DNA of 64,000 nucleotides from an uncultured Saprospiraceae bacterium (lineage in GTDB: Bacteria; Bacteroidota; Bacteroidia; Chitinophagales; Saprospiraceae): the NCBI GenBank assembly GCA_937980645.1, contig CALJPQ010000022.1:1-64000 (forward strand), written 5' to 3'. The position numbers and the translations under genes were made by a program. Numbering within the stretch: position 1 is the first letter of the stretch; every line of letters starts with the position of its first letter. The notes beneath the pieces were generated by a model. The model had not been told where the DNA came from. It searched no databases and worked only from the letters and a program-made list of their open reading frames with translations. Below, in pieces: positions 1-64,000 of this stretch.

Positions 1-1
1 C

Positions 2-169
2 GTGAAGAAGGAGGATGCGCGGCTGCTGGAGGCGGTGAAGGAGGAGGGTCGTCAGCAGGTGCGCGAGCGTTTGTTGCATCCGGACATGGCGCGGCGGGGC
101 GATGTGCTGGGCTGGCTCATCACCGTGCTGGGCGCCGAGGCGCAGGTGGAGCGGGTGGAGGTGGGGTGA
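2..169 (+). CDS. C-terminal end of a probable WYL-domain transcriptional regulator (partial)
   Basis: The window opens inside a plus-strand gene. Frame 2 reads 55 codons to a TGA at 167-169 and ends with GDVLGWLITVLGAEAQVERV. A short helix followed by a strand near the stop, with a 'gWl...G..aeV..P/v' pattern, is typical of the C-terminal extension of WYL-domain HTH regulators, which sense ligands and control DNA-repair or defence genes. Only this tail is visible, so the family call is an inference from a short pattern. The high GC and Lys/Glu/Arg-rich composition fit a real coding end rather than chance. Confidence 0.4.
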   Translation: MKKEDARLLEAVKEEGRQQVRERLLHPDMARRGDVLGWLITVLGAEAQVERVEVG

Positions 170-229
170 AACAAACAAGGTTCCATTCGGAAATCAAAGG
201 AAAACGGCAGTTCCGTCATGCCCTGACTA

Positions 230-850
230 TTATTTTGCAGAGGGCAGTTCTTCAAATCGGTAGCCCTGCTGGGTGAAATGCCGCAGGAGTTCGGGCAGCA
301 CAAAGCAGAGCTTCCCCGCGGTCTTGACGTTGTCGTGCAAGACGATGATGGAGCCGCTGGCTGCATTTTCTACGACATTTTCCAGGCACTGTTGAGCGTC
401 CACATTTTGGTCGAAGTCGCCGCTGAGGACATCCCAAAGCACGATGGTGTAGTGGCGCTCTAAGGAAGCGTGCTGGCAGGGCGACAGGCGCCCGTAAGGT
501 GGGCGGAAGAGGCTACTTCGGACGAGATGGGCGCACTGGCGGACATTTTTCAAATAGTCCAACGTTTTGGTCTTCCAGCCGTTGAGGTGGTTGTAGGTGT
601 GGTTGCCGGTGCTGTGGCCTTCGGCCAGGATGCGCTGGTAGATTTCGGGATATCGCCGGACGTTTTCGCCTACGCAAAAGAAGGTGGCTTTGGCATTGAA
701 TTCCTTCAGAACATCCAGTACCCAGGGCGTTACTTCGGGTATGGGGCCATCGTCGAAGGTGAGGTAAAGGACGCGCTCCTGTGTGGGCACTCGCCACAAG
801 AAGCGGGGCCAGAGCAACTGCACGATATTGGGTGTTTTGACTAGGTACAC
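230..850 (-). CDS. Polysaccharide deacetylase (carbohydrate esterase 4, NodB-like)
   Basis: This is a 206-residue NodB-fold deacetylase, which removes N- or O-acetyl groups from cell-envelope polysaccharides such as peptidoglycan or poly-GlcNAc. All five family motifs are visible: TFDDGP at residues 31-36 (catalytic Asp and first metal Asp), the STGNHTYNH metal-His block, RPPYGR, the WDVLSGDFD block and the final IVLHDN. I place the start at a GTG (848-850) giving VYLVKTPNIVQ, because Bacteroidota homologues begin at this point. An ATG at 1024 would add 58 unconserved residues. No signal peptide precedes the domain with the GTG start. The gene is divergent from gltX, about 200 bp away. Confidence 0.85.
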   Translation of the reverse strand: MYLVKTPNIVQLLWPRFLWRVPTQERVLYLTFDDGPIPEVTPWVLDVLKEFNAKATFFCVGENVRRYPEIYQRILAEGHSTGNHTYNHLNGWKTKTLDYLKNVRQCAHLVRSSLFRPPYGRLSPCQHASLERHYTIVLWDVLSGDFDQNVDAQQCLENVVENAASGSIIVLHDNVKTAGKLCFVLPELLRHFTQQGYRFEELPSAK

Positions 851-1051
851 GGTAGGAGTAGGCGGTTTTGCGGCGGGCAATGGGGGCTTTATTGGCGAGC
901 ATGCCCTACTTTTGCCAGCACAAATCAAAATTTTTGGCAAAAGTCTGCTTTTGGCGTCAGAATTTGGCGGCTCTTTTGGGCCAAACGAGGCTGGTCGCTG
1001 CAGTGGTTGGCTGAACACCCACATTTTCCGGATTAATCGGCTTTATTGAAA

Positions 1052-2581
1052 ATGGCTGTACGCGTACGTTTTGCACCTTCACCAACGGGAGCCTTACACA
1101 TTGGAGGTATCCGCACGGCTTTGTACAATTACCTGTTTGCCCGTCATTACGGCGGAGCATTCATTTTGCGCATTGAGGATACCGACCAGTCTCGTCATGT
1201 GCCCGGCGCAGAAGAGTACGTCATTGAGGCGTTAAAGTGGGTAGGGCTAATTCCCGATGAGGGCGTAGGCTTCGGGGGCGATTACGGCCCTTATCGGCAG
1301 AGTGAGCGCAAGGCTATTTATCAGCAATATGCCCGGCAGTTGGTGGAGCGCGGCAAAGCCTACTACGCCTTCGATACGCTGGAAGAACTGGAGTCTATCC
1401 GGCAGCGCGAAGCGCATTTCGCTTACAACCACCAGACGCGCAAGCAGTTGCGCAATAGCCTGACGATGCAGCCGGAAGAGGTAGAAGATCTGCTTCAGCG
1501 TGGCGCCCCTTATGTCATTCGCTTGCTGGTGGAACCCGAACAGGATGTCCGCATCCAGGACCTCATCCGCGGTGAGGTGGCGTTTCAAGGCAGCGAATTG
1601 GACGATAAAGTACTCCTCAAAGCGGACGGCATGCCTACCTACCATCTGGCAAACATTGTGGACGATTACCTGATGCGCATTACCCACGTCATTCGCGGCG
1701 AAGAGTGGCTCTCCAGCACAGCGCACCATGTTCTGTTGTATCGCGCTTTTGGGTGGGAAAACGCTATGCCGCAATTTGCGCATCTTCCGCTCATCTTGCG
1801 GCCTGAGGGCCAGGGCAAGCTGAGCAAACGCGATGGGGCCCGCTTTGGCATTCCGGTCTTCCCCCTGTCGTGGAAAGGCGCCACGCCCGAGGACAGCTTT
1901 CTGGGCTTTCGCGAGGCCGGATTTTTGCCGCAGGCGGTGCTCAATTTTCTGGCTCTGCTGGGCTGGCATCCGGGCGGCGAGCAGGAGGTATTCAGCTTAG
2001 AGGAAATGACGCGCCTGTTTTCGCTGGAGCACATCTCTAAAGGCGGCGCACGTTTCGACTACGATAAGGCGAAGTGGTTCAACCAGCGTTACATCATGGC
2101 CACTGACAACGCCGTGCTGGCGCAGTACATTCGCCCGTTGGCCGAGGCAAAAGGTTATCGGGCCGACCAGCCGTACCTGGAGCAGGTGGCTGCTTTAATG
2201 AAAGAGCGCGTTTCGTTGCTGCCCGATTTTGTAGAAGAGGGGTACTACCTCTTCGAGCCGGTGCGCGCCTACGACGACGAAAGCATCCGCAAAAAATGGA
2301 ACCCAGCGCTCCAGCCCGTGCTGGAGGCCATTGCCGACCTGATGCCCGGCATTCAACCCTTTGATGCACCCACATTAGAAGCGGCAGTGAAAGCTCTCCT
2401 ACAAGAGCGGCAGATAAAACCCGGCGAGGTGTTGCCCTTGCTGCGCCTGGCCTTGGTGGGTACCATGAAAGGCCCAGCTGTCTTCGATACGGCAGCATTG
2501 CTCGGCCCCGCGGAAACGGCCGAACGCCTGCGGCGAGGCATGGCTTATTTTTTGCAGTGCCACGAGATGGCGGCTCGGTAA
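1052..2581 (+). CDS. gltX: Glutamate--tRNA ligase
   Basis: GltX charges tRNA-Glu with glutamate in the cytoplasm (class Ic synthetase, 509 residues). The N-terminus RFAPSPTGALHIGG contains the HIGH-type signature and KLSKRDGARFG contains the KMSKS-type loop. The insertion after KLSKRDG, running into GIPVFPLSW, is typical of Bacteroidota enzymes. The C-terminal half is helical, as expected for the anticodon-binding domain. The ATG at 1052 is preferred over an in-frame TTG six bases upstream because homologues start with M-x-V-R-V-R-F-A-P-S. No other tRNA-charging genes lie nearby. Downstream there is no obvious strong terminator before the next small gene. Confidence 0.96.
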   Translation: MAVRVRFAPSPTGALHIGGIRTALYNYLFARHYGGAFILRIEDTDQSRHVPGAEEYVIEALKWVGLIPDEGVGFGGDYGPYRQSERKAIYQQYARQLVERGKAYYAFDTLEELESIRQREAHFAYNHQTRKQLRNSLTMQPEEVEDLLQRGAPYVIRLLVEPEQDVRIQDLIRGEVAFQGSELDDKVLLKADGMPTYHLANIVDDYLMRITHVIRGEEWLSSTAHHVLLYRAFGWENAMPQFAHLPLILRPEGQGKLSKRDGARFGIPVFPLSWKGATPEDSFLGFREAGFLPQAVLNFLALLGWHPGGEQEVFSLEEMTRLFSLEHISKGGARFDYDKAKWFNQRYIMATDNAVLAQYIRPLAEAKGYRADQPYLEQVAALMKERVSLLPDFVEEGYYLFEPVRAYDDESIRKKWNPALQPVLEAIADLMPGIQPFDAPTLEAAVKALLQERQIKPGEVLPLLRLALVGTMKGPAVFDTAALLGPAETAERLRRGMAYFLQCHEMAAR

Positions 2582-2686
2582 GCGGCGAGCAGTCTGGCAC
2601 AACACATACTTTCTGGTAAAATCGCGCATCATTTTTTATGCGCACTTTCGCACTCCTTATCCCTTCCTCATCAGCATTATTTTTTC

Positions 2687-2878
2687 ATGAAAAACAAAAC
2701 CTCGACGAAGAAGACAAGAAAGCCAAAAGGCTCAAAGCAGCCTCCAAATGCGGAAGACGCTGAATCTAAAGCCGGTTTATCTCTCTACATTGACGAATTT
2801 GGCCGCATCCGAAACCCGCACCAAGACGAAATGATCGCTGAACTGAACAAGAAATGTCCGCCCGAGGCAGATACGTAA
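2687..2878 (+). CDS. Small conserved-type hypothetical protein, 63 residues
   Basis: This is a short soluble protein of unknown function. The first 25 residues are Lys/Thr/Ser/Pro-rich and look disordered. The second half carries LSLYIDEFGRIRNPHQDEM, which reads like a compact folded motif. An ATG follows an AT-rich leader, and the frame ends cleanly 105 bp after gltX. I do not recognise a named family, although short proteins with an 'I-D-E-F-G-R-I-R-N-P' segment occur in Bacteroidota as I recall. Coding status is supported by composition and by the ordered second half, not by homology I can name. Confidence 0.55.
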   Translation: MKNKTSTKKTRKPKGSKQPPNAEDAESKAGLSLYIDEFGRIRNPHQDEMIAELNKKCPPEADT

Positions 2879-3071
2879 TACCCGCCTTCCTCGCCACGCT
2901 TTTTGACCTTTTTATCTTAATCCCATGCAGAGGGTTTGGCTCTGAAGCCAGCGCAACGACGACGCCGAAGAAGCCGCGCACGACGTAATCTTTTCTGCAA
3001 TCCCATTTCTTCACTCATCCCACAAACATTTGAAGGCCTTCGGGTCTTCGCCGCATTCGAAACCTTGCGTT

Positions 3072-6000
3072 ATGGTGAACCGGTTACGCAACACCCGTCG
3101 GGCGAAGCCCGGTTTCTACATCCTTTTTTGGGGCATCCTTCTGGCCGGCTCCCTGCCGGCCCAGCCGGTGTTTTTTAATTTTAATTACCCGGGCCCAACG
3201 CACATCCCGGTGGACACGACCTCGTGTACCAACATTTTGGCTGGCAACATCGGTACGCCCATCGTAACCTCAACAGTGGGGGCTAACATTATTCTTTCGC
3301 AATTTGACCCGGCCGCTTCGGGTTTTACGCTTAATGCTCCGTGGAACTTTGGCGAAACAGCCCAGCTGTTTTGGAACGTCGCTGACGACCAGGGGCATTC
3401 AGCCCAGTTTTCGTTCTTCGTCTTCTTCGTGGACACGACGAAGCCTAAAATTATCACCATGGGCACGCCACCTGCGGTTACCTATGCCTCGATACGCTTA
3501 GTGCCGCCGCCGCCCAATTTGGGCGCTTCCGATCCGTGCGGAAATCCAACGGTAATGTTTACCGAAAGCGCGCGCCCGCCTTTGTGTCAGGCAGGCACAT
3601 TCACGCGCACCTGGCTGGCCACCGACATGTCGGGCAACACGGGCGTTTTTACCCAAACCATCACCATCCTGATAGATACGCTGCCCCCTACGGTAACCTC
3701 GCCGCCGCAAAACGGCTCGGCTCCGTGTACGCAGGTCAGCACAGCCTATCCGGCCTGGCTGGCCGCCCAAATGGCCAACTTTCAGGCGACCGACCCCTCC
3801 GGTGTGGCCTCCTACACCAACAACGCTCCGCCCGCAATGACGGGTAGCTGCCCACCGGTGCTGACAGTCATCTTTACGGCTACCGACAGCTGCGGATACT
3901 CCGTAACGCGTACGGCAACATTCACTTCCATAGACAATAAAGGCCCAGATATTATGCGTGCGCCGCAGGACAGCGTGGTGGCCTGCTCGCCGCCGGCCAA
4001 CAACCACCTGGACGCCCTGGCCCACTGGATACACCGCCGCGCGGGCCTCATCGCACGCGACTCTTGCACGCCGGATGCTGAAATTCAGTACACCACGCAA
4101 ATTGGCGGCACACCCGTGGACTCGACTCAGATAACGGCTGCGTTCATCGCCTCGCTCGGCGGCGGCTGCGGCTCGCGCCAGATAGGCAGCCAGACCTACG
4201 ACCGCGTGCGCGGCTGGGTAACGGTGGACTTCTTCGCCCGCGATGCCTGCAACAATGCCACCTACTTGGGCCAGGCGACCTTCGCCGCGCGCGATACCGT
4301 GCCACCCCAACTCACGGGCAACTCCATCAGCGAAGAATGCGGCGGGGGCAACGACCAGACGGCCCTCAATGCCTGGATAAACGCCCACGGCAACCTTGCA
4401 GTCAGCGACGATTGCTCCAGCTATAACTGGACGGATTTTAGCTGGACGACTTCTACAGGTCAGAGCGGCAGCGGTCTCTTCGGCACCGGCCCTTATCCAC
4501 AGGTGCAGGCGCACAACTGCTCGTGGTATGCTGATGTTACGTTCCGCGCTACCGACGAATGTGGAAACACGGGCAGCCGAACGCTGCGCTTTCAAATCAC
4601 CGACGCCACAGCGCCCGTATTCACACCCATACCAAACGATACGCTCTACTGCCCGGATACAACCCTCATAGTGCCTAAGGCTTTCGTCTCGGACAACTGC
4701 GACACGTCGCTCACTTTTGTGCGTACCCAAAGCATAACGGCACTGCCCTGCCCGGGCAATTACACGCTGTTGGTAGCCTGGACGGCTTCTGACGATTGCG
4801 GTAACACGTCCACCGCCACGCAAACGGTGGTGGTGCGTGACACCACGCGCCCGGTCATCACGCTGTACCCGGCAGACCGCGTCATCCGTTGCGACACCTT
4901 TGCCCTGCCGCCACATCCGTTGCTAGGAGTGGGAGTGCAGGCCACCGATATTTGTGGTGCGGTAGTAAGCCTGACCGTCTCGGATGCCTCTAACCAGGAC
5001 CCTAACCCGGCTAACTGTGGGCATTATACCTATGCCATTGTGCGAACCTTTGTGGTCAGCGATGACTGCGGCAACACGACTTCCGCCCAGCAGGTTATCC
5101 AGGTGGTGGACAATATACCGCCCGCACTTTTTGGTTTTGCCGATACCACACTGGTGTGCGAAGTATTGCCCATCACGCCCCCGCCCGCGGCTGCTGATCT
5201 TTGTAGTGGCATCGCTTTGGCACCCACACTGGCCAGTGAGGTCATTGAAAACCCGGGGTGCGGCGACACTTATACTAAACTGCTGACGTGGGAAAGCACG
5301 GACGTGTGTGGCAACGTAGGTCAGCTGGTGCAAACGGTCAACATCGTGGATACAGTAGCGCCCGTCCTCGAAGGTGTACCCGCGGACATAACGGTGGAAT
5401 GCAAAAACATACCGCCAGTGCCCGCTCCTGGGGTCGTCATTGCCGGCGATAATTGCGACGAAACGCCCGACATCTCGTTTAGCGAAACGGAACTGCGCGA
5501 CCCTAACCCAGCTTCGTGCGCCTACGTAACGGACTACCAGATCCGGCGCCAGTGGACGGTAGAAGACAACTGCGACAACCGCCGCACCTACGTGCAAATC
5601 ATCTCCGTAAAAGACCAGACGCCGCCTGTCGTCATGGCCTTGGACACGCTGCGCGTCAACACTGCCCCCGGGCTTTGCGAAGCCCCCGTAACCATACCGG
5701 CCCTGCTATCGGTCTATGACGAATGCACGGCCTCGACCCTGCAAGCCGACCTGCGCGATACGGCGCTGCTGACCCCCAGCGGCACGCCCATTGACCAGAA
5801 ACCCGTCAACCCGGTTACGTTCACCTGGGCGGCGCCCAATGTGCCGCCTCTGTCGCCGGCCCTGAGCAACGGCACTTTGACCATCTCGCTCGACCGGGCC
5901 GATGCCGAACAGCCCAGCGAGTTCATGTACGTCTATGGCGAAGGCGGCTTATTGTTGGGCCGCACGAAACTCACCGATGTCTCCTGCGGCTTCAGCGACA

Positions 6001-9000
6001 CGACATTTACCCTGCCGGTAGCCCTGCTCAACAGCTGGCTGCTGGACGGGCAAATTACCATCCAGCTCACGCCCAACGGCACAGGCCCCGAAGCTATCAA
6101 CGCCTTCTGCAACGGCGGCCGGGTACGCGCGCGCCTGACGTATGCCTACGCCGCGCCGGAACGCCCAGTGGACGTCGCTTTTGCCGTCAACGGCGGCGCT
6201 TTCCAGCCCTTCCCGCCTTCCGGCACCGTGAACCTGGATGCCGGCACGCACACAGTGCATTACCGCGTTACCGACTGCGCGGGCAACAGCACTTCGACTT
6301 TCACTGTCATCCGGGTCAACGACGCCGAACCACCCGCCATTACGGCGCCAGCGCCGATAACGGCCTACGTCGGACCAGCCAACTGCACGGCATCGCTGAC
6401 GCTGCCCTTCCCGAACCTGTCGGAAAATTGCACGTTCGATGCCTTTTTAGATAAAACCTCCGAGGCGCAGGCGGTGGTCTTTGAAAACGACGCCAATGCC
6501 GGTTGGGTGCCGAAAAACACGACTTTGAGCATTCCGGGTGTGCTGGCCAACGCCGTGGCCGGCGGTACACTTGTGGTGCGCCACCGCGGCGACAACGGGC
6601 AGGCGGGTGAGTTTTTCTATGTGTTGGATGAAAACAACAACCCGCTGGGCATTACGACCATCGCCTCGGGTGGCGAATGCGCTGATGTGCACGAAACAGC
6701 CTTTGCCGTGTCGGCTGCTCAAATCAATGCCTGGGCTGCCGATGGTGTGGCGAGTTTTTCGCTGCGGGCCAACCGCGACGTGGTCAATTACAGCGACCAC
6801 ATCAACCCCTGTGGCCCACTCAATGCGGCCAACCAGGACGGCATCAGTACCTTAGAAGTGCTCCTGCGCTACCATTACGCTGATGTGGATTACCGCATCA
6901 GCAAAGGCGCCCAAACGGTTTTGCAGGGCCAGTTGCAGGGCAACAGTACGGTGGTATCGCTGCCGCCGGGCAACTACACTGCCACCTACACCGTCTCAGA
7001 CGCCAGCGGCAATACGGCTTCGACCTCTTACGCCATTACGGTGCGCGACACGGTGCCGCCCACGGCGCTTTGCCAGCCCATTACCATTTTCACCAACCCG
7101 CACGGTTCGGTTACGTACGTGCTGCAGCCTCAAGAGGTGGACAACGGAAGCGCGGACAATTGCTCCGGAACAAATCTGAACCGAACCGTTTCGCCCATCA
7201 ATTTCACCTGCAACATGGCGGGTGGTGTGTATCCGGTTACACTAACGGTAACGGATAGCTCTGGCAACAGCGCCAGCTGCACCGCCTCAGTGCGGGTGGA
7301 AATGACCCCGCCCCAGCCTACTGCAACTGCTGGCGTATGCGAGGGCGGGCCGGTGCAGTTTTTTGCCAACCCGCCCGCGCCTACAACGGGCTACACATAC
7401 AAATGGACTGGGCCGAACGGGTTTATGTCTATGCAGGCCAACCCAATCATTCCGGCCACGAGCAGTGCCAACCAGGGCACCTATGTGGTGGAAATCACAG
7501 GCCCAACGGGCTGCAAAGTCAGCGGCAGTGTGTTTTTGAACCTGACCAACCTGCCTACACAGCCCGCGCTGCAAATGCCGTCGCTCATTTGCGAGGGCAC
7601 GACGCTGACGCTGCAGACGCAGCCTTTTGCGGGCACGACGGTGGTGTATTCGTGGTTTCGAGGGACGCCCGACAGTGCTACACTGGTAGGTACAACTACT
7701 GCTCCTATTTTTCAGATACCCAACCCGCCGCCGGGAGTATATCGGTATCATGTCAAGGTATCGGCAGATGGGTGCCTGTCGTTGCCTTCAGAAGTGAAAG
7801 AAGTAACGGTACAGGCGCGCCCAGTGGCGCAGATTAGCCCCGCCGGTGTTTCGGTGTGCACGTGCGAGGCCATTTCGCTCCACACGCCGGTTCAGGGAAT
7901 AGGCATCACGTACGCCTGGAGTGGGCCGGCTGGCTTTTCCAGCCCGTTACAGTCTCCATTAGTTACCTCGTGTGCGCAGAGTGTCAATGCCGGCACCTAT
8001 ACCCTGGTCGTATCGGCCAATGGTTGCGCTTCACTTCCGGCCACAGCGACAGTGGAAGTGCGCTCTAAGCCTGCCAAACCACAAATTGCGGGTAATGGTG
8101 CCATTTGCGCGGGCAATGTGCTGACGTTGCTGTGCAACAACGTGCCCAGCGCTACGGAATACCGCTGGTTTTCGCCGCAGGCAGTCATGACGACGACGAG
8201 TATTAACACGCTAGTTATCCCGTCGGCCTTGCCTCTGGAACACGGTGGCGAGTGGCGGCTGCAGGTGGTCCAGAACGGGTGTGTGTCGGATCTCTCGGAT
8301 GCGTACGTAGTGCAGATTCAGAACTTCCCGGACCTGTCGGCCACCTCAAACTCGCCCATTTGCCAGGGCAATCTGCTCACGTTGAGCGCCAGTTCGACAT
8401 CTCAAGGAGTTACGTTTAGCTGGACAGGGCCGAATAACTTCCAGGCCATTGGTGCTCAGGTAAGTACGAATAGTCCGGCCACAGGGCTTTACACGGTGGT
8501 GGTCAGCACGCCCAACAGTTGTACCAACTCGGCTACGGTGTCGGTAAATGTCATCGTGCCGCCGCTCATTACATCGGTAACGCATACGGCACCCTCATGC
8601 GTAGCGTGCAATACCGATGCGGTGCTGCAGGCCACAGTGTTTACCCAAAACCCGCCGTTGACCTACCAATGGACAGGGCCTGGCGGCTTTTTCTCTACCC
8701 TGGCATTACCCGTGATTCCGAATGTGTGCTCGTCAGACAATGGGACATACACACTGGTGGTGCGCGACTCGGCCAATTGCCCATCAGCGCCTTCCTCTAC
8801 GGTGGTGAGCGTCATTCGACAACCTGAGCGGCCGCTGCTGAGTGCTCCGGCGTCGCTGTGCGTGGGCAGCCCGCTAACGATATCCGTGCAGAATGCCAAC
8901 GCTTACGGCAGTGGAGTTACCTTTGATTGGAGCACACCTTATGGAGTGGTTACCCAGTCGCAGGCGAATTTAGTCATTCCCTCAGCGGGTACACAACACA

Positions 9001-10982
9001 GCGGCACTTATCGCCTGACGGCACGCATTGGCAACTGCGCCTCTGCACCTTCGGAGGAGGTAACCGTGCAGGTAAATCCTATACCGCCGGCGCCGACGGT
9101 GAGCAGCAACTCGCCCGTATGCGAGGGCGATACGTTGCGGCTGGTGGCCCAGGAGGTCTTGGGCGGGCAATACAACTGGATAGGGCCAAGTGGCTTTACG
9201 GCCAGCACGCGTGACCCGATCATCGAGCAGGTAAACAAGGCCACGCACGAGGGCTGCTATTTTGCTACCGTATCGGTCAACGGCTGCACTTCGCCACAAA
9301 GCCAGGGTGCTTGCGCGCTCATTCGCACGCGGCCCAGTGCGCCATTGCCCTTACCCATGACGCCGGCCTGTCTGAGCCAGCCAGGCACGACACTGACGTT
9401 CCGCATTGCGCCCGCCACGGCCACCCCCGGGGCGCAGTACGTATGGTACAATGCCACCACGCAAGAGCCGCTGGGGCCATCTACGTTTGCCCTGAATTTT
9501 ACCCTGACCGACCTGACGTCCCTGAAGCCTGGCGCCAACATGTTTTACGTGCGCTCGGTGCTCGATGGCTGCACCTCAGCCCCCTCAACGCCCGTCATGG
9601 TGCATCTGGATACTATCCCGGTGGGCGTCAATGCCTTCGCCGGGCAAGACTTCAGCGCCTGTGATTTAAGCCCTGTTCAGCTCGATGCTGCCGTACCGCC
9701 CGCAGGAGTTACCGGCCGCTGGCAGCAGGTGAGCGGGCCGCCGGTAACCATCGTTAATCAGCCACTACCCGGCACTGCCGTTTTGGGCGCTTCGGCGGGT
9801 AATGCGTATGAGTTTGAGTGGGTCATTTCCAACGGCGCATGCCAGAACTTCAGCCGCGACACCGTTCGGGTTACGGTCAATGCCTTCGAAAAGGCACGCG
9901 TCGTCAAGGACCTGTACACCACGTGTTTTGCCGACACGGTCGAAATCCAGGCCATTCAGGGCCAAGGGGTATTAGGCATCTGGAAGCAGCCTTTGGGTCA
10001 GGCGCTCTTTCAGCCACCTATCACTATAGATAACCCTAACAGTCCGACCACAATAGTGCGCAACCTGCCGCCAACGGCCAACACCTTCTTCTTCCATTGG
10101 ATATTGAATGTGGCTGGTTGTCCGCCAGACACCGCCTTTGTAACGGTCTATACGATCAATAAACAGCCTTTTGCCGGTCACGATCAAAACCTGTGCATTA
10201 CCGGCTCGTGCGCGCAGTTAGAAGCCACATCGCTCGATCCCTTCGAGACCGGAAAATGGACGTACTTAGACGCTAATGCTAACCCGAGTCTGACCATGAA
10301 TGCGCCGAATGCGGCGACCAACAATGTCTGTGGCCTGCGCATTGGTGCAAACCGCTTTGTGTGGGAAACCAACGGCGGTTTGTGTGGCGATCGCTCGCGC
10401 GATACGGTTGTGGTGTCGTACGACCTGGAGCCTACGGCCAACGAAGACAGCGTGACCGTCCCTTACGGCCAACAGGTGTTGGTCAATGTTCTGCAAAACG
10501 ACATTGTACCGCCGCAGTTCACCGTGCGCGTGCTCGACCCGCCCAAGTACGGCATGTGGTCGGAGCCGAGTAAGGGAGTGTTCACCTACCTGCCCAACCT
10601 GACCTTTGCCGGACGTGATAGGCTCATCTACGAACTGTGCAACCTCAATCCAGCTTGCCCATGCAGCATGGCCACGCTCTTCTTCGATGTGGAGGCGGCC
10701 GACAGCTGCCGCATTCCTACGGTCATTACGCCTAATGGCGATGGGGTCAACGATGCCTTCGTCATCCCTCCTTATTGCCTTATAGTTGGGGAGGGCGTCC
10801 CGCAAAACGAGGTTTCCATCTTCAACCAATGGGGCGACCAGGTGTTTTATGCCAGCCCGTACAACAACGACTGGGAGGGCACATACAACGGCCAACCGTT
10901 GCCCGCCGGCACGTACTTTTTCGTGGTTAAATTGCCCGGCGAGAGCAAACCACGCACCGGTTTTCTCATCATACAGCGTTAA
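3072..10982 (+). CDS. Giant secreted HYR/Ig-like repeat protein with T9SS type B (gliding-motility-type) C-terminal domain
   Basis: This 2,636-residue surface or extracellular protein is probably an adhesin or gliding-associated factor. The start at 3072 gives a basic N-terminus and a hydrophobic signal peptide ending near LPAQP; an upstream ATG at 3030 would bury it. About seven to nine HYR-like units (roughly 3400-5640 and 6160-7300) repeat patterns such as ATDxCGN...DTxPP. Two related, longer inserted domains lie at about 5700-6160 and 6400-6880. From 7300 to 9600 come Ig-like units with C-x-G-...-WTGPNGF-...-GTY-x-V-V and a paired Cys. SprB-like units follow, then a Big_9-like domain (ANEDSVTVPYGQQVLVNVLQ). 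The last ~95 residues contain TVITPNGDGVNDAFVIP and GTYFFVVKLPGE, the T9SS type B sorting domain. Ligand unknown. Stable folding probably needs periplasmic disulfides because Cys is abundant. Confidence 0.9.
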   Translation: MVNRLRNTRRAKPGFYILFWGILLAGSLPAQPVFFNFNYPGPTHIPVDTTSCTNILAGNIGTPIVTSTVGANIILSQFDPAASGFTLNAPWNFGETAQLFWNVADDQGHSAQFSFFVFFVDTTKPKIITMGTPPAVTYASIRLVPPPPNLGASDPCGNPTVMFTESARPPLCQAGTFTRTWLATDMSGNTGVFTQTITILIDTLPPTVTSPPQNGSAPCTQVSTAYPAWLAAQMANFQATDPSGVASYTNNAPPAMTGSCPPVLTVIFTATDSCGYSVTRTATFTSIDNKGPDIMRAPQDSVVACSPPANNHLDALAHWIHRRAGLIARDSCTPDAEIQYTTQIGGTPVDSTQITAAFIASLGGGCGSRQIGSQTYDRVRGWVTVDFFARDACNNATYLGQATFAARDTVPPQLTGNSISEECGGGNDQTALNAWINAHGNLAVSDDCSSYNWTDFSWTTSTGQSGSGLFGTGPYPQVQAHNCSWYADVTFRATDECGNTGSRTLRFQITDATAPVFTPIPNDTLYCPDTTLIVPKAFVSDNCDTSLTFVRTQSITALPCPGNYTLLVAWTASDDCGNTSTATQTVVVRDTTRPVITLYPADRVIRCDTFALPPHPLLGVGVQATDICGAVVSLTVSDASNQDPNPANCGHYTYAIVRTFVVSDDCGNTTSAQQVIQVVDNIPPALFGFADTTLVCEVLPITPPPAAADLCSGIALAPTLASEVIENPGCGDTYTKLLTWESTDVCGNVGQLVQTVNIVDTVAPVLEGVPADITVECKNIPPVPAPGVVIAGDNCDETPDISFSETELRDPNPASCAYVTDYQIRRQWTVEDNCDNRRTYVQIISVKDQTPPVVMALDTLRVNTAPGLCEAPVTIPALLSVYDECTASTLQADLRDTALLTPSGTPIDQKPVNPVTFTWAAPNVPPLSPALSNGTLTISLDRADAEQPSEFMYVYGEGGLLLGRTKLTDVSCGFSDTTFTLPVALLNSWLLDGQITIQLTPNGTGPEAINAFCNGGRVRARLTYAYAAPERPVDVAFAVNGGAFQPFPPSGTVNLDAGTHTVHYRVTDCAGNSTSTFTVIRVNDAEPPAITAPAPITAYVGPANCTASLTLPFPNLSENCTFDAFLDKTSEAQAVVFENDANAGWVPKNTTLSIPGVLANAVAGGTLVVRHRGDNGQAGEFFYVLDENNNPLGITTIASGGECADVHETAFAVSAAQINAWAADGVASFSLRANRDVVNYSDHINPCGPLNAANQDGISTLEVLLRYHYADVDYRISKGAQTVLQGQLQGNSTVVSLPPGNYTATYTVSDASGNTASTSYAITVRDTVPPTALCQPITIFTNPHGSVTYVLQPQEVDNGSADNCSGTNLNRTVSPINFTCNMAGGVYPVTLTVTDSSGNSASCTASVRVEMTPPQPTATAGVCEGGPVQFFANPPAPTTGYTYKWTGPNGFMSMQANPIIPATSSANQGTYVVEITGPTGCKVSGSVFLNLTNLPTQPALQMPSLICEGTTLTLQTQPFAGTTVVYSWFRGTPDSATLVGTTTAPIFQIPNPPPGVYRYHVKVSADGCLSLPSEVKEVTVQARPVAQISPAGVSVCTCEAISLHTPVQGIGITYAWSGPAGFSSPLQSPLVTSCAQSVNAGTYTLVVSANGCASLPATATVEVRSKPAKPQIAGNGAICAGNVLTLLCNNVPSATEYRWFSPQAVMTTTSINTLVIPSALPLEHGGEWRLQVVQNGCVSDLSDAYVVQIQNFPDLSATSNSPICQGNLLTLSASSTSQGVTFSWTGPNNFQAIGAQVSTNSPATGLYTVVVSTPNSCTNSATVSVNVIVPPLITSVTHTAPSCVACNTDAVLQATVFTQNPPLTYQWTGPGGFFSTLALPVIPNVCSSDNGTYTLVVRDSANCPSAPSSTVVSVIRQPERPLLSAPASLCVGSPLTISVQNANAYGSGVTFDWSTPYGVVTQSQANLVIPSAGTQHSGTYRLTARIGNCASAPSEEVTVQVNPIPPAPTVSSNSPVCEGDTLRLVAQEVLGGQYNWIGPSGFTASTRDPIIEQVNKATHEGCYFATVSVNGCTSPQSQGACALIRTRPSAPLPLPMTPACLSQPGTTLTFRIAPATATPGAQYVWYNATTQEPLGPSTFALNFTLTDLTSLKPGANMFYVRSVLDGCTSAPSTPVMVHLDTIPVGVNAFAGQDFSACDLSPVQLDAAVPPAGVTGRWQQVSGPPVTIVNQPLPGTAVLGASAGNAYEFEWVISNGACQNFSRDTVRVTVNAFEKARVVKDLYTTCFADTVEIQAIQGQGVLGIWKQPLGQALFQPPITIDNPNSPTTIVRNLPPTANTFFFHWILNVAGCPPDTAFVTVYTINKQPFAGHDQNLCITGSCAQLEATSLDPFETGKWTYLDANANPSLTMNAPNAATNNVCGLRIGANRFVWETNGGLCGDRSRDTVVVSYDLEPTANEDSVTVPYGQQVLVNVLQNDIVPPQFTVRVLDPPKYGMWSEPSKGVFTYLPNLTFAGRDRLIYELCNLNPACPCSMATLFFDVEAADSCRIPTVITPNGDGVNDAFVIPPYCLIVGEGVPQNEVSIFNQWGDQVFYASPYNNDWEGTYNGQPLPAGTYFFVVKLPGESKPRTGFLIIQR

Positions 10983-11113
10983 AGAGGAGCGCACTGCTTC
11001 ATTTATGCCACCGTGTGCCGGTTGCCGGCTACTACCTTTGCGTTGCTACTCGAAGGTGGCGCCTGTTGAAAGGTGCTGATTATCCCTTAACCCGCTACGT
11101 TCGCAACATCACC

Positions 11114-11995
11114 ATGCCGTTAGACCAGTTACACGAGGCAGAAAAGGAAGGCCGGGAGCCTGGCGAGATGAGCTTCTTTGGTCATATTGAGGAACTGCGT
11201 CAGCGCATTTTGCGCTCTGCGGTAGCCATCGCCGTGATGGGGACAGTTTGTTTTGTCAATAAGGACTTCGTTTTCGATACTCTTATTTTCGGGCCTCGCA
11301 ATCCGGATTTTCTGACGTATCGGGCCTTGTGTGGGCTTTCGCATACGGTTGGGCTGGCCGATAAGATGTGTTTTGCCCCGGTAGAGTTCAAGCTTATTAC
11401 GCGCCAGCTGGGCGAGATTCTCATGCAGCATCTGTATGTGTCGTTCTGGCTGGGCCTCATTCTGGCTTTTCCGTATGTGCTGTGGCAGTTCTGGCTATTC
11501 TTGAGGCCAGGCCTTTTGGAAACCGAGCAAAAGGCAGTACGCGGGGTGGTGAGCATTTGTTCGCTGCTCTTTTTGCTGGGTGTTGGGTTTGGTTATTTCA
11601 TCATTGCGCCGTTTTCCATCAACTTCCTGGCCGGTTACACCCTGAGCGGCACGGAGGTGGCGCCTACGCTGGACTCCTACGTTACGTACATGACGATGTT
11701 CACCATCCCGATTGGCCTCTTTTTTGAGATGCCAGTGGTCGTTTATTTTCTGACCAAAATCGGCGTCGTGGGTTACCGTTCGCTGCAGCTGTATCGGCGC
11801 TATGCCTTTGTGGCTATCCTCATTGTGGCGGCCATCATTACGCCGCCCGATGTGGTGTCGCAGGCGATTGTGGCGCTGCCGTTGTATGGGCTGTACGAGG
11901 TGAGCATTCTGGTGTCTCGCCGCGAGCAGCGCCGCCGCGAAGCCGTCATTTATGGGAAAAACGCCGTTACGGACGTAGTCAAAGCCAATTCATGA
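11114..11995 (+). CDS. tatC: Sec-independent (Tat) protein translocase subunit TatC
   Basis: TatC is the inner-membrane receptor for twin-arginine signal peptides of folded exported proteins. The 293-residue protein has the family N-terminus MSFFGHIEELRQRI (conserved Glu of the signal-binding site) about 20 residues in, and six hydrophobic spans including FWLGLILAFPYVLWQFWLF with its conserved Pro. The enlarged first periplasmic loop, with an extra segment around LCGLSHTVG, is common in Bacteroidota TatC. I chose ATG 11114 because the preceding in-frame region is arginine-rich and unlike the family. The stop overlaps the metF start as ATGA, so translation of the two is probably coupled. No tatA gene is in this window. 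Confidence 0.93.
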   Translation: MPLDQLHEAEKEGREPGEMSFFGHIEELRQRILRSAVAIAVMGTVCFVNKDFVFDTLIFGPRNPDFLTYRALCGLSHTVGLADKMCFAPVEFKLITRQLGEILMQHLYVSFWLGLILAFPYVLWQFWLFLRPGLLETEQKAVRGVVSICSLLFLLGVGFGYFIIAPFSINFLAGYTLSGTEVAPTLDSYVTYMTMFTIPIGLFFEMPVVVYFLTKIGVVGYRSLQLYRRYAFVAILIVAAIITPPDVVSQAIVALPLYGLYEVSILVSRREQRRREAVIYGKNAVTDVVKANS

Positions 11996-12951
11996 AAGTA
12001 ACCGAACATTTCGCCAGGGCCGAAGGCAAAACCCTGATTTCCTTTGAAGTGCTCCCGCCGCTCAAAGGCGGCAGCATGCAGGCTATTTTCGATACTTTAG
12101 ATAGCCTCATGGAGTTTAAGCCGCCGTTCATTGACGTTACCTATCACCGCGAGGAGTACATCTACAAGGTGCGCCCATCGGGCTACTACGAAAAGGCGGC
12201 CATCCGCAAACGCCCGGGCACCGTGGGCATTTGCGCCGCCATTATGCACCGCTACAAGGTGGATGCTGTGCCGCACCTGATTTGCGGCGGCTTCTCAAAA
12301 GACGAAACGGAAAACGCCCTCATTGACCTCAATTTCCTGGGTATCAACAACGTGCTGGCCCTGCGCGGCGACGCCCGACGGTTTGAAGAGCGCTTCATAC
12401 CACACGAACAGGGACACGCCTACGCGCTCGACCTCGTACGCCAAATTGCCAGCATGAACCAGGGCCGATATTTGGACCCCGACATCGTCAATGGCGAAAA
12501 AACCGACTTCTGCATCGGGGTGGCCGGCTACCCCGAAAAACACTTCGAGGCGCCCAACTTAGAAATTGACTTGCACTACACTAAAATGAAGGTCGAGGCC
12601 GGCGCCCACTACATCGTTACGCAGATGTTCTTCGACAACCGCAAATACTTCGAGTACGTGGACGCCTGCCGCCGTGTCGGCATTGACGTGCCCATCGTGC
12701 CGGGCCTCAAACCCATCACCAAACGCTACCAGCTGACCAGCATACCGCGCAAGTTCTTCGTCAACTTTCCGCAGGACTTAGTGGACGCCGTCCTGAAAGC
12801 GCCAAATGACGAAGCCGTTCGCCAGATAGGCATCGAATGGTGCGCTCAGCAGTCCCTCGAACTCAAGGCCGCCGGCGTGCCCTGCCTGCACTATTACACC
12901 ATGGGCGACGCCGACACCATCAAAGAGGTGGCGAAGCGGGCGGGGTTTTGA
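11992..12951 (+). CDS. metF: Methylenetetrahydrofolate reductase
   Basis: MetF reduces 5,10-methylene-THF to 5-methyl-THF with a flavin cofactor, supplying methyl groups for methionine synthesis. The 319-residue TIM-barrel sequence carries ISFEVLPPLKGG at the N-terminus (catalytic Glu region), the NVLALRGDARR segment of the folate/FAD site, GVAGYPEKH, and the C-terminal IVPGLKPITKRYQL block. The length agrees with bacterial MetF. It starts inside the tatC stop codon (4-base overlap), which makes a two-gene operon with no obvious functional link. ahcY, another gene of the same methyl cycle, lies 31 kb away in this window. Confidence 0.95.
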   Translation: MKVTEHFARAEGKTLISFEVLPPLKGGSMQAIFDTLDSLMEFKPPFIDVTYHREEYIYKVRPSGYYEKAAIRKRPGTVGICAAIMHRYKVDAVPHLICGGFSKDETENALIDLNFLGINNVLALRGDARRFEERFIPHEQGHAYALDLVRQIASMNQGRYLDPDIVNGEKTDFCIGVAGYPEKHFEAPNLEIDLHYTKMKVEAGAHYIVTQMFFDNRKYFEYVDACRRVGIDVPIVPGLKPITKRYQLTSIPRKFFVNFPQDLVDAVLKAPNDEAVRQIGIEWCAQQSLELKAAGVPCLHYYTMGDADTIKEVAKRAGF

Positions 12952-13467
12952 AAAAAGCATATTGCTCTCCACGTACTTAAAGGAGTGCCCTATTTCAATG
13001 GTGTAAAAGGAGGTGCAGCTAAAAAACACTCTTCAGGTGTTGCCTGGCGCACCTTACTGAGGAGCATCTTTTATTTTAGGAGGTGGCAAATTTCAACGGA
13101 CAACATCTGATTATTCTTCTGATGCTCATGGATTTAAAGATAGACCCTTTAGCTCGCTGCCTGTTAATTTCTATCCCCACCCGAATGTAAACTTATTCTG
13201 TTGCCACGAATGCACGAGTTATTCGTTTTTTATTCGTGCATTTGTGGCGACCTTACAGCCTGAGGACGATAGCATTTTGTCCTGCCTGCGTAAGATCAGC
13301 CAGGTAAGCCGAAAGGCTGCGTGCCTCTGCGGCAGAGTGGCTTGCGGCAAACGACACTTCCTCTGATGCGAGCCGGGCTTCCTCAAAGCATGCCGTCTTT
13401 TATACTGCCACCTCCCATATTCCACTCCGAAAGGTTACCTTTGTCCTCACAAACTCATCTGCTGCCC
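12952..13467 (+). other. 516 bp intergenic region with palindromes and no convincing gene
   Basis: The sequence is more AT-rich than its surroundings. It contains a long imperfect inverted repeat at 13203-13248 (separate entry), a short palindrome CTCTGCGGCAGAG near 13326-13338, and an AGGTGC/GCACCT pair at 13011-13016 and 13049-13054. A -7-like TACCTTTG at 13436-13443 lies 24 bp before the next gene, without a clear TTG at the usual distance. A roughly 100-codon open frame runs through 13058-13365 but has no plausible start and no family resemblance. Confidence 0.5.
13203..13248. repeat. Intergenic palindromic element (15-bp arms, 16-bp loop)
   Basis: The left arm GCCACGAATGCACGA (13203-13217) pairs with the right arm TCGTGCATTTGTGGC (13234-13248) with one mismatch. 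As RNA or single-stranded DNA it would form a strong stem-loop. Arms of this type, built on 'attcgtg...cgtggc', occur as dispersed intergenic repeats in many bacterial genomes as far as I recall. It is not followed by a T-run, so it is not an ordinary terminator. Confidence 0.6.
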
Positions 13468-14091
13468 ATGACCACGACCTTATTCATTCCGGATGTTGAA
13501 CGCCTTTCGTTGGAAGAATACTTCGAGCGCGAGTGGGGTGCAATCGTGCGGCATGAATATATCGGCGGACAGAGCATTCCTATGACGTACGCAACGGAAA
13601 ACCACGGGCTAATCGCCCTCAACTTAGCTGCACAGTTGAGGATGCAGACACAGGGCAAACTCTTCCGCATTTATGCGGGCGACCGCATGGTTTATGCACC
13701 TGCCTGTGGCGAGGTGTACTACCCCGATATCGTCGTGGTGGAGGGCAAGCCCGAATACTTTGACTACCAGGGCCGCATGAAGGCCACTACCAACCCTGTG
13801 GCGTTGGTCGAGGTGCTGTCCGAAACTACCGAAGCGCGCGATAAAGGGCACAAATGGCATTGTTATCGCGAAATGCCTTCGCTGCGCCAGTATTGCCTGA
13901 TTTACCAGGACCAGCCGCTGGTCGAATACTACGTGCGTCAGGACAACAGCGCCCAATGGCTGTTTGCTTACGCTGCCGGTTTGGAGGCGATGCTGCCGCT
14001 GCTGGGCTTCGATATTCCGCTGCGCGAGATTTATGCGCTGGTGGAATGGGAAACCGAGCGCTCAGAAGAGGAGACGCCGCCAACGACCTGA
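13468..14091 (+). CDS. Uma2 family endonuclease-like protein (DUF820)
   Basis: This 207-residue protein belongs to the Uma2/DUF820 group, a PD-(D/E)XK-type fold common in cyanobacteria and Bacteroidota, with no firmly known role. Features seen: the N-terminal LSLEEYFE followed by HEYIGGQSIPM, the GDRMVYAPACGEVYYPDIVV block containing the conserved acidic residue before VVVEG, the ALVEVLSETTEARDKGHKW block with Glu and Lys of the nuclease-like core, and a C-terminal Leu-rich end. The start at ATG 13468 removes 49 unconserved upstream residues and agrees with a TACCTTTG element at 13436. It sits six bases before the next short upstream ATG and may be co-transcribed with the following gene. Confidence 0.85.
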   Translation: MTTTLFIPDVERLSLEEYFEREWGAIVRHEYIGGQSIPMTYATENHGLIALNLAAQLRMQTQGKLFRIYAGDRMVYAPACGEVYYPDIVVVEGKPEYFDYQGRMKATTNPVALVEVLSETTEARDKGHKWHCYREMPSLRQYCLIYQDQPLVEYYVRQDNSAQWLFAYAAGLEAMLPLLGFDIPLREIYALVEWETERSEEETPPTT

Positions 14092-14127
14092 CCCCCGATG
14101 CGTCATCATTCTCAAAACACAATACGT

Positions 14128-14808
14128 ATGCGCACATCACTTACCCTCTTGCTCCTTGCCTGTTTCGCCACGGCATCCGTATGGGGGCAAACCGCTTCCG
14201 TTTCGGAAATTGAGCGCGCCATGTCGTTCGGTACGCGCCCGGGCTTCGCCGTAACCTTCGTGGACACCGATGTCAAACTCGTCAACGATGTGTGGAATGA
14301 GTTTGTCAAAAACAATTTTGGCTCCAAACTGAAGAAGGGCAAGCGCAATGAGTTCTCCGCGCCGCAAAGCCGCTCGACCAGCATCAGTACCGGCACGTTT
14401 ACGGTTTACTCTGAACTTGAAAAAATCGGCACGGGCGCCCAGCTGAACGTCTGGTTTGATGTAGGGCCCTTCTTCCTCAACCGCCGCGACGACCCCCAGC
14501 GCACCGACGAGGCCATCCGCCTGCTGCGCCGCTTCCACTGGGAGGTGCGCAAAGCCGTAGCCGACAACGAGGTAAAGGCCGAGGAAACCAAAATGAAAGA
14601 ACTCGAAAACAAACTCCGAAAGCTGCGTCGCGACAACGACAACCTCAATAAGGACATTGCCAACTTTGAGGCCCGGCTGAAGAAGGCCCGCGAAGACCTG
14701 GCCCAAAACGAAAAAGACCAGGAAGCCACACTCATTGACATCGAGCGCCAGCGCAGCAGCGTCGAGGAGGCCGTCCGGCGTCGCGCCAGCGTGCAGAGCG
14801 AACAATAA
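14128..14808 (+). CDS. Secreted or periplasmic protein with C-terminal coiled coil, function unknown
   Basis: The 226-residue product begins with a clear signal peptide (MRTSLTLLLLACFATASVWG) cleaved before Gln-Thr. Residues of about 30-140 form a mixed globular region with FAVTFVDTDVKLVNDVWNEF and a Tyr-Ser-Glu-Leu strand pattern. From about residue 150 to the end the sequence is a continuous Lys/Glu/Arg-rich coiled coil (ELENKLRKLRRDNDNLNKDI). An ATG at 14098 is possible but would place ten polar residues before the signal peptide. I do not recognise a family. The gene is convergent with rfbC, nine bases away, and has its stop at 14806-14808. Confidence 0.75.
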   Translation: MRTSLTLLLLACFATASVWGQTASVSEIERAMSFGTRPGFAVTFVDTDVKLVNDVWNEFVKNNFGSKLKKGKRNEFSAPQSRSTSISTGTFTVYSELEKIGTGAQLNVWFDVGPFFLNRRDDPQRTDEAIRLLRRFHWEVRKAVADNEVKAEETKMKELENKLRKLRRDNDNLNKDIANFEARLKKAREDLAQNEKDQEATLIDIERQRSSVEEAVRRRASVQSEQ

Positions 14809-14817
14809 GCTACCTCT

Positions 14818-15363
14818 TCAGGAGCGGCGGTGCGCACCGAACAACGGCAGCGCCCGGTCTTTTTCCGATACGATGACCTGGCTCAGGTCGCATGCCCAGT
14901 CAATGGCCAGCGTCGGGTCGTCGTATCGGATACCGCCTTCGTGTTCGCGTGAGTAGTAGTTGTCGCATAGATAGAGGAACTCTGCCGTTTCGCTCAGCAC
15001 AGCGTATCCGTGTGCGAAACCGCGTGGCACGTACAGCTGCCGCCGGTTCTCCGCACTCAGCCGAATGCTGAACCACTGGCCGTACGTGGGCGAGCCTTCG
15101 CGCAGGTCCACTGCTACATCAAGCACTTCGCCCTCTACGACGCGCACCAATTTGGCCTGGGCCATTTCGCCCACCTGATAGTGTAGCCCGCGCAACACGC
15201 CTCGGCGGCTGCGCGCCTGGTTTATTTGCACAAAATCAGCCGCCACGCCTACCTCCAGCCAGGTGCGGCGGTTGTAACTTTCATAAAAATAGCCACGCTC
15301 GTCGGCAAAAACCGTCGGCTCAAAAATCCACAGGTCAGGAATGGATGTCTGATGAAAAGGCAT
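14818..15363 (-). CDS. rfbC: dTDP-4-dehydrorhamnose 3,5-epimerase
   Basis: RfbC (RmlC) epimerises C3 and C5 of dTDP-4-keto-6-deoxyglucose in the third step of dTDP-L-rhamnose synthesis. The 181-residue cupin shows DERGYFYESYNR, the QINQARSRRGVLRGLHYQ block with catalytic His, VVEGEVLDVAVDLR, VPRGFAHGYAVLSETAEFLY with the active-site Tyr region, and the C-terminal IRYDDPTLAIDW. Starting at ATG 15363 (MPFHQTSIPDLWIFEP) fits the family, while 15 upstream residues do not. The other rml genes are not adjacent here. It is followed, 32 bp upstream on the same strand, by a small membrane-protein gene and murA, a plausible envelope-biosynthesis cluster. Confidence 0.94.
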   Translation of the reverse strand: MPFHQTSIPDLWIFEPTVFADERGYFYESYNRRTWLEVGVAADFVQINQARSRRGVLRGLHYQVGEMAQAKLVRVVEGEVLDVAVDLREGSPTYGQWFSIRLSAENRRQLYVPRGFAHGYAVLSETAEFLYLCDNYYSREHEGGIRYDDPTLAIDWACDLSQVIVSEKDRALPLFGAHRRS

Positions 15364-15395
15364 AAACGTACTTGACTTGAAAAAACAATGCGGCC

Positions 15396-15647
15396 TCACT
15401 GCGGCCATAGCCAGCGCACCAAGCGCAGCAGCAGGCTGATGAGCAGGCTCAGCAGCAGCATAGTGGTGATAGGGAAATAAAGACGAAAATTTTCGCGCTC
15501 AATGGCGATGTCGCCTGGCAGGCGGCCTATCCAGTTGAGCCGGCCTTGCAAGGCCCAGGCCAGCAGCCCCAGGAGGATGAATACCACGCCGATGCCGATG
15601 AGTACTTTGGGCCAGGAGAGGTTCTGCATATCCATATACTGAGACAC
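15396..15647 (-). CDS. Small two-helix membrane protein (DUF2905-like)
   Basis: This protein of about 83 residues has two hydrophobic helices, VLIGIGVVFILLGLLAWAL and a second Leu-rich span near the C-terminus (TTMLLLSLLISLLLRL). The connecting WIGRLPGDIAIERENFRLYFP segment is the hallmark of the DUF2905 family of unknown function. Possible ATG starts lie at 15647, 15635 and 15629. The first sits two bases after the murA stop and gives the tightest operon, but the conserved part begins near the third. Its association with murA and rfbC suggests an envelope context, although the family's role is unknown. Confidence 0.8.
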   Translation of the reverse strand: MSQYMDMQNLSWPKVLIGIGVVFILLGLLAWALQGRLNWIGRLPGDIAIERENFRLYFPITTMLLLSLLISLLLRLVRWLWPQ

Positions 15648-15649
15648 AG

Positions 15650-16966
15650 TCAGATGCGGTTGATTTTTGCGCCGATGGCCTTGAGGCGTTCGTCAATGCG
15701 CTGGTAGCCGCGGTCAATCTGATGGACGTTGTGGATGAGGCTACGCCCTTTGGCCGACAGGGCGGCGATAAGCAGGGCCTGCCCGGCGCGAATGTCGGGG
15801 GAGGTCATTTCGATGCCGCGCAATTGCGAGCGGCGGTCCAGCCCGATGACGGTGGCGCGGTGAGGGTCGCACAGGATAATCTGAGCGCCCATGTCAATGA
15901 GTTTGTCCACGAAGAACAGGCGGCTCTCAAACATTTTTTGGTGAATGAGTACGCTACCGCGTGCCTGCGTGGCCACTACCAGCACGATGGACATCAGGTC
16001 GGGCGTAAAGCCCGGCCAGGGCGCGTCGTAAATGGTCAGGATGGAGCCGTCAATGAACGTGCTGATTTCGTAGTGCTCTTGCGGCGGGATGTGCAGGTCG
16101 TCGCCCCGGCGTTCGATGGCGATGCCGAGGCGCTCGAAGGTGCGCGGGATGATGCCCAGATGCTCCACGCCGGCGTTGCGGATGGTGATGTCGGAGGCCG
16201 TCATGGCGGCCAGGCCGATGAAGCTGCCCACCTCAATCATATCAGGCAGGCAGCGGTGTTGGGCGCCCCCCAGTCGCTCTACGCCTTCGATGCGCAGCAG
16301 GTTGGAGCCGATGCCCTCGATGCGGGCACCCATAGCGACCAACAGGCGGCACAGCTGCTGCACGTAGGGTTCGCAGGCGGCGTTGTAGAGGGTCGTCTGG
16401 CCCCGCGCCAGCACGGCTGCCATGACGACGTTGGCCGTGCCCGTTACCGAGATTTCGTCCATGTGGATATACGCCCCGCGCAGGCCGCCGGGCGGCTGCT
16501 GCACGTAGTAAATGTCGCGCTCGTCGTCGTATTTGAATTCGGCCCCCAGCTGCTCGAAGCCGCGGAAATGCGCATCTAAGCGGCGACGGCCGATTTTATC
16601 GCCACCGGGTTTGGGCAGAGCCGCCCGCCCAAAGCGCGCCAGCAGAGGTCCGATGAGCATGACCGAACCGCGCAGCCGCTGGGCATCTTTCATGAAGGCA
16701 TCTGAGCGCAGGTAGTCCAGGTCGAGCGTGCCGGCGCAAAATCGGTATGTGTCGGGCGCCAGCTGCTCCACACTTACGCCAAAGCCCTGCAGCAGCTCGA
16801 TGAGCTTGCGCACGTCCAGGATGTCTGGGATGTTCGAGATGGTTACCGGGTCATCGGTCAGCAATACGGCGCTGATGACCTGGAGCGCTTCGTTTTTGGC
16901 TCCCTGCGGGTACAGCTCGCCGCGCAAGGGCGTGCCGCCGATGACTTCAAAGGTGTCTAAGTACAT
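15650..16966 (-). CDS. murA: UDP-N-acetylglucosamine 1-carboxyvinyltransferase with Asp at the fosfomycin site
   Basis: MurA transfers enolpyruvyl from PEP to UDP-GlcNAc, the first committed step of peptidoglycan synthesis. The 438-residue protein has the two inside-out alpha/beta domains, with the N-terminal GAKNEALQVISAVLLTDDP (catalytic Lys and Asn), LRGSVMLIGPLLARFG, and C-terminal IRAGQALLIAALSAKG and IDRGYQRIDERLKAIGA. In the active-site loop PGGDKIGRRRLDAHF an Asp (residue 123) takes the place of the usual Cys that fosfomycin alkylates. That substitution is known to give intrinsic fosfomycin resistance while preserving activity. The gene precedes a DUF2905-like gene and rfbC on the same strand. 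Confidence 0.96.
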   Translation of the reverse strand: MYLDTFEVIGGTPLRGELYPQGAKNEALQVISAVLLTDDPVTISNIPDILDVRKLIELLQGFGVSVEQLAPDTYRFCAGTLDLDYLRSDAFMKDAQRLRGSVMLIGPLLARFGRAALPKPGGDKIGRRRLDAHFRGFEQLGAEFKYDDERDIYYVQQPPGGLRGAYIHMDEISVTGTANVVMAAVLARGQTTLYNAACEPYVQQLCRLLVAMGARIEGIGSNLLRIEGVERLGGAQHRCLPDMIEVGSFIGLAAMTASDITIRNAGVEHLGIIPRTFERLGIAIERRGDDLHIPPQEHYEISTFIDGSILTIYDAPWPGFTPDLMSIVLVVATQARGSVLIHQKMFESRLFFVDKLIDMGAQIILCDPHRATVIGLDRRSQLRGIEMTSPDIRAGQALLIAALSAKGRSLIHNVHQIDRGYQRIDERLKAIGAKINRI

Positions 16967-17053
16967 GTGAGCAATATCCGGGTTTGAGGGACGAAAAAAA
17001 GCGGTTTTTCAAAAGCCCGTCAGGCAAGGGAATTTACTGCTGCTGGCGGAGCG

Positions 17054-18736
17054 TCAGACGCCCATCTTCTGGCGTACGAGCGCCGTAATTTCCTGCTCCA
17101 GCCGATTGGCCTCTGCCATGGCGCGGTTGGCCTCATCGGCAGCAGCCTGGGCAAAGGCGCGGTCTTCTAAGCCGCCGGTGTTCACCAGCACATTGAGTGC
17201 AGCCCCGCACACGGCAGCGCGCGCACACAGAGCACCCACGCCCGCGTCGGTGATGGAATTTGGATTGCCCTGCTCTATCATCTGGCGGATGAGGGCGAAG
17301 CTCGCCAACGCCGTGCGTACCACCTGTAGCGGCACTTCGATAGCGCGGCGTGTGGCTGCCTCGATGGCCGCTTTGCGCTGGGCTTTTTCGGCCTCCGTGC
17401 TTTTGGGCAGCCCGAAAGCCGCCATGATGGCGTTGAAGGCATCGGTGTCTTCGTCCACGGCGCGCAGCAGAGCATCTTTGAGGCGTTGGCCCGTTTCGGC
17501 GGCGTCGGAGAAGGTTTCCCAGCGGTCGTCCCAGCCGCGTTTGTGGGCGCTCAGGTTGGCCACCATAGTCGCCAGCGCAGCGCCTAAGGCACCAACATAG
17601 GCGCTGACCGAACCGCCACCCGGAGCCGGGCTTTCGGAGGCAGTCTCGTTGGCAAAGGCACGCAAGTCCCGGTCTATCAGCCGTTTGACCCCATCGTCGC
17701 CTAGGCGGTATTCAATGATTTTTTTCTTGGGGTCAAAAGGCGCTAGCTCGCTCAGGCCCAGCGATTTGACGGCGATTTTCACCAGTTCTTCCTCGCTGAC
17801 GCCGGCGCTGCGCTGTTGTTTTTTCAAAAAATAGCGACCGGCCTCCAGGAGTACGCGCAGCGGGACCATGCCTACCAGCTCCGACCCCGTTACGCGCAGG
17901 CCGCGGCGTTCGGCACTCTGGCAACAGGCTTCAAAGGCTATATGCAGCGGTGTGGCCTGTAGGTCGGTGATGTTCATGGAGACCTGCGCAATGCCATACT
18001 CCTCGATGTACCAGCCGATGCCTTTGACGCCCTTGAGCATGCCGGGTTGGCGTATCGGTTCGCCGTGTTCGTCGCGCAGGGGTTTGCCGGTGGCAGGGTC
18101 TTTCACCACGCGCCCGGCTTCGCGCACGTCGAAGGCGACTGCATTGGCGCGCCGCGTCGAGGTCGTATTCAGGTTGACGTTATAGGCGATGAGGAAGTCA
18201 CGTGCGCCGATGACGGTAGCGCCGCTTTTAGGGTTGAAGCGCGCTGGCCCAAAGTCAGGTTTCCAGTCGGGGTGGGCCAGCTTTTCGGGCAGGCCTTCAT
18301 ACTCGCCTGCGCGGATGTGGGCCAGGTTTTTTCGCTCCGGTCGGCTGGCGGCGGCCTCGTACAGATAGACCGGTAGGTCGAGCTCGCGCCCCACGCGCTC
18401 GGCCAGTCGGCGCGCCCAGTCGGCAGCCTCTTCCAGCGTGATGTTGCTCACCGGCACCAACGGACACACATCGGTAGCGCCCATGCGTGGGTGCTCGCCC
18501 GAGTGCTGGCGCATGTCTATAAGCTCGCACGCTTTCTGAATGGCCCGAAAGGCAGCTTCCACCACTGCCGCCGGTTCGCCTACGAAGGTTACCACCGTGC
18601 GATGCGTAGCCCGACCCGGGTCCACATCCAAAAGGCGAATGCCCTCCACGCTCTCAATGGCGTCTGTAATCTGGCGAATGACGCCCATATCGCGCCCCTC
18701 TGAGAAGTTCGGGACACATTCGAGTAACTGTCTCAT
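17054..18736 (-). CDS. ftcD: Glutamate formimidoyltransferase / formiminotetrahydrofolate cyclodeaminase fusion
   Basis: This bifunctional enzyme of histidine degradation passes the formimino group from formiminoglutamate to THF and then cyclises it to methenyl-THF. Residues of about 1-330 form the transferase, beginning MRQLLECVPNFSEGRD and containing THRTVVTFVGEP and HSGEHPRMGATDVCP with the catalytic His. Residues of about 350-560 form the cyclodeaminase, with SESPAPGGGSVSAYVGALGA and the DTDAFNAIMAAFGLPK block. The start at 18736 matches the family N-terminus; ATG 18751 is an alternative. A TTG-N20-TACCTTTG promoter at 18799-18829 excludes the longer ATG at 18829. No other hut genes are in the window. 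Confidence 0.94.
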   Translation of the reverse strand: MRQLLECVPNFSEGRDMGVIRQITDAIESVEGIRLLDVDPGRATHRTVVTFVGEPAAVVEAAFRAIQKACELIDMRQHSGEHPRMGATDVCPLVPVSNITLEEAADWARRLAERVGRELDLPVYLYEAAASRPERKNLAHIRAGEYEGLPEKLAHPDWKPDFGPARFNPKSGATVIGARDFLIAYNVNLNTTSTRRANAVAFDVREAGRVVKDPATGKPLRDEHGEPIRQPGMLKGVKGIGWYIEEYGIAQVSMNITDLQATPLHIAFEACCQSAERRGLRVTGSELVGMVPLRVLLEAGRYFLKKQQRSAGVSEEELVKIAVKSLGLSELAPFDPKKKIIEYRLGDDGVKRLIDRDLRAFANETASESPAPGGGSVSAYVGALGAALATMVANLSAHKRGWDDRWETFSDAAETGQRLKDALLRAVDEDTDAFNAIMAAFGLPKSTEAEKAQRKAAIEAATRRAIEVPLQVVRTALASFALIRQMIEQGNPNSITDAGVGALCARAAVCGAALNVLVNTGGLEDRAFAQAAADEANRAMAEANRLEQEITALVRQKMGV

Positions 18737-18798
18737 CTGCTGTGCTTCCATGGGCCAGCTTTTGACGACGCTCGCAAGCATCACCGGCCACCGAAGGG

Positions 18799-18829
18799 CA
18801 AAGGTAGAAGCGCTTTGTGGGGCAGCCAA
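18799..18829 (-). promoter_or_regulatory. Bacteroidota-type promoter for ftcD
   Basis: On the minus strand TTG (complement of 18827-18829), a 20-bp spacer and TACCTTTG (complement of 18799-18806) match the Bacteroidota sigma-A consensus TTG-N19-TAnnTTTG. The expected transcription start is near 18793, about 45-60 bases before the two candidate ATGs. Confidence 0.6.
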
Positions 18830-18964
18830 ATGCTGGCTTTGTTGTAAATCTTCTAACCAATAGACATGGGATGTTTCTTTTGTGTTAAGTTTGACAGCAC
18901 TATTGGCTGGGGCAGCGAAAGTCCGCCTATTTTAGTCAGTTTTTTTACTAAAAATAAAAAAGAC

Positions 18965-19699
18965 ATGCTCGCACGCTCTCTTTTCTTTTTGCTTAGTCTT
19001 AGTCTTTGGGCTTCCTGTGGCTCTAAGAAGGAAAGCCGCCCGGAAGGCGAGGCCAGCATCTCAGCAGGTGCCCAGCGCTTGTATGTGCACGCCGCCAATG
19101 GTGCAGTTCTGCGCAAGACGCCTGCAAAAGACGGTGAGAAGATAGCCGTCGTTCCGCGCGATACCGTGCCGGTAATGGTGCTGGCTCCAGCAGACCCCAG
19201 CCAGCGCTACGTGGCTGAAAAAGCCGGCCCGTTTGAATTGAGCGGTGGTTGGGTAAAAGTACGCACAGCCTCCGATCAAGAAGGCTACCTTTTTGAAGGA
19301 TATCTGCTGCCTTTCCCGCCGGTAAAAGGGTGGTCCGGTGGCGATATGATGGAGGTCGAGATGGCTTACAGCTATCTTTCCAAACCGTTGAAGCGCGAGA
19401 AACTGGAAGAACCCGATCTGCTGGAAGGCTATCGGCAGCACTACCAGGACGGTGCATTTTGCGATACCAAAATCTACAACGGCGGTAGCACCCTCATTTT
19501 CTCGATCCCAGCCTCCAGCCTGACGCCACAGCAGGCGCTGGTGCTTTTCCGTCCGCTGTGGTTTCGCGAGGTGGCCGGACCGATAGAGTACGACCCTGAC
19601 CTGGGCGGTGTGACCATCAGCGGCGATGGGGGCTACGGCTTTATGTCGGTGGTGCTCAAGGGCGATCGTGTGGTGGTAGAGCTGGGTGCTGCGGACTGA
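18965..19699 (+). CDS. Putative lipoprotein with bacterial SH3-like domain
   Basis: The 244-residue product has a lipoprotein signal, MLARSLFFLLSLSLWASCG, with the lipidated Cys at residue 18 followed by a polar GSKKES linker. Residues of about 40-120 look like an SH3b domain: LYVHAANGAVLRKTPAKDG, a long strand pair, then GGWVKVRTASDQEGYLFEGY, the usual end of SH3b units. The C-terminal 120 residues are not recognisable. It probably sits on the periplasmic side of the inner or outer membrane. The upstream in-frame ATG at 18866 would hide the signal. Its last 67 bases overlap the 3' end of the convergent GMC oxidoreductase gene. Confidence 0.78.
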   Translation: MLARSLFFLLSLSLWASCGSKKESRPEGEASISAGAQRLYVHAANGAVLRKTPAKDGEKIAVVPRDTVPVMVLAPADPSQRYVAEKAGPFELSGGWVKVRTASDQEGYLFEGYLLPFPPVKGWSGGDMMEVEMAYSYLSKPLKREKLEEPDLLEGYRQHYQDGAFCDTKIYNGGSTLIFSIPASSLTPQQALVLFRPLWFREVAGPIEYDPDLGGVTISGDGGYGFMSVVLKGDRVVVELGAAD

Positions 19700-21267
19700 G
19701 CCCTCGGCTGCCCTGTGGGCGGGATTCGGCTCATGGCTCGCTCGGCAATGGCCGTAATGGTGAGCGAAGGATTTACGCCCGGATTGGCCGAAACGGCTGC
19801 GCCATCGCAGACGTACATGTTCTGGTAGCCGAAGACGCGGTTTTCGTGGTCAATGACGCCCGTTTCTGCAGAGGCTCCCATGACGGCACCGCCCAAAATA
19901 TGCGCCGTACCAGGAATGCCGGCCAGCGGTGTGAGGAAAAAGGCTGTGGCCTTGCCGTTCAGGATGCGCTCCATACGGCGCGCCAGCTCCGTAGCACGCG
20001 GGATGAAAGCAGTAGGCTTTTGCTGACCCACGACCTCTGTACGCATACCGCCCCAGCGGCTGCGTCGGAAGGTTACGGTGCTGTCTAATGTCTGCATGAA
20101 GAGCAGGACAGTCGTCTTCTTTGCCCAGTCACGCACGCGCAAGTACTTCCACCAGGTGCGCGGGTGACGAGCCACCTCTGCCAGGATGCGCCACAGCCGC
20201 ACGAGTGTATTGGAACCGGTTACGTAGGGCAGCACCGACAGTCGCCAAGCGCCCGACCCCGAGCCATAGCGGCAAACTTCTAAGTGGCTATGCTCATCGG
20301 TATGGAGGATGGAGCCAATCGCCACCCCGCGCGATAGGTCAGCATCGCCTTCCAACTGCGTTACCATGATGAGGCTTTCGTTGTTGGTGCGCACATCGCA
20401 GCCTACGCGCTCCGACAGGCGCGGCAACGAGCGGCGTTTGAGCCGCAGCAGCAAACCTACCGTGCCCAGCACGCCGCCGGCAAACACAATGCCGCGGGCC
20501 GTCAGGCGCTTTTTTCGGCCAAACAGGCGCGTCGAAGGTTGGAACAGCACTTCATAGCCATCGCTTCCGTCGGCAGCCCCCAAAGGGCGAACGTCCACCA
20601 CCTCGTGTTCGGCTAAAATTTCGGCGCCCTGCTTTTGGGCGAGGTAAAGGTAATTCTTGTCCAACGTGTTCTTGGCATTGTGGCGGCAGCCGGTCATGCA
20701 GCTGCCGCAAAAGATGCAGCCTGTGCGCTCAGGCCCTTGACCACCGAAATAGGGGTCGGGTGTGGTCTCGCCCGGGCGTCCGAAATAGACCGACACGTGG
20801 GTTGGGCCAAAGTGTTCGCGTTGCCCGATTTCGCAGGCCAATCGCTCCAGCGCGTGGTCGTTATCGAAAAACTGCGGATTGGGCGCTGCGCCCAGCATGC
20901 GGCGCGCGGTCTTGTAATGCGGTGCCAGTTCTGCTTCCCAGTCCGCCAGGTCTTTCCAGTTGCCAGAGCGGAAGAAAGCAGGCTTGGGCACCGGCAGCGT
21001 GTTGGCATACACCAGCGAGCCGCCACCTACTCCTGTGCCCGAAATGAAACCTACATGTCGGAAGATGGTAATTTTCATAATGCCAAACCAGCGCAATGCC
21101 GGCGCCCACAGCCAGCGTGACAGCTGCCAGTTGGTGCGCGGAAAATCCTCCGCGCGGTACCATTTGCCTTTTTCAATCACCAGTACCCGATAGCCCTTCT
21201 CCGACAGACGGAGAGCGCTGACCGAACCGCCAAAACCACTGCCGATGATGATGTAGTCGTAGTCCAT
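19633..21267 (-). CDS. GMC-family FAD oxidoreductase, cholesterol oxidase-like
   Basis: This 544-residue flavoprotein belongs to the glucose-methanol-choline family, which oxidises alcohols using FAD. The N-terminus DYIIIGSGFGGSVSALRLSE is the FAD-binding GxGxxG motif. GFISGTGVGGGSLVYANT is the second FAD segment, and the C-terminus has LTPLAGIPGTAHILGGAVMG and VNPSLTITAIAERAM, where the catalytic His lies. A cluster CIFCGSCMTGC (Cys 184, 187, 190, 194) followed by RHNAKNTLDKNYLYLA is shared, as I recall, with actinobacterial cholesterol-oxidase-like proteins, and could hold an Fe-S centre. The substrate is unknown. The 3' end overlaps the upstream convergent lipoprotein gene by 67 bp. Confidence 0.88.
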   Translation of the reverse strand: MDYDYIIIGSGFGGSVSALRLSEKGYRVLVIEKGKWYRAEDFPRTNWQLSRWLWAPALRWFGIMKITIFRHVGFISGTGVGGGSLVYANTLPVPKPAFFRSGNWKDLADWEAELAPHYKTARRMLGAAPNPQFFDNDHALERLACEIGQREHFGPTHVSVYFGRPGETTPDPYFGGQGPERTGCIFCGSCMTGCRHNAKNTLDKNYLYLAQKQGAEILAEHEVVDVRPLGAADGSDGYEVLFQPSTRLFGRKKRLTARGIVFAGGVLGTVGLLLRLKRRSLPRLSERVGCDVRTNNESLIMVTQLEGDADLSRGVAIGSILHTDEHSHLEVCRYGSGSGAWRLSVLPYVTGSNTLVRLWRILAEVARHPRTWWKYLRVRDWAKKTTVLLFMQTLDSTVTFRRSRWGGMRTEVVGQQKPTAFIPRATELARRMERILNGKATAFFLTPLAGIPGTAHILGGAVMGASAETGVIDHENRVFGYQNMYVCDGAAVSANPGVNPSLTITAIAERAMSRIPPTGQPRAQSAAPSSTTTRSPLSTTDIKP

Positions 21268-21443
21268 GCGACCGCTTCCCTATTTTAATACGAATGAAAT
21301 GAGCATGCAAAATTGACAAACGACTACAAAAGTAGTCCTCCCGAAAATCAGGGGCGGGCCACCTTTTTCTTCAGGCCCGGCCTACTCCTGAGGGGCCCGC
21401 GACAGCATTACAACCTTTGCCGCACAGGTGGTGTTACGTTTTC

Positions 21444-22211
21444 ATGTTGAAACACCATTTACGCTACAGCCTGTTCACCTTTTGCCTGCTAAATGCAGGT
21501 CTAACCGCTCATTTTGCTCAAAACATGATGCCAGAAGCCACCTCATCGTCCTCGACTCCGCAAGCGTATTCGCGCATCACGGTAGAAATCTGGTCTGATG
21601 TCCTGTGCCCATTCTGCTACATCGGCAAACGCCAATTTGAAACGGCCCTGGCGCAGTATCCCGGGCGAGAGAGCGTGGAGGTTATCTGGCGCAGTTTCCA
21701 GCTCGACCCAACGCTGCAGACCGATCCGTCGAAAAATCCGGTGCGCTCCCTGGCCGAGCGCAAGGGCTGGTCGGAGGCGCAAACGCGCGACATCATGGCC
21801 TATGTAACCGACATGGCGCGTGGCGTAGGGCTGGAGTACCACTTAGATAAATCGGTAGTGGCCAACTCGTTCGACGCCCACCGGCTGCTGCAACTGGGCC
21901 GCCATTACGGCCGCCAGTCGGAGGTAAAGGAGCGGCTAATGGCGGCTCATTTTACCGAAGGTAAAAACATCGCTGACCCGGCAGTACTCCAGGCCCTCGG
22001 CGAGGCGGCCGGGCTGCCGGCCGATGCCGTGCGCGCCATGCTGCAAAGCGATGCTTACGCCCGCGAAGTACAGGAAGACATCGCCCAGGCCGAGCACTTT
22101 GAGATAACGGGCGTGCCCTTCTTCGTCTTCAATCGCCAACGGGGCATCTCAGGGGCGCAAGGCGTGGAGGCGTTTTTGCGGATGTTGCGAGAGATGGGGC
22201 GGGAAAAATGA
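21444..22211 (+). CDS. DsbA-family oxidoreductase (FrnE-like) with a probable signal peptide
   Basis: This thioredoxin-fold protein of 255 residues carries a CPFC active site (Cys 55 and 58) in EIWSDVLCPFCYIGKRQFE, then WRSFQLDP, SFDAHRLLQLG, and ITGVPFFVFNRQRGISGAQ with the cis-Pro. This is the FrnE/2-hydroxychromene isomerase-like branch of DsbA proteins, usually cytosolic. Here a hydrophobic N-terminus (LRYSLFTFCLLNAGLTAHFA) ending before Gln-Asn looks like a signal peptide, which suggests export. If translation started instead at the ATGs near 21525, the protein would be cytosolic. The region upstream is shared with the divergent GMC gene. Confidence 0.85.
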   Translation: MLKHHLRYSLFTFCLLNAGLTAHFAQNMMPEATSSSSTPQAYSRITVEIWSDVLCPFCYIGKRQFETALAQYPGRESVEVIWRSFQLDPTLQTDPSKNPVRSLAERKGWSEAQTRDIMAYVTDMARGVGLEYHLDKSVVANSFDAHRLLQLGRHYGRQSEVKERLMAAHFTEGKNIADPAVLQALGEAAGLPADAVRAMLQSDAYAREVQEDIAQAEHFEITGVPFFVFNRQRGISGAQGVEAFLRMLREMGREK

Positions 22212-22570
22212 GCACAGTCATCCTGGCTATATTGGGAGCCACTTCCATTTAAAGTGCATTAAGCGCGCTCCCGAGAGAACGCAAAAATTTTTTAAAAAAA
22301 CATTTTGTTTTATTTTTGCCGTCCTGTTTGAGGGTTTTTCGGCTTTTATCAAAAACAATCTGTTTTTAACCGCTGCGTGCAAAAGGGCTGCAGTTCAGCG
22401 TCTTTTCGGGAGGGTGACGCGCATTCTTTTAGCAAGCAGCAGGCAGGGCGTCAAGAGTTTGGTGTCAGGCTTTGCCGCTATTCTTATCGGAGCGTCTTGA
22501 GCGTAACCTTTCGAGAGGCGTCTGGGTTTAGTGGCTGATTTGTTCAGCAGCACAAATTGGACTTTTTACC
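22212..22570 (+). other. 359 bp intergenic region, AT-rich promoter-like segment
   Basis: No gene is seen. At 22290-22320 an A-tract and T-tract are followed by TATTTTTG (22311-22318), a good -7 element, but no TTG lies at 19-21 bp before it. A similar A/T tract ending in ctATTTTTTGCC occurs upstream of pyk near 27140-27170. The remaining 250 bp to the ATG at 22571 would form a long leader with no clear hairpin terminator. Confidence 0.4.
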
Positions 22571-23317
22571 ATGTTTTCACGGATGTTTTCTGGCACTGCG
22601 CCGGCTGTTGCTGGCGGTCGCAGTGCACTTGGCTTGCTGTGGCGATTGGTTCGCCGGCACTGGTTTAAATTGGCCTTGGTGCTGTTGGTACTGCTTGCGT
22701 TGTGGCGGCGCCGTCCGCCGTCGCAGCCGGCGGAGCTAGTGCCTATGACTCCGGTGAAGGAGGCACCAGAGCGCTTTACCCAGCGTCTTCATACTGCACC
22801 GCAGTCGGCCTCTTTAGTGGATGCGCCGGCTGAGCCGGTAGCTGCTGCGGGTATTCGATTGCCTGCCATAGACGATGCCACGACGGTAGCCTTTTTGCAG
22901 CGCTTTGCGCGCACGGCCGTGGCGGAGCAGGAGCGCTTCGGCATGCCAGCGTCGGTGTTGCTGGCCAGCGCTTACATCAACAGTTTTGCCGGCAAGCGCA
23001 ATTGCGCCACAGAGGCCAACAACTATGTGGCTCTGCGTTGCACCGCCGACTGGCCCGGGGCCGTCATCACTCTGGATGGGGGCTGCTATCGGCGGTATAA
23101 CACCGCCTGGGAAAGCCTGCGCGACTTCAACGTCTACTACAGCCGCAAAGCCTGGTATGCAGAGCTGAAGAAAAACGCCGGCCGGGACTGGAAAAAATGG
23201 CTGAAAGGCCTGGCTGCTCAAAGCGTTTCGGACGTGGCCAACTTTGAGGCCGAAGCCACGCGCATCATTACGGCGTTCCGCGTATATGAACTCGATGAGC
23301 CCGGCGCCATGAAGTGA
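22571..23317 (+). CDS. Membrane-anchored glucosaminidase-fold protein lacking the usual catalytic Glu
   Basis: The 248-residue protein has one transmembrane helix at about residues 33-46 (KLALVLLVLLALW) and a Pro/Ala-rich linker. The C-terminal domain (about 105-240) resembles GH73 endo-N-acetylglucosaminidases, which cut peptidoglycan glycan chains. FGMPASVLLASAYINSFAGK aligns with the family's 'iPASi.LAQg.lESg.G.S' motif, and ANNYVALRC with 'ANNHFGIKC'. At the position of the catalytic Glu this protein has Asn 137, and the HFGIK block is altered, so it may bind rather than cleave glycan. The last part, YYSRKAWYAELKKNAGRDWK, matches the family's helical end. The orientation suggests a periplasmic domain. 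Confidence 0.72.
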   Translation: MFSRMFSGTAPAVAGGRSALGLLWRLVRRHWFKLALVLLVLLALWRRRPPSQPAELVPMTPVKEAPERFTQRLHTAPQSASLVDAPAEPVAAAGIRLPAIDDATTVAFLQRFARTAVAEQERFGMPASVLLASAYINSFAGKRNCATEANNYVALRCTADWPGAVITLDGGCYRRYNTAWESLRDFNVYYSRKAWYAELKKNAGRDWKKWLKGLAAQSVSDVANFEAEATRIITAFRVYELDEPGAMK

Positions 23318-23480
23318 GCGGTGTTATTTCCAGAGCATAGTTTCGGGAAACGCTGTTTTTTTGCGCGTGTAATCCTGAAGTATTCGTCCGATCACGGCCC
23401 TACATCGCGTCGCCCTGAAGGCTTGCACTTTGGGGGAGGTTGCTCTTCTATCGGATGAACTAAAAACACGTATCCACAAC

Positions 23481-24515
23481 ATGAGCACAAATTTCTCAAA
23501 ACGAACCGGACTTCTGCTGGCACTTTTCCTGCTGGTGGGCGGAGCAACGTACTACTTCTGGCAGCAAAACAGGCGCTACGAAATGGGCAGCCGTATCGAG
23601 CCGGATATGGATTTCGCCGTGCGCGACACGAATGCCATCTACCGCATCTTCATCGCTGACCGACGCGGGCGCACGGCAGACCTGAAGCGCCAGGGCGATC
23701 ACTGGGTGTACAACAACCGGTACAAAGTCAGGCCCTCGGCTATCGAGGTGCTCTTGGAGACTGTTTGCTGCCTCAATGTGCTGTATGTGCCGCCAAAAGC
23801 CGCCGAAAAAAACGTTGTGCAAGCATTGGCGGCGGACGGTATAAAAGTAGAGTTGTACGACCGCCAGAACCGCCTGCTTAAAAGCTACTACGTCGGCGGC
23901 GTTACCCCAGATGAGCGAGGCACCTATATGATTATGGACGGCGCCGAGCAACCGTATGTGGTTTATCTGCCAGGGCTCATCGGCCAGGTGCGGGTGCGTT
24001 ACCTGTTGGGCGACGAAAACTGGCGCGACCGAATGATTTTCACCGAAAAGCCGGAAAATATTCAGTCCATCTCGGTAGAATACCCACAACATCGCAGCGC
24101 CTCCTTCCGAATAGACAAGGTGGACGAAGCGGAATATGTGGTGCGTCCACTGTTTAGCACCACTCCTGTGAGCAAGGCGCCGCAGCGCAAAGGTGCTGCT
24201 GAAGCTTATTTGCTCAAATACGAGTTTCTGGGCGCGGAAGGCTTCGCGCATGATGAGTTGAATGTGGATTCCATCCGAGCCTTAGTGCCTTTTGCCATCG
24301 TGAATTTGGAACGCACTGACAAAACCTCTACCAAGGCTCGTTTTTGGCCTATTAACGTGCAGGAGGACGCGCAAACCCGGCAGACGTTTGTCGTCCATTA
24401 CCTCACGGAGGTCAATGAAGGGCAGGACTACTACATCACGCAACAGCATGTGTTTGGACCCATTTTTCGAGAGTACAATTCTTTCTTCATGGGCCAATCA
24501 CGCCTGCGCAACTAA
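23481..24515 (+). CDS. Membrane-anchored DUF4340-like protein
   Basis: This 344-residue protein has an N-terminal transmembrane helix (TGLLLALFLLVGGATYYFW) and a large periplasmic part. RIEPDMDFAVRDTNAIYRIF, a short strand-rich unit and the WVYNNRYKVRPSAIEVLLET segment match the DUF4340 pattern, in which a small repeated domain measures 'display/extra' residues, often in gene sets linked to ABC export or gliding (GldG partners). YYVGGVTPDERGTYM and PYVVYLPGL are characteristic of Bacteroidota members as I recall. Starting at ATG 23481 keeps the helix at the N-terminus; 17 upstream residues are not needed. No gld gene is adjacent, so the role is unknown. Confidence 0.7.
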   Translation: MSTNFSKRTGLLLALFLLVGGATYYFWQQNRRYEMGSRIEPDMDFAVRDTNAIYRIFIADRRGRTADLKRQGDHWVYNNRYKVRPSAIEVLLETVCCLNVLYVPPKAAEKNVVQALAADGIKVELYDRQNRLLKSYYVGGVTPDERGTYMIMDGAEQPYVVYLPGLIGQVRVRYLLGDENWRDRMIFTEKPENIQSISVEYPQHRSASFRIDKVDEAEYVVRPLFSTTPVSKAPQRKGAAEAYLLKYEFLGAEGFAHDELNVDSIRALVPFAIVNLERTDKTSTKARFWPINVQEDAQTRQTFVVHYLTEVNEGQDYYITQQHVFGPIFREYNSFFMGQSRLRN

Positions 24516-24542
24516 GTACCGTCGGTTGGGTGGGGCAGAAGC

Positions 24543-25349
24543 TCACTGGTTGTCAGACTCCTCGCCGCCTTCTCTCTCTTCTATTTCAGCTGGCTGGCGC
24601 GTGTGGCCATTGGGGTTGGGCAGAATGTTTAGGGCATACATGGCGCGCTCGCTGGCCAGCTGCTCGGCGCTTTTCTTGTTGAAATCGTCGGCAGTGCCCA
24701 CTTTCTTTCCGTCCACATAGACGGCGACTTTGAACTTATCGCGTTTGTCGCTTTTGTAGCGCGAGAGCACCTTGTAGTCCACGGTATGCCCGTGTTTTTG
24801 GCACCATTCGAGCAGTTGGCTTTTGTAGTTATCGTCGAAGTGCTCCAGTTCGTGGATGTCTAAATATCGGCGCAGGATGCGGCGGATGACGTAGTCCTTG
24901 GTGTATTCGTAGCCTTTTTCGATGTAGATGGCGCCAACTAAGGCTTCCAGCGCGTTGCCCAGCATCGAGCGCGAGAGCCGGGTGTTGTTATACTGCGAGA
25001 GCAACATATCCAGCCCCATGCGGTCGGCAATCTCGTCTAAAGAATGGCGCTTGACGATCTTGGAGCGCATTTTGGTCAGGAAGCCTTCATCGCCGTTGGG
25101 GTACTTGGTGAAGAGGTATTCGGCTACGATGGTGCTCAGGACGGCATCGCCCAGAAATTCCAATCGTTCGTTGTTCGATATGGCGTAATCGCGTGAGGAA
25201 GCGTTGCTTTTATGGTAAAAAGCCAGCTTAAAGTGGCTCAGGTACGCTGGAGTGAAACCGAGCATGTTTTTCAAACGCTTAGCCATTTCCCGGTCTGGGC
25301 TGAAGTAATAGTTGTATAAGCGTCTGAAAAAGCGAATGATGCCAGACAT
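24543..25349 (-). CDS. rnc: Ribonuclease III
   Basis: RNase III cuts double-stranded RNA in rRNA maturation and mRNA turnover. The 268-residue protein shows the signature NNERLEFLGDAVLSTIVAE with catalytic Glu and Asp, a second catalytic block NALEALVGAIYIEKGYE, and a C-terminal double-stranded RNA-binding domain (YKSQLLEWCQKHGHTVDYKV, then KKVGTADDFNKKSAEQLASE). It is the last gene of an acpP-fabF-rnc cluster, a gene order widespread in Bacteroidota, 76 bp downstream of fabF. The N-terminal 30 residues (MSGIIRFFRRLYNYYF) are longer than in E. coli, as is common in this phylum. Confidence 0.96.
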   Translation of the reverse strand: MSGIIRFFRRLYNYYFSPDREMAKRLKNMLGFTPAYLSHFKLAFYHKSNASSRDYAISNNERLEFLGDAVLSTIVAEYLFTKYPNGDEGFLTKMRSKIVKRHSLDEIADRMGLDMLLSQYNNTRLSRSMLGNALEALVGAIYIEKGYEYTKDYVIRRILRRYLDIHELEHFDDNYKSQLLEWCQKHGHTVDYKVLSRYKSDKRDKFKVAVYVDGKKVGTADDFNKKSAEQLASERAMYALNILPNPNGHTRQPAEIEEREGGEESDNQ

Positions 25350-25425
25350 ATAAGCACATCGAATTGAAGTTACCCGAGTTCGGGTGCTTCCGTTTGATTT
25401 ATTCAGGTAATTCAGAAAATCCGCA

Positions 25426-26676
25426 TCAGGGCGTCATTTTTTTAAATACGAGTGAGGCGTTGTGCCCGCCGAAGCCGAAGGTGTTGCTCATGGCAGCGCG
25501 CACGGTGCGTTGCTGAGCGTGGTTAAAAGTCAGGTTAAGTTTGGGGTCAATCTCCGGGTCATCGGTGAAGTGGTTGATAGTGGGTGGCACAAAGTCGTGA
25601 TAGATAGCCAGTACGGAAGCGATGGCCTCAATGGCACCGGCAGCGCCCAGCAGATGGCCGGTCATGCTCTTCGTAGAGGAAATGTTGAGGGCATAGGCAT
25701 GTTCGCCGAACACCTGACCGATGGCTTTTAGCTCTGCCACATCGCCCAGTGGCGTCGAAGTGCCGTGGACGTTGATGTAGTCAATATCTGAGGGCTGCAA
25801 GCCGGCATCCTGAAGAGCCAGGTTCATGACTAAGATAACTCCTACGCCGTCGGGATGTGGCGCCGTGATGTGATAAGCATCAGCGGTGGCGGCTGCCCCA
25901 ACGATTTCGGCGTAGATGCGCGCGCCGCGCCGGACAGCATGCTCGTATTCTTCCAGGATAAGCGCCCCCGCACCTTCGCCCAGCACAAAGCCATCGCGGT
26001 CTTTATCGAAGGGGCGGGAGGCCGTTTTGTAGTCGTCGTTGCGCTCGCTAAGGGCTTTCATCGAGTTGAAGCCCCCTACAGCGGTTTTCGTGATGGTGGC
26101 TTCGGAACCGCCCGCCACAATGATGTCGGCCCGACCCATGCGGATGTAGTCAAAGGCATTCATGAGCGCGTGCGACGAGGACGCGCAGGCGGATAGGGTA
26201 GCGTAATTCACCCCCATGAAACCGTATTGAATAGAGATATGCCCCGCGGCGATGTCGGCAATCATTTTCGGGATTAGGAAGGGGCTATGTCGAGGAGTAC
26301 CGTTGCCCAGGGCATGGTCTTCGATTTCTTTTTCGAGGGTAGCCAATCCGCCGATGCCTGAAGACCAGATAACGCCAACGCGCTGTTTATCAATGCTATC
26401 TAAATCGAGGCCGGAGTCTTCCAGTGCTTCTGCCGTGCTCACTAAAGCGAATTGCGTAAAGCGATCCAGACGCCGCACCTCCCGGCGATCGAGGTGTTCT
26501 TCCGGTTGAAAACCTTTTACCTCACAGGCAAAATGGGTCTTAAATAGGCTGGCGTCGAATTGCGTGATCGGCCCAGCACCGCTCTCCCCACGGCGCAGCC
26601 CATCTAAGTATGCTTCCAGGCTATTGCCGATGGGCGTGAGAGCGCCCATGCCCGTGATGACAACACGTCTCATCAT
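25426..26676 (-). CDS. fabF: Beta-ketoacyl-ACP synthase II
   Basis: FabF condenses malonyl-ACP with acyl-ACP in fatty-acid elongation. The 416-residue thiolase-fold enzyme has the catalytic triad: Cys 164 in ATLSACASSSHALMNAFD, His in INVHGTSTPLGDVAELKAIG and His in STKSMTGHLLGAAGAIEAIA. The N-terminal RRVVITGMGALTPIGNS is standard. A second ATG three bases in makes the start ambiguous by one residue. It lies between acpP (154 bp upstream, with an intervening hairpin) and rnc. Confidence 0.97.
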   Translation of the reverse strand: MMRRVVITGMGALTPIGNSLEAYLDGLRRGESGAGPITQFDASLFKTHFACEVKGFQPEEHLDRREVRRLDRFTQFALVSTAEALEDSGLDLDSIDKQRVGVIWSSGIGGLATLEKEIEDHALGNGTPRHSPFLIPKMIADIAAGHISIQYGFMGVNYATLSACASSSHALMNAFDYIRMGRADIIVAGGSEATITKTAVGGFNSMKALSERNDDYKTASRPFDKDRDGFVLGEGAGALILEEYEHAVRRGARIYAEIVGAAATADAYHITAPHPDGVGVILVMNLALQDAGLQPSDIDYINVHGTSTPLGDVAELKAIGQVFGEHAYALNISSTKSMTGHLLGAAGAIEAIASVLAIYHDFVPPTINHFTDDPEIDPKLNLTFNHAQQRTVRAAMSNTFGFGGHNASLVFKKMTP

Positions 26677-26765
26677 ACGTTATATGCTGACTGTTAACAA
26701 TAGCAGTACCATTTACAAACAGGGCAAACTGCCGCAAAGGTACAAAAAGGACGCCGCCAAAAGCC

Positions 26766-26799
26766 AAAAGGTTCAGGACGCTAAAGCCCTGAACCTTTT
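26766..26799 (-). terminator. Hairpin between acpP and fabF (possible attenuating terminator)
   Basis: Perfect 12-bp arms AAAAGGTTCAGG (26766-26777) and CCTGAACCTTTT (26788-26799) enclose a 10-base loop. On the minus strand the hairpin lies 31 bp after the acpP stop and is followed by a T-rich stretch (TTTTGGCTTTTGGCGG). It could let most transcripts end after acpP, so that acyl carrier protein is made in excess over FabF and RNase III. Confidence 0.6.
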
Positions 26800-26830
26800 A
26801 CGCTTATAGCCGAGCTGCGGCTTCAATGAT

Positions 26831-27070
26831 TCAGGAAGCCAGCTGCTTCTCCAAATACTCGATAGCCTGGCCAACAGTCTGGATCTTTTCCGCTTGCTCG
26901 TCAGGGATAGAGACATCGAACTCCCGTTCAAACTCCATGATGAGTTCCACGGTGTCGAGCGAGTCCGCTCCGAGATCCTGGATGAAGCTGGCTTCAGGCG
27001 TTATCTCGCTTTCATCTACCCCCAGCTTGTCCACGATGATTTTCTTTACACGTTCGGCGACGTTTGCCAT
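26831..27070 (-). CDS. acpP: Acyl carrier protein
   Basis: This small acidic four-helix protein of 79 residues carries growing fatty-acyl chains on a phosphopantetheine arm attached to Ser 37 in the motif [16 protein letters not shown]. Length and composition are standard for AcpP (Glu/Asp-rich, [14 protein letters not shown]). It heads the acpP-fabF-rnc cluster and is divergent from pyk. The 31-bp spacing to the downstream hairpin suggests that acpP transcripts can end independently. Confidence 0.98.
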
Positions 27071-27283
27071 AATCTTTGATGAACTTTAGGTGAAAAAATG
27101 CCATTTTTCGAGGGGCAAAGAAACGGCTGCCGCACTTTTTAAAAAAATTTTTGTTTTCTATTTTTTGCCATACCTTCCAGCCCACCAATCAGTTACTTGT
27201 AAATCGTACACTTAGTATGTAAAGGCCGCCGTTCGGCATTTCATGTTTATTTTTTATTAAAAAGCAGCGTTTTGGCGTTGAAT

Positions 27284-27315
27284 TTGTACCAGGTAGCGTA
27301 AAGGTCGTACATTTG
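27284..27315 (+). promoter_or_regulatory. Promoter for pyk (TTG-N21-TACATTTG)
   Basis: TTG (27284-27286), a 21-bp spacer and TACATTTG (27308-27315) match the Bacteroidota promoter consensus. A transcription start near 27321 means that the in-frame TTG at 27313 cannot start translation, so the ATG at 27358 (or 27406) is used. Confidence 0.6.
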
Positions 27316-27357
27316 TCGCGGCCACTTATTGTTTATTTAACACTAAAGAACTTACCT

Positions 27358-28848
27358 ATGGTACGAGCAGAAGCAGAAGCGCTGTTTTCTCAGAATGTTC
27401 CTCTCATGGAGAAAAACAGCGGTCAGAATACCAAGATTGTTGCTACCGTCGGCCCAGCGTGTCGAAAGCGCGAGCAGCTTTTGGCCTTAGTCGAAGCTGG
27501 TGTGGACGTTTTTCGGTTGAATTTTAGCCATGGCACTCACGAAGACCATTTGGAGGTTATTCGGCACATCGAGTCCATCAATGAGGAATACCACCTGCAT
27601 ATCGGCATTCTAGCCGATTTGCAGGGCCCCAAATTGCGCGTGGGCAGGATTGAGAACGACGCCTTAGAATTGAAGCCCGGCGACATCATCACGCTGGTGA
27701 ATGAGGATGTTGTGGGTACGCGCGAAAAGATTTACATGTCCTATGAGCAGTTTGCCGAGGACTGCGATGTGGGTGAGCGCATTTTGATGGACGACGGCAA
27801 ACTGGAGTTTGAAGTAGTTGCGACCAATAAGAAGGATACCGTTCAACTGCGTTGTCTGCACGGCGGTATTCTGAGCAGCAACAAAGGCGTCAACCTGCCC
27901 GATACCAACATTAAACTGCCGGCGCTGACGGAGAAGGATCTCTGCGACCTGGATTTCATCCTCACGCAGCCGGCGGTCAACTGGATTGCGCTGTCGTTTG
28001 TGCGCTCGCGCGAGGACGTGGACGATTTGCGCCGCCGCATTGAGGTGCGTCGGCACAGCGCCAAAGTGATGGCCAAAATTGAAAAGCCCGAAGCGGTGCG
28101 TAACATTCGCTCTATCGTGAAGGCGGCCAATGGTATTATGATTGCTCGGGGAGACCTGGCCATTGAGATGCCTATGGAGCGCCTGCCCATGATGCAAAAA
28201 GAGATCATCCAACTGTGCATGCAGTTCTCGCGGCCAGTCATCGTGGCAACGCAGATGATGGACAGTATGATCAAAAATCCCTCCCCGACACGCGCTGAAA
28301 TTACCGACGTGGCTAACGCCGTGCTGGATGGCGCCGATGCAGTGATGCTAAGCGGCGAAACGGCTGTAGGTGCACACCCCACCTTAGTGGTACGCGCCAT
28401 GACGCGCATTATTGAGGAGGCCGAGCGCCACTACTGGCCCCAAATCGAGAGCAAACGCCCGAAAGCTGTTACGCATGCCAGCACCTTCCAGAACGATGTC
28501 ATTTGCTTCAACGCCTGTCGCGTTGCCGAAGAAATTGGCGCCAAAGGCATTGTAGGTCTGACCGTCTCCGGCTATTCGGCCTTCAAAATGAGCAGCTATC
28601 GGCCCAAAGCGCGCATCTACATCTTCAGCGACCAGCAGCACATCTTGCGGACGCTCAACCTGTTGTGGGGTGTGCAATGCTTCTACTACAACCGCGACTC
28701 CAGTACCGACGAGACCATTCAGGACTGCAATGAAATCCTGAAAAACGCCGGCATCGTGCGCACCAACGATATTCTGATAAATACAGCCTCCATGCCGCTG
28801 CAAAAGCGGGCGCGCACCAACATGCTCAAGGTATCAGTCATTGATTGA
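27358..28848 (+). CDS. pyk: Pyruvate kinase
   Basis: Pyruvate kinase makes pyruvate and ATP from phosphoenolpyruvate at the end of glycolysis. The 496-residue sequence includes NTKIVATVGPACRKR, VFRLNFSHGTHEDH (substrate and K+ region), DLQGPKLRVG, the catalytic Lys in KVMAKIEKPEAVRNI, GIMIARGDLAIEMP, and the PVIVATQMMDSMIKNP-to-DGADAVMLSGETAVG block. The C-terminal allosteric domain contains GLTVSGYSAFKMSSYRPKA. ATG 27358 is supported by the promoter position. ATG 27406 (MEKNSGQNTKIVATVG) is also possible and closer to the usual family length. It converges with the sucB gene, 38 bp apart. Confidence 0.96.
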   Translation: MVRAEAEALFSQNVPLMEKNSGQNTKIVATVGPACRKREQLLALVEAGVDVFRLNFSHGTHEDHLEVIRHIESINEEYHLHIGILADLQGPKLRVGRIENDALELKPGDIITLVNEDVVGTREKIYMSYEQFAEDCDVGERILMDDGKLEFEVVATNKKDTVQLRCLHGGILSSNKGVNLPDTNIKLPALTEKDLCDLDFILTQPAVNWIALSFVRSREDVDDLRRRIEVRRHSAKVMAKIEKPEAVRNIRSIVKAANGIMIARGDLAIEMPMERLPMMQKEIIQLCMQFSRPVIVATQMMDSMIKNPSPTRAEITDVANAVLDGADAVMLSGETAVGAHPTLVVRAMTRIIEEAERHYWPQIESKRPKAVTHASTFQNDVICFNACRVAEEIGAKGIVGLTVSGYSAFKMSSYRPKARIYIFSDQQHILRTLNLLWGVQCFYYNRDSSTDETIQDCNEILKNAGIVRTNDILINTASMPLQKRARTNMLKVSVID

Positions 28849-28859
28849 GCTACAGGCGA

Positions 28860-28872
28860 GGCGCTGAGCGCC
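28860..28872. terminator. Short GC hairpin between convergent pyk and sucB
   Basis: GGCGC-tga-GCGCC (28860-28872) is a five-pair hairpin in the 38-bp gap between the two stops. It is weak and lacks a full T-run, so terminator function is only possible. Confidence 0.3.
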
Positions 28873-28886
28873 TTTAGGCGCGGCGG

Positions 28887-30149
28887 TTAAAGGTCCATCA
28901 GCAAACGCACCGGGTCTTCGATGAGCTCCTTGACTTTCACTAAGAAGGTTACGGAGGTGGAGCCGTCCACAATTCGGTGATCATAGCTGAGGGCCAAATA
29001 CATCATGGGTCGGATTTCCACCTGTCCGTTGACGGCTACAGGGCGGTCCTTGATGGCGTGCATGCCCAAGATAGCGCTTTGTGGCTCGTTTAATATAGGT
29101 GTGCTCATCAGGCTGCCGAAGATACCGCCGTTGGTGATGGTGAAGGTGCCGCCACTCATTTCCTCGAGCGACAACCGGCCTTCGCGCGCCTTGGTAGCCA
29201 GGTCTTTGAGCTGGAGTTCGATTTCATGGAAGCCAAGGCTCTCGACATTGCGGATGGGCGGCACTACCAGACCGTTGGGCGTGCTGATGGCGATGCTGAT
29301 GTCGGCGTAATCGTGGTACACAATGTCGTCGCCATCAATGAAGGCGTTCACATCGGGCATTTCCAGCAACACTTTGGCGCAGGCCTTTGCGAAGATGGAC
29401 ATAAAGCCCAGTTTGATGCCGTACTTCTTGACGAAGGCTTCCTGGTATTTTTCGCGCAGGGCGATGACGGCACTCATGTCCACCTCGTTGAAGGTAGTGA
29501 GCATGGCCGTGTTGTTTTTGGCGCTCACCAATCGGCGGGCAATGGTGCGGCGCATGCGGCTCATGCGCTGGCGGCGTTCTTCGCGGGTGAATGGAGCAGC
29601 GGGTGTTGGAACGGCTGGTGCTTCACTTTTTTCCGGTTTGGGTGCAGTTGCCGGTGCTGGTGTTGAGGCTTCGGGCGTTTGCGCCTTTTTTTCCAATGCT
29701 TTTTGGGCGTCTTCTTTCGTGATGCGTCCGCCACGGCCGGTGCCTGCCACATCGGCCGGTGTCAGTCCGCCTTCGGCCAGGATTTTGGCCGCGGCTGGCG
29801 AAGGGTGCCCACTGGCATAGGTCTGCTCGCTGGCGGCGGCAGGTGCTGGCGTTTGGGCTACTGGCGCCGCTATTGCCGAAGGCGCTGCAGCCGACGGGGT
29901 ATCCTGGGCGGCATCCGTGTCTATACGGGCAAACACAGCGCCCACCTCCAGGTCTTCTCCCTCACGGGCAACATGAATCAACTTACCAGCCTTGTCGGCC
30001 GATAATTCCTGGTTGGCTTTTTCAGTCTCAATTTCGCACAGCGGCTCGTCCATGGCGACCCAGGCGCCGTTGGGCTTGAGCCATTTGGCAAAGGTTACGT
30101 TGGTGATGGACTCGCCCAGGTTGGGAATATGCAGTTCGATGACAGGCAT
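28887..30149 (-). CDS. sucB: 2-oxoglutarate dehydrogenase E2 (dihydrolipoyl succinyltransferase)
   Basis: This E2 component of the TCA-cycle 2-oxoglutarate dehydrogenase moves the succinyl group onto CoA. The 420-residue protein has an N-terminal lipoyl domain ([20 protein letters not shown], lipoylated Lys 44 in [11 protein letters not shown]), an Ala/Pro-rich linker, a peripheral-subunit-binding domain ([20 protein letters not shown], then [15 protein letters not shown]), a second Ala/Pro-rich linker, and a catalytic domain ending with the active-site [20 protein letters not shown]. The 'LPVRLLMDL'-type C-terminus agrees with E2o rather than E2p. ATG 30149 is the family start; 39 upstream residues are ignored. 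sucA is not in the window. Confidence 0.93.
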
Positions 30150-30388
30150 TGTAAGGTGGAGTGTTCGGAATGACAGGTGAAAAGAACGCCGCAAAAGTAG
30201 TGGACGGAGCGAGATTATCCGGCAGCACGGGGTGTAAACCATCGCCACGGCCAATCGTTCAGCCACTGGCGGGGCATCTATGAGTAAATGCTATGTTAAA
30301 CTAAGGGCACGCAGGCATTAAGCCTTCCCAATGGCACTGCATTCTGCTGTACCTTTGAATACTTTTTTTAAACACCTACCTTTTTTCG

Positions 30389-30883
30389 ATGAAAAGACAT
30401 CTGCTTTTTCTGCTGCTCTGCTGCCTGTCGGTAGCGCTCCATGCTCAAGAAAACAAACGCCTGGCCCCGGCGAAACTCAAAACACTGGAGGGGAAAACCT
30501 TAGACGCCCAGGAAATTCCGCAAGAGGGCAAAATCACAGTCATCAGTTTCTGGGCCACCTGGTGCTCGCCGTGTAAAAAAGAGTTGGACGCCATTCTGGA
30601 TTACTACGACGAGTGGAAGGAAAAATACAACATGGAACTGGTCGCCATCAGCGTGGACGACTCGCGCACAGCCGCCAAAGTGCCGGCGACGGTGGCCCAG
30701 AAAAAGTGGCCCTATCGCATCCTGCACGACTTTAACAAAGAATTCCAGATAACAGCCAACGTCGCACAGATCCCTTATACGCTGGTTATAGACCCGAAGG
30801 GCTATATCGTGTATGAACACACGGGCTACTCTCCGGGCGACGAACTGGAACTGGAAGAGCTGCTGAAGGAACTCCGACGCTGA
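30389..30883 (+). CDS. Exported thioredoxin-like (TlpA/ResA-type) protein
   Basis: The 164-residue product has a signal peptide (MKRHLLFLLLCCLSVALHAQ) and one thioredoxin domain with the active site WCSPC (Cys 59 and 62) in VISFWATWCSPCKKELDAI, followed by VAISVDDSRTAAKVPATV and a cis-Pro in QIPYTLVIDPKGYIVYEHTG. TlpA/ResA proteins reduce disulfides in the periplasm, for example during cytochrome c assembly. A TACCTTTG element at 30350-30357 lies 32 bp before the ATG. A terminator hairpin follows at 30913-30948. Confidence 0.9.
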   Translation: MKRHLLFLLLCCLSVALHAQENKRLAPAKLKTLEGKTLDAQEIPQEGKITVISFWATWCSPCKKELDAILDYYDEWKEKYNMELVAISVDDSRTAAKVPATVAQKKWPYRILHDFNKEFQITANVAQIPYTLVIDPKGYIVYEHTGYSPGDELELEELLKELRR

Positions 30884-30912
30884 CGCTATTGAGCAGCCTT
30901 TGCTACAAAAGC

Positions 30913-30948
30913 AAAAGGGCCTGCGCTTTTTAAGCACAAGCCCTTTTT
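30913..30948. terminator. Bidirectional terminator between the TlpA-like gene and tRNA-Leu
   Basis: AAAAGGGC (30913-30920) pairs with GCCCTTTT (30940-30947), with an inner GCGCTT/AAGC pairing, and is followed by T residues on the plus strand. It lies 30 bp after the upstream stop and nine bases from the tRNA 3' end. Because it has A residues before and T residues after, it could act for both convergent transcripts. Confidence 0.7.
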
Positions 30949-30956
30949 GTTTCGCG

Positions 30957-31040
30957 TGCGGGAAGCGAGAGTCGAACTCGCATGCCCGTGAAGGCGCACG
31001 CCCCTGAAACGTGTGCGTCTACCAATTCCGCCATTCCCGC
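30957..31040 (-). tRNA. tRNA-Leu (anticodon CAG)
   Basis: On the minus strand the 84-base molecule folds as a class II tRNA: acceptor GCGGGAA/TTCCCGC plus discriminator A, a D-arm beginning TGGCGGAATTGGTAGACGCA (the usual leucine D-loop), anticodon stem-loop CACGT-TTCAGGG-GCGTG with anticodon CAG, a variable arm CCTTCACGGG, and a T-arm with GTTCGACTC. CCA is not encoded at the 3' end. It decodes CTG, the main leucine codon of the neighbouring genes. Confidence 0.95.
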
Positions 31041-31228
31041 ATTTTTCTATGCTCGACCACGTTTGGCCGAAAGTGGGTGCAAAGGTATAGCGTGCCGTTT
31101 TTCACATGCAAATTTTTTTGGGAAAAAACGCATGTTTTTTAAAAATGCTGGCGAGGTCTAAAAAGCGTGCGATAAGCGAAAACTTACAGCACTTATGGGC
31201 GTTACTATGCCCATTAAAGCCCGGTGTT

Positions 31229-31465
31229 ATGTTCCGCTCATCAAATTTTCCCATTAGTGTAACGACGTTGGTTCTGTTCATTTTTGCGCTTTTTGGGCCG
31301 TTTTTCAGCTATGCAGCGGCTTGGGCGGTGTTTAGCTTGTCGCCTTTTTTAGTTATCTGGATGGTGGTCAGCGTTTTGAAAGACAAATCGCATCCTATGC
31401 CCGAGCTGGAGAGCGGCGATGAGTGGGGCTACGCCGACCGCCCCGACCTGCGCCCAGTTTGGTAA
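31229..31465 (+). CDS. Small membrane protein with two transmembrane helices, function unknown
   Basis: The 78-residue product begins MFRSSNFPISVTTLVLFIFA and has two hydrophobic helices joined by a short turn (FSYAAAW), then a polar C-terminal tail (PELESGDEWGYADRPDL) expected in the cytoplasm. Similar short proteins ending in 'eWGY.DR/Dr' occur in Bacteroidota as I recall. ATG 31229 is chosen because the upstream in-frame extension is basic and has no helix. It ends 44 bp before the glycosyltransferase gene and may be co-transcribed with it. Confidence 0.65.
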   Translation: MFRSSNFPISVTTLVLFIFALFGPFFSYAAAWAVFSLSPFLVIWMVVSVLKDKSHPMPELESGDEWGYADRPDLRPVW

Positions 31466-31509
31466 GGTAGGGACGCTGTTTTACGCTGGCGCTTGCCGAC
31501 TTTTGCGCG

Positions 31510-32505
31510 GTGAAGTTTTTGATTATTCAGACCGCGTTCATTGGCGATGTGGTATTGGCTACGCCGATTGTCGAAAAATTGCGCCAGCATTACCCTGAGG
31601 CGCAAATAGATTTTCTGGTGCGTCGCGGCAACGAAGGGCTTTTTACCCGGCACCCATTCATCCGAAAGGTTTGGGTTTGGGAAAAGAGGCGCCGCAAGTA
31701 TTCCCATTTATGGCACCTGGCCGGCCAGCTGCGGCAAGAGCACTACGATTGGGTGGTGAATTGTCAACGTTTTGCGGCTTCGGGCCTGTTAACGGTGTTT
31801 TCGGGGGCCAGGCATACGGTGGGTTTTACCAAAAATCCGCTTTCACTGCTGTTTAGCCGGCGTATTTCGCATGCCATCGGGGAGGCAAAGGGCTCCGTGC
31901 ATGAGGTGTATCGCAACCTGGCGCTGGTAGAGCATCTGACCGACAGCTCTTTCCAGATGCCGCGCCTGTATCCGTCTGAAGAAGACGAGCGCGCGGCATT
32001 ATCAGTGGTGCCGGCGGGCAAGCCCTGGGTGTGTATAGCACCCACGTCGGTATGGTTTACCAAGCAATTTCCGCCGCACAAGTGGCTGGAGGTGATAGCG
32101 CGCATACCGGAACGCTACACCATCTTATTATTAGGTGGGCCTGGAGATGTAAAGGCTTGTGAAGCCCTGGCGCGGCAGGCTGCCCGTCCGGAGGTGCATT
32201 CGGTGGCGGGGCGGCTTTCGTTGTTGGCGTCGGCGGCGCTGATGCGGCGCGCTGCAATGAACTATGTCAACGACTCGGCGCCCTTGCATTTGGCCTCGGC
32301 GGTGGATGCTCCAGTGGTGGCTATTTTCTGCTCCACGGTTCCGGCTTTTGGGTTTGGCCCGCTATCGGGCAGGCATTATATTGTCGAGACCTTGGAGCAG
32401 TTGCCCTGCCGTCCTTGTGGATTGCACGGTAAAAAGGCTTGCCCAAAAGGGCATTTTGCCTGTGCTGAGAGCATTCGGGCCGAGCAGTTTCCGATGCCGG
32501 AATAA
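31510..32505 (+). CDS. Glycosyltransferase family 9 protein (heptosyltransferase-like)
   Basis: This cytoplasmic-face enzyme probably adds a heptose or similar sugar to lipopolysaccharide core. The 331-residue GT-B protein starts at a GTG with KFLIIQTAFIGDVVLATPIV, the family N-terminus with the conserved Asp. It continues with IDFLVRRGNEGLF, GFTKNPLSLLFSRR and the C-terminal donor domain: VCIAPTSVWFTKQFPPHKWL, ILLLGGPGDVKACE and the MNYVNDSAPLHLASAVDAP signature of ADP-heptose transferases. A Cys-rich end (CRPCGLHGKKACPKGHFACA) is common in the waaF group. The terminator of the convergent groEL gene follows. Confidence 0.9.
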   Translation: MKFLIIQTAFIGDVVLATPIVEKLRQHYPEAQIDFLVRRGNEGLFTRHPFIRKVWVWEKRRRKYSHLWHLAGQLRQEHYDWVVNCQRFAASGLLTVFSGARHTVGFTKNPLSLLFSRRISHAIGEAKGSVHEVYRNLALVEHLTDSSFQMPRLYPSEEDERAALSVVPAGKPWVCIAPTSVWFTKQFPPHKWLEVIARIPERYTILLLGGPGDVKACEALARQAARPEVHSVAGRLSLLASAALMRRAAMNYVNDSAPLHLASAVDAPVVAIFCSTVPAFGFGPLSGRHYIVETLEQLPCRPCGLHGKKACPKGHFACAESIRAEQFPMPE

Positions 32506-32528
32506 TGGCCTGATGCAATAAAAAAATA

Positions 32529-32564
32529 AACGGGCGAGCTCGGTATGCCACCGACTCGCCCGTT
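32529..32564 (-). terminator. Terminator of groES-groEL
   Basis: Perfect 10-bp arms AACGGGCGAG (32529-32538) and CTCGCCCGTT (32555-32564), with further CGG/CCG pairing inside. On the minus strand it is followed by TTTATTTTTT, forming a standard intrinsic terminator 33 bp after the groEL stop. It lies between the groEL and glycosyltransferase 3' ends and could serve both. Confidence 0.8.
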
Positions 32565-32597
32565 GTTGTCGCCATATACTTTTGCTGGGTGGGCAAA

Positions 32598-34247
<1,650 letters not shown>

Positions 34248-34310
34248 TTAGGTAAATGTGGAAAGAGAGAGATGGATGGGATGGGTGGTTTTGTCATTCA
34301 AAGCACCAAA

Positions 34311-34574
34311 TCAGAGGATGCACAAGATGTCCTCTTCGCGCATGACCAAATAGTCCTCACCGTCGTAGTGAATTTCCTGGCCAGAGTACTTGCCATACAA
34401 CACAATGTCGCCTACTTGGACGGTCATCAGATTGCCGTCTTTGCCCGGGCCAACGGCGATCACTTCGCCGCGCTGAGGCTTTTCTTTAGCTGTATCGGGG
34501 ATGATAATGCCGCCCTTCGTCTTGTCTTCAGCGGGCGCGGGTTTGATGATTACACGATCTGCGATTGGTCTCAT
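34311..34574 (-). CDS. groS: Co-chaperonin GroES
   Basis: GroES caps the GroEL ring. The 87-residue protein starts [20 protein letters not shown], contains [20 protein letters not shown] (mobile loop and base) and ends with [17 protein letters not shown] 34574 fits the family; 16 upstream residues do not. It is the first gene of the groES-groEL operon. The 460 bp upstream contain no identifiable CIRCE inverted repeat (TTAGCACTC type), so heat-shock regulation by HrcA is not evident. Confidence 0.98.
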
Positions 34575-35037
34575 ATTACAATGCGTTTTTATTTTTAAAT
34601 GAAAATTTGAGCCATTGCACAAAACTTTATTCGGACGGCATGCCCTAATCAGACTTCATGCCAGATAAAAAATTCTGCCATTTTTGCAGGAAAAGCCATC
34701 AGTGTCTTGTCAGGCTGTCATCGTTTGGCAGCAATAGACTACCCGATGGAGCGCACGTAGGCAGGATTGGTCAAATAGCCAGAGCCAATGTTTTGCTTTG
34801 CGGCCTGTTCGACGGGTGTTCAGGTGATGAGTGGCATTATTAGGCAGAGGGAACGAAATTTTAGACGGCATCCCGGGTGATAGTGCCGGTCTCACCAAAT
34901 TTTTCTACTCAACCCATTGCTCAGGAAAAATATCGCCGTACTTTTGCCGCGCTGAAGTGGGATGGATAGGCAAAACCTGCCGTTTGTTCTTTAGAAATTC
35001 CGCCTTGGCGCATTTTTCACCTTTCAACAGTTCAAAA
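34575..35037 (+). other. 463 bp intergenic region between groES and rpsO
   Basis: The region separates two divergent transcription units. It carries the rpsO promoter (34917-34946). On the groES side a TAAAGTTTTG sequence (complement near 34617-34626) is a weak -7 candidate, without a clear TTG upstream. A 61-codon frame at 34658-34843 has no family resemblance and is probably not coding. No CIRCE element or riboswitch was recognised. Confidence 0.5.
34917..34946 (+). promoter_or_regulatory. Promoter for rpsO (TTG-N19-TACTTTTG)
   Basis: TTG (34917-34919), exactly 19 bp, then TACTTTTG (34939-34946) is a textbook match to the Bacteroidota sigma-A consensus. The expected start near 34952 gives an 85-base leader before the rpsO ATG, long enough for the autoregulatory structure known for S15 in other bacteria. 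Confidence 0.75.
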
Positions 35038-35313
35038 ATGGCAGTTTACTATTCGCAAGAGAAAGTAGCGGAGATTGTCCGCAAGTACGGCAAAGATGAG
35101 AAAGACACGGGTAACGTTGAAGTGCAGGTAGCGCTCTTGACTTATCAGATTGAGTGTTTGTCGGAACATCTGCGCACGCACAAAAAAGATCACTCGACCC
35201 GTCGCTCGCTGCTGGCCAAAGTAGGGCGCCGCAAGCGGCTGTTGAGCTACTACGCGAAGAAGGATATTTTCAAATATCGCGCGCTCATTGAGAAATTAGG
35301 ATTGCGTAAGTAA
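35038..35313 (+). CDS. rpsO: 30S ribosomal protein S15
   Basis: S15 binds 16S rRNA early in 30S assembly. The 91-residue helical protein has [40 protein letters not shown] and [20 protein letters not shown], the conserved rRNA-contacting block. [13 protein letters not shown] as the N-terminus identifies ATG 35038. It is followed by pnp, the common rpsO-pnp order, with a 379-bp spacer. Confidence 0.98.
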
Positions 35314-35692
35314 GCAATCGAGGTCTTTCTGCAGGCCATATGTGTATCGTCGGCGGGGCTTAGTACTCTGCCGACGGTTGTGATATTCCATCGTATTCTT
35401 TAACCTGCATCGAAGAGGCCGGATGCTTGCAACCGGGTAGCCAGCGCTACTATGCTCGTTGTTGGCTTGAAGAACGCCGCAACAAGTAATTGTTGGCTCG
35501 TATGAAAACGGGGAAACCTTCCCCCACACAAAGACGCAGGTTTTGCCCACAGCGTGGGTATTGCTCCAGAAAACACCGTGGCGAAAGACGCCCCTGCCTC
35601 TTTGTGTGCTTTCCCGAGCCATCTACCTCCAGAAGCGAGTGCCTTTACCCGGAACCAGGCAGGCCTTTGAGGTGCCCAATGTTCTTTCATTT
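35314..35692 (+). other. 379 bp spacer between rpsO and pnp with hairpins
   Basis: A seven-pair hairpin CGTCGGC...GCCGACG (35348-35354 with 35370-35376) lies 35 bp after the rpsO stop and has no strong T-run. A second small hairpin, GGGGAA-acc-TTCCCC, occurs near 35510-35524. In E. coli the equivalent spacer carries an RNase III processing site that controls pnp, and a similar role here is only inference. No clear TTG/TAnnTTTG promoter was seen. Confidence 0.45.
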
Positions 35693-37933
35693 ATGGGTAA
35701 ACAAACACCGCTTCGCGTCACGTTCTCGCTGCCCGATGGCCGAGAGGTGGCCCTGGAGACGGGCAAACTGGCCATGCAGGCCGACGGTAGCGTCTTAGTA
35801 CGCATGGGCAACACCATGCTCCTGTGCACCGTCGTGAGCGCACGCCAGGCAAAGCCCGACCAGCCCTTTTTTCCGCTCTCTGTGGACTATCAGGAAAAGT
35901 TTGCTGCAGCAGGCCGTATTCCGGGCAACTTTTTCCGTCGAGAGGCGCGCCTTTCGGACTATGAAATCCTCATCAGCCGCTTAGTGGATCGGGCCTTGCG
36001 CCCCCTGTTCCCCGACGGCTACATGAACGAAACCCAGGTTATTATCAACCTGATCTCAGCGGACAAAGACGTCATGCCCGACGCGCTGGCCGGGCTGGCC
36101 TGCTCGGCAGCCATCGCCGTCAGCGACATCCCGGTGGAAGCCCTCTTCTCCGAAGTGCGTGTGGCTCGCATTGACGGTAAGTTCGTCATTAACCCTAACC
36201 GCACGGAGCTGGAACGTGCCGACATGGACTTCATTGTGGCCGCCACCAAACGGGATATCACCATGGTGGAAGGTGAAGCCGACGAATGCCAGGAGCACGA
36301 ACTCATCGAAGCCCTCAAGGTTGCCCACGAAGCTATCCGTGTCCAGATCGAAGCCCAGGAACGCTTAGCCGAGTTGGTGGGCGAAAAAGCCCTCAACAAG
36401 CGCCCGCTGCCCGAAGTACTCGAGAACGAAGACCTGAAAACCCTGGTCGAAAAGCACTGCAAAGAGCCAATCTACGAACTGGCCCGAAGCGCCAGCGACA
36501 AACAGGTGCGTCGTACTCGCCTGGAGGAGATCAAGGAAAATCTGGTGCAAAATCTGTTGACTGAATTTGGCGAGGAGTTCGTCGCTCAATGGAGTGCCCT
36601 GATTGAAAAGTACTACGAAAAACTCAAAAAGGAGGTTATCCGCGACGTCATCCTTTCGGAAGGCATTCGACTCGATGGCCGCAGAAGCGATGAAATTCGC
36701 CCTATCTGGTGCGAAGTAGACTATCTGCCCAGCGCACACGGCTCGGCCATCTTCACCCGCGGTGAGACGCAATCGCTCACCTCGCTAACGCTGGGAACCA
36801 AAGAAGACCAGGCCTTGGTAGACAACGCCTTAGACCCCCACGACGACAATTTCATCCTGCACTACAACTTTCCGCCCTACTCCACCGGCGAAGTAAAACC
36901 GCTGCGTGGGCCGGGCCGCCGCGAGGTGGGCCATGCCAATCTGGCAGGGCGCTCCATTCGTAAGGTGATGCCGCCCGACTATCCTTACACGGTGCGTCTG
37001 GTGTCCGACATCCTGGAGTCCAACGGCTCTTCCTCGATGGCCACCGTCTGTGCCAGCTCTATGGCCCTCATGGACGGCGGTGTGCCTATCCGTACCGCTG
37101 TGGCAGGTATCGCCATGGGTTGTATCGCCGATGACAAAGGACGCTACTGCATCCTTTCCGACATCCTGGGTGATGAGGATGCCCTCGGCGACATGGACTT
37201 CAAAGTAACAGGTACCGAAAAGGGCATCACGGGCACGCAAATGGACATCAAGATTGACGGCATGCCCTACGAACTGCTCGAAAAGGCCCTCGCCCAGGCA
37301 CGGGAAGGGCGCCTGCACATCCTTCGCGAAATGGCCAAAGCCATTTCCGAGCCACGCCCGGACCTCAAACCACACGCGCCGCGCATGATCGAGTTCCGCA
37401 TTGACCGCGACTACATCGGCGCCGTCATCGGCCCAGGCGGTAAAATTATCCAGGAACTCCAGCGCCAAAGCGGTACCACCATCAGCATTGATGAAGATGA
37501 AATCGGCGGCATTGTATCCATCTTTGGCCCCAATAAGGAGGCCCTGGACATGGCCTATGACAAAATCATGGACATCGCCTTCGTTCCCGAAATCGGCGAA
37601 ACCTACGAAGGCGTGGTTGAGCGCGTGGAAGAGTACGGCGTTTTCGTTCGCTTCCGCGGCAAGAGCGGCCTGCTGCACGTCTCGGAAATGAGCTACCAGC
37701 GTGTGCCTAATGTGGCAGACCTGTATAAAGTAGGCGATAAGGTAACGGTCAAGCTGCTGGAGAATGACCCCAAGACGGGCAAGCTGCGCCTATCGGTCAA
37801 GGCTTTGCAGCCGCGCCCTGAAGGTGTGCCCGAACGCAGCGCCCCCCCGCGTAGTGGCGGCAGCGGCGGCAATCGCGGCGGCGGAGGTGGACACCGCGGC
37901 AGTGGCAACCACCGTGGTGGTGGAAGGCGTTAG
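35693..37933 (+). CDS. pnp: Polyribonucleotide nucleotidyltransferase with RGG-like C-terminal tail
   Basis: PNPase degrades RNA 3'-5' phosphorolytically and can add tails. The 746-residue protein has two RNase PH domains (RIPGNFFRREARLSDYEILI and GPGRREVGHANLAGRSIRKV), the helical linker, and the active-site region SDILGDEDALGDMDFKV. It then carries a KH domain (YIGAVIGPGGKIIQELQRQS) and an S1 domain (ETYEGVVERVEEYGVFVRF). The last ~25 residues are Gly/Arg/His-rich (GGSGGNRGGGGGHRGSGNHR), an RGG-like extension that could add RNA binding. ATG 35693 (MGKQTPLRVTF) is chosen; the longer frame to 35543 has no family match. The stop overlaps the convergent LytTR gene by four bases. Confidence 0.97.
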   Translation: MGKQTPLRVTFSLPDGREVALETGKLAMQADGSVLVRMGNTMLLCTVVSARQAKPDQPFFPLSVDYQEKFAAAGRIPGNFFRREARLSDYEILISRLVDRALRPLFPDGYMNETQVIINLISADKDVMPDALAGLACSAAIAVSDIPVEALFSEVRVARIDGKFVINPNRTELERADMDFIVAATKRDITMVEGEADECQEHELIEALKVAHEAIRVQIEAQERLAELVGEKALNKRPLPEVLENEDLKTLVEKHCKEPIYELARSASDKQVRRTRLEEIKENLVQNLLTEFGEEFVAQWSALIEKYYEKLKKEVIRDVILSEGIRLDGRRSDEIRPIWCEVDYLPSAHGSAIFTRGETQSLTSLTLGTKEDQALVDNALDPHDDNFILHYNFPPYSTGEVKPLRGPGRREVGHANLAGRSIRKVMPPDYPYTVRLVSDILESNGSSSMATVCASSMALMDGGVPIRTAVAGIAMGCIADDKGRYCILSDILGDEDALGDMDFKVTGTEKGITGTQMDIKIDGMPYELLEKALAQAREGRLHILREMAKAISEPRPDLKPHAPRMIEFRIDRDYIGAVIGPGGKIIQELQRQSGTTISIDEDEIGGIVSIFGPNKEALDMAYDKIMDIAFVPEIGETYEGVVERVEEYGVFVRFRGKSGLLHVSEMSYQRVPNVADLYKVGDKVTVKLLENDPKTGKLRLSVKALQPRPEGVPERSAPPRSGGSGGNRGGGGGHRGSGNHRGGGRR

Positions 37934-38685
37934 GCATCGGCGCCCAGTAACCATTTTTTAAAGGCCGGTGAACGCTCCACGCTCACGATAACTTCCTGCT
38001 CGGAAGGGGGCTCCAGCACAACTCGCACACGGCTCTTTGAATAAGCATACATCTCGCGAATAGCTGCAAGATGGATGATAAACTGGCGGTTGACGCGAAA
38101 AAAATGCTGGGGGTCAAGCAGACTTTCCAGGCGCTCTAAAGAGTAGTCTACCGCCAGGCGCTTGCCGGTGCTTCGCACGACTGCAAAGGTGATTTTATCT
38201 CGCGTGAAAAAGTAGGCTGCGTCGGCGGTATCTACGAGTCGGAACGATTGACCCATGCGAATCAGCATTCGACGCAGATACTGCGATTCGCCTTGCTGGC
38301 GCATCAGGTCAGCGAAGGCAGTGTAGTCTGGCTTGTGTTTCTGACATCGCCGAATGGCTTCAGCCAATTCTGAAGGCTTAATAGGCTTGAGCAAGTAGTC
38401 TATCGCCTGAACACGGAAGGCCTGCAGGGCATATTCATCGTAAGCAGTAGTAAAAACTACCGGACAGGTTGGCGTTACGTGCTCAAAAATTTCAAACGCC
38501 GAGCCGTCGGCCAGGTGGATATCCAACAGCATGAGGTCAGGATGCGCATTTTCTTTGAGCCACAAGGTGGTCGCCTCAACGCTATCCAAATGCTTCACTA
38601 CTGTTATATCGGGAGAGAGTTTGCGCAGCAGGTTTTCTAAGCGGCGCGCTGCAGCGGGTTCGTCTTCCGCAATGAGGATACGCAT
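37930..38685 (-). CDS. LytTR-family DNA-binding response regulator
   Basis: This cytoplasmic response regulator has 251 residues. Residues 1-118 form a receiver domain: ILIAEDEPAAARR with the acidic pocket, phospho-acceptor Asp 55 in LMLLDIHLADG, FTTAYDEYALQAF, and Lys in YLLKPIKP. Residues of about 145-250 form a LytTR DNA-binding domain (DAAYFFTRDKITFAVVRSTG, HFFRVNRQFIIHLAAI). It starts three bases after the stop of the histidine kinase, so the two are one transcription unit and almost certainly partners. Its 3' end overlaps pnp by four bases in convergent orientation. Confidence 0.94.
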   Translation of the reverse strand: MRILIAEDEPAAARRLENLLRKLSPDITVVKHLDSVEATTLWLKENAHPDLMLLDIHLADGSAFEIFEHVTPTCPVVFTTAYDEYALQAFRVQAIDYLLKPIKPSELAEAIRRCQKHKPDYTAFADLMRQQGESQYLRRMLIRMGQSFRLVDTADAAYFFTRDKITFAVVRSTGKRLAVDYSLERLESLLDPQHFFRVNRQFIIHLAAIREMYAYSKSRVRVVLEPPSEQEVIVSVERSPAFKKWLLGADA

Positions 38686-38688
38686 AGT

Positions 38689-41551
38689 TCAATTCAGCGT
38701 GTTTTTGAGCGGTATTTTTACAGAAAAATAGGTCTCAGTTTCTTCCACTATTACGGGCTGTGCGCCGAGCAGTTGGTAGCGTTGTGTCAGGTTGTTTAGT
38801 CCCAGGCGGGTTCCAGGCGCTGGGGTGGCTCGCCGTTGCAAGTTATTCCGCACTATGATGTAGTCTTCTCCGTCAGCAAACATCTCCACCCGAAGAGGAC
38901 GGCTGGGCGAGACGATGTTGTGCTTAACAGCATTTTCTATCAAAATCTGTAGCGACAACGGCGCCACATAACCTGTAACGTTAGATAAGCGGTCGTCCAG
39001 TATGAAGCCTTCGGCATATCGAATACGCAGCAGAAAAGCGTAGTGGCCTACTCGCGTGCGCTCCTCCTGGAGGCTGATGTAGTCATGCGACTGAGTGGCC
39101 AGCAGGCTTCGGTAAAAATCCGACAGGTGACTGACATATTCTACGGCCATCGGCGGGTTATCTTCGATAACGGCTATAAGGGTGTTGAAGCTATTAAACA
39201 AGAAGTGCGGACTGATTTGCGCCTTCAGTGCATTCAATTGAGCCTCTGTGGCCTGGCGTCGCTGCTGAGCTTCACGCCTCAGACGCCGCTCGCGGTGCTT
39301 GATCCAGCCGTATATCAGAGCAGCCAATGTCGAGAGGACCAACGCTTGGAACCAGCCGCGCTGCCAGAAGGGTGGGCTAATAGAGAAAGCCCAGCGCGCT
39401 TCTGCTGCACCTTCAAAGCTGGTACATTTACTGGCCTTCACACGAAACACATAGTGCCCGGGGGGCAATTGGGAGTAGTGTACCTGATGGTCTGTTGTGG
39501 TCATCCAGTACAGGTCGAAGCCTTCCAGCCGATATCGAAAGGTCAGGCCCGGATGCTGGGTGTACCACACGGCATCGAATGTAAACTCCAGGTAGTTTTC
39601 ATTATGCGCCAGTTGGGTTGTTCGAGGAGGCGCGTTTTGATTGAGTAGCAATACGGAGGTGATGACGGCTTCAGGCATGGCCACGACGGGAACATTCCAG
39701 GCTGCCACCCGCCACAGGCCGTTGGCGGTACCCAACCAAACGTGCCCTTGTCCATCGCGACAGATAGCATTAAGGCCAACATTTAAAGGAGGCAAGTCAA
39801 TAGACACAGGACAGAAAGGCCCTTCGGAAGGCCGTACGTACAGCCACCAAAAACCCTGGTCGCTCCCTACGACGAGCAGGCCGTCCCCATTGGTTTGAAG
39901 GGCTATAGGCAGGGAGGGGGTACTCCGTGAGGCAACGGGCGAAAGCCTGTGAAAAGTGCTTCCGTCGAAATACAGTAGCCCTTGACGCTCTGTACTGATC
40001 CACAGACGCCCGTGCGCATCTTCGGCCAGGCTGTAAATCGTTTTAAGGGCAGGGTGATCTTGCTGGGTGTAGTGGATAAGACGCCCGGCCCGCAAACAGT
40101 AAAGACCATCCCCCTGAGTTCCGAACCAAAAGCCTCCCTGCCTGTCGCGTATGGCTGCGTAGATATAACCGCGTTTAATGCCCTCAACGATGCGTACTTC
40201 GAGGCCATTTTTATCCACTCGGGCTACACCGCCAAAAGTGGCAAGGAAAACTTGTTGGTGATCGCCGGATATGGCGAGCACATTGTCGTCGGGCAATCCA
40301 TTAGCGCGCCAAAACCGCTTCAAGACGCGCCCCGTGGTATCCAGCAGGAATGCTCCCCGGTCGTAAGTACCCGCCCACACGTGCGTACTATCGGGAGCCA
40401 TCCAAAGGGCTACTACATGATGAAGGTTGAAGTCTGCGACTCGCTCAAAGCGCCCTCCTCGACGGACGTATAAGCCCTCGGCGCCGCCCACCCACAATCG
40501 GCCCGCAGCATCCGAAGCCACAGCCATAGGGTGGCTTAAGGGTGCTTCGAGCATTCCTACCCGTGCATAAGCCCTCCATAAACCACCCTTGTCTGGCCCT
40601 ACCCAAAGGATGCCTTCTCGATCCTTAAACAGTGCCTGTATTCGTCTCTTAGCCAACGGATGACTTGCAGGCATGGCATGAACCGCACCACTGGAGGCAT
40701 CCACTCGTATCATCCCCCTCTCCTCTGTGCCCGCCCATACCTCTATTGTACCCAGCGTGGCTATCGCCGTTACAGGCCCAAAGGGCCAGCTCAAAGTCCA
40801 AAAGTCCAGCCGCTGTTGCGCTGTACTATAGCGGCCGATACCTTTCTCATGCGTGCCCACCCACACATTACCTACCGCATCCGTAGCCAACGCAGTGACA
40901 AGAAGATCCGGCAAACCTTCTAAAGTCGCAATCTCTCGGGTGCGCCCCAGTCGAATAATGCTGAGCCCAGCATCCGTTCCAGCCCAGATACGCCCTTGCC
41001 CATCTACAGCAATACTATAGACATCGTCGCTAGCCAACCCATCTTCTGCGGAACTAAGATTGTAAAGCCGACCATTCTGGAAATAATATACTCCCTCCCC
41101 ATAGGTTGCTATCCAGAAGCGTCCGGAAGAATCGGCCGCAAAACTACTTATGGCTTTACGAGGCAAACCCTCCTCTAGTGACCAGCGCTCAAACATCAAC
41201 TTCATGCCCGAAATCTCTCGAGTCGGCAAATCCGTACTGCGCCAGGCAATGCAGCCAGTAGTCATGCCTACCCACACTCGCCCCCCCCCAGCAATAAAGG
41301 GCCGTAACAGCACCGCTATCGGGCAGCACGGCGCGTCGAAAAGTATGCCCATCATACAAAAATAAACCTTCATGAGCCCCCACCCACAGCCAGCCACGAT
41401 CATCCTGGCAGAAGGCCGTAACGCGTACCACTTCCACTTCCTGCAGGTCAACAGCCTGAAAAAGAGGTGTCTGCGCGTCCAGGAACGCTCTCACCAGCCC
41501 AAAACTAACAACTATACACCAGACCTTCGTGCGCAATACCATTTTGCCCAT
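38689..41551 (-). CDS. Two-component sensor histidine kinase (beta-propeller/Y_Y_Y, LytS type), frameshifted at a G9 tract
   Basis: The frame from ATG 41551 gives a signal peptide (RTKVWCIVVSFGLVRAFLDA) and the first propeller blade (DDRGWLWVGAHEGLFLYDGH), then runs out just after residue 90. The next frame continues the same blade (GRVWVGMTTG) and goes on for about 860 residues: many reg_prop repeats (e.g. DGQGRIWAGTDAGL), a Y_Y_Y domain (NYLEFTFDAVWYT), a transmembrane helix (WFQALVLSTLAALIYGWI), a His_kinase domain with the phosphorylated His in QISPHFLFNSFNTL, and an ATPase domain (LQILIENAVKHN). The frames meet at nine consecutive G (minus strand, 41281-41289); eight would restore a 953-residue protein. 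Either the gene is phase-variable, is a recent pseudogene, or the run is miscalled. It is packed between a YceI gene (0 bp) and the regulator (3 bp). Confidence 0.88.
41281..41289 (-). repeat. Homopolymeric G9 tract at the frameshift in the sensor kinase
   Basis: Nine C on the plus strand read as nine G in the kinase gene, at codons 88-91 within the first beta-propeller blade. Runs of eight to twelve G are classic slipped-strand mispairing sites, and a change to eight (or eleven) G restores the reading frame. Confidence 0.85.
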
Positions 41552-42106
41552 TTATTTATAGGTGAGCTCTGCCTCCACAATAACCTGTATTTCTTCGGCT
41601 ATTTTCTGGAATACCGCTCGAGGAATGGCAATGTTATGATCCGCCAACAGCACGGAAAACTGCGCCCGAATGCGCACTCGTCGCTCTTGTATCTCCAACG
41701 TGCCGCGGATGATGCGCTCCTGCTCCATGCCGTGAATGTTCAGCCTGCCTTTGGCCCGCACCTCATAAACACCGCTCTTTTGCCACTCTATCGCTTCGAT
41801 AATACGCCCCGAAAAGGTAGCTTCCGGGTACTTTTCAGACTCCATATAGTCCTCATTAAAATGCTCACGCTGAAGCGGACTATTGAACCCCTCGAAAGAA
41901 CGGATACGCACACTCCACGCAAATTGCCGCGTCGTAGTGTCTATGAGCCCTCGAAGCTGCTGGCTCTGCGCTTGAATGATCTCCAGAGGCGCTTCCGAAC
42001 GCATGAATACCTTTCCCCGCTCACATCGGAGCGCTTGCCCTACAGCAACGACAGAGCCGGAAAAATACAACAGCGCTATATGCAACAAACAAGACTTGTA
42101 GCCCAT
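41552..42106 (-). CDS. YceI-like domain protein, exported
   Basis: The 184-residue product has a signal peptide (MGYKSCLLHIALLYFSGSVV). Its mature part follows the YceI pattern, a lipocalin-like barrel that binds polyisoprenoid or amide lipids: TRQFAWSVRIRSFEGFNSPL, HFNEDYMESEKYPEATFSG, KGRLNIHGMEQERIIRGTLE and FSVLLADHNIAIPRAVFQKI. The start at 42106 agrees with the promoter at 42130-42159; a longer start at 42184 would lie upstream of the promoter. Its stop abuts the kinase ATG (0 bp), which makes a three-gene operon with the kinase and LytTR regulator. The operon is divergent from a two-haem lipoprotein gene. Confidence 0.87.
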   Translation of the reverse strand: MGYKSCLLHIALLYFSGSVVAVGQALRCERGKVFMRSEAPLEIIQAQSQQLRGLIDTTTRQFAWSVRIRSFEGFNSPLQREHFNEDYMESEKYPEATFSGRIIEAIEWQKSGVYEVRAKGRLNIHGMEQERIIRGTLEIQERRVRIRAQFSVLLADHNIAIPRAVFQKIAEEIQVIVEAELTYK

Positions 42107-42129
42107 GTGTCTAAGCCGAAACTTCAGAC

Positions 42130-42159
42130 CAAAAGTAGCGTGTTCCAAAGGGCATTCAA
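42130..42159 (-). promoter_or_regulatory. Promoter of the YceI-kinase-LytTR operon
   Basis: On the minus strand TTG (complement of 42157-42159), 19 bp, then TACTTTTG (complement of 42130-42137) is a perfect consensus. The expected start near 42124 gives an 18-base leader before the YceI ATG. Confidence 0.7.
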
Positions 42160-42293
42160 ACAAGCAAAATACCCCAGCGAGCATTTTCCTCTCCTGAACC
42201 GGCTCATTCAGCAGCTTAGTTTTCCGGTTGGGTAAGTTTTTTTCCCCTCTGATGTGAATGCTTCATCTTTTTTGCAGCCAAAAATATGCGCTT

Positions 42294-43013
42294 ATGAAAA
42301 GAATATTAATCATCCTGCTCAGTGCTTTCGCTGTATTCCAGCATTCCGCCTGCAAGCATTCACCCCTGACGGGTGAAATACCTACCGACCCGAACAATCC
42401 GGACACTGGCTCAGGCCAACAACCCTGCAGTCCTGACACGGCCTATTTTCAAACTCAAGTATTACCCCTTCTGGTGGCCAGCTGCGCCCGATCCGGCTGC
42501 CACGACGCCATCACGCGCGCCGACGGTGTTGTCATGACCGATTACCAGCAAATTATATCTACTACAAAAGTAAAGGCGGGCAATCCAGCCGATAGCAAAC
42601 TGTACAAGGTGATCGTAGACACTCGCCCCGATGAACGTATGCCGCCGCCGCCGGCTTCGCCGCTAAGTGCTGACCAGATAACCCTTATCCGAAAATGGAT
42701 TGAACAAGGTGCAAAAAACAACACGTGCGACGCCAATGCTGGCGCTTGCGACACCACTACAGTTACCTACAGCGGTTTTGTGCAGCCTTTGATGGACTCT
42801 TATTGCAAAGGTTGCCATAGCGGCACCGCTTCGCAAGGAGGCATCGCACTAACTACCTATGCCGAAACCAGAGCGGTTGCTCAAACCGGACGCCTATACG
42901 GCAGTATCGCTCATCTAACCGGTTACTCTCCCATGCCCAAAGGTAGCGCTGCCTTACCCGACTGCAGCATCAATAAAATCAAACGTTGGATCAACATGGG
43001 TATGCCCCAGTAA
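42294..43013 (+). CDS. Lipoprotein with two haem c attachment sites (one CX4CH, one CXXCH)
   Basis: The 239-residue product has a lipoprotein signal (KRILIILLSAFAVFQHSAC) and a Pro/Asn/Thr-rich linker. Two cytochrome-like modules follow. The first contains SCARSGCHD (Cys-four residues-Cys-His) and MPPPPASPLSADQITLIRKW with a possible Met ligand. The second contains YCKGCHSG (CXXCH), then MPKGSAALPDCSINKIKRW. This fits the 'planctomycete-type' cytochrome c family common in Bacteroidota, which I recall having the same unusual CX4CH first site. It is probably a periplasmic electron carrier or oxygen/redox-linked protein. The start at 42294 removes 12 residues of no signal character. It is divergent from the YceI operon, from a 187-bp shared region. 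Confidence 0.82.
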   Translation: MKRILIILLSAFAVFQHSACKHSPLTGEIPTDPNNPDTGSGQQPCSPDTAYFQTQVLPLLVASCARSGCHDAITRADGVVMTDYQQIISTTKVKAGNPADSKLYKVIVDTRPDERMPPPPASPLSADQITLIRKWIEQGAKNNTCDANAGACDTTTVTYSGFVQPLMDSYCKGCHSGTASQGGIALTTYAETRAVAQTGRLYGSIAHLTGYSPMPKGSAALPDCSINKIKRWINMGMPQ

Positions 43014-43335
43014 CGCTTCTGGAAATTTCAGCTTCGGCTTCCGGCCTTAATGGAGGAAGGTTCGAGCGATGCGCTGCTGATAGCAGGCAGACCTGCTGCC
43101 GTGATAACTGCTTGCCCCGGCCTGGTTATACGAGGCCGGGGTTTGTCTTTCATGCGCCATAAACCTACCTTATCTCTAGCTGTTCTTGTGCGCAGAGGCC
43201 TTAAGCGCTACAAAAGATCTACCTTTGCACGACTAAAAATAGCCAACCCTGCCAAAGGATATACTGTTTTACGCCCATCACTGCCGCGCCTCTAATTTTT
43301 TCATAAAAAAACGCGGCTTTCAACCTTTCCATACC
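43014..43335 (+). other. 322 bp intergenic region before ahcY
   Basis: It contains the terminator of the upstream cytochrome-like gene (43115-43141) and a TACCTTTG element (43220-43227) suitable for ahcY, about 110 bases before its ATG. I looked for an S-adenosylhomocysteine riboswitch and saw no recognisable core. No gene is supported. Confidence 0.5.
43115..43141 (+). terminator. Intrinsic terminator after the haem-lipoprotein gene
   Basis: Perfect 9-bp arms CCCCGGCCT (43115-43123) and AGGCCGGGG (43133-43141) with a nine-base loop are followed by TTTGTCTTT. The hairpin sits 101 bp past the stop. Confidence 0.75.
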
Positions 43336-44640
43336 ATGTCCAACCGTCCGCAGTACAAAGTAAAAGACATCGCACTGGCCGAATGGGGCCGCAAAGAAAT
43401 CCGACTGGCCGAAGCCGAAATGCCCGGCCTCATGGCGCTGCGCGCCGAATACGGCCCGAAAAAGCCGCTCAAAGGCGCCCGCATCGCCGGCTGCCTGCAC
43501 ATGACCATTCAGACGGCTGTCCTCATCGAAACGCTCGTCGAACTGGGCGCCGAAGTTTCCTGGTCGTCGTGCAACATCTTCTCCACCCAAGACCACGCCG
43601 CCGCTGCCATCGCCGCCGCCGGGATACCCGTCTATGCCTGGAAGGGCATGAACTTAGAAGAATACGACTGGTGCATCGAACAAACGCTGCACGCCTTCAC
43701 CGACGGTAAACCCCTCAACATGATCCTCGACGACGGCGGCGACCTGACCAACATGGTGCTCGACCACCACCCCGAACTCGTGCCCGGCATCCGCGGCATC
43801 TCTGAAGAAACCACTACCGGCGTCCATCGCCTCTACGAACGCATGGCCAAAGGCACACTCCCAGTACCGGCCATCAACGTCAACGACTCCGTAACCAAAT
43901 CCAAATTCGACAACAAATACGGCTGCAAGGAAAGCCTCGTGGACGCTATCCGCCGCGCTACCGACATCATGATCGCCGGCAAAGTGGCCGTCGTGGCCGG
44001 ATACGGCGACGTAGGCAAAGGCTCTGCTGCCTCGCTGCGCGGCGCCGGTGCACGCGTCATCGTTACGGAAATTGACCCCATCTGCGCCCTGCAAGCCGCC
44101 ATGGACGGCTACGAAGTACGCCGCATGACCGACGCCATACCGCGCGCCAACATCATCGTAACCGCCACAGGCAACCGCGACATCGTGCGCGAAGAACACT
44201 TCCGCCTGATGAACGACAAAACCATCGTGTGCAACATCGGCCACTTTGACAACGAGATTGACATCGCCTGGCTCAACAAAAACTACGGACACACCCGCGT
44301 AACCATCAAACCACAGGTGGACCTGTACACCATTGACGGCAAAGACATCATCGTGCTGGCCGAAGGCCGCTTAGTCAACCTCGGCTGCGCTATGGGCCAC
44401 CCTTCGTTCGTCATGTCCACCTCCTTCACCAACCAGGTGCTGGCCCAAATCGAACTGTGGCAAAACCACGAACGCTACGAAAACAAAGTCTATGTGCTGC
44501 CCAAGCACTTAGATGAAAAAGTAGCCCGCCTGCACCTGGCACAATTGGGCGTTGACTTAGACGTACTATCACCCGAACAGGCCGAATACATCGGCGTGCC
44601 AGTAGAAGGGCCGTACAAGCCGGAGTATTACCGCTATTAA
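43336..44640 (+). CDS. ahcY: Adenosylhomocysteinase
   Basis: AhcY hydrolyses S-adenosylhomocysteine to homocysteine and adenosine with bound NAD, which drives methyl transfer. The 434-residue protein has [36 protein letters not shown], catalytic-region [19 protein letters not shown], the NAD Rossmann motif [17 protein letters not shown], and the C-terminal [13 protein letters not shown]. Length and motifs are standard. The start [19 protein letters not shown] agrees with the family. It is convergent with a TonB-dependent receptor, with a 16-bp-stem terminator between them. Confidence 0.98.
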
Positions 44641-44653
44641 GTTGTACAAGTGT

Positions 44654-44706
44654 AAAGCCACCGGCCCCGGCGGCGTCAAGAGGCGCGCGTCGGGGCCGGT
44701 GGCTTT
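44654..44706. terminator. Strong bidirectional terminator (16-bp stem) between ahcY and the TonB receptor gene
   Basis: AAAGCCACCGGCCCCG (44654-44669) pairs perfectly with CGGGGCCGGTGGCTTT (44691-44706). A residues precede and T residues follow the stem, so it works for both convergent genes; the stem begins 13 bp after the ahcY stop. Confidence 0.85.
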
Positions 44707-44726
44707 TGGCCGAACAAGTTTGGCCG

Positions 44727-46775
44727 TTACGAGGAGTGCAGGTAGATGGCGGTGGCGATGAAGAAGGTGCGGCCCCAGTGTACGGGGCGCAGATCGCTAC
44801 TGCCGTGGCCGACTTCAATGCGGTTAGAGGCGCGTATCTGGCGGGTGCCGAGCAGGTTCTTGACGCCCGCATTCAGGCGAAGGCGCTGCTGGAAGAGGTT
44901 ACCGCCTACGGCTACATTGAGCAGGTGCCAGCCTTCGGTGCTGCGCTGTTCCAGTTGAGTGCCATTTTGAAAGAAATAAGGCGTTGCACCGGTCATTTTA
45001 TGCCAGAAAGTGAAATAAGCGCGCTGGTTGGGCAGCGAGAGTGTCAGGTCGTTGACCCAGTCGGGCGCCCAATTGAAGCGCGGTAGGGGTGTTTCGCTGG
45101 TGGCCTCTTCCGAAAAGGTATTGAAGAAACCTGTGAGCACCACATCGGAGCGCAGGCGCATCCATTCGCCGACGCGGAGCGATAGGCCTGTGCCGACGCC
45201 GACGGTTTCCCAATGGCGCAGGTTGGCGTACTGAAACTGCACAGGCGCAAACTCGGCCAGAATGATGCGGTCGCGCACGCGATTGTAGAACCCCCACGTG
45301 GTGATGCTCCAGGAAGTATGGCGGCTTTCGTCGGAATGCCAGCGCACCTCGGCGCGCAGGTTGTCGGAGTACTCCGGTCGCAGGTCGGTGTTGCCTATGA
45401 TGTAGTGGTTGATGTCTATAAAATTGAAAAACAGCTCCTTCAGCCCCGGCGAACGGAAGCCATTGGCATACGAGAGCCTTACCTGCCAGGGCGTTGAAGG
45501 CTTCCACAACAGCCAGACGGAGGGCGTTAGGGCCGAGCCGTAGAGGCTGTTGAGCGTCCAGCGGGCGCCGCCTTGCAGCACTAAGCGCCGCTCCAGAAAA
45601 GAGGCCTTGGCGCTGGCGAACAGGCCCAGGTCGCGGCTGCTGGCCCAGCCCGTGCGCTCAGAGGTAGGGGCTATGATGCGGGCACCCTCGGCGGTTTCGA
45701 TGAAGTTTTCGGCGCCAAAGAGGAAATTCCAGCGGCGCTCTGGGCGGTCGCGTGCAATGGTCAGCCGCATGAGCCAACCTGTAGCAGCAGCGGTATCCTG
45801 CTGGCCCTCGATGAGCGTCCGTTCCTGCTGCTCAAAATCGAAGCGATACGAATTCTTGATACGGTCGAAGCGGTTCCAGCCGGCAGTGCCCTGCCAGAAC
45901 CAGCGCCCTTGCAGCCAGCCCTCGCCGTGCAGCATCAGGTCGGCACGGTCGGTGAAGTAGTAGTCGTCGAAAGCGTATGGGCGGAAGCGTGGCCGCAGCA
46001 TGGGGCCGAGGTTGTCTACCTGTTCGGAGAATAGGCTACCCGACAAGCGCAGGTCGAGCCGTTCGGAAGGCGAAAAGCGCAGTGTGGCGCGCCCGCTTTT
46101 CTGTGTCTTAGGGTTCCACAGTTGCGAGCGCGCACCGGCCGAGTCGGGCAGCGGCTGGAAATCCAGCATATTGCCCGTGATCTGGAGGAGAAATTTGCCC
46201 ATACGCACGCCTGCTCGGCCCTGCCAGTTTCGAAAACCGTTACTCTCCCATTGCGGGCTGGCTTCAGCCTCGACGCGATGCAGCTGGCTCTTGCGTGTAA
46301 CCAGATTAATGACCCCTGCTGACGCCTCCGAGCCGTAGAGAAGTGCCTGCGCACCCTCGATGATTTCCACCTGCTGCACAGCGCCCAGCGGCAGCTGGCC
46401 AGGGTCCACGCTGCCGTTGAGGCGTCCTACTACCGGCACGCCGTCTATGAGAATTTTGACATTCTCGCCGCGCATACCGTTGATGCTCAGAGCACTGCCC
46501 AGCATCGGATCTTGCTCCAGACGCAGGTTAGGTTCCGCCTGAAGCAGCTCTTCCAGGTTGACCGCACCGCGGCGCTCGATGGTGCGGCGGTCGAGCACAC
46601 GGACCGAGTTGACCGTCTGACGCACATCGGTGGGCGTAAATTGCGCCGTAATCACCACCGGCGCTACCTGACTATCGGGCAGCGTATCCACAGAGGACTG
46701 GGCGCTTAGGCTTCCTACGATAGGGCATGCTGCTGCCGTCAAAATCAGCAGGCGTATTAAAGACGAATGCCTCAT
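44727..46775 (-). CDS. TonB-dependent outer-membrane receptor (probable heme/iron or cobalamin type)
   Basis: The 682-residue product starts with a signal peptide (LLILTAAACPIVGSLSAQ). The plug domain shows VAPVVITAQFTPTDVRQTVN, then LLQAEPNLRLEQDP and LINGMRGENVKILIDGVPVV, and the barrel starts with ASAGVINLVTRKSQ. The barrel continues with amphipathic strands (e.g. YANGFRSPGLKELFFNF) and ends in HWGRTFFIATAIYLHSS, ending in Ser rather than the usual aromatic residue. It lies six bases after the HmuY-like gene, and that pairing, as in hmuYR of Porphyromonas, suggests heme uptake. The sequence alone also resembles BtuB. The substrate is an inference from the partner. Confidence 0.9.
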   Translation of the reverse strand: MRHSSLIRLLILTAAACPIVGSLSAQSSVDTLPDSQVAPVVITAQFTPTDVRQTVNSVRVLDRRTIERRGAVNLEELLQAEPNLRLEQDPMLGSALSINGMRGENVKILIDGVPVVGRLNGSVDPGQLPLGAVQQVEIIEGAQALLYGSEASAGVINLVTRKSQLHRVEAEASPQWESNGFRNWQGRAGVRMGKFLLQITGNMLDFQPLPDSAGARSQLWNPKTQKSGRATLRFSPSERLDLRLSGSLFSEQVDNLGPMLRPRFRPYAFDDYYFTDRADLMLHGEGWLQGRWFWQGTAGWNRFDRIKNSYRFDFEQQERTLIEGQQDTAAATGWLMRLTIARDRPERRWNFLFGAENFIETAEGARIIAPTSERTGWASSRDLGLFASAKASFLERRLVLQGGARWTLNSLYGSALTPSVWLLWKPSTPWQVRLSYANGFRSPGLKELFFNFIDINHYIIGNTDLRPEYSDNLRAEVRWHSDESRHTSWSITTWGFYNRVRDRIILAEFAPVQFQYANLRHWETVGVGTGLSLRVGEWMRLRSDVVLTGFFNTFSEEATSETPLPRFNWAPDWVNDLTLSLPNQRAYFTFWHKMTGATPYFFQNGTQLEQRSTEGWHLLNVAVGGNLFQQRLRLNAGVKNLLGTRQIRASNRIEVGHGSSDLRPVHWGRTFFIATAIYLHSS

Positions 46776-46781
46776 GTTGCA

Positions 46782-48074
46782 TTAGTTTTTAAGTGCCTTG
46801 CCCAGCAATACCTCGCGGTCGCTCCAGCGCAGGCGAAGCACGTACAGGCCGCTTGCCCACTCAGCAGCAGGCAGTTCAAAGACCTGGAAACCCTCGTTCA
46901 GCGCCACGCGCGTGCTGCTGATGGCACGCCCTTGCAGGTCGGTTACGTCCAGCTGCGCTTCGCGTGCCAGCGCCGGCGGTATGTCTAAGGCCACCGTCAG
47001 GCGCTCGCGCACCGGGTTGGGATACGTCAGCGCCTGAAGCCCCAGCGCTTGCGGCGCTTCTACGGCGCTGACTAGGCCGAGGTCGGTCTTTTCAAAAACA
47101 GCATTGCCGGTGGCAGCGCCCTCGAAATCAATAAATTGAATCTTCCATACCCGATTGGCCGCCGTTCTGACAAAATAGACCCGATCCTCCGGGACTACCC
47201 AGCCCGTGCCGGTGAAGGTCTTCCAGTCGTGGCCGATGACGTCCAGCTCATTGCGCAGGCTGTTCTGGTGGTCTTCAAATTTGACGGTCTGTGGGTTGAC
47301 GCCCACCACTTTTGCCGACTGAACGCCGCGCCCGTGCAGAATGCCCGTTACCACGTACTGGAGCATGACGTTGTTGATGGAGTCAAATTGCGGCGTGGTA
47401 TAACGGCAGTACAGAAGGTCGAAACCACCTGCCGGCTCCACATCGGCCACAACGTTGTTGGTGGTAAAGCTGAAATAGGCCAGCACGCGGCCCGGGTGAT
47501 CGGCCTTGTTGATGGTGCGTACCTGCTCGTTGGAGCCGTCTAAGTTAGCGTAACGGAAGGTGTACGTCGTACCCGAAAGCGACTCGATTTTAATTTTGCG
47601 GAACTGGCCGTTGCGCAGTTTGAGGACATAGACCGCACTACCGACGACCTGGTTGGTCATGAAATTATAGGTGCCCCAGCCGTAATCCGTCTGTTTGGTG
47701 GTATCGCGGCGTTCGTTGAAGGCGCCGTAGAACCAGTTGCGCTCGCGGTTGAAGAGGCGGAAGTCTTTGATGGCATCCGGGTTGGGCTGAGCCGAAAAGT
47801 CGGTCGTTTGTGCGTCGTACAACTCCACGGCAGCCTGCGGTTGGCCCATGCTGGAGCCGGCACTTTCATTGATGAAAATACCGCCGTCTTGCTGCCCATA
47901 GACGGTGAAAGCGATGTCCCAGGCGGTGTTGAGCACCTGCTTCTCCGTGTCGGCGGCTAAGTTGACAAAGCTCTGGCGCTGATAGCCAGCGCCGGTGCTG
48001 ATTTTCTGGAAGTTCTGGCCAAAAAGCGCGCTGGCGATGGCTGCGCACAGGAAGATAAGGGTTAACTGTCTCAT
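46782..48074 (-). CDS. HmuY-like heme-binding protein carrying a T9SS type A sorting domain
   Basis: The 430-residue product has a signal peptide (MRQLTLIFLCAAIASALFGQ). The next ~310 residues resemble HmuY: the core NTAWDIAFTVYGQQDGGIFI, GGFDLLYCRYTTPQFDSINN, and a late tryptophan-rich strand pair. HmuY proteins take heme from host or environmental sources. The last ~85 residues (ALTYPNPVRERLTVALDIPP, LDVTDLQGRAISS, YVLRLRWSDREVLLGKALKN) form a T9SS type A sorting domain, so the protein should be secreted onto or off the cell surface. Known HmuY is instead a lipoprotein. The start at 48074 replaces a longer frame that begins at 48149. It is in an operon with the TonB receptor. Confidence 0.85.
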   Translation of the reverse strand: MRQLTLIFLCAAIASALFGQNFQKISTGAGYQRQSFVNLAADTEKQVLNTAWDIAFTVYGQQDGGIFINESAGSSMGQPQAAVELYDAQTTDFSAQPNPDAIKDFRLFNRERNWFYGAFNERRDTTKQTDYGWGTYNFMTNQVVGSAVYVLKLRNGQFRKIKIESLSGTTYTFRYANLDGSNEQVRTINKADHPGRVLAYFSFTTNNVVADVEPAGGFDLLYCRYTTPQFDSINNVMLQYVVTGILHGRGVQSAKVVGVNPQTVKFEDHQNSLRNELDVIGHDWKTFTGTGWVVPEDRVYFVRTAANRVWKIQFIDFEGAATGNAVFEKTDLGLVSAVEAPQALGLQALTYPNPVRERLTVALDIPPALAREAQLDVTDLQGRAISSTRVALNEGFQVFELPAAEWASGLYVLRLRWSDREVLLGKALKN

Positions 48075-48407
48075 TGCTAAAACTCGTTTGATATGGTGTG
48101 AAACGGAACTTTTTTCAGCCATAGGAGGGTTTGGCATCCGATGCTGCAAAGTTCCAGGGCCCCGACAAGAGGCCTGGCTTCCCGCCCGTCAAAGGATTGT
48201 CATCTTTCCCAAAGGGAAGCCCTATCCGGCAAAGCACACCCCCGGAGGCCAGGAGTGTTGCCCACCTTCGCTTAAGGCCCAAACATGTCCCTCTGCCGTT
48301 TACAGGCTCGAGTCGTTTGGTCATTACTGCTTTGCAGTTGAAAAAATCGGCCTATTTTGGCCGAAGATTTTTGCGGAAAACCGTTCTTTCATCCAAACCA
48401 ATTCACC
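48075..48407 (-). other. 333 bp region between hmuY-like and stomatin genes, structured leader candidate
   Basis: On the minus (hmuY) side there are several hairpins: TTCCCTTTGGGAA, a CCAGGCC...GGCCCTGG pair near 48157-48181, and the GCATCGGATGC palindrome near 48137-48148. The sequence between them (around 48180-48230) has GC-rich conserved-looking blocks and suggests a regulatory leader, but it does not match the cobalamin box closely enough for me to name it. No clear promoter was found. On the plus side the region leads to the stomatin gene, with GATTTTTG at about 48366. Confidence 0.35.
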
Positions 48408-49346
48408 ATGTTCACATCACTTCTGTTTATCAGCATTCTGGCCATTCTGGTCATCATGGCTTCGGTCAAAGTGGTGCCGCAGCAGACTGCTTACGTCGTC
48501 GAGCGTTTGGGCAAGTTTCACGCGGTGCTGGATCCGGGTATCAACTTCATCATCCCATTCTTCGACCGCGTTGCCTATCGGCATAGCCTCAAGGAGCAGG
48601 CCTACGACATTCCGGAGCAGGTCTGCATCACGAAAGACAACGTACAGGTGCAGGTAGATGGCGTCATCTTCCTGCAGGTCGTTGACCCGAAGACGGCTTC
48701 CTATGGCGTCAACAACTACGTGTTTGCAGTAACACAGCTGGCGCAGACGACCATGCGCTCGGAGGTGGGTAAGATTGACCTCGACCGCTGTTTTGAGGAG
48801 CGCACCACCATCAACCGCGCTGTAGTGTCGGCCATTGATGAGGCCGCTATTGGCTGGGGCGTCAAGGTGTTGCGTTATGAAATCAAGAACATTTCGCCGC
48901 CGCAATCGGTGTTGCACGCCATGGAAAAGCAGATGCAGGCCGAGCGCGAAAAGCGGGCGCGCGTGTTGCAGTCCGAAGGTGAAAAGCAATCGGTTATTAA
49001 TGTGGCGGAGGGCCAGAAGCAAAAGGTCGTGCTGGAGTCGGAGGCCGTGCAGCTGCGCCAGATCAACGAAGCGAATGGTCAGGCTGAAGCCATCCGCGCA
49101 GTGGCAGGCGCTACGGCCGAAGCCATCAGTCGCATTGCCAGTGCTATCCAACAGCCGGGCGGCTTTGAGGCCGTTCAGCTGCGGGTAGCTGAGCAATTAG
49201 TAGAGCAATACGGCAAACTGGCGCGCACGAACAATACGCTCATTGTGCCGGCCAACTTTGGCGATATGGCCTCGCTCATCGCCTCAGCCATGACCGTCGT
49301 CAAGCAACAACAGCAGCAGGCGCCCGATATTCTGCCGAAAAAATAA
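48408..49346 (+). CDS. SPFH/stomatin-like (slipin) membrane protein
   Basis: The 312-residue protein has one N-terminal transmembrane helix (LLFISILAILVIMASVKVV), a band-7/SPFH domain (AYVVERLGKFHAVLDPGINF, TKDNVQVQVDGVIFLQVVDP, RSEVGKIDLDRCFEERTTIN) and a C-terminal coiled coil (EKRARVLQSEGEKQSVINVA, then EAIRAVAGATAEAISRIASA). Such proteins form large oligomers that organise membrane microdomains (QmcA/YbbK family). The ATG at 48408 gives the helix at the N-terminus. It pairs with an NfeD-like gene 18 bp downstream, the usual partner. Confidence 0.94.
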   Translation: MFTSLLFISILAILVIMASVKVVPQQTAYVVERLGKFHAVLDPGINFIIPFFDRVAYRHSLKEQAYDIPEQVCITKDNVQVQVDGVIFLQVVDPKTASYGVNNYVFAVTQLAQTTMRSEVGKIDLDRCFEERTTINRAVVSAIDEAAIGWGVKVLRYEIKNISPPQSVLHAMEKQMQAEREKRARVLQSEGEKQSVINVAEGQKQKVVLESEAVQLRQINEANGQAEAIRAVAGATAEAISRIASAIQQPGGFEAVQLRVAEQLVEQYGKLARTNNTLIVPANFGDMASLIASAMTVVKQQQQQAPDILPKK

Positions 49347-49364
49347 ACCCAACCCACTCGCACT

Positions 49365-49808
49365 ATGGAATTCAGCGCTCAATTCTGGCTGGTTGTCGCG
49401 GTGCTTATGCTCATTGCTGAGCTGTTCACCGTGTCGTTCTTTTTCATGTTCTTAGCCGCCGGAGCGGCCGTAACGGCCTTGCTCACGTGGTTGGGCGTTA
49501 CCTCAGAGGCCACAGGCCAGTTTCTGTGTTTTTCGTTCGTGTCGTTGGTTTCGATGGCGCTTTTTCGGCGCTACACGGTTCGTTTTTTTGGAAAAAATGA
49601 AAAGGTGGACGAATACCGCGACTTCGTAGGGCATCGCGCTACGGTGGTGGAAGCCATTCCGCACAATGGCGAAGGGCGCATCAATTACCGCGGCACGCTG
49701 TGGATAGCCCTCAGCGAAGACAATTCGCCCATTGCCGAAGGGACGCCCGTTATCGTGCGGCGCATGGAAGGCATCAAGGCCGTTGTGGCGCCCGTGCCGC
49801 AAGACTGA
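49365..49808 (+). CDS. NfeD-like membrane protein
   Basis: This 147-residue partner of the slipin has two transmembrane helices in the first ~75 residues (FWLVVAVLMLIAELFTVSFF and a second around LLTWLG...SLVSMALF). A C-terminal OB-fold follows, with DEYRDFVGHRATVVEAIPHN, then NYRGTLWIALSEDNSPIAEG and VIVRRMEGIKAVV. NfeD-like proteins (YbbL class) sit with stomatins at the membrane and are thought to control their quality and assembly. It ends seven bases before the convergent M43 protease gene. Confidence 0.92.
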   Translation: MEFSAQFWLVVAVLMLIAELFTVSFFFMFLAAGAAVTALLTWLGVTSEATGQFLCFSFVSLVSMALFRRYTVRFFGKNEKVDEYRDFVGHRATVVEAIPHNGEGRINYRGTLWIALSEDNSPIAEGTPVIVRRMEGIKAVVAPVPQD

Positions 49809-49815
49809 CCATACC

Positions 49816-51354
49816 TTAAGGCTTAGCCAGCAGCAACGGCTGGCGAACAATACCCGGGCTGCCGGCGCACAAGAAGAAGTAAGCGCCGGCAGCCCATTTT
49901 TCTGTGGGCAGCGGTACCCACTCGCGCTCGCTAAAAAAGGCGCGCTCTTGGCGAAAAAGCAAGCGACCTGCTGCGTCGAACACTGAGAGCGTCAACGGCT
50001 GGCCGCGCCAATGTTCGGGAGTTTCTACGACCAGCGGCGTGCCCTGCGAAAGCAGGGTCGGGTAGATGCTCCACCCCGCCTCGCCTGCCGTCTGCACGGC
50101 GCTAACCGCTGTGGATAAGAAGCGACCAGATGCGCTGTACGGCCCCACAGAAGCGGCGTTGAAGGCGCGTACGCGCCAAAAGTAGTTCCAGTTAGGCGTT
50201 AGGTTTTGGGCCAGAGCAAAGGTGTCGCTCACGACGGCTTCAAAGTCGCGAATGCCGAAACTGCCCACCTTAGATGCTTGCACCAGGTAATGAGTAGCGT
50301 TGGGCGCCGCCCGCCATTGCAGCACCGTGGCGTTTACAGGGCTAGGCGCGCTGTTGATGGGTGCCACTAATTGGGCTGCTTGTACCACTAAGCCCGTTAC
50401 CGGCGCTGCGGGGGCCACCCAGTGGGCGCGGTCGGTCAGCAGGCGTGTGCGCATGATCTGGATTTGCTGTGGCGTGAAGCGGCGCTGGCAGTTGTCGGCA
50501 GCATATGACATGAACAGGGTGCCGTCGGAGAAGAATGGCTCACCCGCTGGGTCGCGTTGTTGCACGTTGCTCTGCCCCTGAGCATTGCATGGCCAGCGGT
50601 AGCTGAGGTAGTCTGGCCCTGTGTCGCAAATGCGGTCGGCGGCAATGGTGCAGTTGCGCCCGTCCACGTATTCGACTAAAGCGGTGTCTAAAGGTGCCGG
50701 CACGATGGTATCCGGATCGGCGTGGAAGTGCGTGTAGTCGTACAGCAGCGTGTCGGGTGTGGGCAGGTCAGGGTTGTACTGCTTGCCCTCCCAGCCTAAG
50801 AAAGGGTGCGGCAGCGCCAGCGCATGGCCCATTTCGTGTGCCCAGGTGTGGTCATTAGGCCCAGAACAGGCGTGCGCCATAGCGATGCCGGCATAGGGCA
50901 GGTTGTAGCCGCAGTTGCCCGCTGCCCGCGCCATGAAATAGACGTTGAGCGCGCCAGGTACGTTGTTGGCAAACATCATTTCGCGCCCTTGCACTACCGA
51001 GTCGTGTTCAAACCACAGACTGCTGTTCAGCAGGTTCCACGGGTGTTTGAAATAAAACCGGATGCCCGTTTGGGCAAAGTCCTCGTTCAGGCGGTGAAAG
51101 GCGTCGAGCATACGGTCGGGGCCAAAGCGCCCGGTGCCGTCGTTGCGTGCCAGCAGATGGATTTGCAGGGCCGTCCATAGAGTGTCGTTACTATCGTGCA
51201 CATCTATGGGAGTAGCTAAGTATTTGCGCAGCCACGGATCCATACCGGCCGGCGTGCCGCAAGGGTGCAGGGCGTTTTTGTCACCCTCGACTTGAGCCAT
51301 GACAGGGGCATGAGAGAAGCCAGCCAATAACAGCAGGAGTAAAGCGCGTTTCAT
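49816..51354 (-). CDS. Secreted M43-type (pappalysin) metallopeptidase with fibronectin-like and T9SS type A domains
   Basis: The 512-residue product has a signal peptide (KRALLLLLLAGFSHAPVMA). The peptidase domain has the zinc motif HEMGHALALPH at residues 173-183 (two His and the catalytic Glu, plus a third His ten residues after the first), a Met-turn MSYAADNC near 282, and several Cys. These mark a metzincin of the pappalysin/M43 type, which digests extracellular protein. Residues of about 330-420 look like a fibronectin type III domain (NATHYLVQASKVGSFGIRDF). The last ~85 (WSIYPTLLSQGTPLVVETPE, LSVFDAAGRLLFRQE) form the T9SS sorting domain. It is convergent with the NfeD gene and divergent from another T9SS cargo. 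Confidence 0.91.
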   Translation of the reverse strand: MKRALLLLLLAGFSHAPVMAQVEGDKNALHPCGTPAGMDPWLRKYLATPIDVHDSNDTLWTALQIHLLARNDGTGRFGPDRMLDAFHRLNEDFAQTGIRFYFKHPWNLLNSSLWFEHDSVVQGREMMFANNVPGALNVYFMARAAGNCGYNLPYAGIAMAHACSGPNDHTWAHEMGHALALPHPFLGWEGKQYNPDLPTPDTLLYDYTHFHADPDTIVPAPLDTALVEYVDGRNCTIAADRICDTGPDYLSYRWPCNAQGQSNVQQRDPAGEPFFSDGTLFMSYAADNCQRRFTPQQIQIMRTRLLTDRAHWVAPAAPVTGLVVQAAQLVAPINSAPSPVNATVLQWRAAPNATHYLVQASKVGSFGIRDFEAVVSDTFALAQNLTPNWNYFWRVRAFNAASVGPYSASGRFLSTAVSAVQTAGEAGWSIYPTLLSQGTPLVVETPEHWRGQPLTLSVFDAAGRLLFRQERAFFSEREWVPLPTEKWAAGAYFFLCAGSPGIVRQPLLLAKP

Positions 51355-51620
51355 GACGAAGCAAAGCAGATGTGTTTGGGTAATGCGTCAGGGCGTAAAA
51401 GTAAGGCGGCCGAGGCTTTGCTGGGGCGGCAAATTCCGTCAGGATGGACACGTGGAGGCTGCCTAAATCCTCAGAGAGGCTGTTCTGTGCGCGCTTTTTA
51501 TTTTTTCAAAAAAATAGCCAGCGTTTCCCAGCGAAAAGCAGTCTTGCAAAAAGACGGTTTTGCCTTCGCCGATGGCAAAGGAAAAACCGGAAAGCATTAC
51601 GTTACCAAAACAACTCCGTT

Positions 51621-52505
51621 ATGCTCAAGCAATTGTGCTTTGCCCTGTTTCTGGCCTTCGGGGCTCATACACTCCTCGCCCAAACGTGGTTTCAGAACGG
51701 CGACGAATGGACGTACTACATAACTACTGGCTGGAACTTTCCAAACTGGGGGCATCATCGGCTGACGGTGGAAGGCGATACGCTTCTGGGCGATACACTT
51801 TGGAAAAAACTTGTCTATCGCGAGATTAATATTCCTCCCAAAACCTTTCTGGCGCGTGCAGAAGGGCAGCAGGTGTTTCACTTAGATTTTTTCTCTGCCA
51901 GCCCGCCTAAGGTGTTCAAAATTTACGATTTCTCCCTGCGCCCGGGCGACACCCTGCATATAGACACCGCTCGCTGGTACGTCATTACCGATACTATGCG
52001 CAGGGTGATTGGCCATCAGCAGCGCCAGCTGCAGCATTTTCGGTGGAAAGGCACTGGCCCTACTTATGTTGCCATTGAGGGCATCGGTATGACGGGGTTG
52101 GCCCAAGACCCAACGGCAGAGAAAGTTTGCTCGTTTCTGCTGCTTGGCATGCCTTATTGCATGGGCTTTGTGGACGGCTACGATTTCTTTTTCCGCTGCT
52201 TCAGCCGCGGTGCAGACGACCGATATTGGCCCTTCAGCATCTGTCAGACCTTGAGCGCCTCCAGCCCTACTGCCGAACCGGTGCAGGTATGGCCCAACCC
52301 AGCGTACGACCGCCTGTGGGTGCGCGGGGAGCATCGTACCCTCCGACTTTTCGACGCGCAGGGCCGATGGGTGTGGGAAAATACGGCATCTGCAAGCGAT
52401 CCGCTGGAAATACCCGTGGCTCATCTCCCGCGCGGTGTGTACTTCTTGTGGGCCTTTGCAGACAATGGTGCCGTGGGCGTGCAACGCATAGTGCTGGCGC
52501 CGTAA
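51621..52505 (+). CDS. T9SS-sorted secreted protein of unknown function
   Basis: The 294-residue product has a signal peptide (MLKQLCFALFLAFGAHTLLA) and a mature part starting QTWFQNGDEWTYYITTGWN. This resembles the N-terminal strand pattern of Bacteroidota exported proteins that begin 'W..G..W.Y'. The middle (about 100-190) has Cys and a strand-rich layout that I do not recognise. The C-terminus (VQVWPNPAYDRLWVRGEHR, RLFDAQGRWVWEN, LPRGVYFLWAFADNG) is a T9SS type A sorting domain. The long upstream frame from 51444 is basic and ignored. It is divergent from the M43 peptidase. Confidence 0.8.
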   Translation: MLKQLCFALFLAFGAHTLLAQTWFQNGDEWTYYITTGWNFPNWGHHRLTVEGDTLLGDTLWKKLVYREINIPPKTFLARAEGQQVFHLDFFSASPPKVFKIYDFSLRPGDTLHIDTARWYVITDTMRRVIGHQQRQLQHFRWKGTGPTYVAIEGIGMTGLAQDPTAEKVCSFLLLGMPYCMGFVDGYDFFFRCFSRGADDRYWPFSICQTLSASSPTAEPVQVWPNPAYDRLWVRGEHRTLRLFDAQGRWVWENTASASDPLEIPVAHLPRGVYFLWAFADNGAVGVQRIVLAP

Positions 52506-52546
52506 GCAACGCAAGCTTTCTGCCGCAAACACTGAAGCCGGCGTTA

Positions 52547-52554
52547 TAGTTTTG
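52547..52554 (+). promoter_or_regulatory. Possible -7 element giving a leaderless transcript for the exonuclease/GIY-YIG gene
   Basis: TAGTTTTG (52547-52554) matches TAnnTTTG and ends six bases before the ATG at 52561, so transcription would start at or next to the start codon. No TTG lies at the ideal distance upstream, which lowers confidence. Confidence 0.35.
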
Positions 52555-52560
52555 CCGGCG

Positions 52561-53952
52561 ATGTACGCCATTGTTGACGTAGAGACCACCGGCGGCTCGG
52601 CCCGCTACGAGCGTGTCATTGAGGTTGCCATTGTGCTGCACGATGGGCAGCAAGTAGTGGACACGTTCTCGACGTTGCTCTACCCGGAGCGCAGCATCCC
52701 GTGGAATATCACCCGCATCACAGGCATTAACGACGAGATGGTGGCCGATGCTCCGCGCTTCTTCGAGGTGGCCCGCCGCATTGTGGAAATGACACGCGAG
52801 GCCGTCTTTGTGGCGCACAATGTGTCGTTCGATTACGGCTTTCTTCGAGAGGAGTTTGCACGTTTAGGCTACACGTTCTCCTGTCGGCAGCGGCTGTGTA
52901 CGGTGCGCCTGGCGCGCAAGGTGTTTCCGGGCTTGCCCAGCTACAGTTTGGACAATTTGCGCGCACACTTTGGCATTAGTTCGGAGCGCGCACACCGGGC
53001 CCTGGACGACGCACTGGCCACCGCCCAACTGCTCGAGCACATTCTGGCGGCCCAAAATGGCCAGCAGAGCATCCGGACGCTTATCCAGCACGGAGTACAG
53101 GCATCGCGGCTGCCCCAAGGCATGACGTTGGAGCGCCTGAATGAAGCCCCTGAAGCCTGTGGCGTCTATTACCTCCACGACGCGCGCGGAGAGGTGGTGT
53201 ACGTGGGCAAAAGCATTGACATCCGTAAGCGTCTGTTCGAGCATTTTGCCGACACCTCGCCCAAAGGCGAAAAGCTGCGCGCTGGTGTGGCCGATTTCAG
53301 CTACGAGGTTACGGGCAGCGAGTTAGTTGCTCTGCTGCTGGAAAGTGCCGAGATTAAACGCTTGCAGCCACGCATCAACCGGGCGTTGCGCGTACGCGAG
53401 TTTAGCGCTGCCATTTATGCCTACACCGACGAGCGCGGGTATCGCCGCTTAGTGGTGGGCCGCCTGCAGCAGTCGCTGCGTGCACCGCTGGAGCGGGTCG
53501 CTGAGCTGCCGCGTCTGTCGAATGCGCGCAGCTGGCTGGAAAGCACGGCGCGACGCTTTGAGTTGTGCTATAAGCTCTGCCATTTGGAAGATACCACCGG
53601 TGCTTGCTTTCATTACGGCCTGCACCGCTGTTTGGGCGCATGCGTAGGGACAGAGGCACCGGATGCTTACAACGAGCGGGCAGAGCAAGCCATTGTGGCG
53701 CTTTCGCGCGGGCTATCGGGTAGTTTTGCCATCATTGAACCGGGGCGCTCGCCCAACGAGCAAGCGGTAGTGATAGTATGGGAGGGCGCTTTTGCAGGGT
53801 ACACCTATTGTTCTATGCACGAAACCCTTTCGCTCCACGAGGTGCTGGGTGCAGTGCATGTGCCTTTTCAGGACCCGGATGCCGCGCGTATCATTCGAGG
53901 GTATTTGGAGCAGCGCAAGGGTACCGCCCGCGTGCTATCTATCGAGCAGTAG
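52561..53952 (+). CDS. DnaQ-type 3'-5' exonuclease fused to GIY-YIG (UvrC/Cho-like) nuclease
   Basis: The 463-residue protein has two nuclease units. Residues of about 1-165 form a DEDDh exonuclease: MYAIVDVETTGG (Exo I Asp and Glu), VAHNVSFDYGFLREEF (Exo II), and HRALDDALATAQLLEH (Exo III). Residues of about 195-290 form a GIY-YIG domain (GVYYLHDARGEVVYVGKSID, where GVY replaces GIY) followed by UvrC-like sequence (SELVALLLESAEIKRLQPR). A short Cys block, CYKLCHLEDTTGACFHYGLHRCLGAC, resembles the UvrC Cys region. The family is known in Bacteroidota and some other bacteria, probably for DNA repair. The ATG at 52561 is chosen over a TTG inside the -7 element. Confidence 0.9.
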   Translation: MYAIVDVETTGGSARYERVIEVAIVLHDGQQVVDTFSTLLYPERSIPWNITRITGINDEMVADAPRFFEVARRIVEMTREAVFVAHNVSFDYGFLREEFARLGYTFSCRQRLCTVRLARKVFPGLPSYSLDNLRAHFGISSERAHRALDDALATAQLLEHILAAQNGQQSIRTLIQHGVQASRLPQGMTLERLNEAPEACGVYYLHDARGEVVYVGKSIDIRKRLFEHFADTSPKGEKLRAGVADFSYEVTGSELVALLLESAEIKRLQPRINRALRVREFSAAIYAYTDERGYRRLVVGRLQQSLRAPLERVAELPRLSNARSWLESTARRFELCYKLCHLEDTTGACFHYGLHRCLGACVGTEAPDAYNERAEQAIVALSRGLSGSFAIIEPGRSPNEQAVVIVWEGAFAGYTYCSMHETLSLHEVLGAVHVPFQDPDAARIIRGYLEQRKGTARVLSIEQ

Positions 53953-54613
53953 CAGCTGCCATGACGGGCGGACATTTGGCCGTTCCGTAGCTGCAGAACA
54001 CGCAACAATCGCCCGGAAGAGGTTTCAGCAGGGTATGGCAGCCCTGGCATTCGTAGAAAAACAGGCAGGCATCAGTGGGCATCGTCTCCGTTTTTTGATG
54101 CCCGCATTTGGGGCAGGTCAGGGTAGAGGTGTATTCTCGTGCCGCGTCGGTAGGCGCGCAGCAGGAGGCTACAGCATCGGCAGCCGCTTTTGTGTTTACT
54201 GCGGTCTCGGCTTCGCAGGCCTCGCAGGTGCAAAGGGCGGTGCGGCGGCTGTAGGAGTGGTTCCACAGCGTTGCACCTAACAGGCCAAACATGCCCGCAT
54301 AAAGGAAATACGTCCAGTACTCGCTTTCATCCAGGTGATAGCCGTACAGGATGAGCAGGCCGCTAACGATGGCTAGGGCCAACGGATAAGCAAAGCGATG
54401 GTGGCGATAGGCCATGGCCAGACCACCAATGCTTAGGGCGACCATACCCTGGAAGATCCACATCGTCCAGCTGCCAAAGAGTTCGAAGCTGCCCAAACCG
54501 AGCGCCGAGGCTATCACAGTAAAAAGTGGAAAGCAGCACGGAGACAGCAATGCAGTCAGAAAAAGGCCTGCTGTACCCCATTTATCCAGCGAGAAAAAAC
54601 GTTTCCTATTCAC
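53939..54613 (-). CDS. MerC-like membrane protein fused to a GDCCVxC metal-binding domain
   Basis: The 224-residue protein begins with a four-helix MerC region (TAGLFLTALLSPCCFPLFTV, with the Cys 26-Cys 27 pair characteristic of mercury transporters of this group). A Cys-rich hinge (CTCEACEAE, SCCAPTD) follows. The C-terminal part has CPKCGHQKTETMPTDACLFF, YECQGCHTLLKPLPGDCCVF and CSYGTAKCPPV, the GDCCVxC domain, which occurs in some family members as a selenoprotein. It may handle mercury or another soft metal, or a redox metal cofactor. It overlaps the exonuclease gene by 14 bp in convergent orientation and lies 19 bp before fabH on the same strand. Confidence 0.86.
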   Translation of the reverse strand: MNRKRFFSLDKWGTAGLFLTALLSPCCFPLFTVIASALGLGSFELFGSWTMWIFQGMVALSIGGLAMAYRHHRFAYPLALAIVSGLLILYGYHLDESEYWTYFLYAGMFGLLGATLWNHSYSRRTALCTCEACEAETAVNTKAAADAVASCCAPTDAAREYTSTLTCPKCGHQKTETMPTDACLFFYECQGCHTLLKPLPGDCCVFCSYGTAKCPPVMAAATAR

Positions 54614-54632
54614 TGCTACTTTTTATCTTTTT

Positions 54633-55625
54633 TTAGTACGCCCACTTCAGATAGATAGAACCCCAAGTGAAACCTCCGCCAAAGGCAGTTAGGATAAGGT
54701 TATCGCCTTTTTTGAGGCGATCTTCGTATTCCCACAAGCACAGCGGGATGGTGGCGGCGGTGGTGTTGCCATACTTGTGGATGTTGACCATGACTTTTTC
54801 CATCGGTACGCCTAAATGTTCGGCTACGGAGGTGATGATGCGCATATTAGCCTGGTGGGGGACGACCCAGTCCACTTCGTCCACCGTTTTGTGGTTGCGG
54901 CGGAGCACTTCCTGAGCGGTGCTGACCATGCCTTCGACGGCAAATTTGAACACACGCTTGCCCTCTTGATAGACGTAGTGCTCGCGGCGATCAACGGTCT
55001 CATGTGAGGGTGGGCGCAGCGAACCACCTGATTTCATGTGCAGGAATTCGCGCCCGGCGCCATCGCCGCGCAAGACGAAATCCTGGATACCGGTGCCATC
55101 GCGACGGCCCTCCAGAAGTACAGCGCCAGCGCCGTCGCCAAAAAGGACGCAGGTGTTGCGGTCGGTGTAATCGGTGATGGAAGACATCATATCAGCACCC
55201 ACGACGACCACCTTCTCGTAGGCTCCAGCGACGATAAACTGGGCGCCAGTGGCAAGGGCATAGAGGAAGCCCGAACAGGCCGCATTGATATCAAAGCCGA
55301 AGGCATTTTTAGCGCCGATTTTATCGCATACCGTGTTGGCTGTGTCGGGAAAAACCATGTCTGCCGTAACGGTGGCAACGATGAGCAGGTCAATTTCGCC
55401 GGGTAAGAGGCCGGTTTTGAGCATGAGGCCGCGCACGGCTTCGGCGGCCATGTCGCTGGTGGCCCAGCCAGGGGTGCGCAGAATGCGGCGCTCTTTGATG
55501 CCGGTGCGTGTGGTGATCCACTCGTCGGAGGTGTCCACCATTTTTTCTAAGTCGGCGTTGGTCAGCCGATCTTCGGGCACCCAGCCGTTGACGCCCGTGA
55601 TGGCAGCTCGCAATTTGTTTGGCAT
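54633..55625 (-). CDS. fabH: Beta-ketoacyl-ACP synthase III
   Basis: FabH starts fatty-acid synthesis by condensing acyl-CoA with malonyl-ACP. The 330-residue thiolase-fold protein has catalytic Cys 117 in FDINAACSGFLYALATGAQF, His in WVVPHQANMRIITSVAEHLG, and Asn in KYGNTTAATIPLCLWEYEDR. The N-terminus RAAITGVNGWVPEDRLTN and VDTSDEWITTRTGIKERRIL are standard. A TACCTTTG element (complement of 55650-55657) lies upstream of the start and suggests its own promoter. It is divergent from the UbiA-like prenyltransferase. Confidence 0.97.
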   Translation of the reverse strand: MPNKLRAAITGVNGWVPEDRLTNADLEKMVDTSDEWITTRTGIKERRILRTPGWATSDMAAEAVRGLMLKTGLLPGEIDLLIVATVTADMVFPDTANTVCDKIGAKNAFGFDINAACSGFLYALATGAQFIVAGAYEKVVVVGADMMSSITDYTDRNTCVLFGDGAGAVLLEGRRDGTGIQDFVLRGDGAGREFLHMKSGGSLRPPSHETVDRREHYVYQEGKRVFKFAVEGMVSTAQEVLRRNHKTVDEVDWVVPHQANMRIITSVAEHLGVPMEKVMVNIHKYGNTTAATIPLCLWEYEDRLKKGDNLILTAFGGGFTWGSIYLKWAY

Positions 55626-55709
55626 ATTAAGTCCGTGTTAAAATCGGAGCAAAGGTATTGGCAAAAGTTGGCAGCCTATGGGCTCAGGCGGGTGTATTTT
55701 TGCAGGCAA

Positions 55710-56576
55710 ATGAAGCATTATTTATCGCTAATTAAATTTAGCCACACGCTTTTTGCCCTGCCGTTTGCGCTGGTGGGCTTTTTCGTCGGCGTCGCCGAGC
55801 ATGGGCAGGGCCTCAGCTGGCGGCTGCTGTTGTTGGTGGTGCTGTGCATGGTCTTTGCGCGCAGTGCGGCAATGGCGTTCAACCGCTGGCTGGACCGGGA
55901 CGTGGACGCGCTCAATCCGCGCACGCAAATGCGTGAGATTCCGGCGGGTGTCATTTCGCCTCAGGCGGCGTTGCGCTTTGTGGTGCTGGCGTGTGCGCTG
56001 TTTATTGCGACGACCTATTTCATCAATCCGCTGTGTTTTTATCTGTCGCCGGTGGCGTTGGCGGTTGTGCTGGGTTACAGTTACACCAAGCGCTTTACCT
56101 GGCTGTGCCACCTCATTCTGGGCTTAGGGTTGGCGCTGGCGCCGGTCGGCGCTTACATCGCAGCTACGGGTTGCTTTGGGTGGATATCCATTTTTTATGG
56201 CTTTGCCGTTTTGCTCTGGACGGCGGGCTTCGACATCATCTACGCGCTGCAAGACGAAGAGTTCGACCGAGAAAACCGCCTGTTTTCCATACCGGCTCGC
56301 GTAGGCAAGGCGCGCGCGCTGCACATTTCAGAGTGGCTTCATTTAGGGACGGCGGCTTTCATGGTTATGGCGGGCGGTCTCTTGCATAGCCGCTTGCCTG
56401 AGGCCAGCTGGCTGGCGTGGTTGGGTACCGCCATTTTCCTGGTCATGCTCGTTTACCAGCATCGGTTGGTGAAGCCCGACGACCTCAGTCGAGTTAATAT
56501 GGCTTTTTTCACTACAAATGGTGTGGCCAGCGTCCTCTTTGGTCTGCTGACCATACTTGACCTGATGGTCTTTTAG
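55710..56576 (+). CDS. UbiA-family prenyltransferase, probably MqnP of the futalosine menaquinone pathway
   Basis: This integral membrane enzyme attaches a polyprenyl chain to an aromatic ring, here most likely a menaquinone precursor. The 288-residue protein has seven to eight hydrophobic helices and the two Asp-rich motifs: FNRWLDRDVDALNPRTQMRE (N-D-x-x-D type) and DIIYALQDEEFDRENRLFSI. It starts HYLSLIKFSHTLFALPFALV. The closest pattern I recall is MqnP of Bacteroidota, although UbiA itself is hard to exclude without neighbours. The ATG at 55710 lies 8 bp after TATTTTTG (55695-55702), with TTG at 55668-55670 (24-bp spacer), a weak promoter match. Confidence 0.88.
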   Translation: MKHYLSLIKFSHTLFALPFALVGFFVGVAEHGQGLSWRLLLLVVLCMVFARSAAMAFNRWLDRDVDALNPRTQMREIPAGVISPQAALRFVVLACALFIATTYFINPLCFYLSPVALAVVLGYSYTKRFTWLCHLILGLGLALAPVGAYIAATGCFGWISIFYGFAVLLWTAGFDIIYALQDEEFDRENRLFSIPARVGKARALHISEWLHLGTAAFMVMAGGLLHSRLPEASWLAWLGTAIFLVMLVYQHRLVKPDDLSRVNMAFFTTNGVASVLFGLLTILDLMVF

Positions 56577-56757
56577 ACCGCAACAATTCAGGGTGAGTGC
56601 ATTTTTCACACATCCGGTGCAGCTTTGCACGCCAAGGCACTACAAAAGGGCGGAAAGTGTGCGCACGAGCCAGTATCTTTATTCAATGCCGCTTCCTCAC
56701 TGGTTCGGCTGATCCGCAGGCGCCTTTATGAACGTTGGCCACACCCCCTCGCTCATC

Positions 56758-57762
56758 ATGAAAAAAGTCCCTTTTTCGTTCCGCTCTCCGCACGACCGCT
56801 ATCTTAAGCGCGTGCTCAGGTACCTGCGCATCGTCCGCGAGACGCTGAAGGCCTTCCTGCCCGCCGAACAATTCACCTTGCTCAATTTAGACACTCTGCG
56901 GCTATCGTCCGATAGTTTCGTGGGCGCCGATCAGCGAGAAGTGTTCTCCGATCTGGTCTATACTTGCGAAACCGTCAATGGCGAGGCCGTGCGCATCTGT
57001 CTGCTGTTCGAACATAAAAGCAGCTTGCCGGGGCGCCATATTTATGTGCAGATGATCAACTACCTGCGCGGCATCCAGGAGGAAGACATCCGACAGGGAC
57101 GAGAGTACTTCACCCTGACCATTCCAATACTGATTTATCACGGAGAGTCGCCCCTGGGCCTCGGCCCCTTGCGCGAGCAATATGGCCCTGTTTCGCCGTT
57201 GCTGGCGGGCTATATCCCGCACTTCGACATCGTTTGCATAGACGTGCAGGCTCTATCGGACGAGGCCATTGAGCATATGTGCGAAGGGCTCTTGCTGCGA
57301 TACGTTTTGCTGGTGCTCAAGCACATCCGCGATGCGGAATACTTGCGCGTACATTTCCGTCAGGTGCTTATTTTTGTGTCTGAAAACGAGAGCCTGGAGG
57401 TATCGCTGGATTTGTTCGAGGCGACGTTTATCTATATCCAACAAGCATCCACCCTTCAAAAAGAAGAGATTATGGACCTGATACAAACATTGCCGCCGGC
57501 CTATGAGCAGCGCGCAAAAAGCGCTTACGAGGAAATTTTGGAAGAAGGTTTCGAGAAAGGCCTTGAAAAGGGCCGTAAAGAAGGTCGCGAGGAAGGTCGT
57601 AAGGAAGGTCGCGAGGAAGGCCTCATAGAAGGTATCGGAATAGGTTTGGAAAGAGCACTACGCGCCTTTATGAAGAAAAATTTGGATTGGAGCGATGCGG
57701 CCATAGCAGACGCCTTTGAGGTCTCTGTAGAGATTGTGCAGAGAGTACGGCGTTCGCTCTGA
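56758..57762 (+). CDS. Rpn-family PD-(D/E)XK nuclease/transposase-like protein with Gly-Glu-Arg repeats
   Basis: The 334-residue protein is of the Rpn/'PD-(D/E)XK nuclease family transposase' group, linked to recombination. The nuclease core is visible as REVFSDLVYTCETV, then RICLLFEHKSSLPGRHIYVQ (catalytic Glu and Lys), and a helical LIYHGESPLGLGPLREQYG segment. The C-terminus has a run of Glu/Gly/Arg/Lys units (EGFEKGLEKGRKEGREEG), coded by near-perfect 12-bp repeats around 57570-57625, then a small helical domain (DWSDAAIADAFEVSVEIVQR). No transposon ends are visible around it. ATG 56758 is used; ATG 56728 adds ten residues. Confidence 0.82.
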   Translation: MKKVPFSFRSPHDRYLKRVLRYLRIVRETLKAFLPAEQFTLLNLDTLRLSSDSFVGADQREVFSDLVYTCETVNGEAVRICLLFEHKSSLPGRHIYVQMINYLRGIQEEDIRQGREYFTLTIPILIYHGESPLGLGPLREQYGPVSPLLAGYIPHFDIVCIDVQALSDEAIEHMCEGLLLRYVLLVLKHIRDAEYLRVHFRQVLIFVSENESLEVSLDLFEATFIYIQQASTLQKEEIMDLIQTLPPAYEQRAKSAYEEILEEGFEKGLEKGRKEGREEGRKEGREEGLIEGIGIGLERALRAFMKKNLDWSDAAIADAFEVSVEIVQRVRRSL

Positions 57763-57800
57763 TGGTGTACGATATGGGGCAGGTAATAGTTTTATCGCGC

Positions 57801-58526
57801 TTAGAATAGCGCAAATAGGTCGCTGACGGCTGGAATGCGCGAGGTGATGAAGCCTTCGGCGTAGCGCACTTGGGCTGACCGCCCGAAGATGCGCGCTTTG
57901 GCCTCCATGAAGTCGAGAAAGTCCTTACTTGAGATAGGCGTTCGAGGCCCTTCGTCAGGAGCATCGGAGTTGTAGAACTGCGAGCGGAAGGCCAGGATGG
58001 CTTGCATCTTGCGCTCGAAGTAGGGGGTGATATCCACGATGAAGTGCGGCGTTAGGTGGCGGTCCTGGATGTAGTGGAATACAGATTGAGGGCGCCAGGG
58101 TTGTTGCGGGGTGCCGTAGTCGTCGCAGGTTTCGATTTTGAGGAGGCCGGCGTAAAAGCAGGCGTCGGCGGCTAATCGGGCGGCTTTGCCGTGGTCGGGG
58201 TGTCGGTCGCTGGGAGCGTTGCACAGTACGATGCGCGGTCGGTGTTGTCGGATGACGCGGATGATGGCCAGCAGGCTTTCGCGCGAATACTCGAAGAAGC
58301 CGTCGGGCAGGTCGAGTTGAGTTCGGAAAGTCGCTCCCAAGAGTTGAGCTGCCTTTTGGGCTTCCTGGGTACGCAACCCGACGGAGCCGCGTGAGCCTAA
58401 TTCGCCGCGCGTGAGGTCAAGTAAGCCAAAGGTATAGCCCTTGTCGGCCTGGTGCAGTAGTGTTCCGGCGGCGCTCAGTTCTACATCGTCGGGGTGAGCG
58501 CCGATGGCCAGGATGTCAACGGTCAT
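57801..58526 (-). CDS. bshB1: Bacillithiol biosynthesis deacetylase BshB1
   Basis: BshB1 removes the acetyl group from GlcNAc-malate in bacillithiol synthesis, the low-molecular-weight thiol of Bacteroidota and Firmicutes. The 241-residue LmbE-like zinc enzyme begins DILAIGAHPDDVELSAAGTL (zinc His and Asp), then GLLDLTRGELGSRGSVGLRT, LDLPDGFFEYSRESL, and CNAPSDRHPDHGKAARLAA with the second zinc-His block. RSQFYNSDAP and the FGRSAQVRYAEGFITSR end match the BshB1 subgroup. The bshA and bshC genes are elsewhere. It is divergent from the coiled-coil protein at 58559. Confidence 0.94.
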   Translation of the reverse strand: MTVDILAIGAHPDDVELSAAGTLLHQADKGYTFGLLDLTRGELGSRGSVGLRTQEAQKAAQLLGATFRTQLDLPDGFFEYSRESLLAIIRVIRQHRPRIVLCNAPSDRHPDHGKAARLAADACFYAGLLKIETCDDYGTPQQPWRPQSVFHYIQDRHLTPHFIVDITPYFERKMQAILAFRSQFYNSDAPDEGPRTPISSKDFLDFMEAKARIFGRSAQVRYAEGFITSRIPAVSDLFALF

Positions 58527-58558
58527 GAGTACTTTTGTTCTGGAAAACAGACACTGCT

Positions 58559-59068
58559 ATGGAGATGAATTCAGACCTCGCAGCCCAGCTGGAGGAGATG
58601 AAAAAGAGCCTATCGGCTCTGGAACAATCGGAGCAAAGATGCAGAGAACAGTTGGAAACGCTCAGGCAGCGCTACGCCGACGACCTGTTTGCTGAGCGGC
58701 AGTTGGTGCGCCAGTTGCGCGAAGACCGCCATCGCATTCAGCAGGACTACGAGCGACTGCGTGTGCAAAAGGGCGGTTTTGGCCTCAAAATGCTGCTGCT
58801 GTCCGGCTTTTCAGGCTTCATGAGTGCGCTGCTGTTGTGTGCCATCTACGTGTGGTTTTTAAAACCTGCGCCCGATTATATTGCCGAAATGACCCGTTTT
58901 CGGGCGGCGCATCAGCTTAATCTGGAACGTGCCTTGAGCGAGCGGCGCTTTGAGGAGGTAGAGCAAGCGTTGGCGCGCAGCGAGCATTTGCCCGAAAACC
59001 AGGCCATACGCCCCGGGCTGGAGTTAGCGCGCAAGCTGGTAGCCGCTGCCCGCCAGGGGTGTCAATGA
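58559..59068 (+). CDS. Coiled-coil protein with one transmembrane helix, function unknown
   Basis: The 169-residue product has an N-terminal coiled coil (about residues 5-75: QLEEMKKSLSALEQSEQRCR and QLVRQLREDRHRIQQDYERL), one transmembrane helix (MLLLSGFSGFMSALLLCAIY), and a short helical C-terminal region (RALSERRFEEVEQALARSEH). The N-terminal part lies in the cytoplasm by charge. I do not recognise a family. A TACTTTTG element at 58530-58537 lies 21 bases before the ATG at 58559, which supports that start and not a longer frame at 58535. It converges with the FadN-like gene. Confidence 0.72.
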   Translation: MEMNSDLAAQLEEMKKSLSALEQSEQRCREQLETLRQRYADDLFAERQLVRQLREDRHRIQQDYERLRVQKGGFGLKMLLLSGFSGFMSALLLCAIYVWFLKPAPDYIAEMTRFRAAHQLNLERALSERRFEEVEQALARSEHLPENQAIRPGLELARKLVAAARQGCQ

Positions 59069-59075
59069 GCAGGCT

Positions 59076-61475
59076 TTAGTTGCGCAGCGGCTTGCCGCTT
59101 TCGAGCATGTGCTGGATGCGAGCCAGTGTTTTAGGCTCCCCGCAGAGGCTGAGGAAGGCCTCGCGTTCGAGGTCGAGCAGGTATTGTTCCGAAACGTGTT
59201 GAGGCCCTGTCAGGTCGCCGCCGCAAAGCACCCAGGCGATTTTGCGAGCGATTTTGATGTCGTGCTCGGTAGCGTAGTTGCCCAAGTACAGCGAGTGCGC
59301 GGCGATGTAGAGCGCTCCCAGGCCCGTACGGCCCAGCACGTACACGTCCTTACGCGGGATGGGCCGCACATAGTCGTCGGCCATGGCCAGCACGCGGGCT
59401 TTTGCCTCACCGATATTGCGGGCCGTATTGAGGACGACGTGGTCTTTTTGCGGCAGCAGGTAACCGTAGTTAAAAGCCTGAAACGCCGATGTAGCGACCT
59501 GGCCCGTCGCAATGGTTTTAAACTTTTCTATCAGCGTCGGTATCTGTACATCGCCCTCGCGGCTGTAAGCGTCGGAGGCGCGCACGGCAAACTCCTTCGT
59601 GCCACCGCCGCCAGGCAGCAGACCAACACCTACTTCCACCAGACCTATGTAGCTCTCGGCAGCGGCAGCCACTGCATCGCAGTGCATGGCGAACTCGCAA
59701 CCGCCGCCGAAGACGTAGCCCTGCGTAGCCATCACCACCGGCACGCTGGAATAGCGCAGGCGCATGGAGGTCTGTTGGAAGAAGTTGACAGCCATGTTCA
59801 GTTCGTCCCACTCCTGCTGGTAGGCCATCATGGCAATCATCATTAGGTTGGCGCCCACGGTAAAGTTTTGGGCGTTGTTGCCAATCACCAAGCCACGCCA
59901 GCCCTCTTCTTCAGCGATGCGGATGCTTTCGTTGAGGCCGCGCAGGATGCCTTCGCCAATGGCGTTCATTTTGGAATGAAACTCTAAGCACAGCACCCCG
60001 TCGCCGATGTCATGCAGGGTGCATTCGGCATTGTGGAACACGGGCTTTTGGTTGCGATAGGCATCGAGTACGATGAACGCCTCGCCACCGGGCAGCGGCT
60101 CGTAGGTCTTCGTCTGTGGATGGTAACACAGGCGCTTGCCGCTTTCCATCCGGTAGAACTGCGTGTAGCCAGCTGCCAGCATGTCCTTGACCCAGGGCGC
60201 TATCTTTTCGCCGCGGGCTTCGGCGGCGGCTACCCCTTCGGCTACGCCGACCATGTCCCAGTACTCAAACGGGCCTTTGTCCCAGGCGAAGCCAGCGCGC
60301 AGAGCGTCGTCAATGGCATACAGGGTGTCGCTGATTTCTGGCACCCGATTAGAGGCGTAAGCAAAGAGACTCAGAAAATAGCGCTGAAGCAACTCGGCGC
60401 CCGCATCGTTGGCCTGGAAAATGGCCTTCATGCGGCGCGGCAGCTCGTCTATTTGCTTTAGCGTATCGAGCAGAGGCAGTTTAGCCTTTTGCGAGGGCCC
60501 GTACTCGAGCGTTTGCAGGTTGAGCGCCAGCACCACAGAGCGGCCCTTGTCGTCTTTTTGGTCAGTTTTTTGATAAAAACCTCTGCCCGATTTATCTCCG
60601 AAAAACTTATTGTCAATCAAAAACTGTAGAAACTTTGGCATCTCGAAGGCCTGCACCTGTTCGTCGTTGGGACAATTTTGGCGCAAGCCACCGATGACGT
60701 GCGCTGCGGTGTCCATGCCCACCAGGTCGGCCAGGCGGAAAGTGCCCGTTTTAGGTCGGCCAATAGCCGGGCCGGTGAGTGCGTCCACGGTGCCGATGTC
60801 TAAGCCGAGCTCGTAGGTGAGCTGGAATATCTTAGCCATCGAGAATACACCGATGCGATTGGCGATAAAGGCCGGAGTGTCTTTGCATAGCACCGTTTGC
60901 TTACCCAGAAATACATCGCCAAAGTGCATGAAAAACTCCGTGACGGCCGGGTCGGTATCGGTCGTAGGGATGATTTCCAGGAGCCGCATATAGCGCACCG
61001 GGTTGAAGAAGTGGGTGCCGAGGAAGTGTTTTCTGAAGTCCTCGCTGCGCCCTTCAGTCATCAGGTGGATGGGAATGCCTGAAGTGTTGGAACTGACCAG
61101 GGAGCCGGTCGCGCGGTATTTTTCCACCTTTTCAAAGATCTGGCGCTTAATGTCTAAGCGCTCGACGACGACCTCAATGATCCAGTCGCAATCTTTGATT
61201 CTTGAAAAATCGTCCTCGAAGTTGCCCACCGTAATGCGGCTGGCAAATTTGGGGTCGTAGAACGGGTTCAGTTTGGCTTTGAGCGCGTTTTGCAGCGCTT
61301 GTTGTGCGATGCGGTTGCGCGCTTCAGGTTTTTGGGCGTCGGCTTCCGACAGGTCGGGCGGCAGGATGTCGAGCATTAGAACCTCAAAACCACAGCCAGC
61401 TAAGTGGGCGGCAATACCCGTGCCCATGAGGCCGGAGCCGAGTACGGCGACTTTCTTGATGTGCTTAACGAACAT
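59076..61475 (-). CDS. fadN: 3-hydroxyacyl-CoA dehydrogenase / enoyl-CoA hydratase (FadN-type fused enzyme)
   Basis: This two-step beta-oxidation enzyme of 799 residues has its dehydrogenase first and hydratase last, the reverse of E. coli FadB and like Bacillus FadN. The N-terminus KKVAVLGSGLMGTGIAAHLA is the NAD site, GSLVSSNTSGIPIHLM and HFLGTHFFNPVRYMRLLEII are the catalytic segments, and the 3HCDH C-terminal part contains CKDTPAFIANRIGVF. From about residue 480 onward the enoyl-CoA hydratase domain reads VLCLEFHSKMNAIGEGILRG and VGVGLLPGGGGTKEFAVRAS. The start at 61475 (MFVKHIKKVAVLG) replaces a longer frame that begins at 61643 and would overlap aroQ. Confidence 0.93.
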   Translation of the reverse strand: MFVKHIKKVAVLGSGLMGTGIAAHLAGCGFEVLMLDILPPDLSEADAQKPEARNRIAQQALQNALKAKLNPFYDPKFASRITVGNFEDDFSRIKDCDWIIEVVVERLDIKRQIFEKVEKYRATGSLVSSNTSGIPIHLMTEGRSEDFRKHFLGTHFFNPVRYMRLLEIIPTTDTDPAVTEFFMHFGDVFLGKQTVLCKDTPAFIANRIGVFSMAKIFQLTYELGLDIGTVDALTGPAIGRPKTGTFRLADLVGMDTAAHVIGGLRQNCPNDEQVQAFEMPKFLQFLIDNKFFGDKSGRGFYQKTDQKDDKGRSVVLALNLQTLEYGPSQKAKLPLLDTLKQIDELPRRMKAIFQANDAGAELLQRYFLSLFAYASNRVPEISDTLYAIDDALRAGFAWDKGPFEYWDMVGVAEGVAAAEARGEKIAPWVKDMLAAGYTQFYRMESGKRLCYHPQTKTYEPLPGGEAFIVLDAYRNQKPVFHNAECTLHDIGDGVLCLEFHSKMNAIGEGILRGLNESIRIAEEEGWRGLVIGNNAQNFTVGANLMMIAMMAYQQEWDELNMAVNFFQQTSMRLRYSSVPVVMATQGYVFGGGCEFAMHCDAVAAAAESYIGLVEVGVGLLPGGGGTKEFAVRASDAYSREGDVQIPTLIEKFKTIATGQVATSAFQAFNYGYLLPQKDHVVLNTARNIGEAKARVLAMADDYVRPIPRKDVYVLGRTGLGALYIAAHSLYLGNYATEHDIKIARKIAWVLCGGDLTGPQHVSEQYLLDLEREAFLSLCGEPKTLARIQHMLESGKPLRN

Positions 61476-61626
61476 ACGAGCGGAACGAATTTCTGGACGG
61501 GAGGTGGTGAGCAAACGTGTGTACGAGGGTAGCGAACCTTCGCCGCGCGAAGGTAGGAACATGCATCGAAATGACCTGCGTTGGCCCGAAAACGGTTGAA
61601 AAGATAATAGGCCTCTGGCCGGAAGG

Positions 61627-62061
61627 TTATGAACCGGGCACATGCTGCCGCAGCAGGTATTCGATGGCCAAAGCGTAGCCTTCCAGCCCTAAGCCGACGA
61701 TGCAGCCGACGCAGCGGGCTGCCAGGTAAGAATGGTGGCGATAGGTTTCACGCGCAAATACGTTGCTGATGTGCACTTCCACAGTGGGTTTGCCCACGGC
61801 TGTCAGCGCGTCTGCCAACGCGATAGAGGTATGCGAATAAGCACCAGCATTGATGACGATACCGCTGGCCTGTCGGCCCAATTGATGCAGACAGTCTATG
61901 AGCGCACCCTCGCTGTTGCTCTGGAAATGCTCTAATTGGGCTTCTGGAAAGCGGCAGCGCAAATCTTCTACGAAGTTCTCAAAAGAAACATTACCATACC
62001 ACTGTGGTTCGCGTTGCCCCAGCAAGTTGAGGTTTGGACCGTTCACTATTAAGATGCGCAT
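61627..62061 (-). CDS. aroQ: 3-dehydroquinate dehydratase, type II
   Basis: AroQ removes water from 3-dehydroquinate in the shikimate pathway. The 144-residue protein has ILIVNGPNLNLLGQREPQWY with the catalytic Tyr region, the QSNSEGALIDCLHQLGRQA segment, IVINAGAYSHTSIALADAL (substrate Asn and Ala), and EVHISNVFARETYRHHSYLA with catalytic His and Arg. It begins at ATG 62061; a TTG six bases upstream is the only reason the frame looks longer. The gene lies about 150 bp upstream of the FadN-like gene on the same strand. Confidence 0.96.
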   Translation of the reverse strand: MRILIVNGPNLNLLGQREPQWYGNVSFENFVEDLRCRFPEAQLEHFQSNSEGALIDCLHQLGRQASGIVINAGAYSHTSIALADALTAVGKPTVEVHISNVFARETYRHHSYLAARCVGCIVGLGLEGYALAIEYLLRQHVPGS

Positions 62062-62290
62062 ACGCAAGAGGTTAAAAATGCCGTAAAATCGGCCTGCAAA
62101 AATGCGCTACAAAGAATGCTTTCTTGCGCTTACCAACACATAACTTAACCGTTTTACCTCAGAAAAATAGTCCTGGTCGAGTATGTAAAAGGATTGCTGC
62201 GAATGCTTTATATTTGCATGGTCTTTCAATAAAAAAGCGCACGCACCGTTCAGCCACAGATCACCCGTGCGCACTAACCCGGTTTGGCCT

Positions 62291-62716
62291 ATGCTGTTTC
62301 GCCGCTACACCGAGTCGTCTTTAGACCGCCTCGAGCGAGAGGCAAACGATGACTTTGGGCTTCTGAGAGATTTAGGACCAGAGCATTTTGATAGCAATCA
62401 TCTGCTGGACTTGCGGGAGGAAATCCGGCAGCGTCTGGATCGCTTCGACCGCACCACGAAAATGCTCATGGCCGCAGGCGCTGCGGCAGCCGGGTGGTTT
62501 ATGGGGGGTATCGGGTGCGTGTTTGCGGGCTGGAAGATTATGGCAGCCATCTGTTATGCGCTTTCGGGCCTTTTCACCTTGGGATTTTTAGGTGGGGCTT
62601 GGTGGCTGAAATGGAAATACGAAAGTCGCGGCGAACTGATGTACACCCTTTTGCAGGTGGAAGAGGAACTGCGCAACCGCGCGACACTGAAAGGGCGGGG
62701 AGCGACCTCTTGTTGA
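62291..62716 (+). CDS. Small membrane protein with two transmembrane helices, function unknown
   Basis: The 141-residue product has a charged N-terminal third (SLDRLEREANDDFGLLRDLG), then two hydrophobic helices (MLMAAGAAAAGWFMGGIGCV and a second one around ICYALSGLFTLGFLGGAWWL), and a polar tail with LLQVEEELRNRATLK. It resembles small membrane proteins of unknown function. TATATTTG at 62209-62216 lies about 75 bp upstream, with a poorly placed TTG. The start at 62291 removes eight residues of low-complexity sequence. It is 40 bp before the methyltransferase gene. Confidence 0.68.
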   Translation: MLFRRYTESSLDRLEREANDDFGLLRDLGPEHFDSNHLLDLREEIRQRLDRFDRTTKMLMAAGAAAAGWFMGGIGCVFAGWKIMAAICYALSGLFTLGFLGGAWWLKWKYESRGELMYTLLQVEEELRNRATLKGRGATSC

Positions 62717-62756
62717 TCCACCTTCGTCGCGCATTTATTTCTCCTGAGTTTTACTT

Positions 62757-63932
62757 ATGCTCGAGTCGTTCCTTGCCGCTTTCCGGGAAACCTGCGAGCG
62801 CGGCACCTTTATCAAATGCACCCTTAGCCGACCCACAGCGCAAGCGCCGACCGATTTGAAAAACATCTATCTCCGGCCTGTTTTGCTCAAGAAAGGGCAT
62901 CGCATTGCTTTTACCTATCGCTTCGCTACGCGCGACGAGGTAAAAAACTTTACTCTGGAAGAGGCTGAACATCAGCTGAAAGCCCTGTTGAATGGGCAAT
63001 TTCAAAATGCCGACCTTTTCAGTACCGAACAGGATTATAGCCTGTCGAAAGGGCCAAACGGAAAAACCAACTGGCAAGCTAAGCCACCCAGCCACCAGCA
63101 ATCGGCCGATCTGAGCCACGACCGCTCCAAAAAGCGCCTGCTCGAGCCCACAGCACCCTGGCTGTGCGAACTGGGCATCACCAACCGCCAGGGCCAGGTG
63201 TTGCCTAGCGCCCAGGACAAATGGAAGCAGATTAACAAGTATTTGGAAATCGTTGAAAGCCTCTTGCGGGCGCACCCGTTGCCGACCGACGCACACATTG
63301 CCGACATGGGCAGCGGAAAGGGATACCTCACCTTTGCCCTTTACGACTTTCTGACCCATCGCTTGGGCTTAACACCCACCATCGTGGGCATCGAACGGCG
63401 CAAGAACTTAGTGGAACTCTGCCAGCAAGCGGCTCAAAAAGCAGGCTTCTCAGGCTTGCAATTTCTCGCGCAAGACATTGCCGACTACCAGCCCGAGCGC
63501 TTAGATATGCTCATCGCCTTGCACGCCTGCGATACCGCCACCGACCTGGCATTAGCCGCTGGTATCCAGCGCCGGGCGCGCATCCTGCTGGCCGCCCCGT
63601 GCTGCCACAAACACGTGCGCCAGCACATGCGGCCCCAAAACGAGATGACTCCGGTAATGCGCCACGGTATCCTGGAGGAGCGCCAGGCGGAAATCCTCAC
63701 CGACGGCATCCGTGCCCTTCTGTTAGAGGCTAACGGGTACAAAACGAGTGTCTTCGAGTTCGTATCCACCGAACACACAGCCAAAAACCTGCTCATCACA
63801 GCAGTCTCGGCGGCGCTGTCCAAAGAACATCGCGCAACCGCCCTCCGGCAAGTGAACGCCCTCAAAGCCAGCTTCGGCCTGCCAGAACACTACCTCGAAC
63901 ATCTCCTGGCAGCCAGGACCGACAAGCAATGA
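62757..63932 (+). CDS. SAM-dependent methyltransferase (METTL25/GSTCD-like, Methyltransf_32)
   Basis: The 391-residue protein has an N-terminal region of about 130 residues with no clear family (AFRETCERGTFIKCTLSRPT) and a C-terminal class I methyltransferase. DKWKQINKYLEIVESLLRAH is the family helix, IADMGSGKGYLTFALYDFL is the SAM-binding motif I, and TIVGIERRKNLVELCQQAAQ and IALHACDTATDLALAAGI follow. LLAAPCCHKHVRQHM is a conserved His/Cys block. Relatives in eukaryotes modify protein histidine residues (METTL25/GSTCD); the bacterial substrate is unknown. The gene probably forms an operon with the membrane protein upstream. Confidence 0.86.
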   Translation: MLESFLAAFRETCERGTFIKCTLSRPTAQAPTDLKNIYLRPVLLKKGHRIAFTYRFATRDEVKNFTLEEAEHQLKALLNGQFQNADLFSTEQDYSLSKGPNGKTNWQAKPPSHQQSADLSHDRSKKRLLEPTAPWLCELGITNRQGQVLPSAQDKWKQINKYLEIVESLLRAHPLPTDAHIADMGSGKGYLTFALYDFLTHRLGLTPTIVGIERRKNLVELCQQAAQKAGFSGLQFLAQDIADYQPERLDMLIALHACDTATDLALAAGIQRRARILLAAPCCHKHVRQHMRPQNEMTPVMRHGILEERQAEILTDGIRALLLEANGYKTSVFEFVSTEHTAKNLLITAVSAALSKEHRATALRQVNALKASFGLPEHYLEHLLAARTDKQ

Positions 63933-63933
63933 C

Positions 63934-64000
63934 TAAACCTTGTGGCCCTTCCACTGCTCTACCAGCTGAAGCGTCTCCGGCAAACCATTGAGCCGACGCA
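63934..64000 (-). CDS. 3' end of an unidentified minus-strand gene (partial)
   Basis: The last ~66 bases read on the minus strand as RRLNGLPETLQLVEQWKGHK-Val followed by TAG (complement of 63934-63936). It ends two bases beyond the stop of the methyltransferase gene. The composition resembles a real protein end, but only 21 residues are visible and no family can be named. Confidence 0.45.

Follow-up and report, generated by a model that had tools for sequence, protein, structure and literature searches.

A double HmuY-like protein with a T9SS sorting tail and an adjoining TonB-dependent receptor: a putative heme-scavenging unit of a Saprospiraceae bacterium

The window analyzed here, a stretch of 64,000 nucleotides from an uncultured Saprospiraceae bacterium, carries on its minus strand a HmuY-like gene with a C-terminal T9SS sorting tail, followed by a gene for a TonB-dependent receptor. 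Do the two products jointly take up heme, and how would a bacterium benefit from exporting a hemophore by this pathway? We consider it likely (a probability of about 0.78) that the HmuY protein (P0001) and the receptor (P0002) constitute a two-gene heme-scavenging unit, i.e. a T9SS-exported hemophore and its receptor.

Domains, fold and export signals of the HmuY protein

P0001 (430 aa) is encoded by an open reading frame that runs from the ATG at 48074 to a stop codon ending at 46782 (46782..48074, minus strand, as all features below) and is backed by profile matches and near-full-length homologues. The earlier note described it as a HmuY-like gene with a T9SS type A sorting domain at its end; the matches to PF14064 (HmuY), PF18962 and TIGR04183, all above their cut-offs, bear this out, and both motifs quoted there were found (ALTYPNPVRERLTV at residue 348 and YVLRLRWSDREVLLGK at residue 411). 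A point absent from that note is that P0001 carries two HmuY repeats: the Pfam HmuY profile (45.1 bits versus a cut-off of 27) matches two stretches of the protein, and the profile alignment of one repeat with the other gives a probability of 94.8 (E 5.6e-8). Repeat 1 (aa ~20–178, 47541..48017) contains the PF14064 match to aa 31–167, and repeat 2 (aa ~179–335, 47070..47540) contains the second stretch (47106–47276). In a phylum sample (n = 296), 11 genomes besides its own gave alignments that cover almost all of P0001 (E ≤ 8.4e-25).

The N-terminus (aa ~1–19, 48018..48074) reads as an ordinary signal peptide, with a helix at aa 2–17 in the model and a putative cleavage site; neither sequence reading nor pattern search revealed a lipobox in it. 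The C-terminal sorting domain (aa ~341–430, 46785..47054) is recognized by PF18962 (Pfam, 27.5 bits versus a cut-off of 27) and TIGR04183 (NCBIfam, 32.9 bits versus 23). Its model also matches T9SS C-terminal domains, but this match is unspecific, as unrelated Ig-like domains reach similar Z-scores. Both T9SS components searched for, SprA (two copies) and PorU, are encoded in the genome, which also contains 121 matches to the sorting-tail family (E ≤ 0.001). The tail, the N-terminal signal and the presence of SprA and PorU support P0001 as a T9SS type A cargo, which would accordingly be secreted.

A mismatch with the HmuY fold had been named in the earlier note as one ground for abandoning its claim. 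We found that HmuY-type crystal structures occupy the first six places among the matches of the full-length model and the first eight for repeat 1 folded by itself. Most of them are identified as HmuY-family proteins; 4gbs is labelled only as a putative lipoprotein, and 6r2h is PinO, which we take to be of HmuY type. The assignment required realignment and a separate model of repeat 1, since Foldseek alone found for the full-length model a single match at E ≤ 0.001 (6r2h), with low TM-scores. Upon realignment, the full-length predicted model superimposes on 6r2h with Z 13.2 (130 residues, rmsd 2.8) and on P. gingivalis HmuY (6ewm) with Z 11.6, while the predicted model of repeat 1 folded alone matches HmuY 3h8t with Z 14.3 (143 residues, rmsd 3.1). 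A PDB sequence search with P0001 alone returned no HmuY, just two chance-level matches. The model suggests that the two repeats may exchange strands.

Characterized HmuY members hold heme by two axial ligands, His/His or Met/Met. No conserved axial His or Met pair was found among 41 relatives of P0001: in the repeat 1 loop, 18 of them have a His where P0001 has Asn141, and position 282 is His in P0001 but in just 11 of the 41. Met139, located six residues past a near-invariant Trp like the Met of the Tannerella segment, was considered as an axial ligand and dropped, because Met occurs there in only 3/41 relatives. According to the passages cited here, ligands vary within the HmuY family, heme is bound even by members whose residues differ (PMC6200708, PMC9331221), and conservation of the P. 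gingivalis His pair across the family is poor.

Alignment of four upstream regions revealed mainly a conserved 16-mer, ATGACAATCCTTTGAC (48188..48203), a possible operator or promoter element, together with a shorter block nearer the gene. No sigma-70-like site appeared in the promoter scan, which is uninformative for Bacteroidota. A cobalamin riboswitch had been suspected here by eye; a permissive Rfam search gave four chance-level matches, none to that family.

The receptor and its linkage to hmuY

P0002 (682 aa, 44727..46775) matches PF07715 and PF00593 and is probably a heme receptor, as judged from its loop motif. Its ATG at 46775 lies exactly six bases (46776..46781) past the hmuY stop codon, the spacing that the earlier note had given. 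The loop FRSP...NH...GNTDL with His457 (45381..45458) was identified in an alignment of 41 receptors, in which the His is conserved in 40, FR[SA]P in 32 and GNxxL in 38. Heme receptors are described, in the passages cited, as having two boxes, FRAP and NPNL, and a His in the loop (PMC3832793, PMC6200708), and the P0002 loop is a variant of these boxes with the His between them. The score of P0002 against the NCBIfam TonB-hemin model (91.3 bits) is below the cut-off of 316.85, as is that of one relative's receptor (115.6).

A T9SS-tailed double HmuY is encoded at 54 loci. A receptor of the P0002 family follows on the same strand at 30 of these (in 20 of them with a gap of ≤120 nt between the stop-to-stop frames) and is divergently oriented at five; none is seen at 19, four of which have less than 2.5 kb of sequence on the downstream side. 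Homologues in 11/296 genomes and the recurring linkage argue that the pairing of the HmuY-like gene with the receptor exceeds chance. Related Bacteroidota encode short double HmuY proteins at 20 loci (L050–L052, L087–L092, L095–L098, L100 and L116–L121), which share with P0001 the two-repeat region and, except at L088, a P0002-family receptor (19/20). Unlike P0001, they have no sorting tail, and 16 of the 20 exhibit a lipobox-like N-terminus by pattern, so they are probably lipid-anchored. T9SS-tailed and short forms fall on opposite sides of a single branch with support of 100/100.

At L050, HmuY and receptor are separated by genes for a substrate-binding protein, FecCD, a heme ABC ATPase (NF010068, 287.5 versus a curated cut-off of 261) and HemS/ChuX (PF05171, PF06228), and a HemS-cluster gene is present at 7 of the 54 loci. 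Because the operons of relatives also encode HemS and a heme ABC transporter, and the receptors keep the heme-receptor loop, heme is favoured over vitamin B12 as the putative ligand.

Heme genes of the genome and alternative readings

Searches of the bacterium's own genome gave no match to ferrochelatase (PF00762), HemB (PF00490), HemS (PF05171, a family distinct from the CobN-like HmuS) or the FecCD permease (PF01032, detected in 13 of 14 control genomes), while two COX1 genes of heme-copper oxidases are present. On these grounds the bacterium is probably a heme auxotroph. Since neither FecCD nor HemS was matched, no classical route of heme from periplasm to cytoplasm was found in this genome. 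In a comparison of 149 genomes, its own included and many of them fragmented MAGs, ferrochelatase is absent from 47/67 genomes with HmuY versus 23/82 without it (Fisher p 5e-7, uncorrected for relatedness as are the following values). The association is seen within the genus (p 0.012), the rest of the family (p 0.003) and the rest of the order (p 0.007), as well as within 120 cleaner genomes (p 8e-6); 20 of the 67 HmuY-positive genomes do possess ferrochelatase, and 23 genomes lack both.

Could the pair import vitamin B12 (cobamides) instead, through a BtuB-like receptor and a HmuY-like surface protein that captures corrinoids? The best NCBIfam match of P0002 is indeed a B12 receptor model, and a sequence comparison with the PDB ranks the colicin I receptor and BtuB highest; Bacteroides is described as having surface B12-binding proteins beside BtuB (PMC8941943, PMC12751083). 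Yet the score of 112.1 bits is far under that model's cut-off of 599.7, the B12-binding proteins of the cited passages are of other kinds, and BtuH and HmuY were not found together in the literature searched. No Rfam match at gathering scores exists anywhere in the window, and the permissive upstream search gave no cobalamin riboswitch either. With the heme-receptor loop retained, HemS and the heme ABC ATPase in the operons of relatives, and HmuY accompanying the absence of ferrochelatase, we regard B12 import as very unlikely.

A role in heme uptake without heme binding by the HmuY fold itself is somewhat less improbable: the double repeat could be a surface lid or docking partner of a receptor that captures heme alone. 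No conservation is seen at the known positions of the axial ligands, and F. psychrophilum HfpR is reported, in the passage cited, to work partly without its hemophore (PMC9331221); against this, the ligand variation described for the family (PMC6200708, PMC9331221) is compatible with heme binding, and a P0002-family receptor stands beside the gene at 35/54 loci. Or perhaps the tail and the neighbouring receptor coincide by accident and the HmuY protein has another surface role? Sorting tails are common in this genome (121 matches) and 19/54 loci have no such receptor, but the T9SS-tailed forms make up one side of a branch with 100/100 support and the receptor recurs at 35/54 loci, so that we give this idea hardly any credence.

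To return to the heme-scavenging unit, the computations show its domains and predicted fold, the linkage of the two genes, the motif of the receptor, the T9SS genes and the gene absences, while heme binding, export, hand-over and auxotrophy are inferred. The signal peptide would take the HmuY protein across the inner membrane, after which it would fold as a compact double HmuY unit and be exported across the outer membrane by the T9SS; PorU would remove the tail, and the protein would stay on the surface or be released. There it may capture environmental heme and hand it to the adjoining receptor, which would import it into the periplasm. As ferrochelatase and HemB are missing and heme-copper oxidases remain, the unit probably substitutes for heme biosynthesis in this organism. 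A bolder version, which we hold only tentatively and think more likely wrong than right, is that a T9SS-exported, pseudo-dimeric hemophore, whose two HmuY repeats swap outer strands, is the main entry of heme into a Saprospiraceae-like bacterium that is heme-auxotrophic and probably free-living and in which heme synthesis and the FecCD-type importer have both been lost. If both were indeed lost, heme would have to reach the cytochromes via another inner-membrane route, or be used in the periplasm.

For Bacteroidota known largely through metagenomes, these observations suggest that T9SS export of HmuY hemophores is not tied to a blood or gut habitat but can also accompany dependence on heme produced by other organisms. 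Provided that the gene absences are real, the retention of heme-copper oxidases without a FecCD-type importer makes periplasmic heme use directly testable, and strand exchange in double HmuY proteins is a checkable structural prediction.

Comparison with known HmuY systems

T9SS secretion of the F. columnare HmuY was reportedly described by Thunes et al. in 2022. The novelty implied by the earlier note does not survive this precedent: C6N29_01035 of F. columnare, like P0001, combines a HmuY domain with a Por_Secre_tail and is reported as T9SS-secreted (PMC9618737). As such a protein has been published, the fusion itself is not new, and the additions made here are the double architecture, the receptor linkage and the auxotrophy. 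By the published description, on which (rather than on sequence) the comparison is based, the F. columnare protein differs from P0001 in that the passages cited mention neither two repeats nor a paired receptor, and other iron uptake systems exist there; its deletion caused no growth defect (PMC9618737). In the passages of the literature searched, a T9SS-tailed HmuY was found for F. columnare only, and tandem HmuY repeats in one protein were not found, several HmuY genes being described instead.

With HmuY–HmuR of P. gingivalis the pair shares the HmuY fold and the adjoining TonB-dependent heme receptor, and with the hmuYRSTUV operon the position of hmuY next to a TonB receptor with a heme-receptor loop. 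P. gingivalis HmuY is, however, described as a lipoprotein with the ligands His134/His166 (PMC6200708), whereas P0001 has two repeats, no conserved ligands and, in place of the lipid anchor (which F. columnare shows not to be universal among HmuY proteins), the sorting tail; the FecCD-type permease of that system was not found in the genome studied here. HfpY of F. psychrophilum differs from P0001 in that heme binding has been demonstrated and a T9SS tail is not mentioned in the passages cited (PMC9331221), but HfpY–HfpR, like the pair in the window, is a reduced system, composed of a hemophore and a receptor without the remaining hmu operon (PMC9331221).

Domain architecture and predicted fold of the HmuY-like protein

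The HmuY-like open reading frame (46782-48074, minus strand) encodes a protein of 430 residues (P0001), composed of a signal peptide devoid of a lipobox, an HmuY region with two stretches matching the PF14064 family (residues 31–167, and nucleotides 47106-47276, i.e. about residues 267–323), and a C-terminal T9SS type A sorting domain (residues 351–418; TIGR04183, 32.9 bits against a cut-off of 23). The earlier note had recognized the sorting-tail motifs correctly, as well as the six-base spacing, borne out by the ORF coordinates, between the hmuY stop and the start of a TonB-dependent receptor (682 aa, 44727-46775, minus strand). The HmuY part is internally duplicated, since the profiles of residues 20–180 and 176–340, drawn from an alignment of 41 homologs, match each other (probability 94.8, E 5.6e-8).

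When solved structures were realigned to the full-length AlphaFold model (mean pLDDT 89.6), HmuY-type proteins took ranks 1–6 and 8 (Z 10.2–13.2, 128–138 residues, rmsd 2.8–3.5). Of these, 3u22, 6ewm, 6eu8, 8b6a and 8b61 are HmuY-like according to the structure label or a separate identification, 6r2h (PinO) is presumably HmuY-like too, and 4gbs is labeled only as a putative lipoprotein. The model of repeat 1 alone still retrieved HmuY at ranks 1–8 (Z 11.6–14.3), followed by one row with Z 8.6 and then by values <4. The predicted models of both the full-length protein and repeat 1 thus match HmuY-type structures, which was the fold check proposed in the earlier note. All seven matches to the full model extend from residue 15–21 to residue 333–335, i.e. 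they cover both repeats from end to end. As judged from these alignment ranges, which give first and last residues only, the outer strands may be swapped between the two repeats, with the N-terminal part of repeat 1 set against the C-terminal part of repeat 2; such a strand exchange is a testable structural prediction. Repeat 1 modeled alone has a mean pLDDT of 77 (vs 89.6 for the full-length model), and its first 60 residues average 54–71 per ten-residue block, vs 88–96 for the identical stretch within the full model.

The receptor and the gene neighborhood among relatives

A scan of named genomes yielded 42 loci. Those nearest to the window belong to Saprospiraceae MAGs (SKYG121 at 91% identity), which makes a Saprospiraceae-like bacterium the most likely host. 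In the phylum sample P0001 had a match in 117 of 296 genomes, most of the matches listed spanning the sorting tail only. Among 60 neighborhoods plus the window the T9SS-tailed double HmuY protein was found at 54 loci, only a short, tail-less double form at 6, and neither form by the model used at one, these counts being biased rates, as the loci were chosen for carrying HmuY matches. The short form also accompanies the tailed one at 14 of the 54 loci, and 16 of the 20 short forms exhibit a lipobox-like N-terminus (pattern match). In a midpoint-rooted tree built from the repeat regions of the 54 tailed and 20 short forms (74 in all; long branches in rows L119 and L094), calculated after removal of a fixed 75 residues of tail, so that some tail letters may remain, the 54 tailed forms make up one side of a branch with 100/100 support.

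A receptor of the same family lies downstream on the same strand at 30 of the 54 tailed loci (in 20 of them with a gap of at most 120 nt between stop-to-stop frames) and divergently at 5; none was found at 19, including L103, L107, L109 and L110, where <2.5 kb is available downstream. The window receptor scored below every curated NCBIfam receptor cut-off among the best 25 models (B12: 112 bits vs 599.7; hemin: 91.3 vs 316.85). A review (PMC3832793) describes heme receptors as having FRAP and NPNL boxes, with a His on the same loop; such boxes are given also in a figure legend of PMC6200708. Among 41 receptors >600 aa, FR[SA]P is present in 32, GNxxL in 38 and the His between them in 40; the window versions are FRSP, GNTDL and His 457.

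At six loci (L045, L046, L048, L050, L084, L113) genes of four clusters intervene between HmuY and the receptor. At L050, the sole locus where all four families were run, they encode a periplasmic binding protein, a FecCD permease, an ABC ATPase exceeding the heme-transporter cut-off, and a HemS/ChuX protein; this set ties the HmuY-receptor system to heme. An AraC-type regulator gene (assigned by Pfam on the L118 member of its cluster) separates the divergent receptor from HmuY at L047 and L112 and is a candidate heme-responsive regulator. Small DUF6686 proteins recur beside heme loci L045, L046, L048, L083 and L111, and larger DUF6607 proteins beside L051, L083, L115, L118 and L122 (Pfam on one representative each); to our knowledge, neither family has a known function.

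Within the window, the 16-mer ATGACAATCCTTTGAC (48188-48203, minus strand), about 113 nt ahead of the hmuY start, is the single such site with up to 3 mismatches, and could possibly be an operator; of the 19 named relatives examined, 6 have a 17-mer match (<=4 mismatches, without a chance control) at 90–131 nt before hmuY. The genome carries two full-length SprA translocon genes (C18:24553-31968 and C2:27746-35140). Two genes for surface-type proteins adjoin an SPFH/NfeD gene pair: one (51444-52502, plus strand) with a T9SS tail, the other (49819-51354, minus strand) with a HEMGH motif, zinc-peptidase-like by eye, for which the domain search returned a weak fn3 match only.

Lack of a ferrochelatase match and a probable need for heme

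The genome of the window (40 contigs, listed as 100% complete) was checked for two enzymes of the heme pathway, and neither ferrochelatase nor ALAD/HemB had a match in it. It nevertheless encodes two heme-copper oxidase subunits I, and the cytochrome-c-like PSCyt1 protein close to the HmuY-receptor pair (42258-43013, plus strand) is a probable heme protein. PF14064 is present in 67 of 149 genomes, this one included, and ferrochelatase is absent from 47 of these 67 vs 23 of the 82 genomes without HmuY (Fisher p 5e-7). The proportions are 11/17 vs 6/25 in the genus, 13/20 vs 6/29 in the rest of the family and 23/30 vs 11/28 in the rest of the order, the tests ignoring phylogeny inside the strata. 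When only genomes with >=90% completeness and <=5% contamination are counted, they are 38/53 vs 20/67 (p 8e-6, computed from tallies and rounded quality values). In the subclade of the window (10 genomes), all eight genomes with an adjoining receptor (two of them 77 and 87% complete) lack ferrochelatase, and in the two ferrochelatase-bearing genomes no receptor was seen, one contig being truncated there. Most likely, the host is a heme auxotroph in which the HmuY-receptor pair works as a heme-scavenging unit.

This unit poses a puzzle of inner-membrane heme transport: unlike relatives that have the FecCD permease and HemS inside the HmuY-receptor operon, the genome of the window has no match to either. 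Heme would be either used in the periplasm or taken up by an importer from another family.

Comparison with known HmuY systems

Our search of the HmuY literature, covering HmuY repeats and HmuY with T9SS, found no precedent for the double HmuY architecture, for the clean split into tailed and short forms or for its tie to absent heme synthesis. PMC6200708 names Saprospiria HmuY homologs in the legend of a tree and reports poor conservation of the HmuY heme ligands. The hmu operon of Porphyromonas endodontalis is reported to have a T9SS-domain protein beside a separate hmuY (PMC11208336), and HfpY-HfpR of Flavobacterium psychrophilum is a heme system, whose HmuY-like partner was shown to bind heme (PMC9331221). 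The novelty that the earlier note implied for the T9SS-HmuY fusion is not supported, because HmuY of Flavobacterium columnare, described in PMC9618737 (citing Thunes et al. 2022) as secreted by T9SS and as causing no growth defect when deleted, had already been published, and it possesses the same two domain types as P0001.
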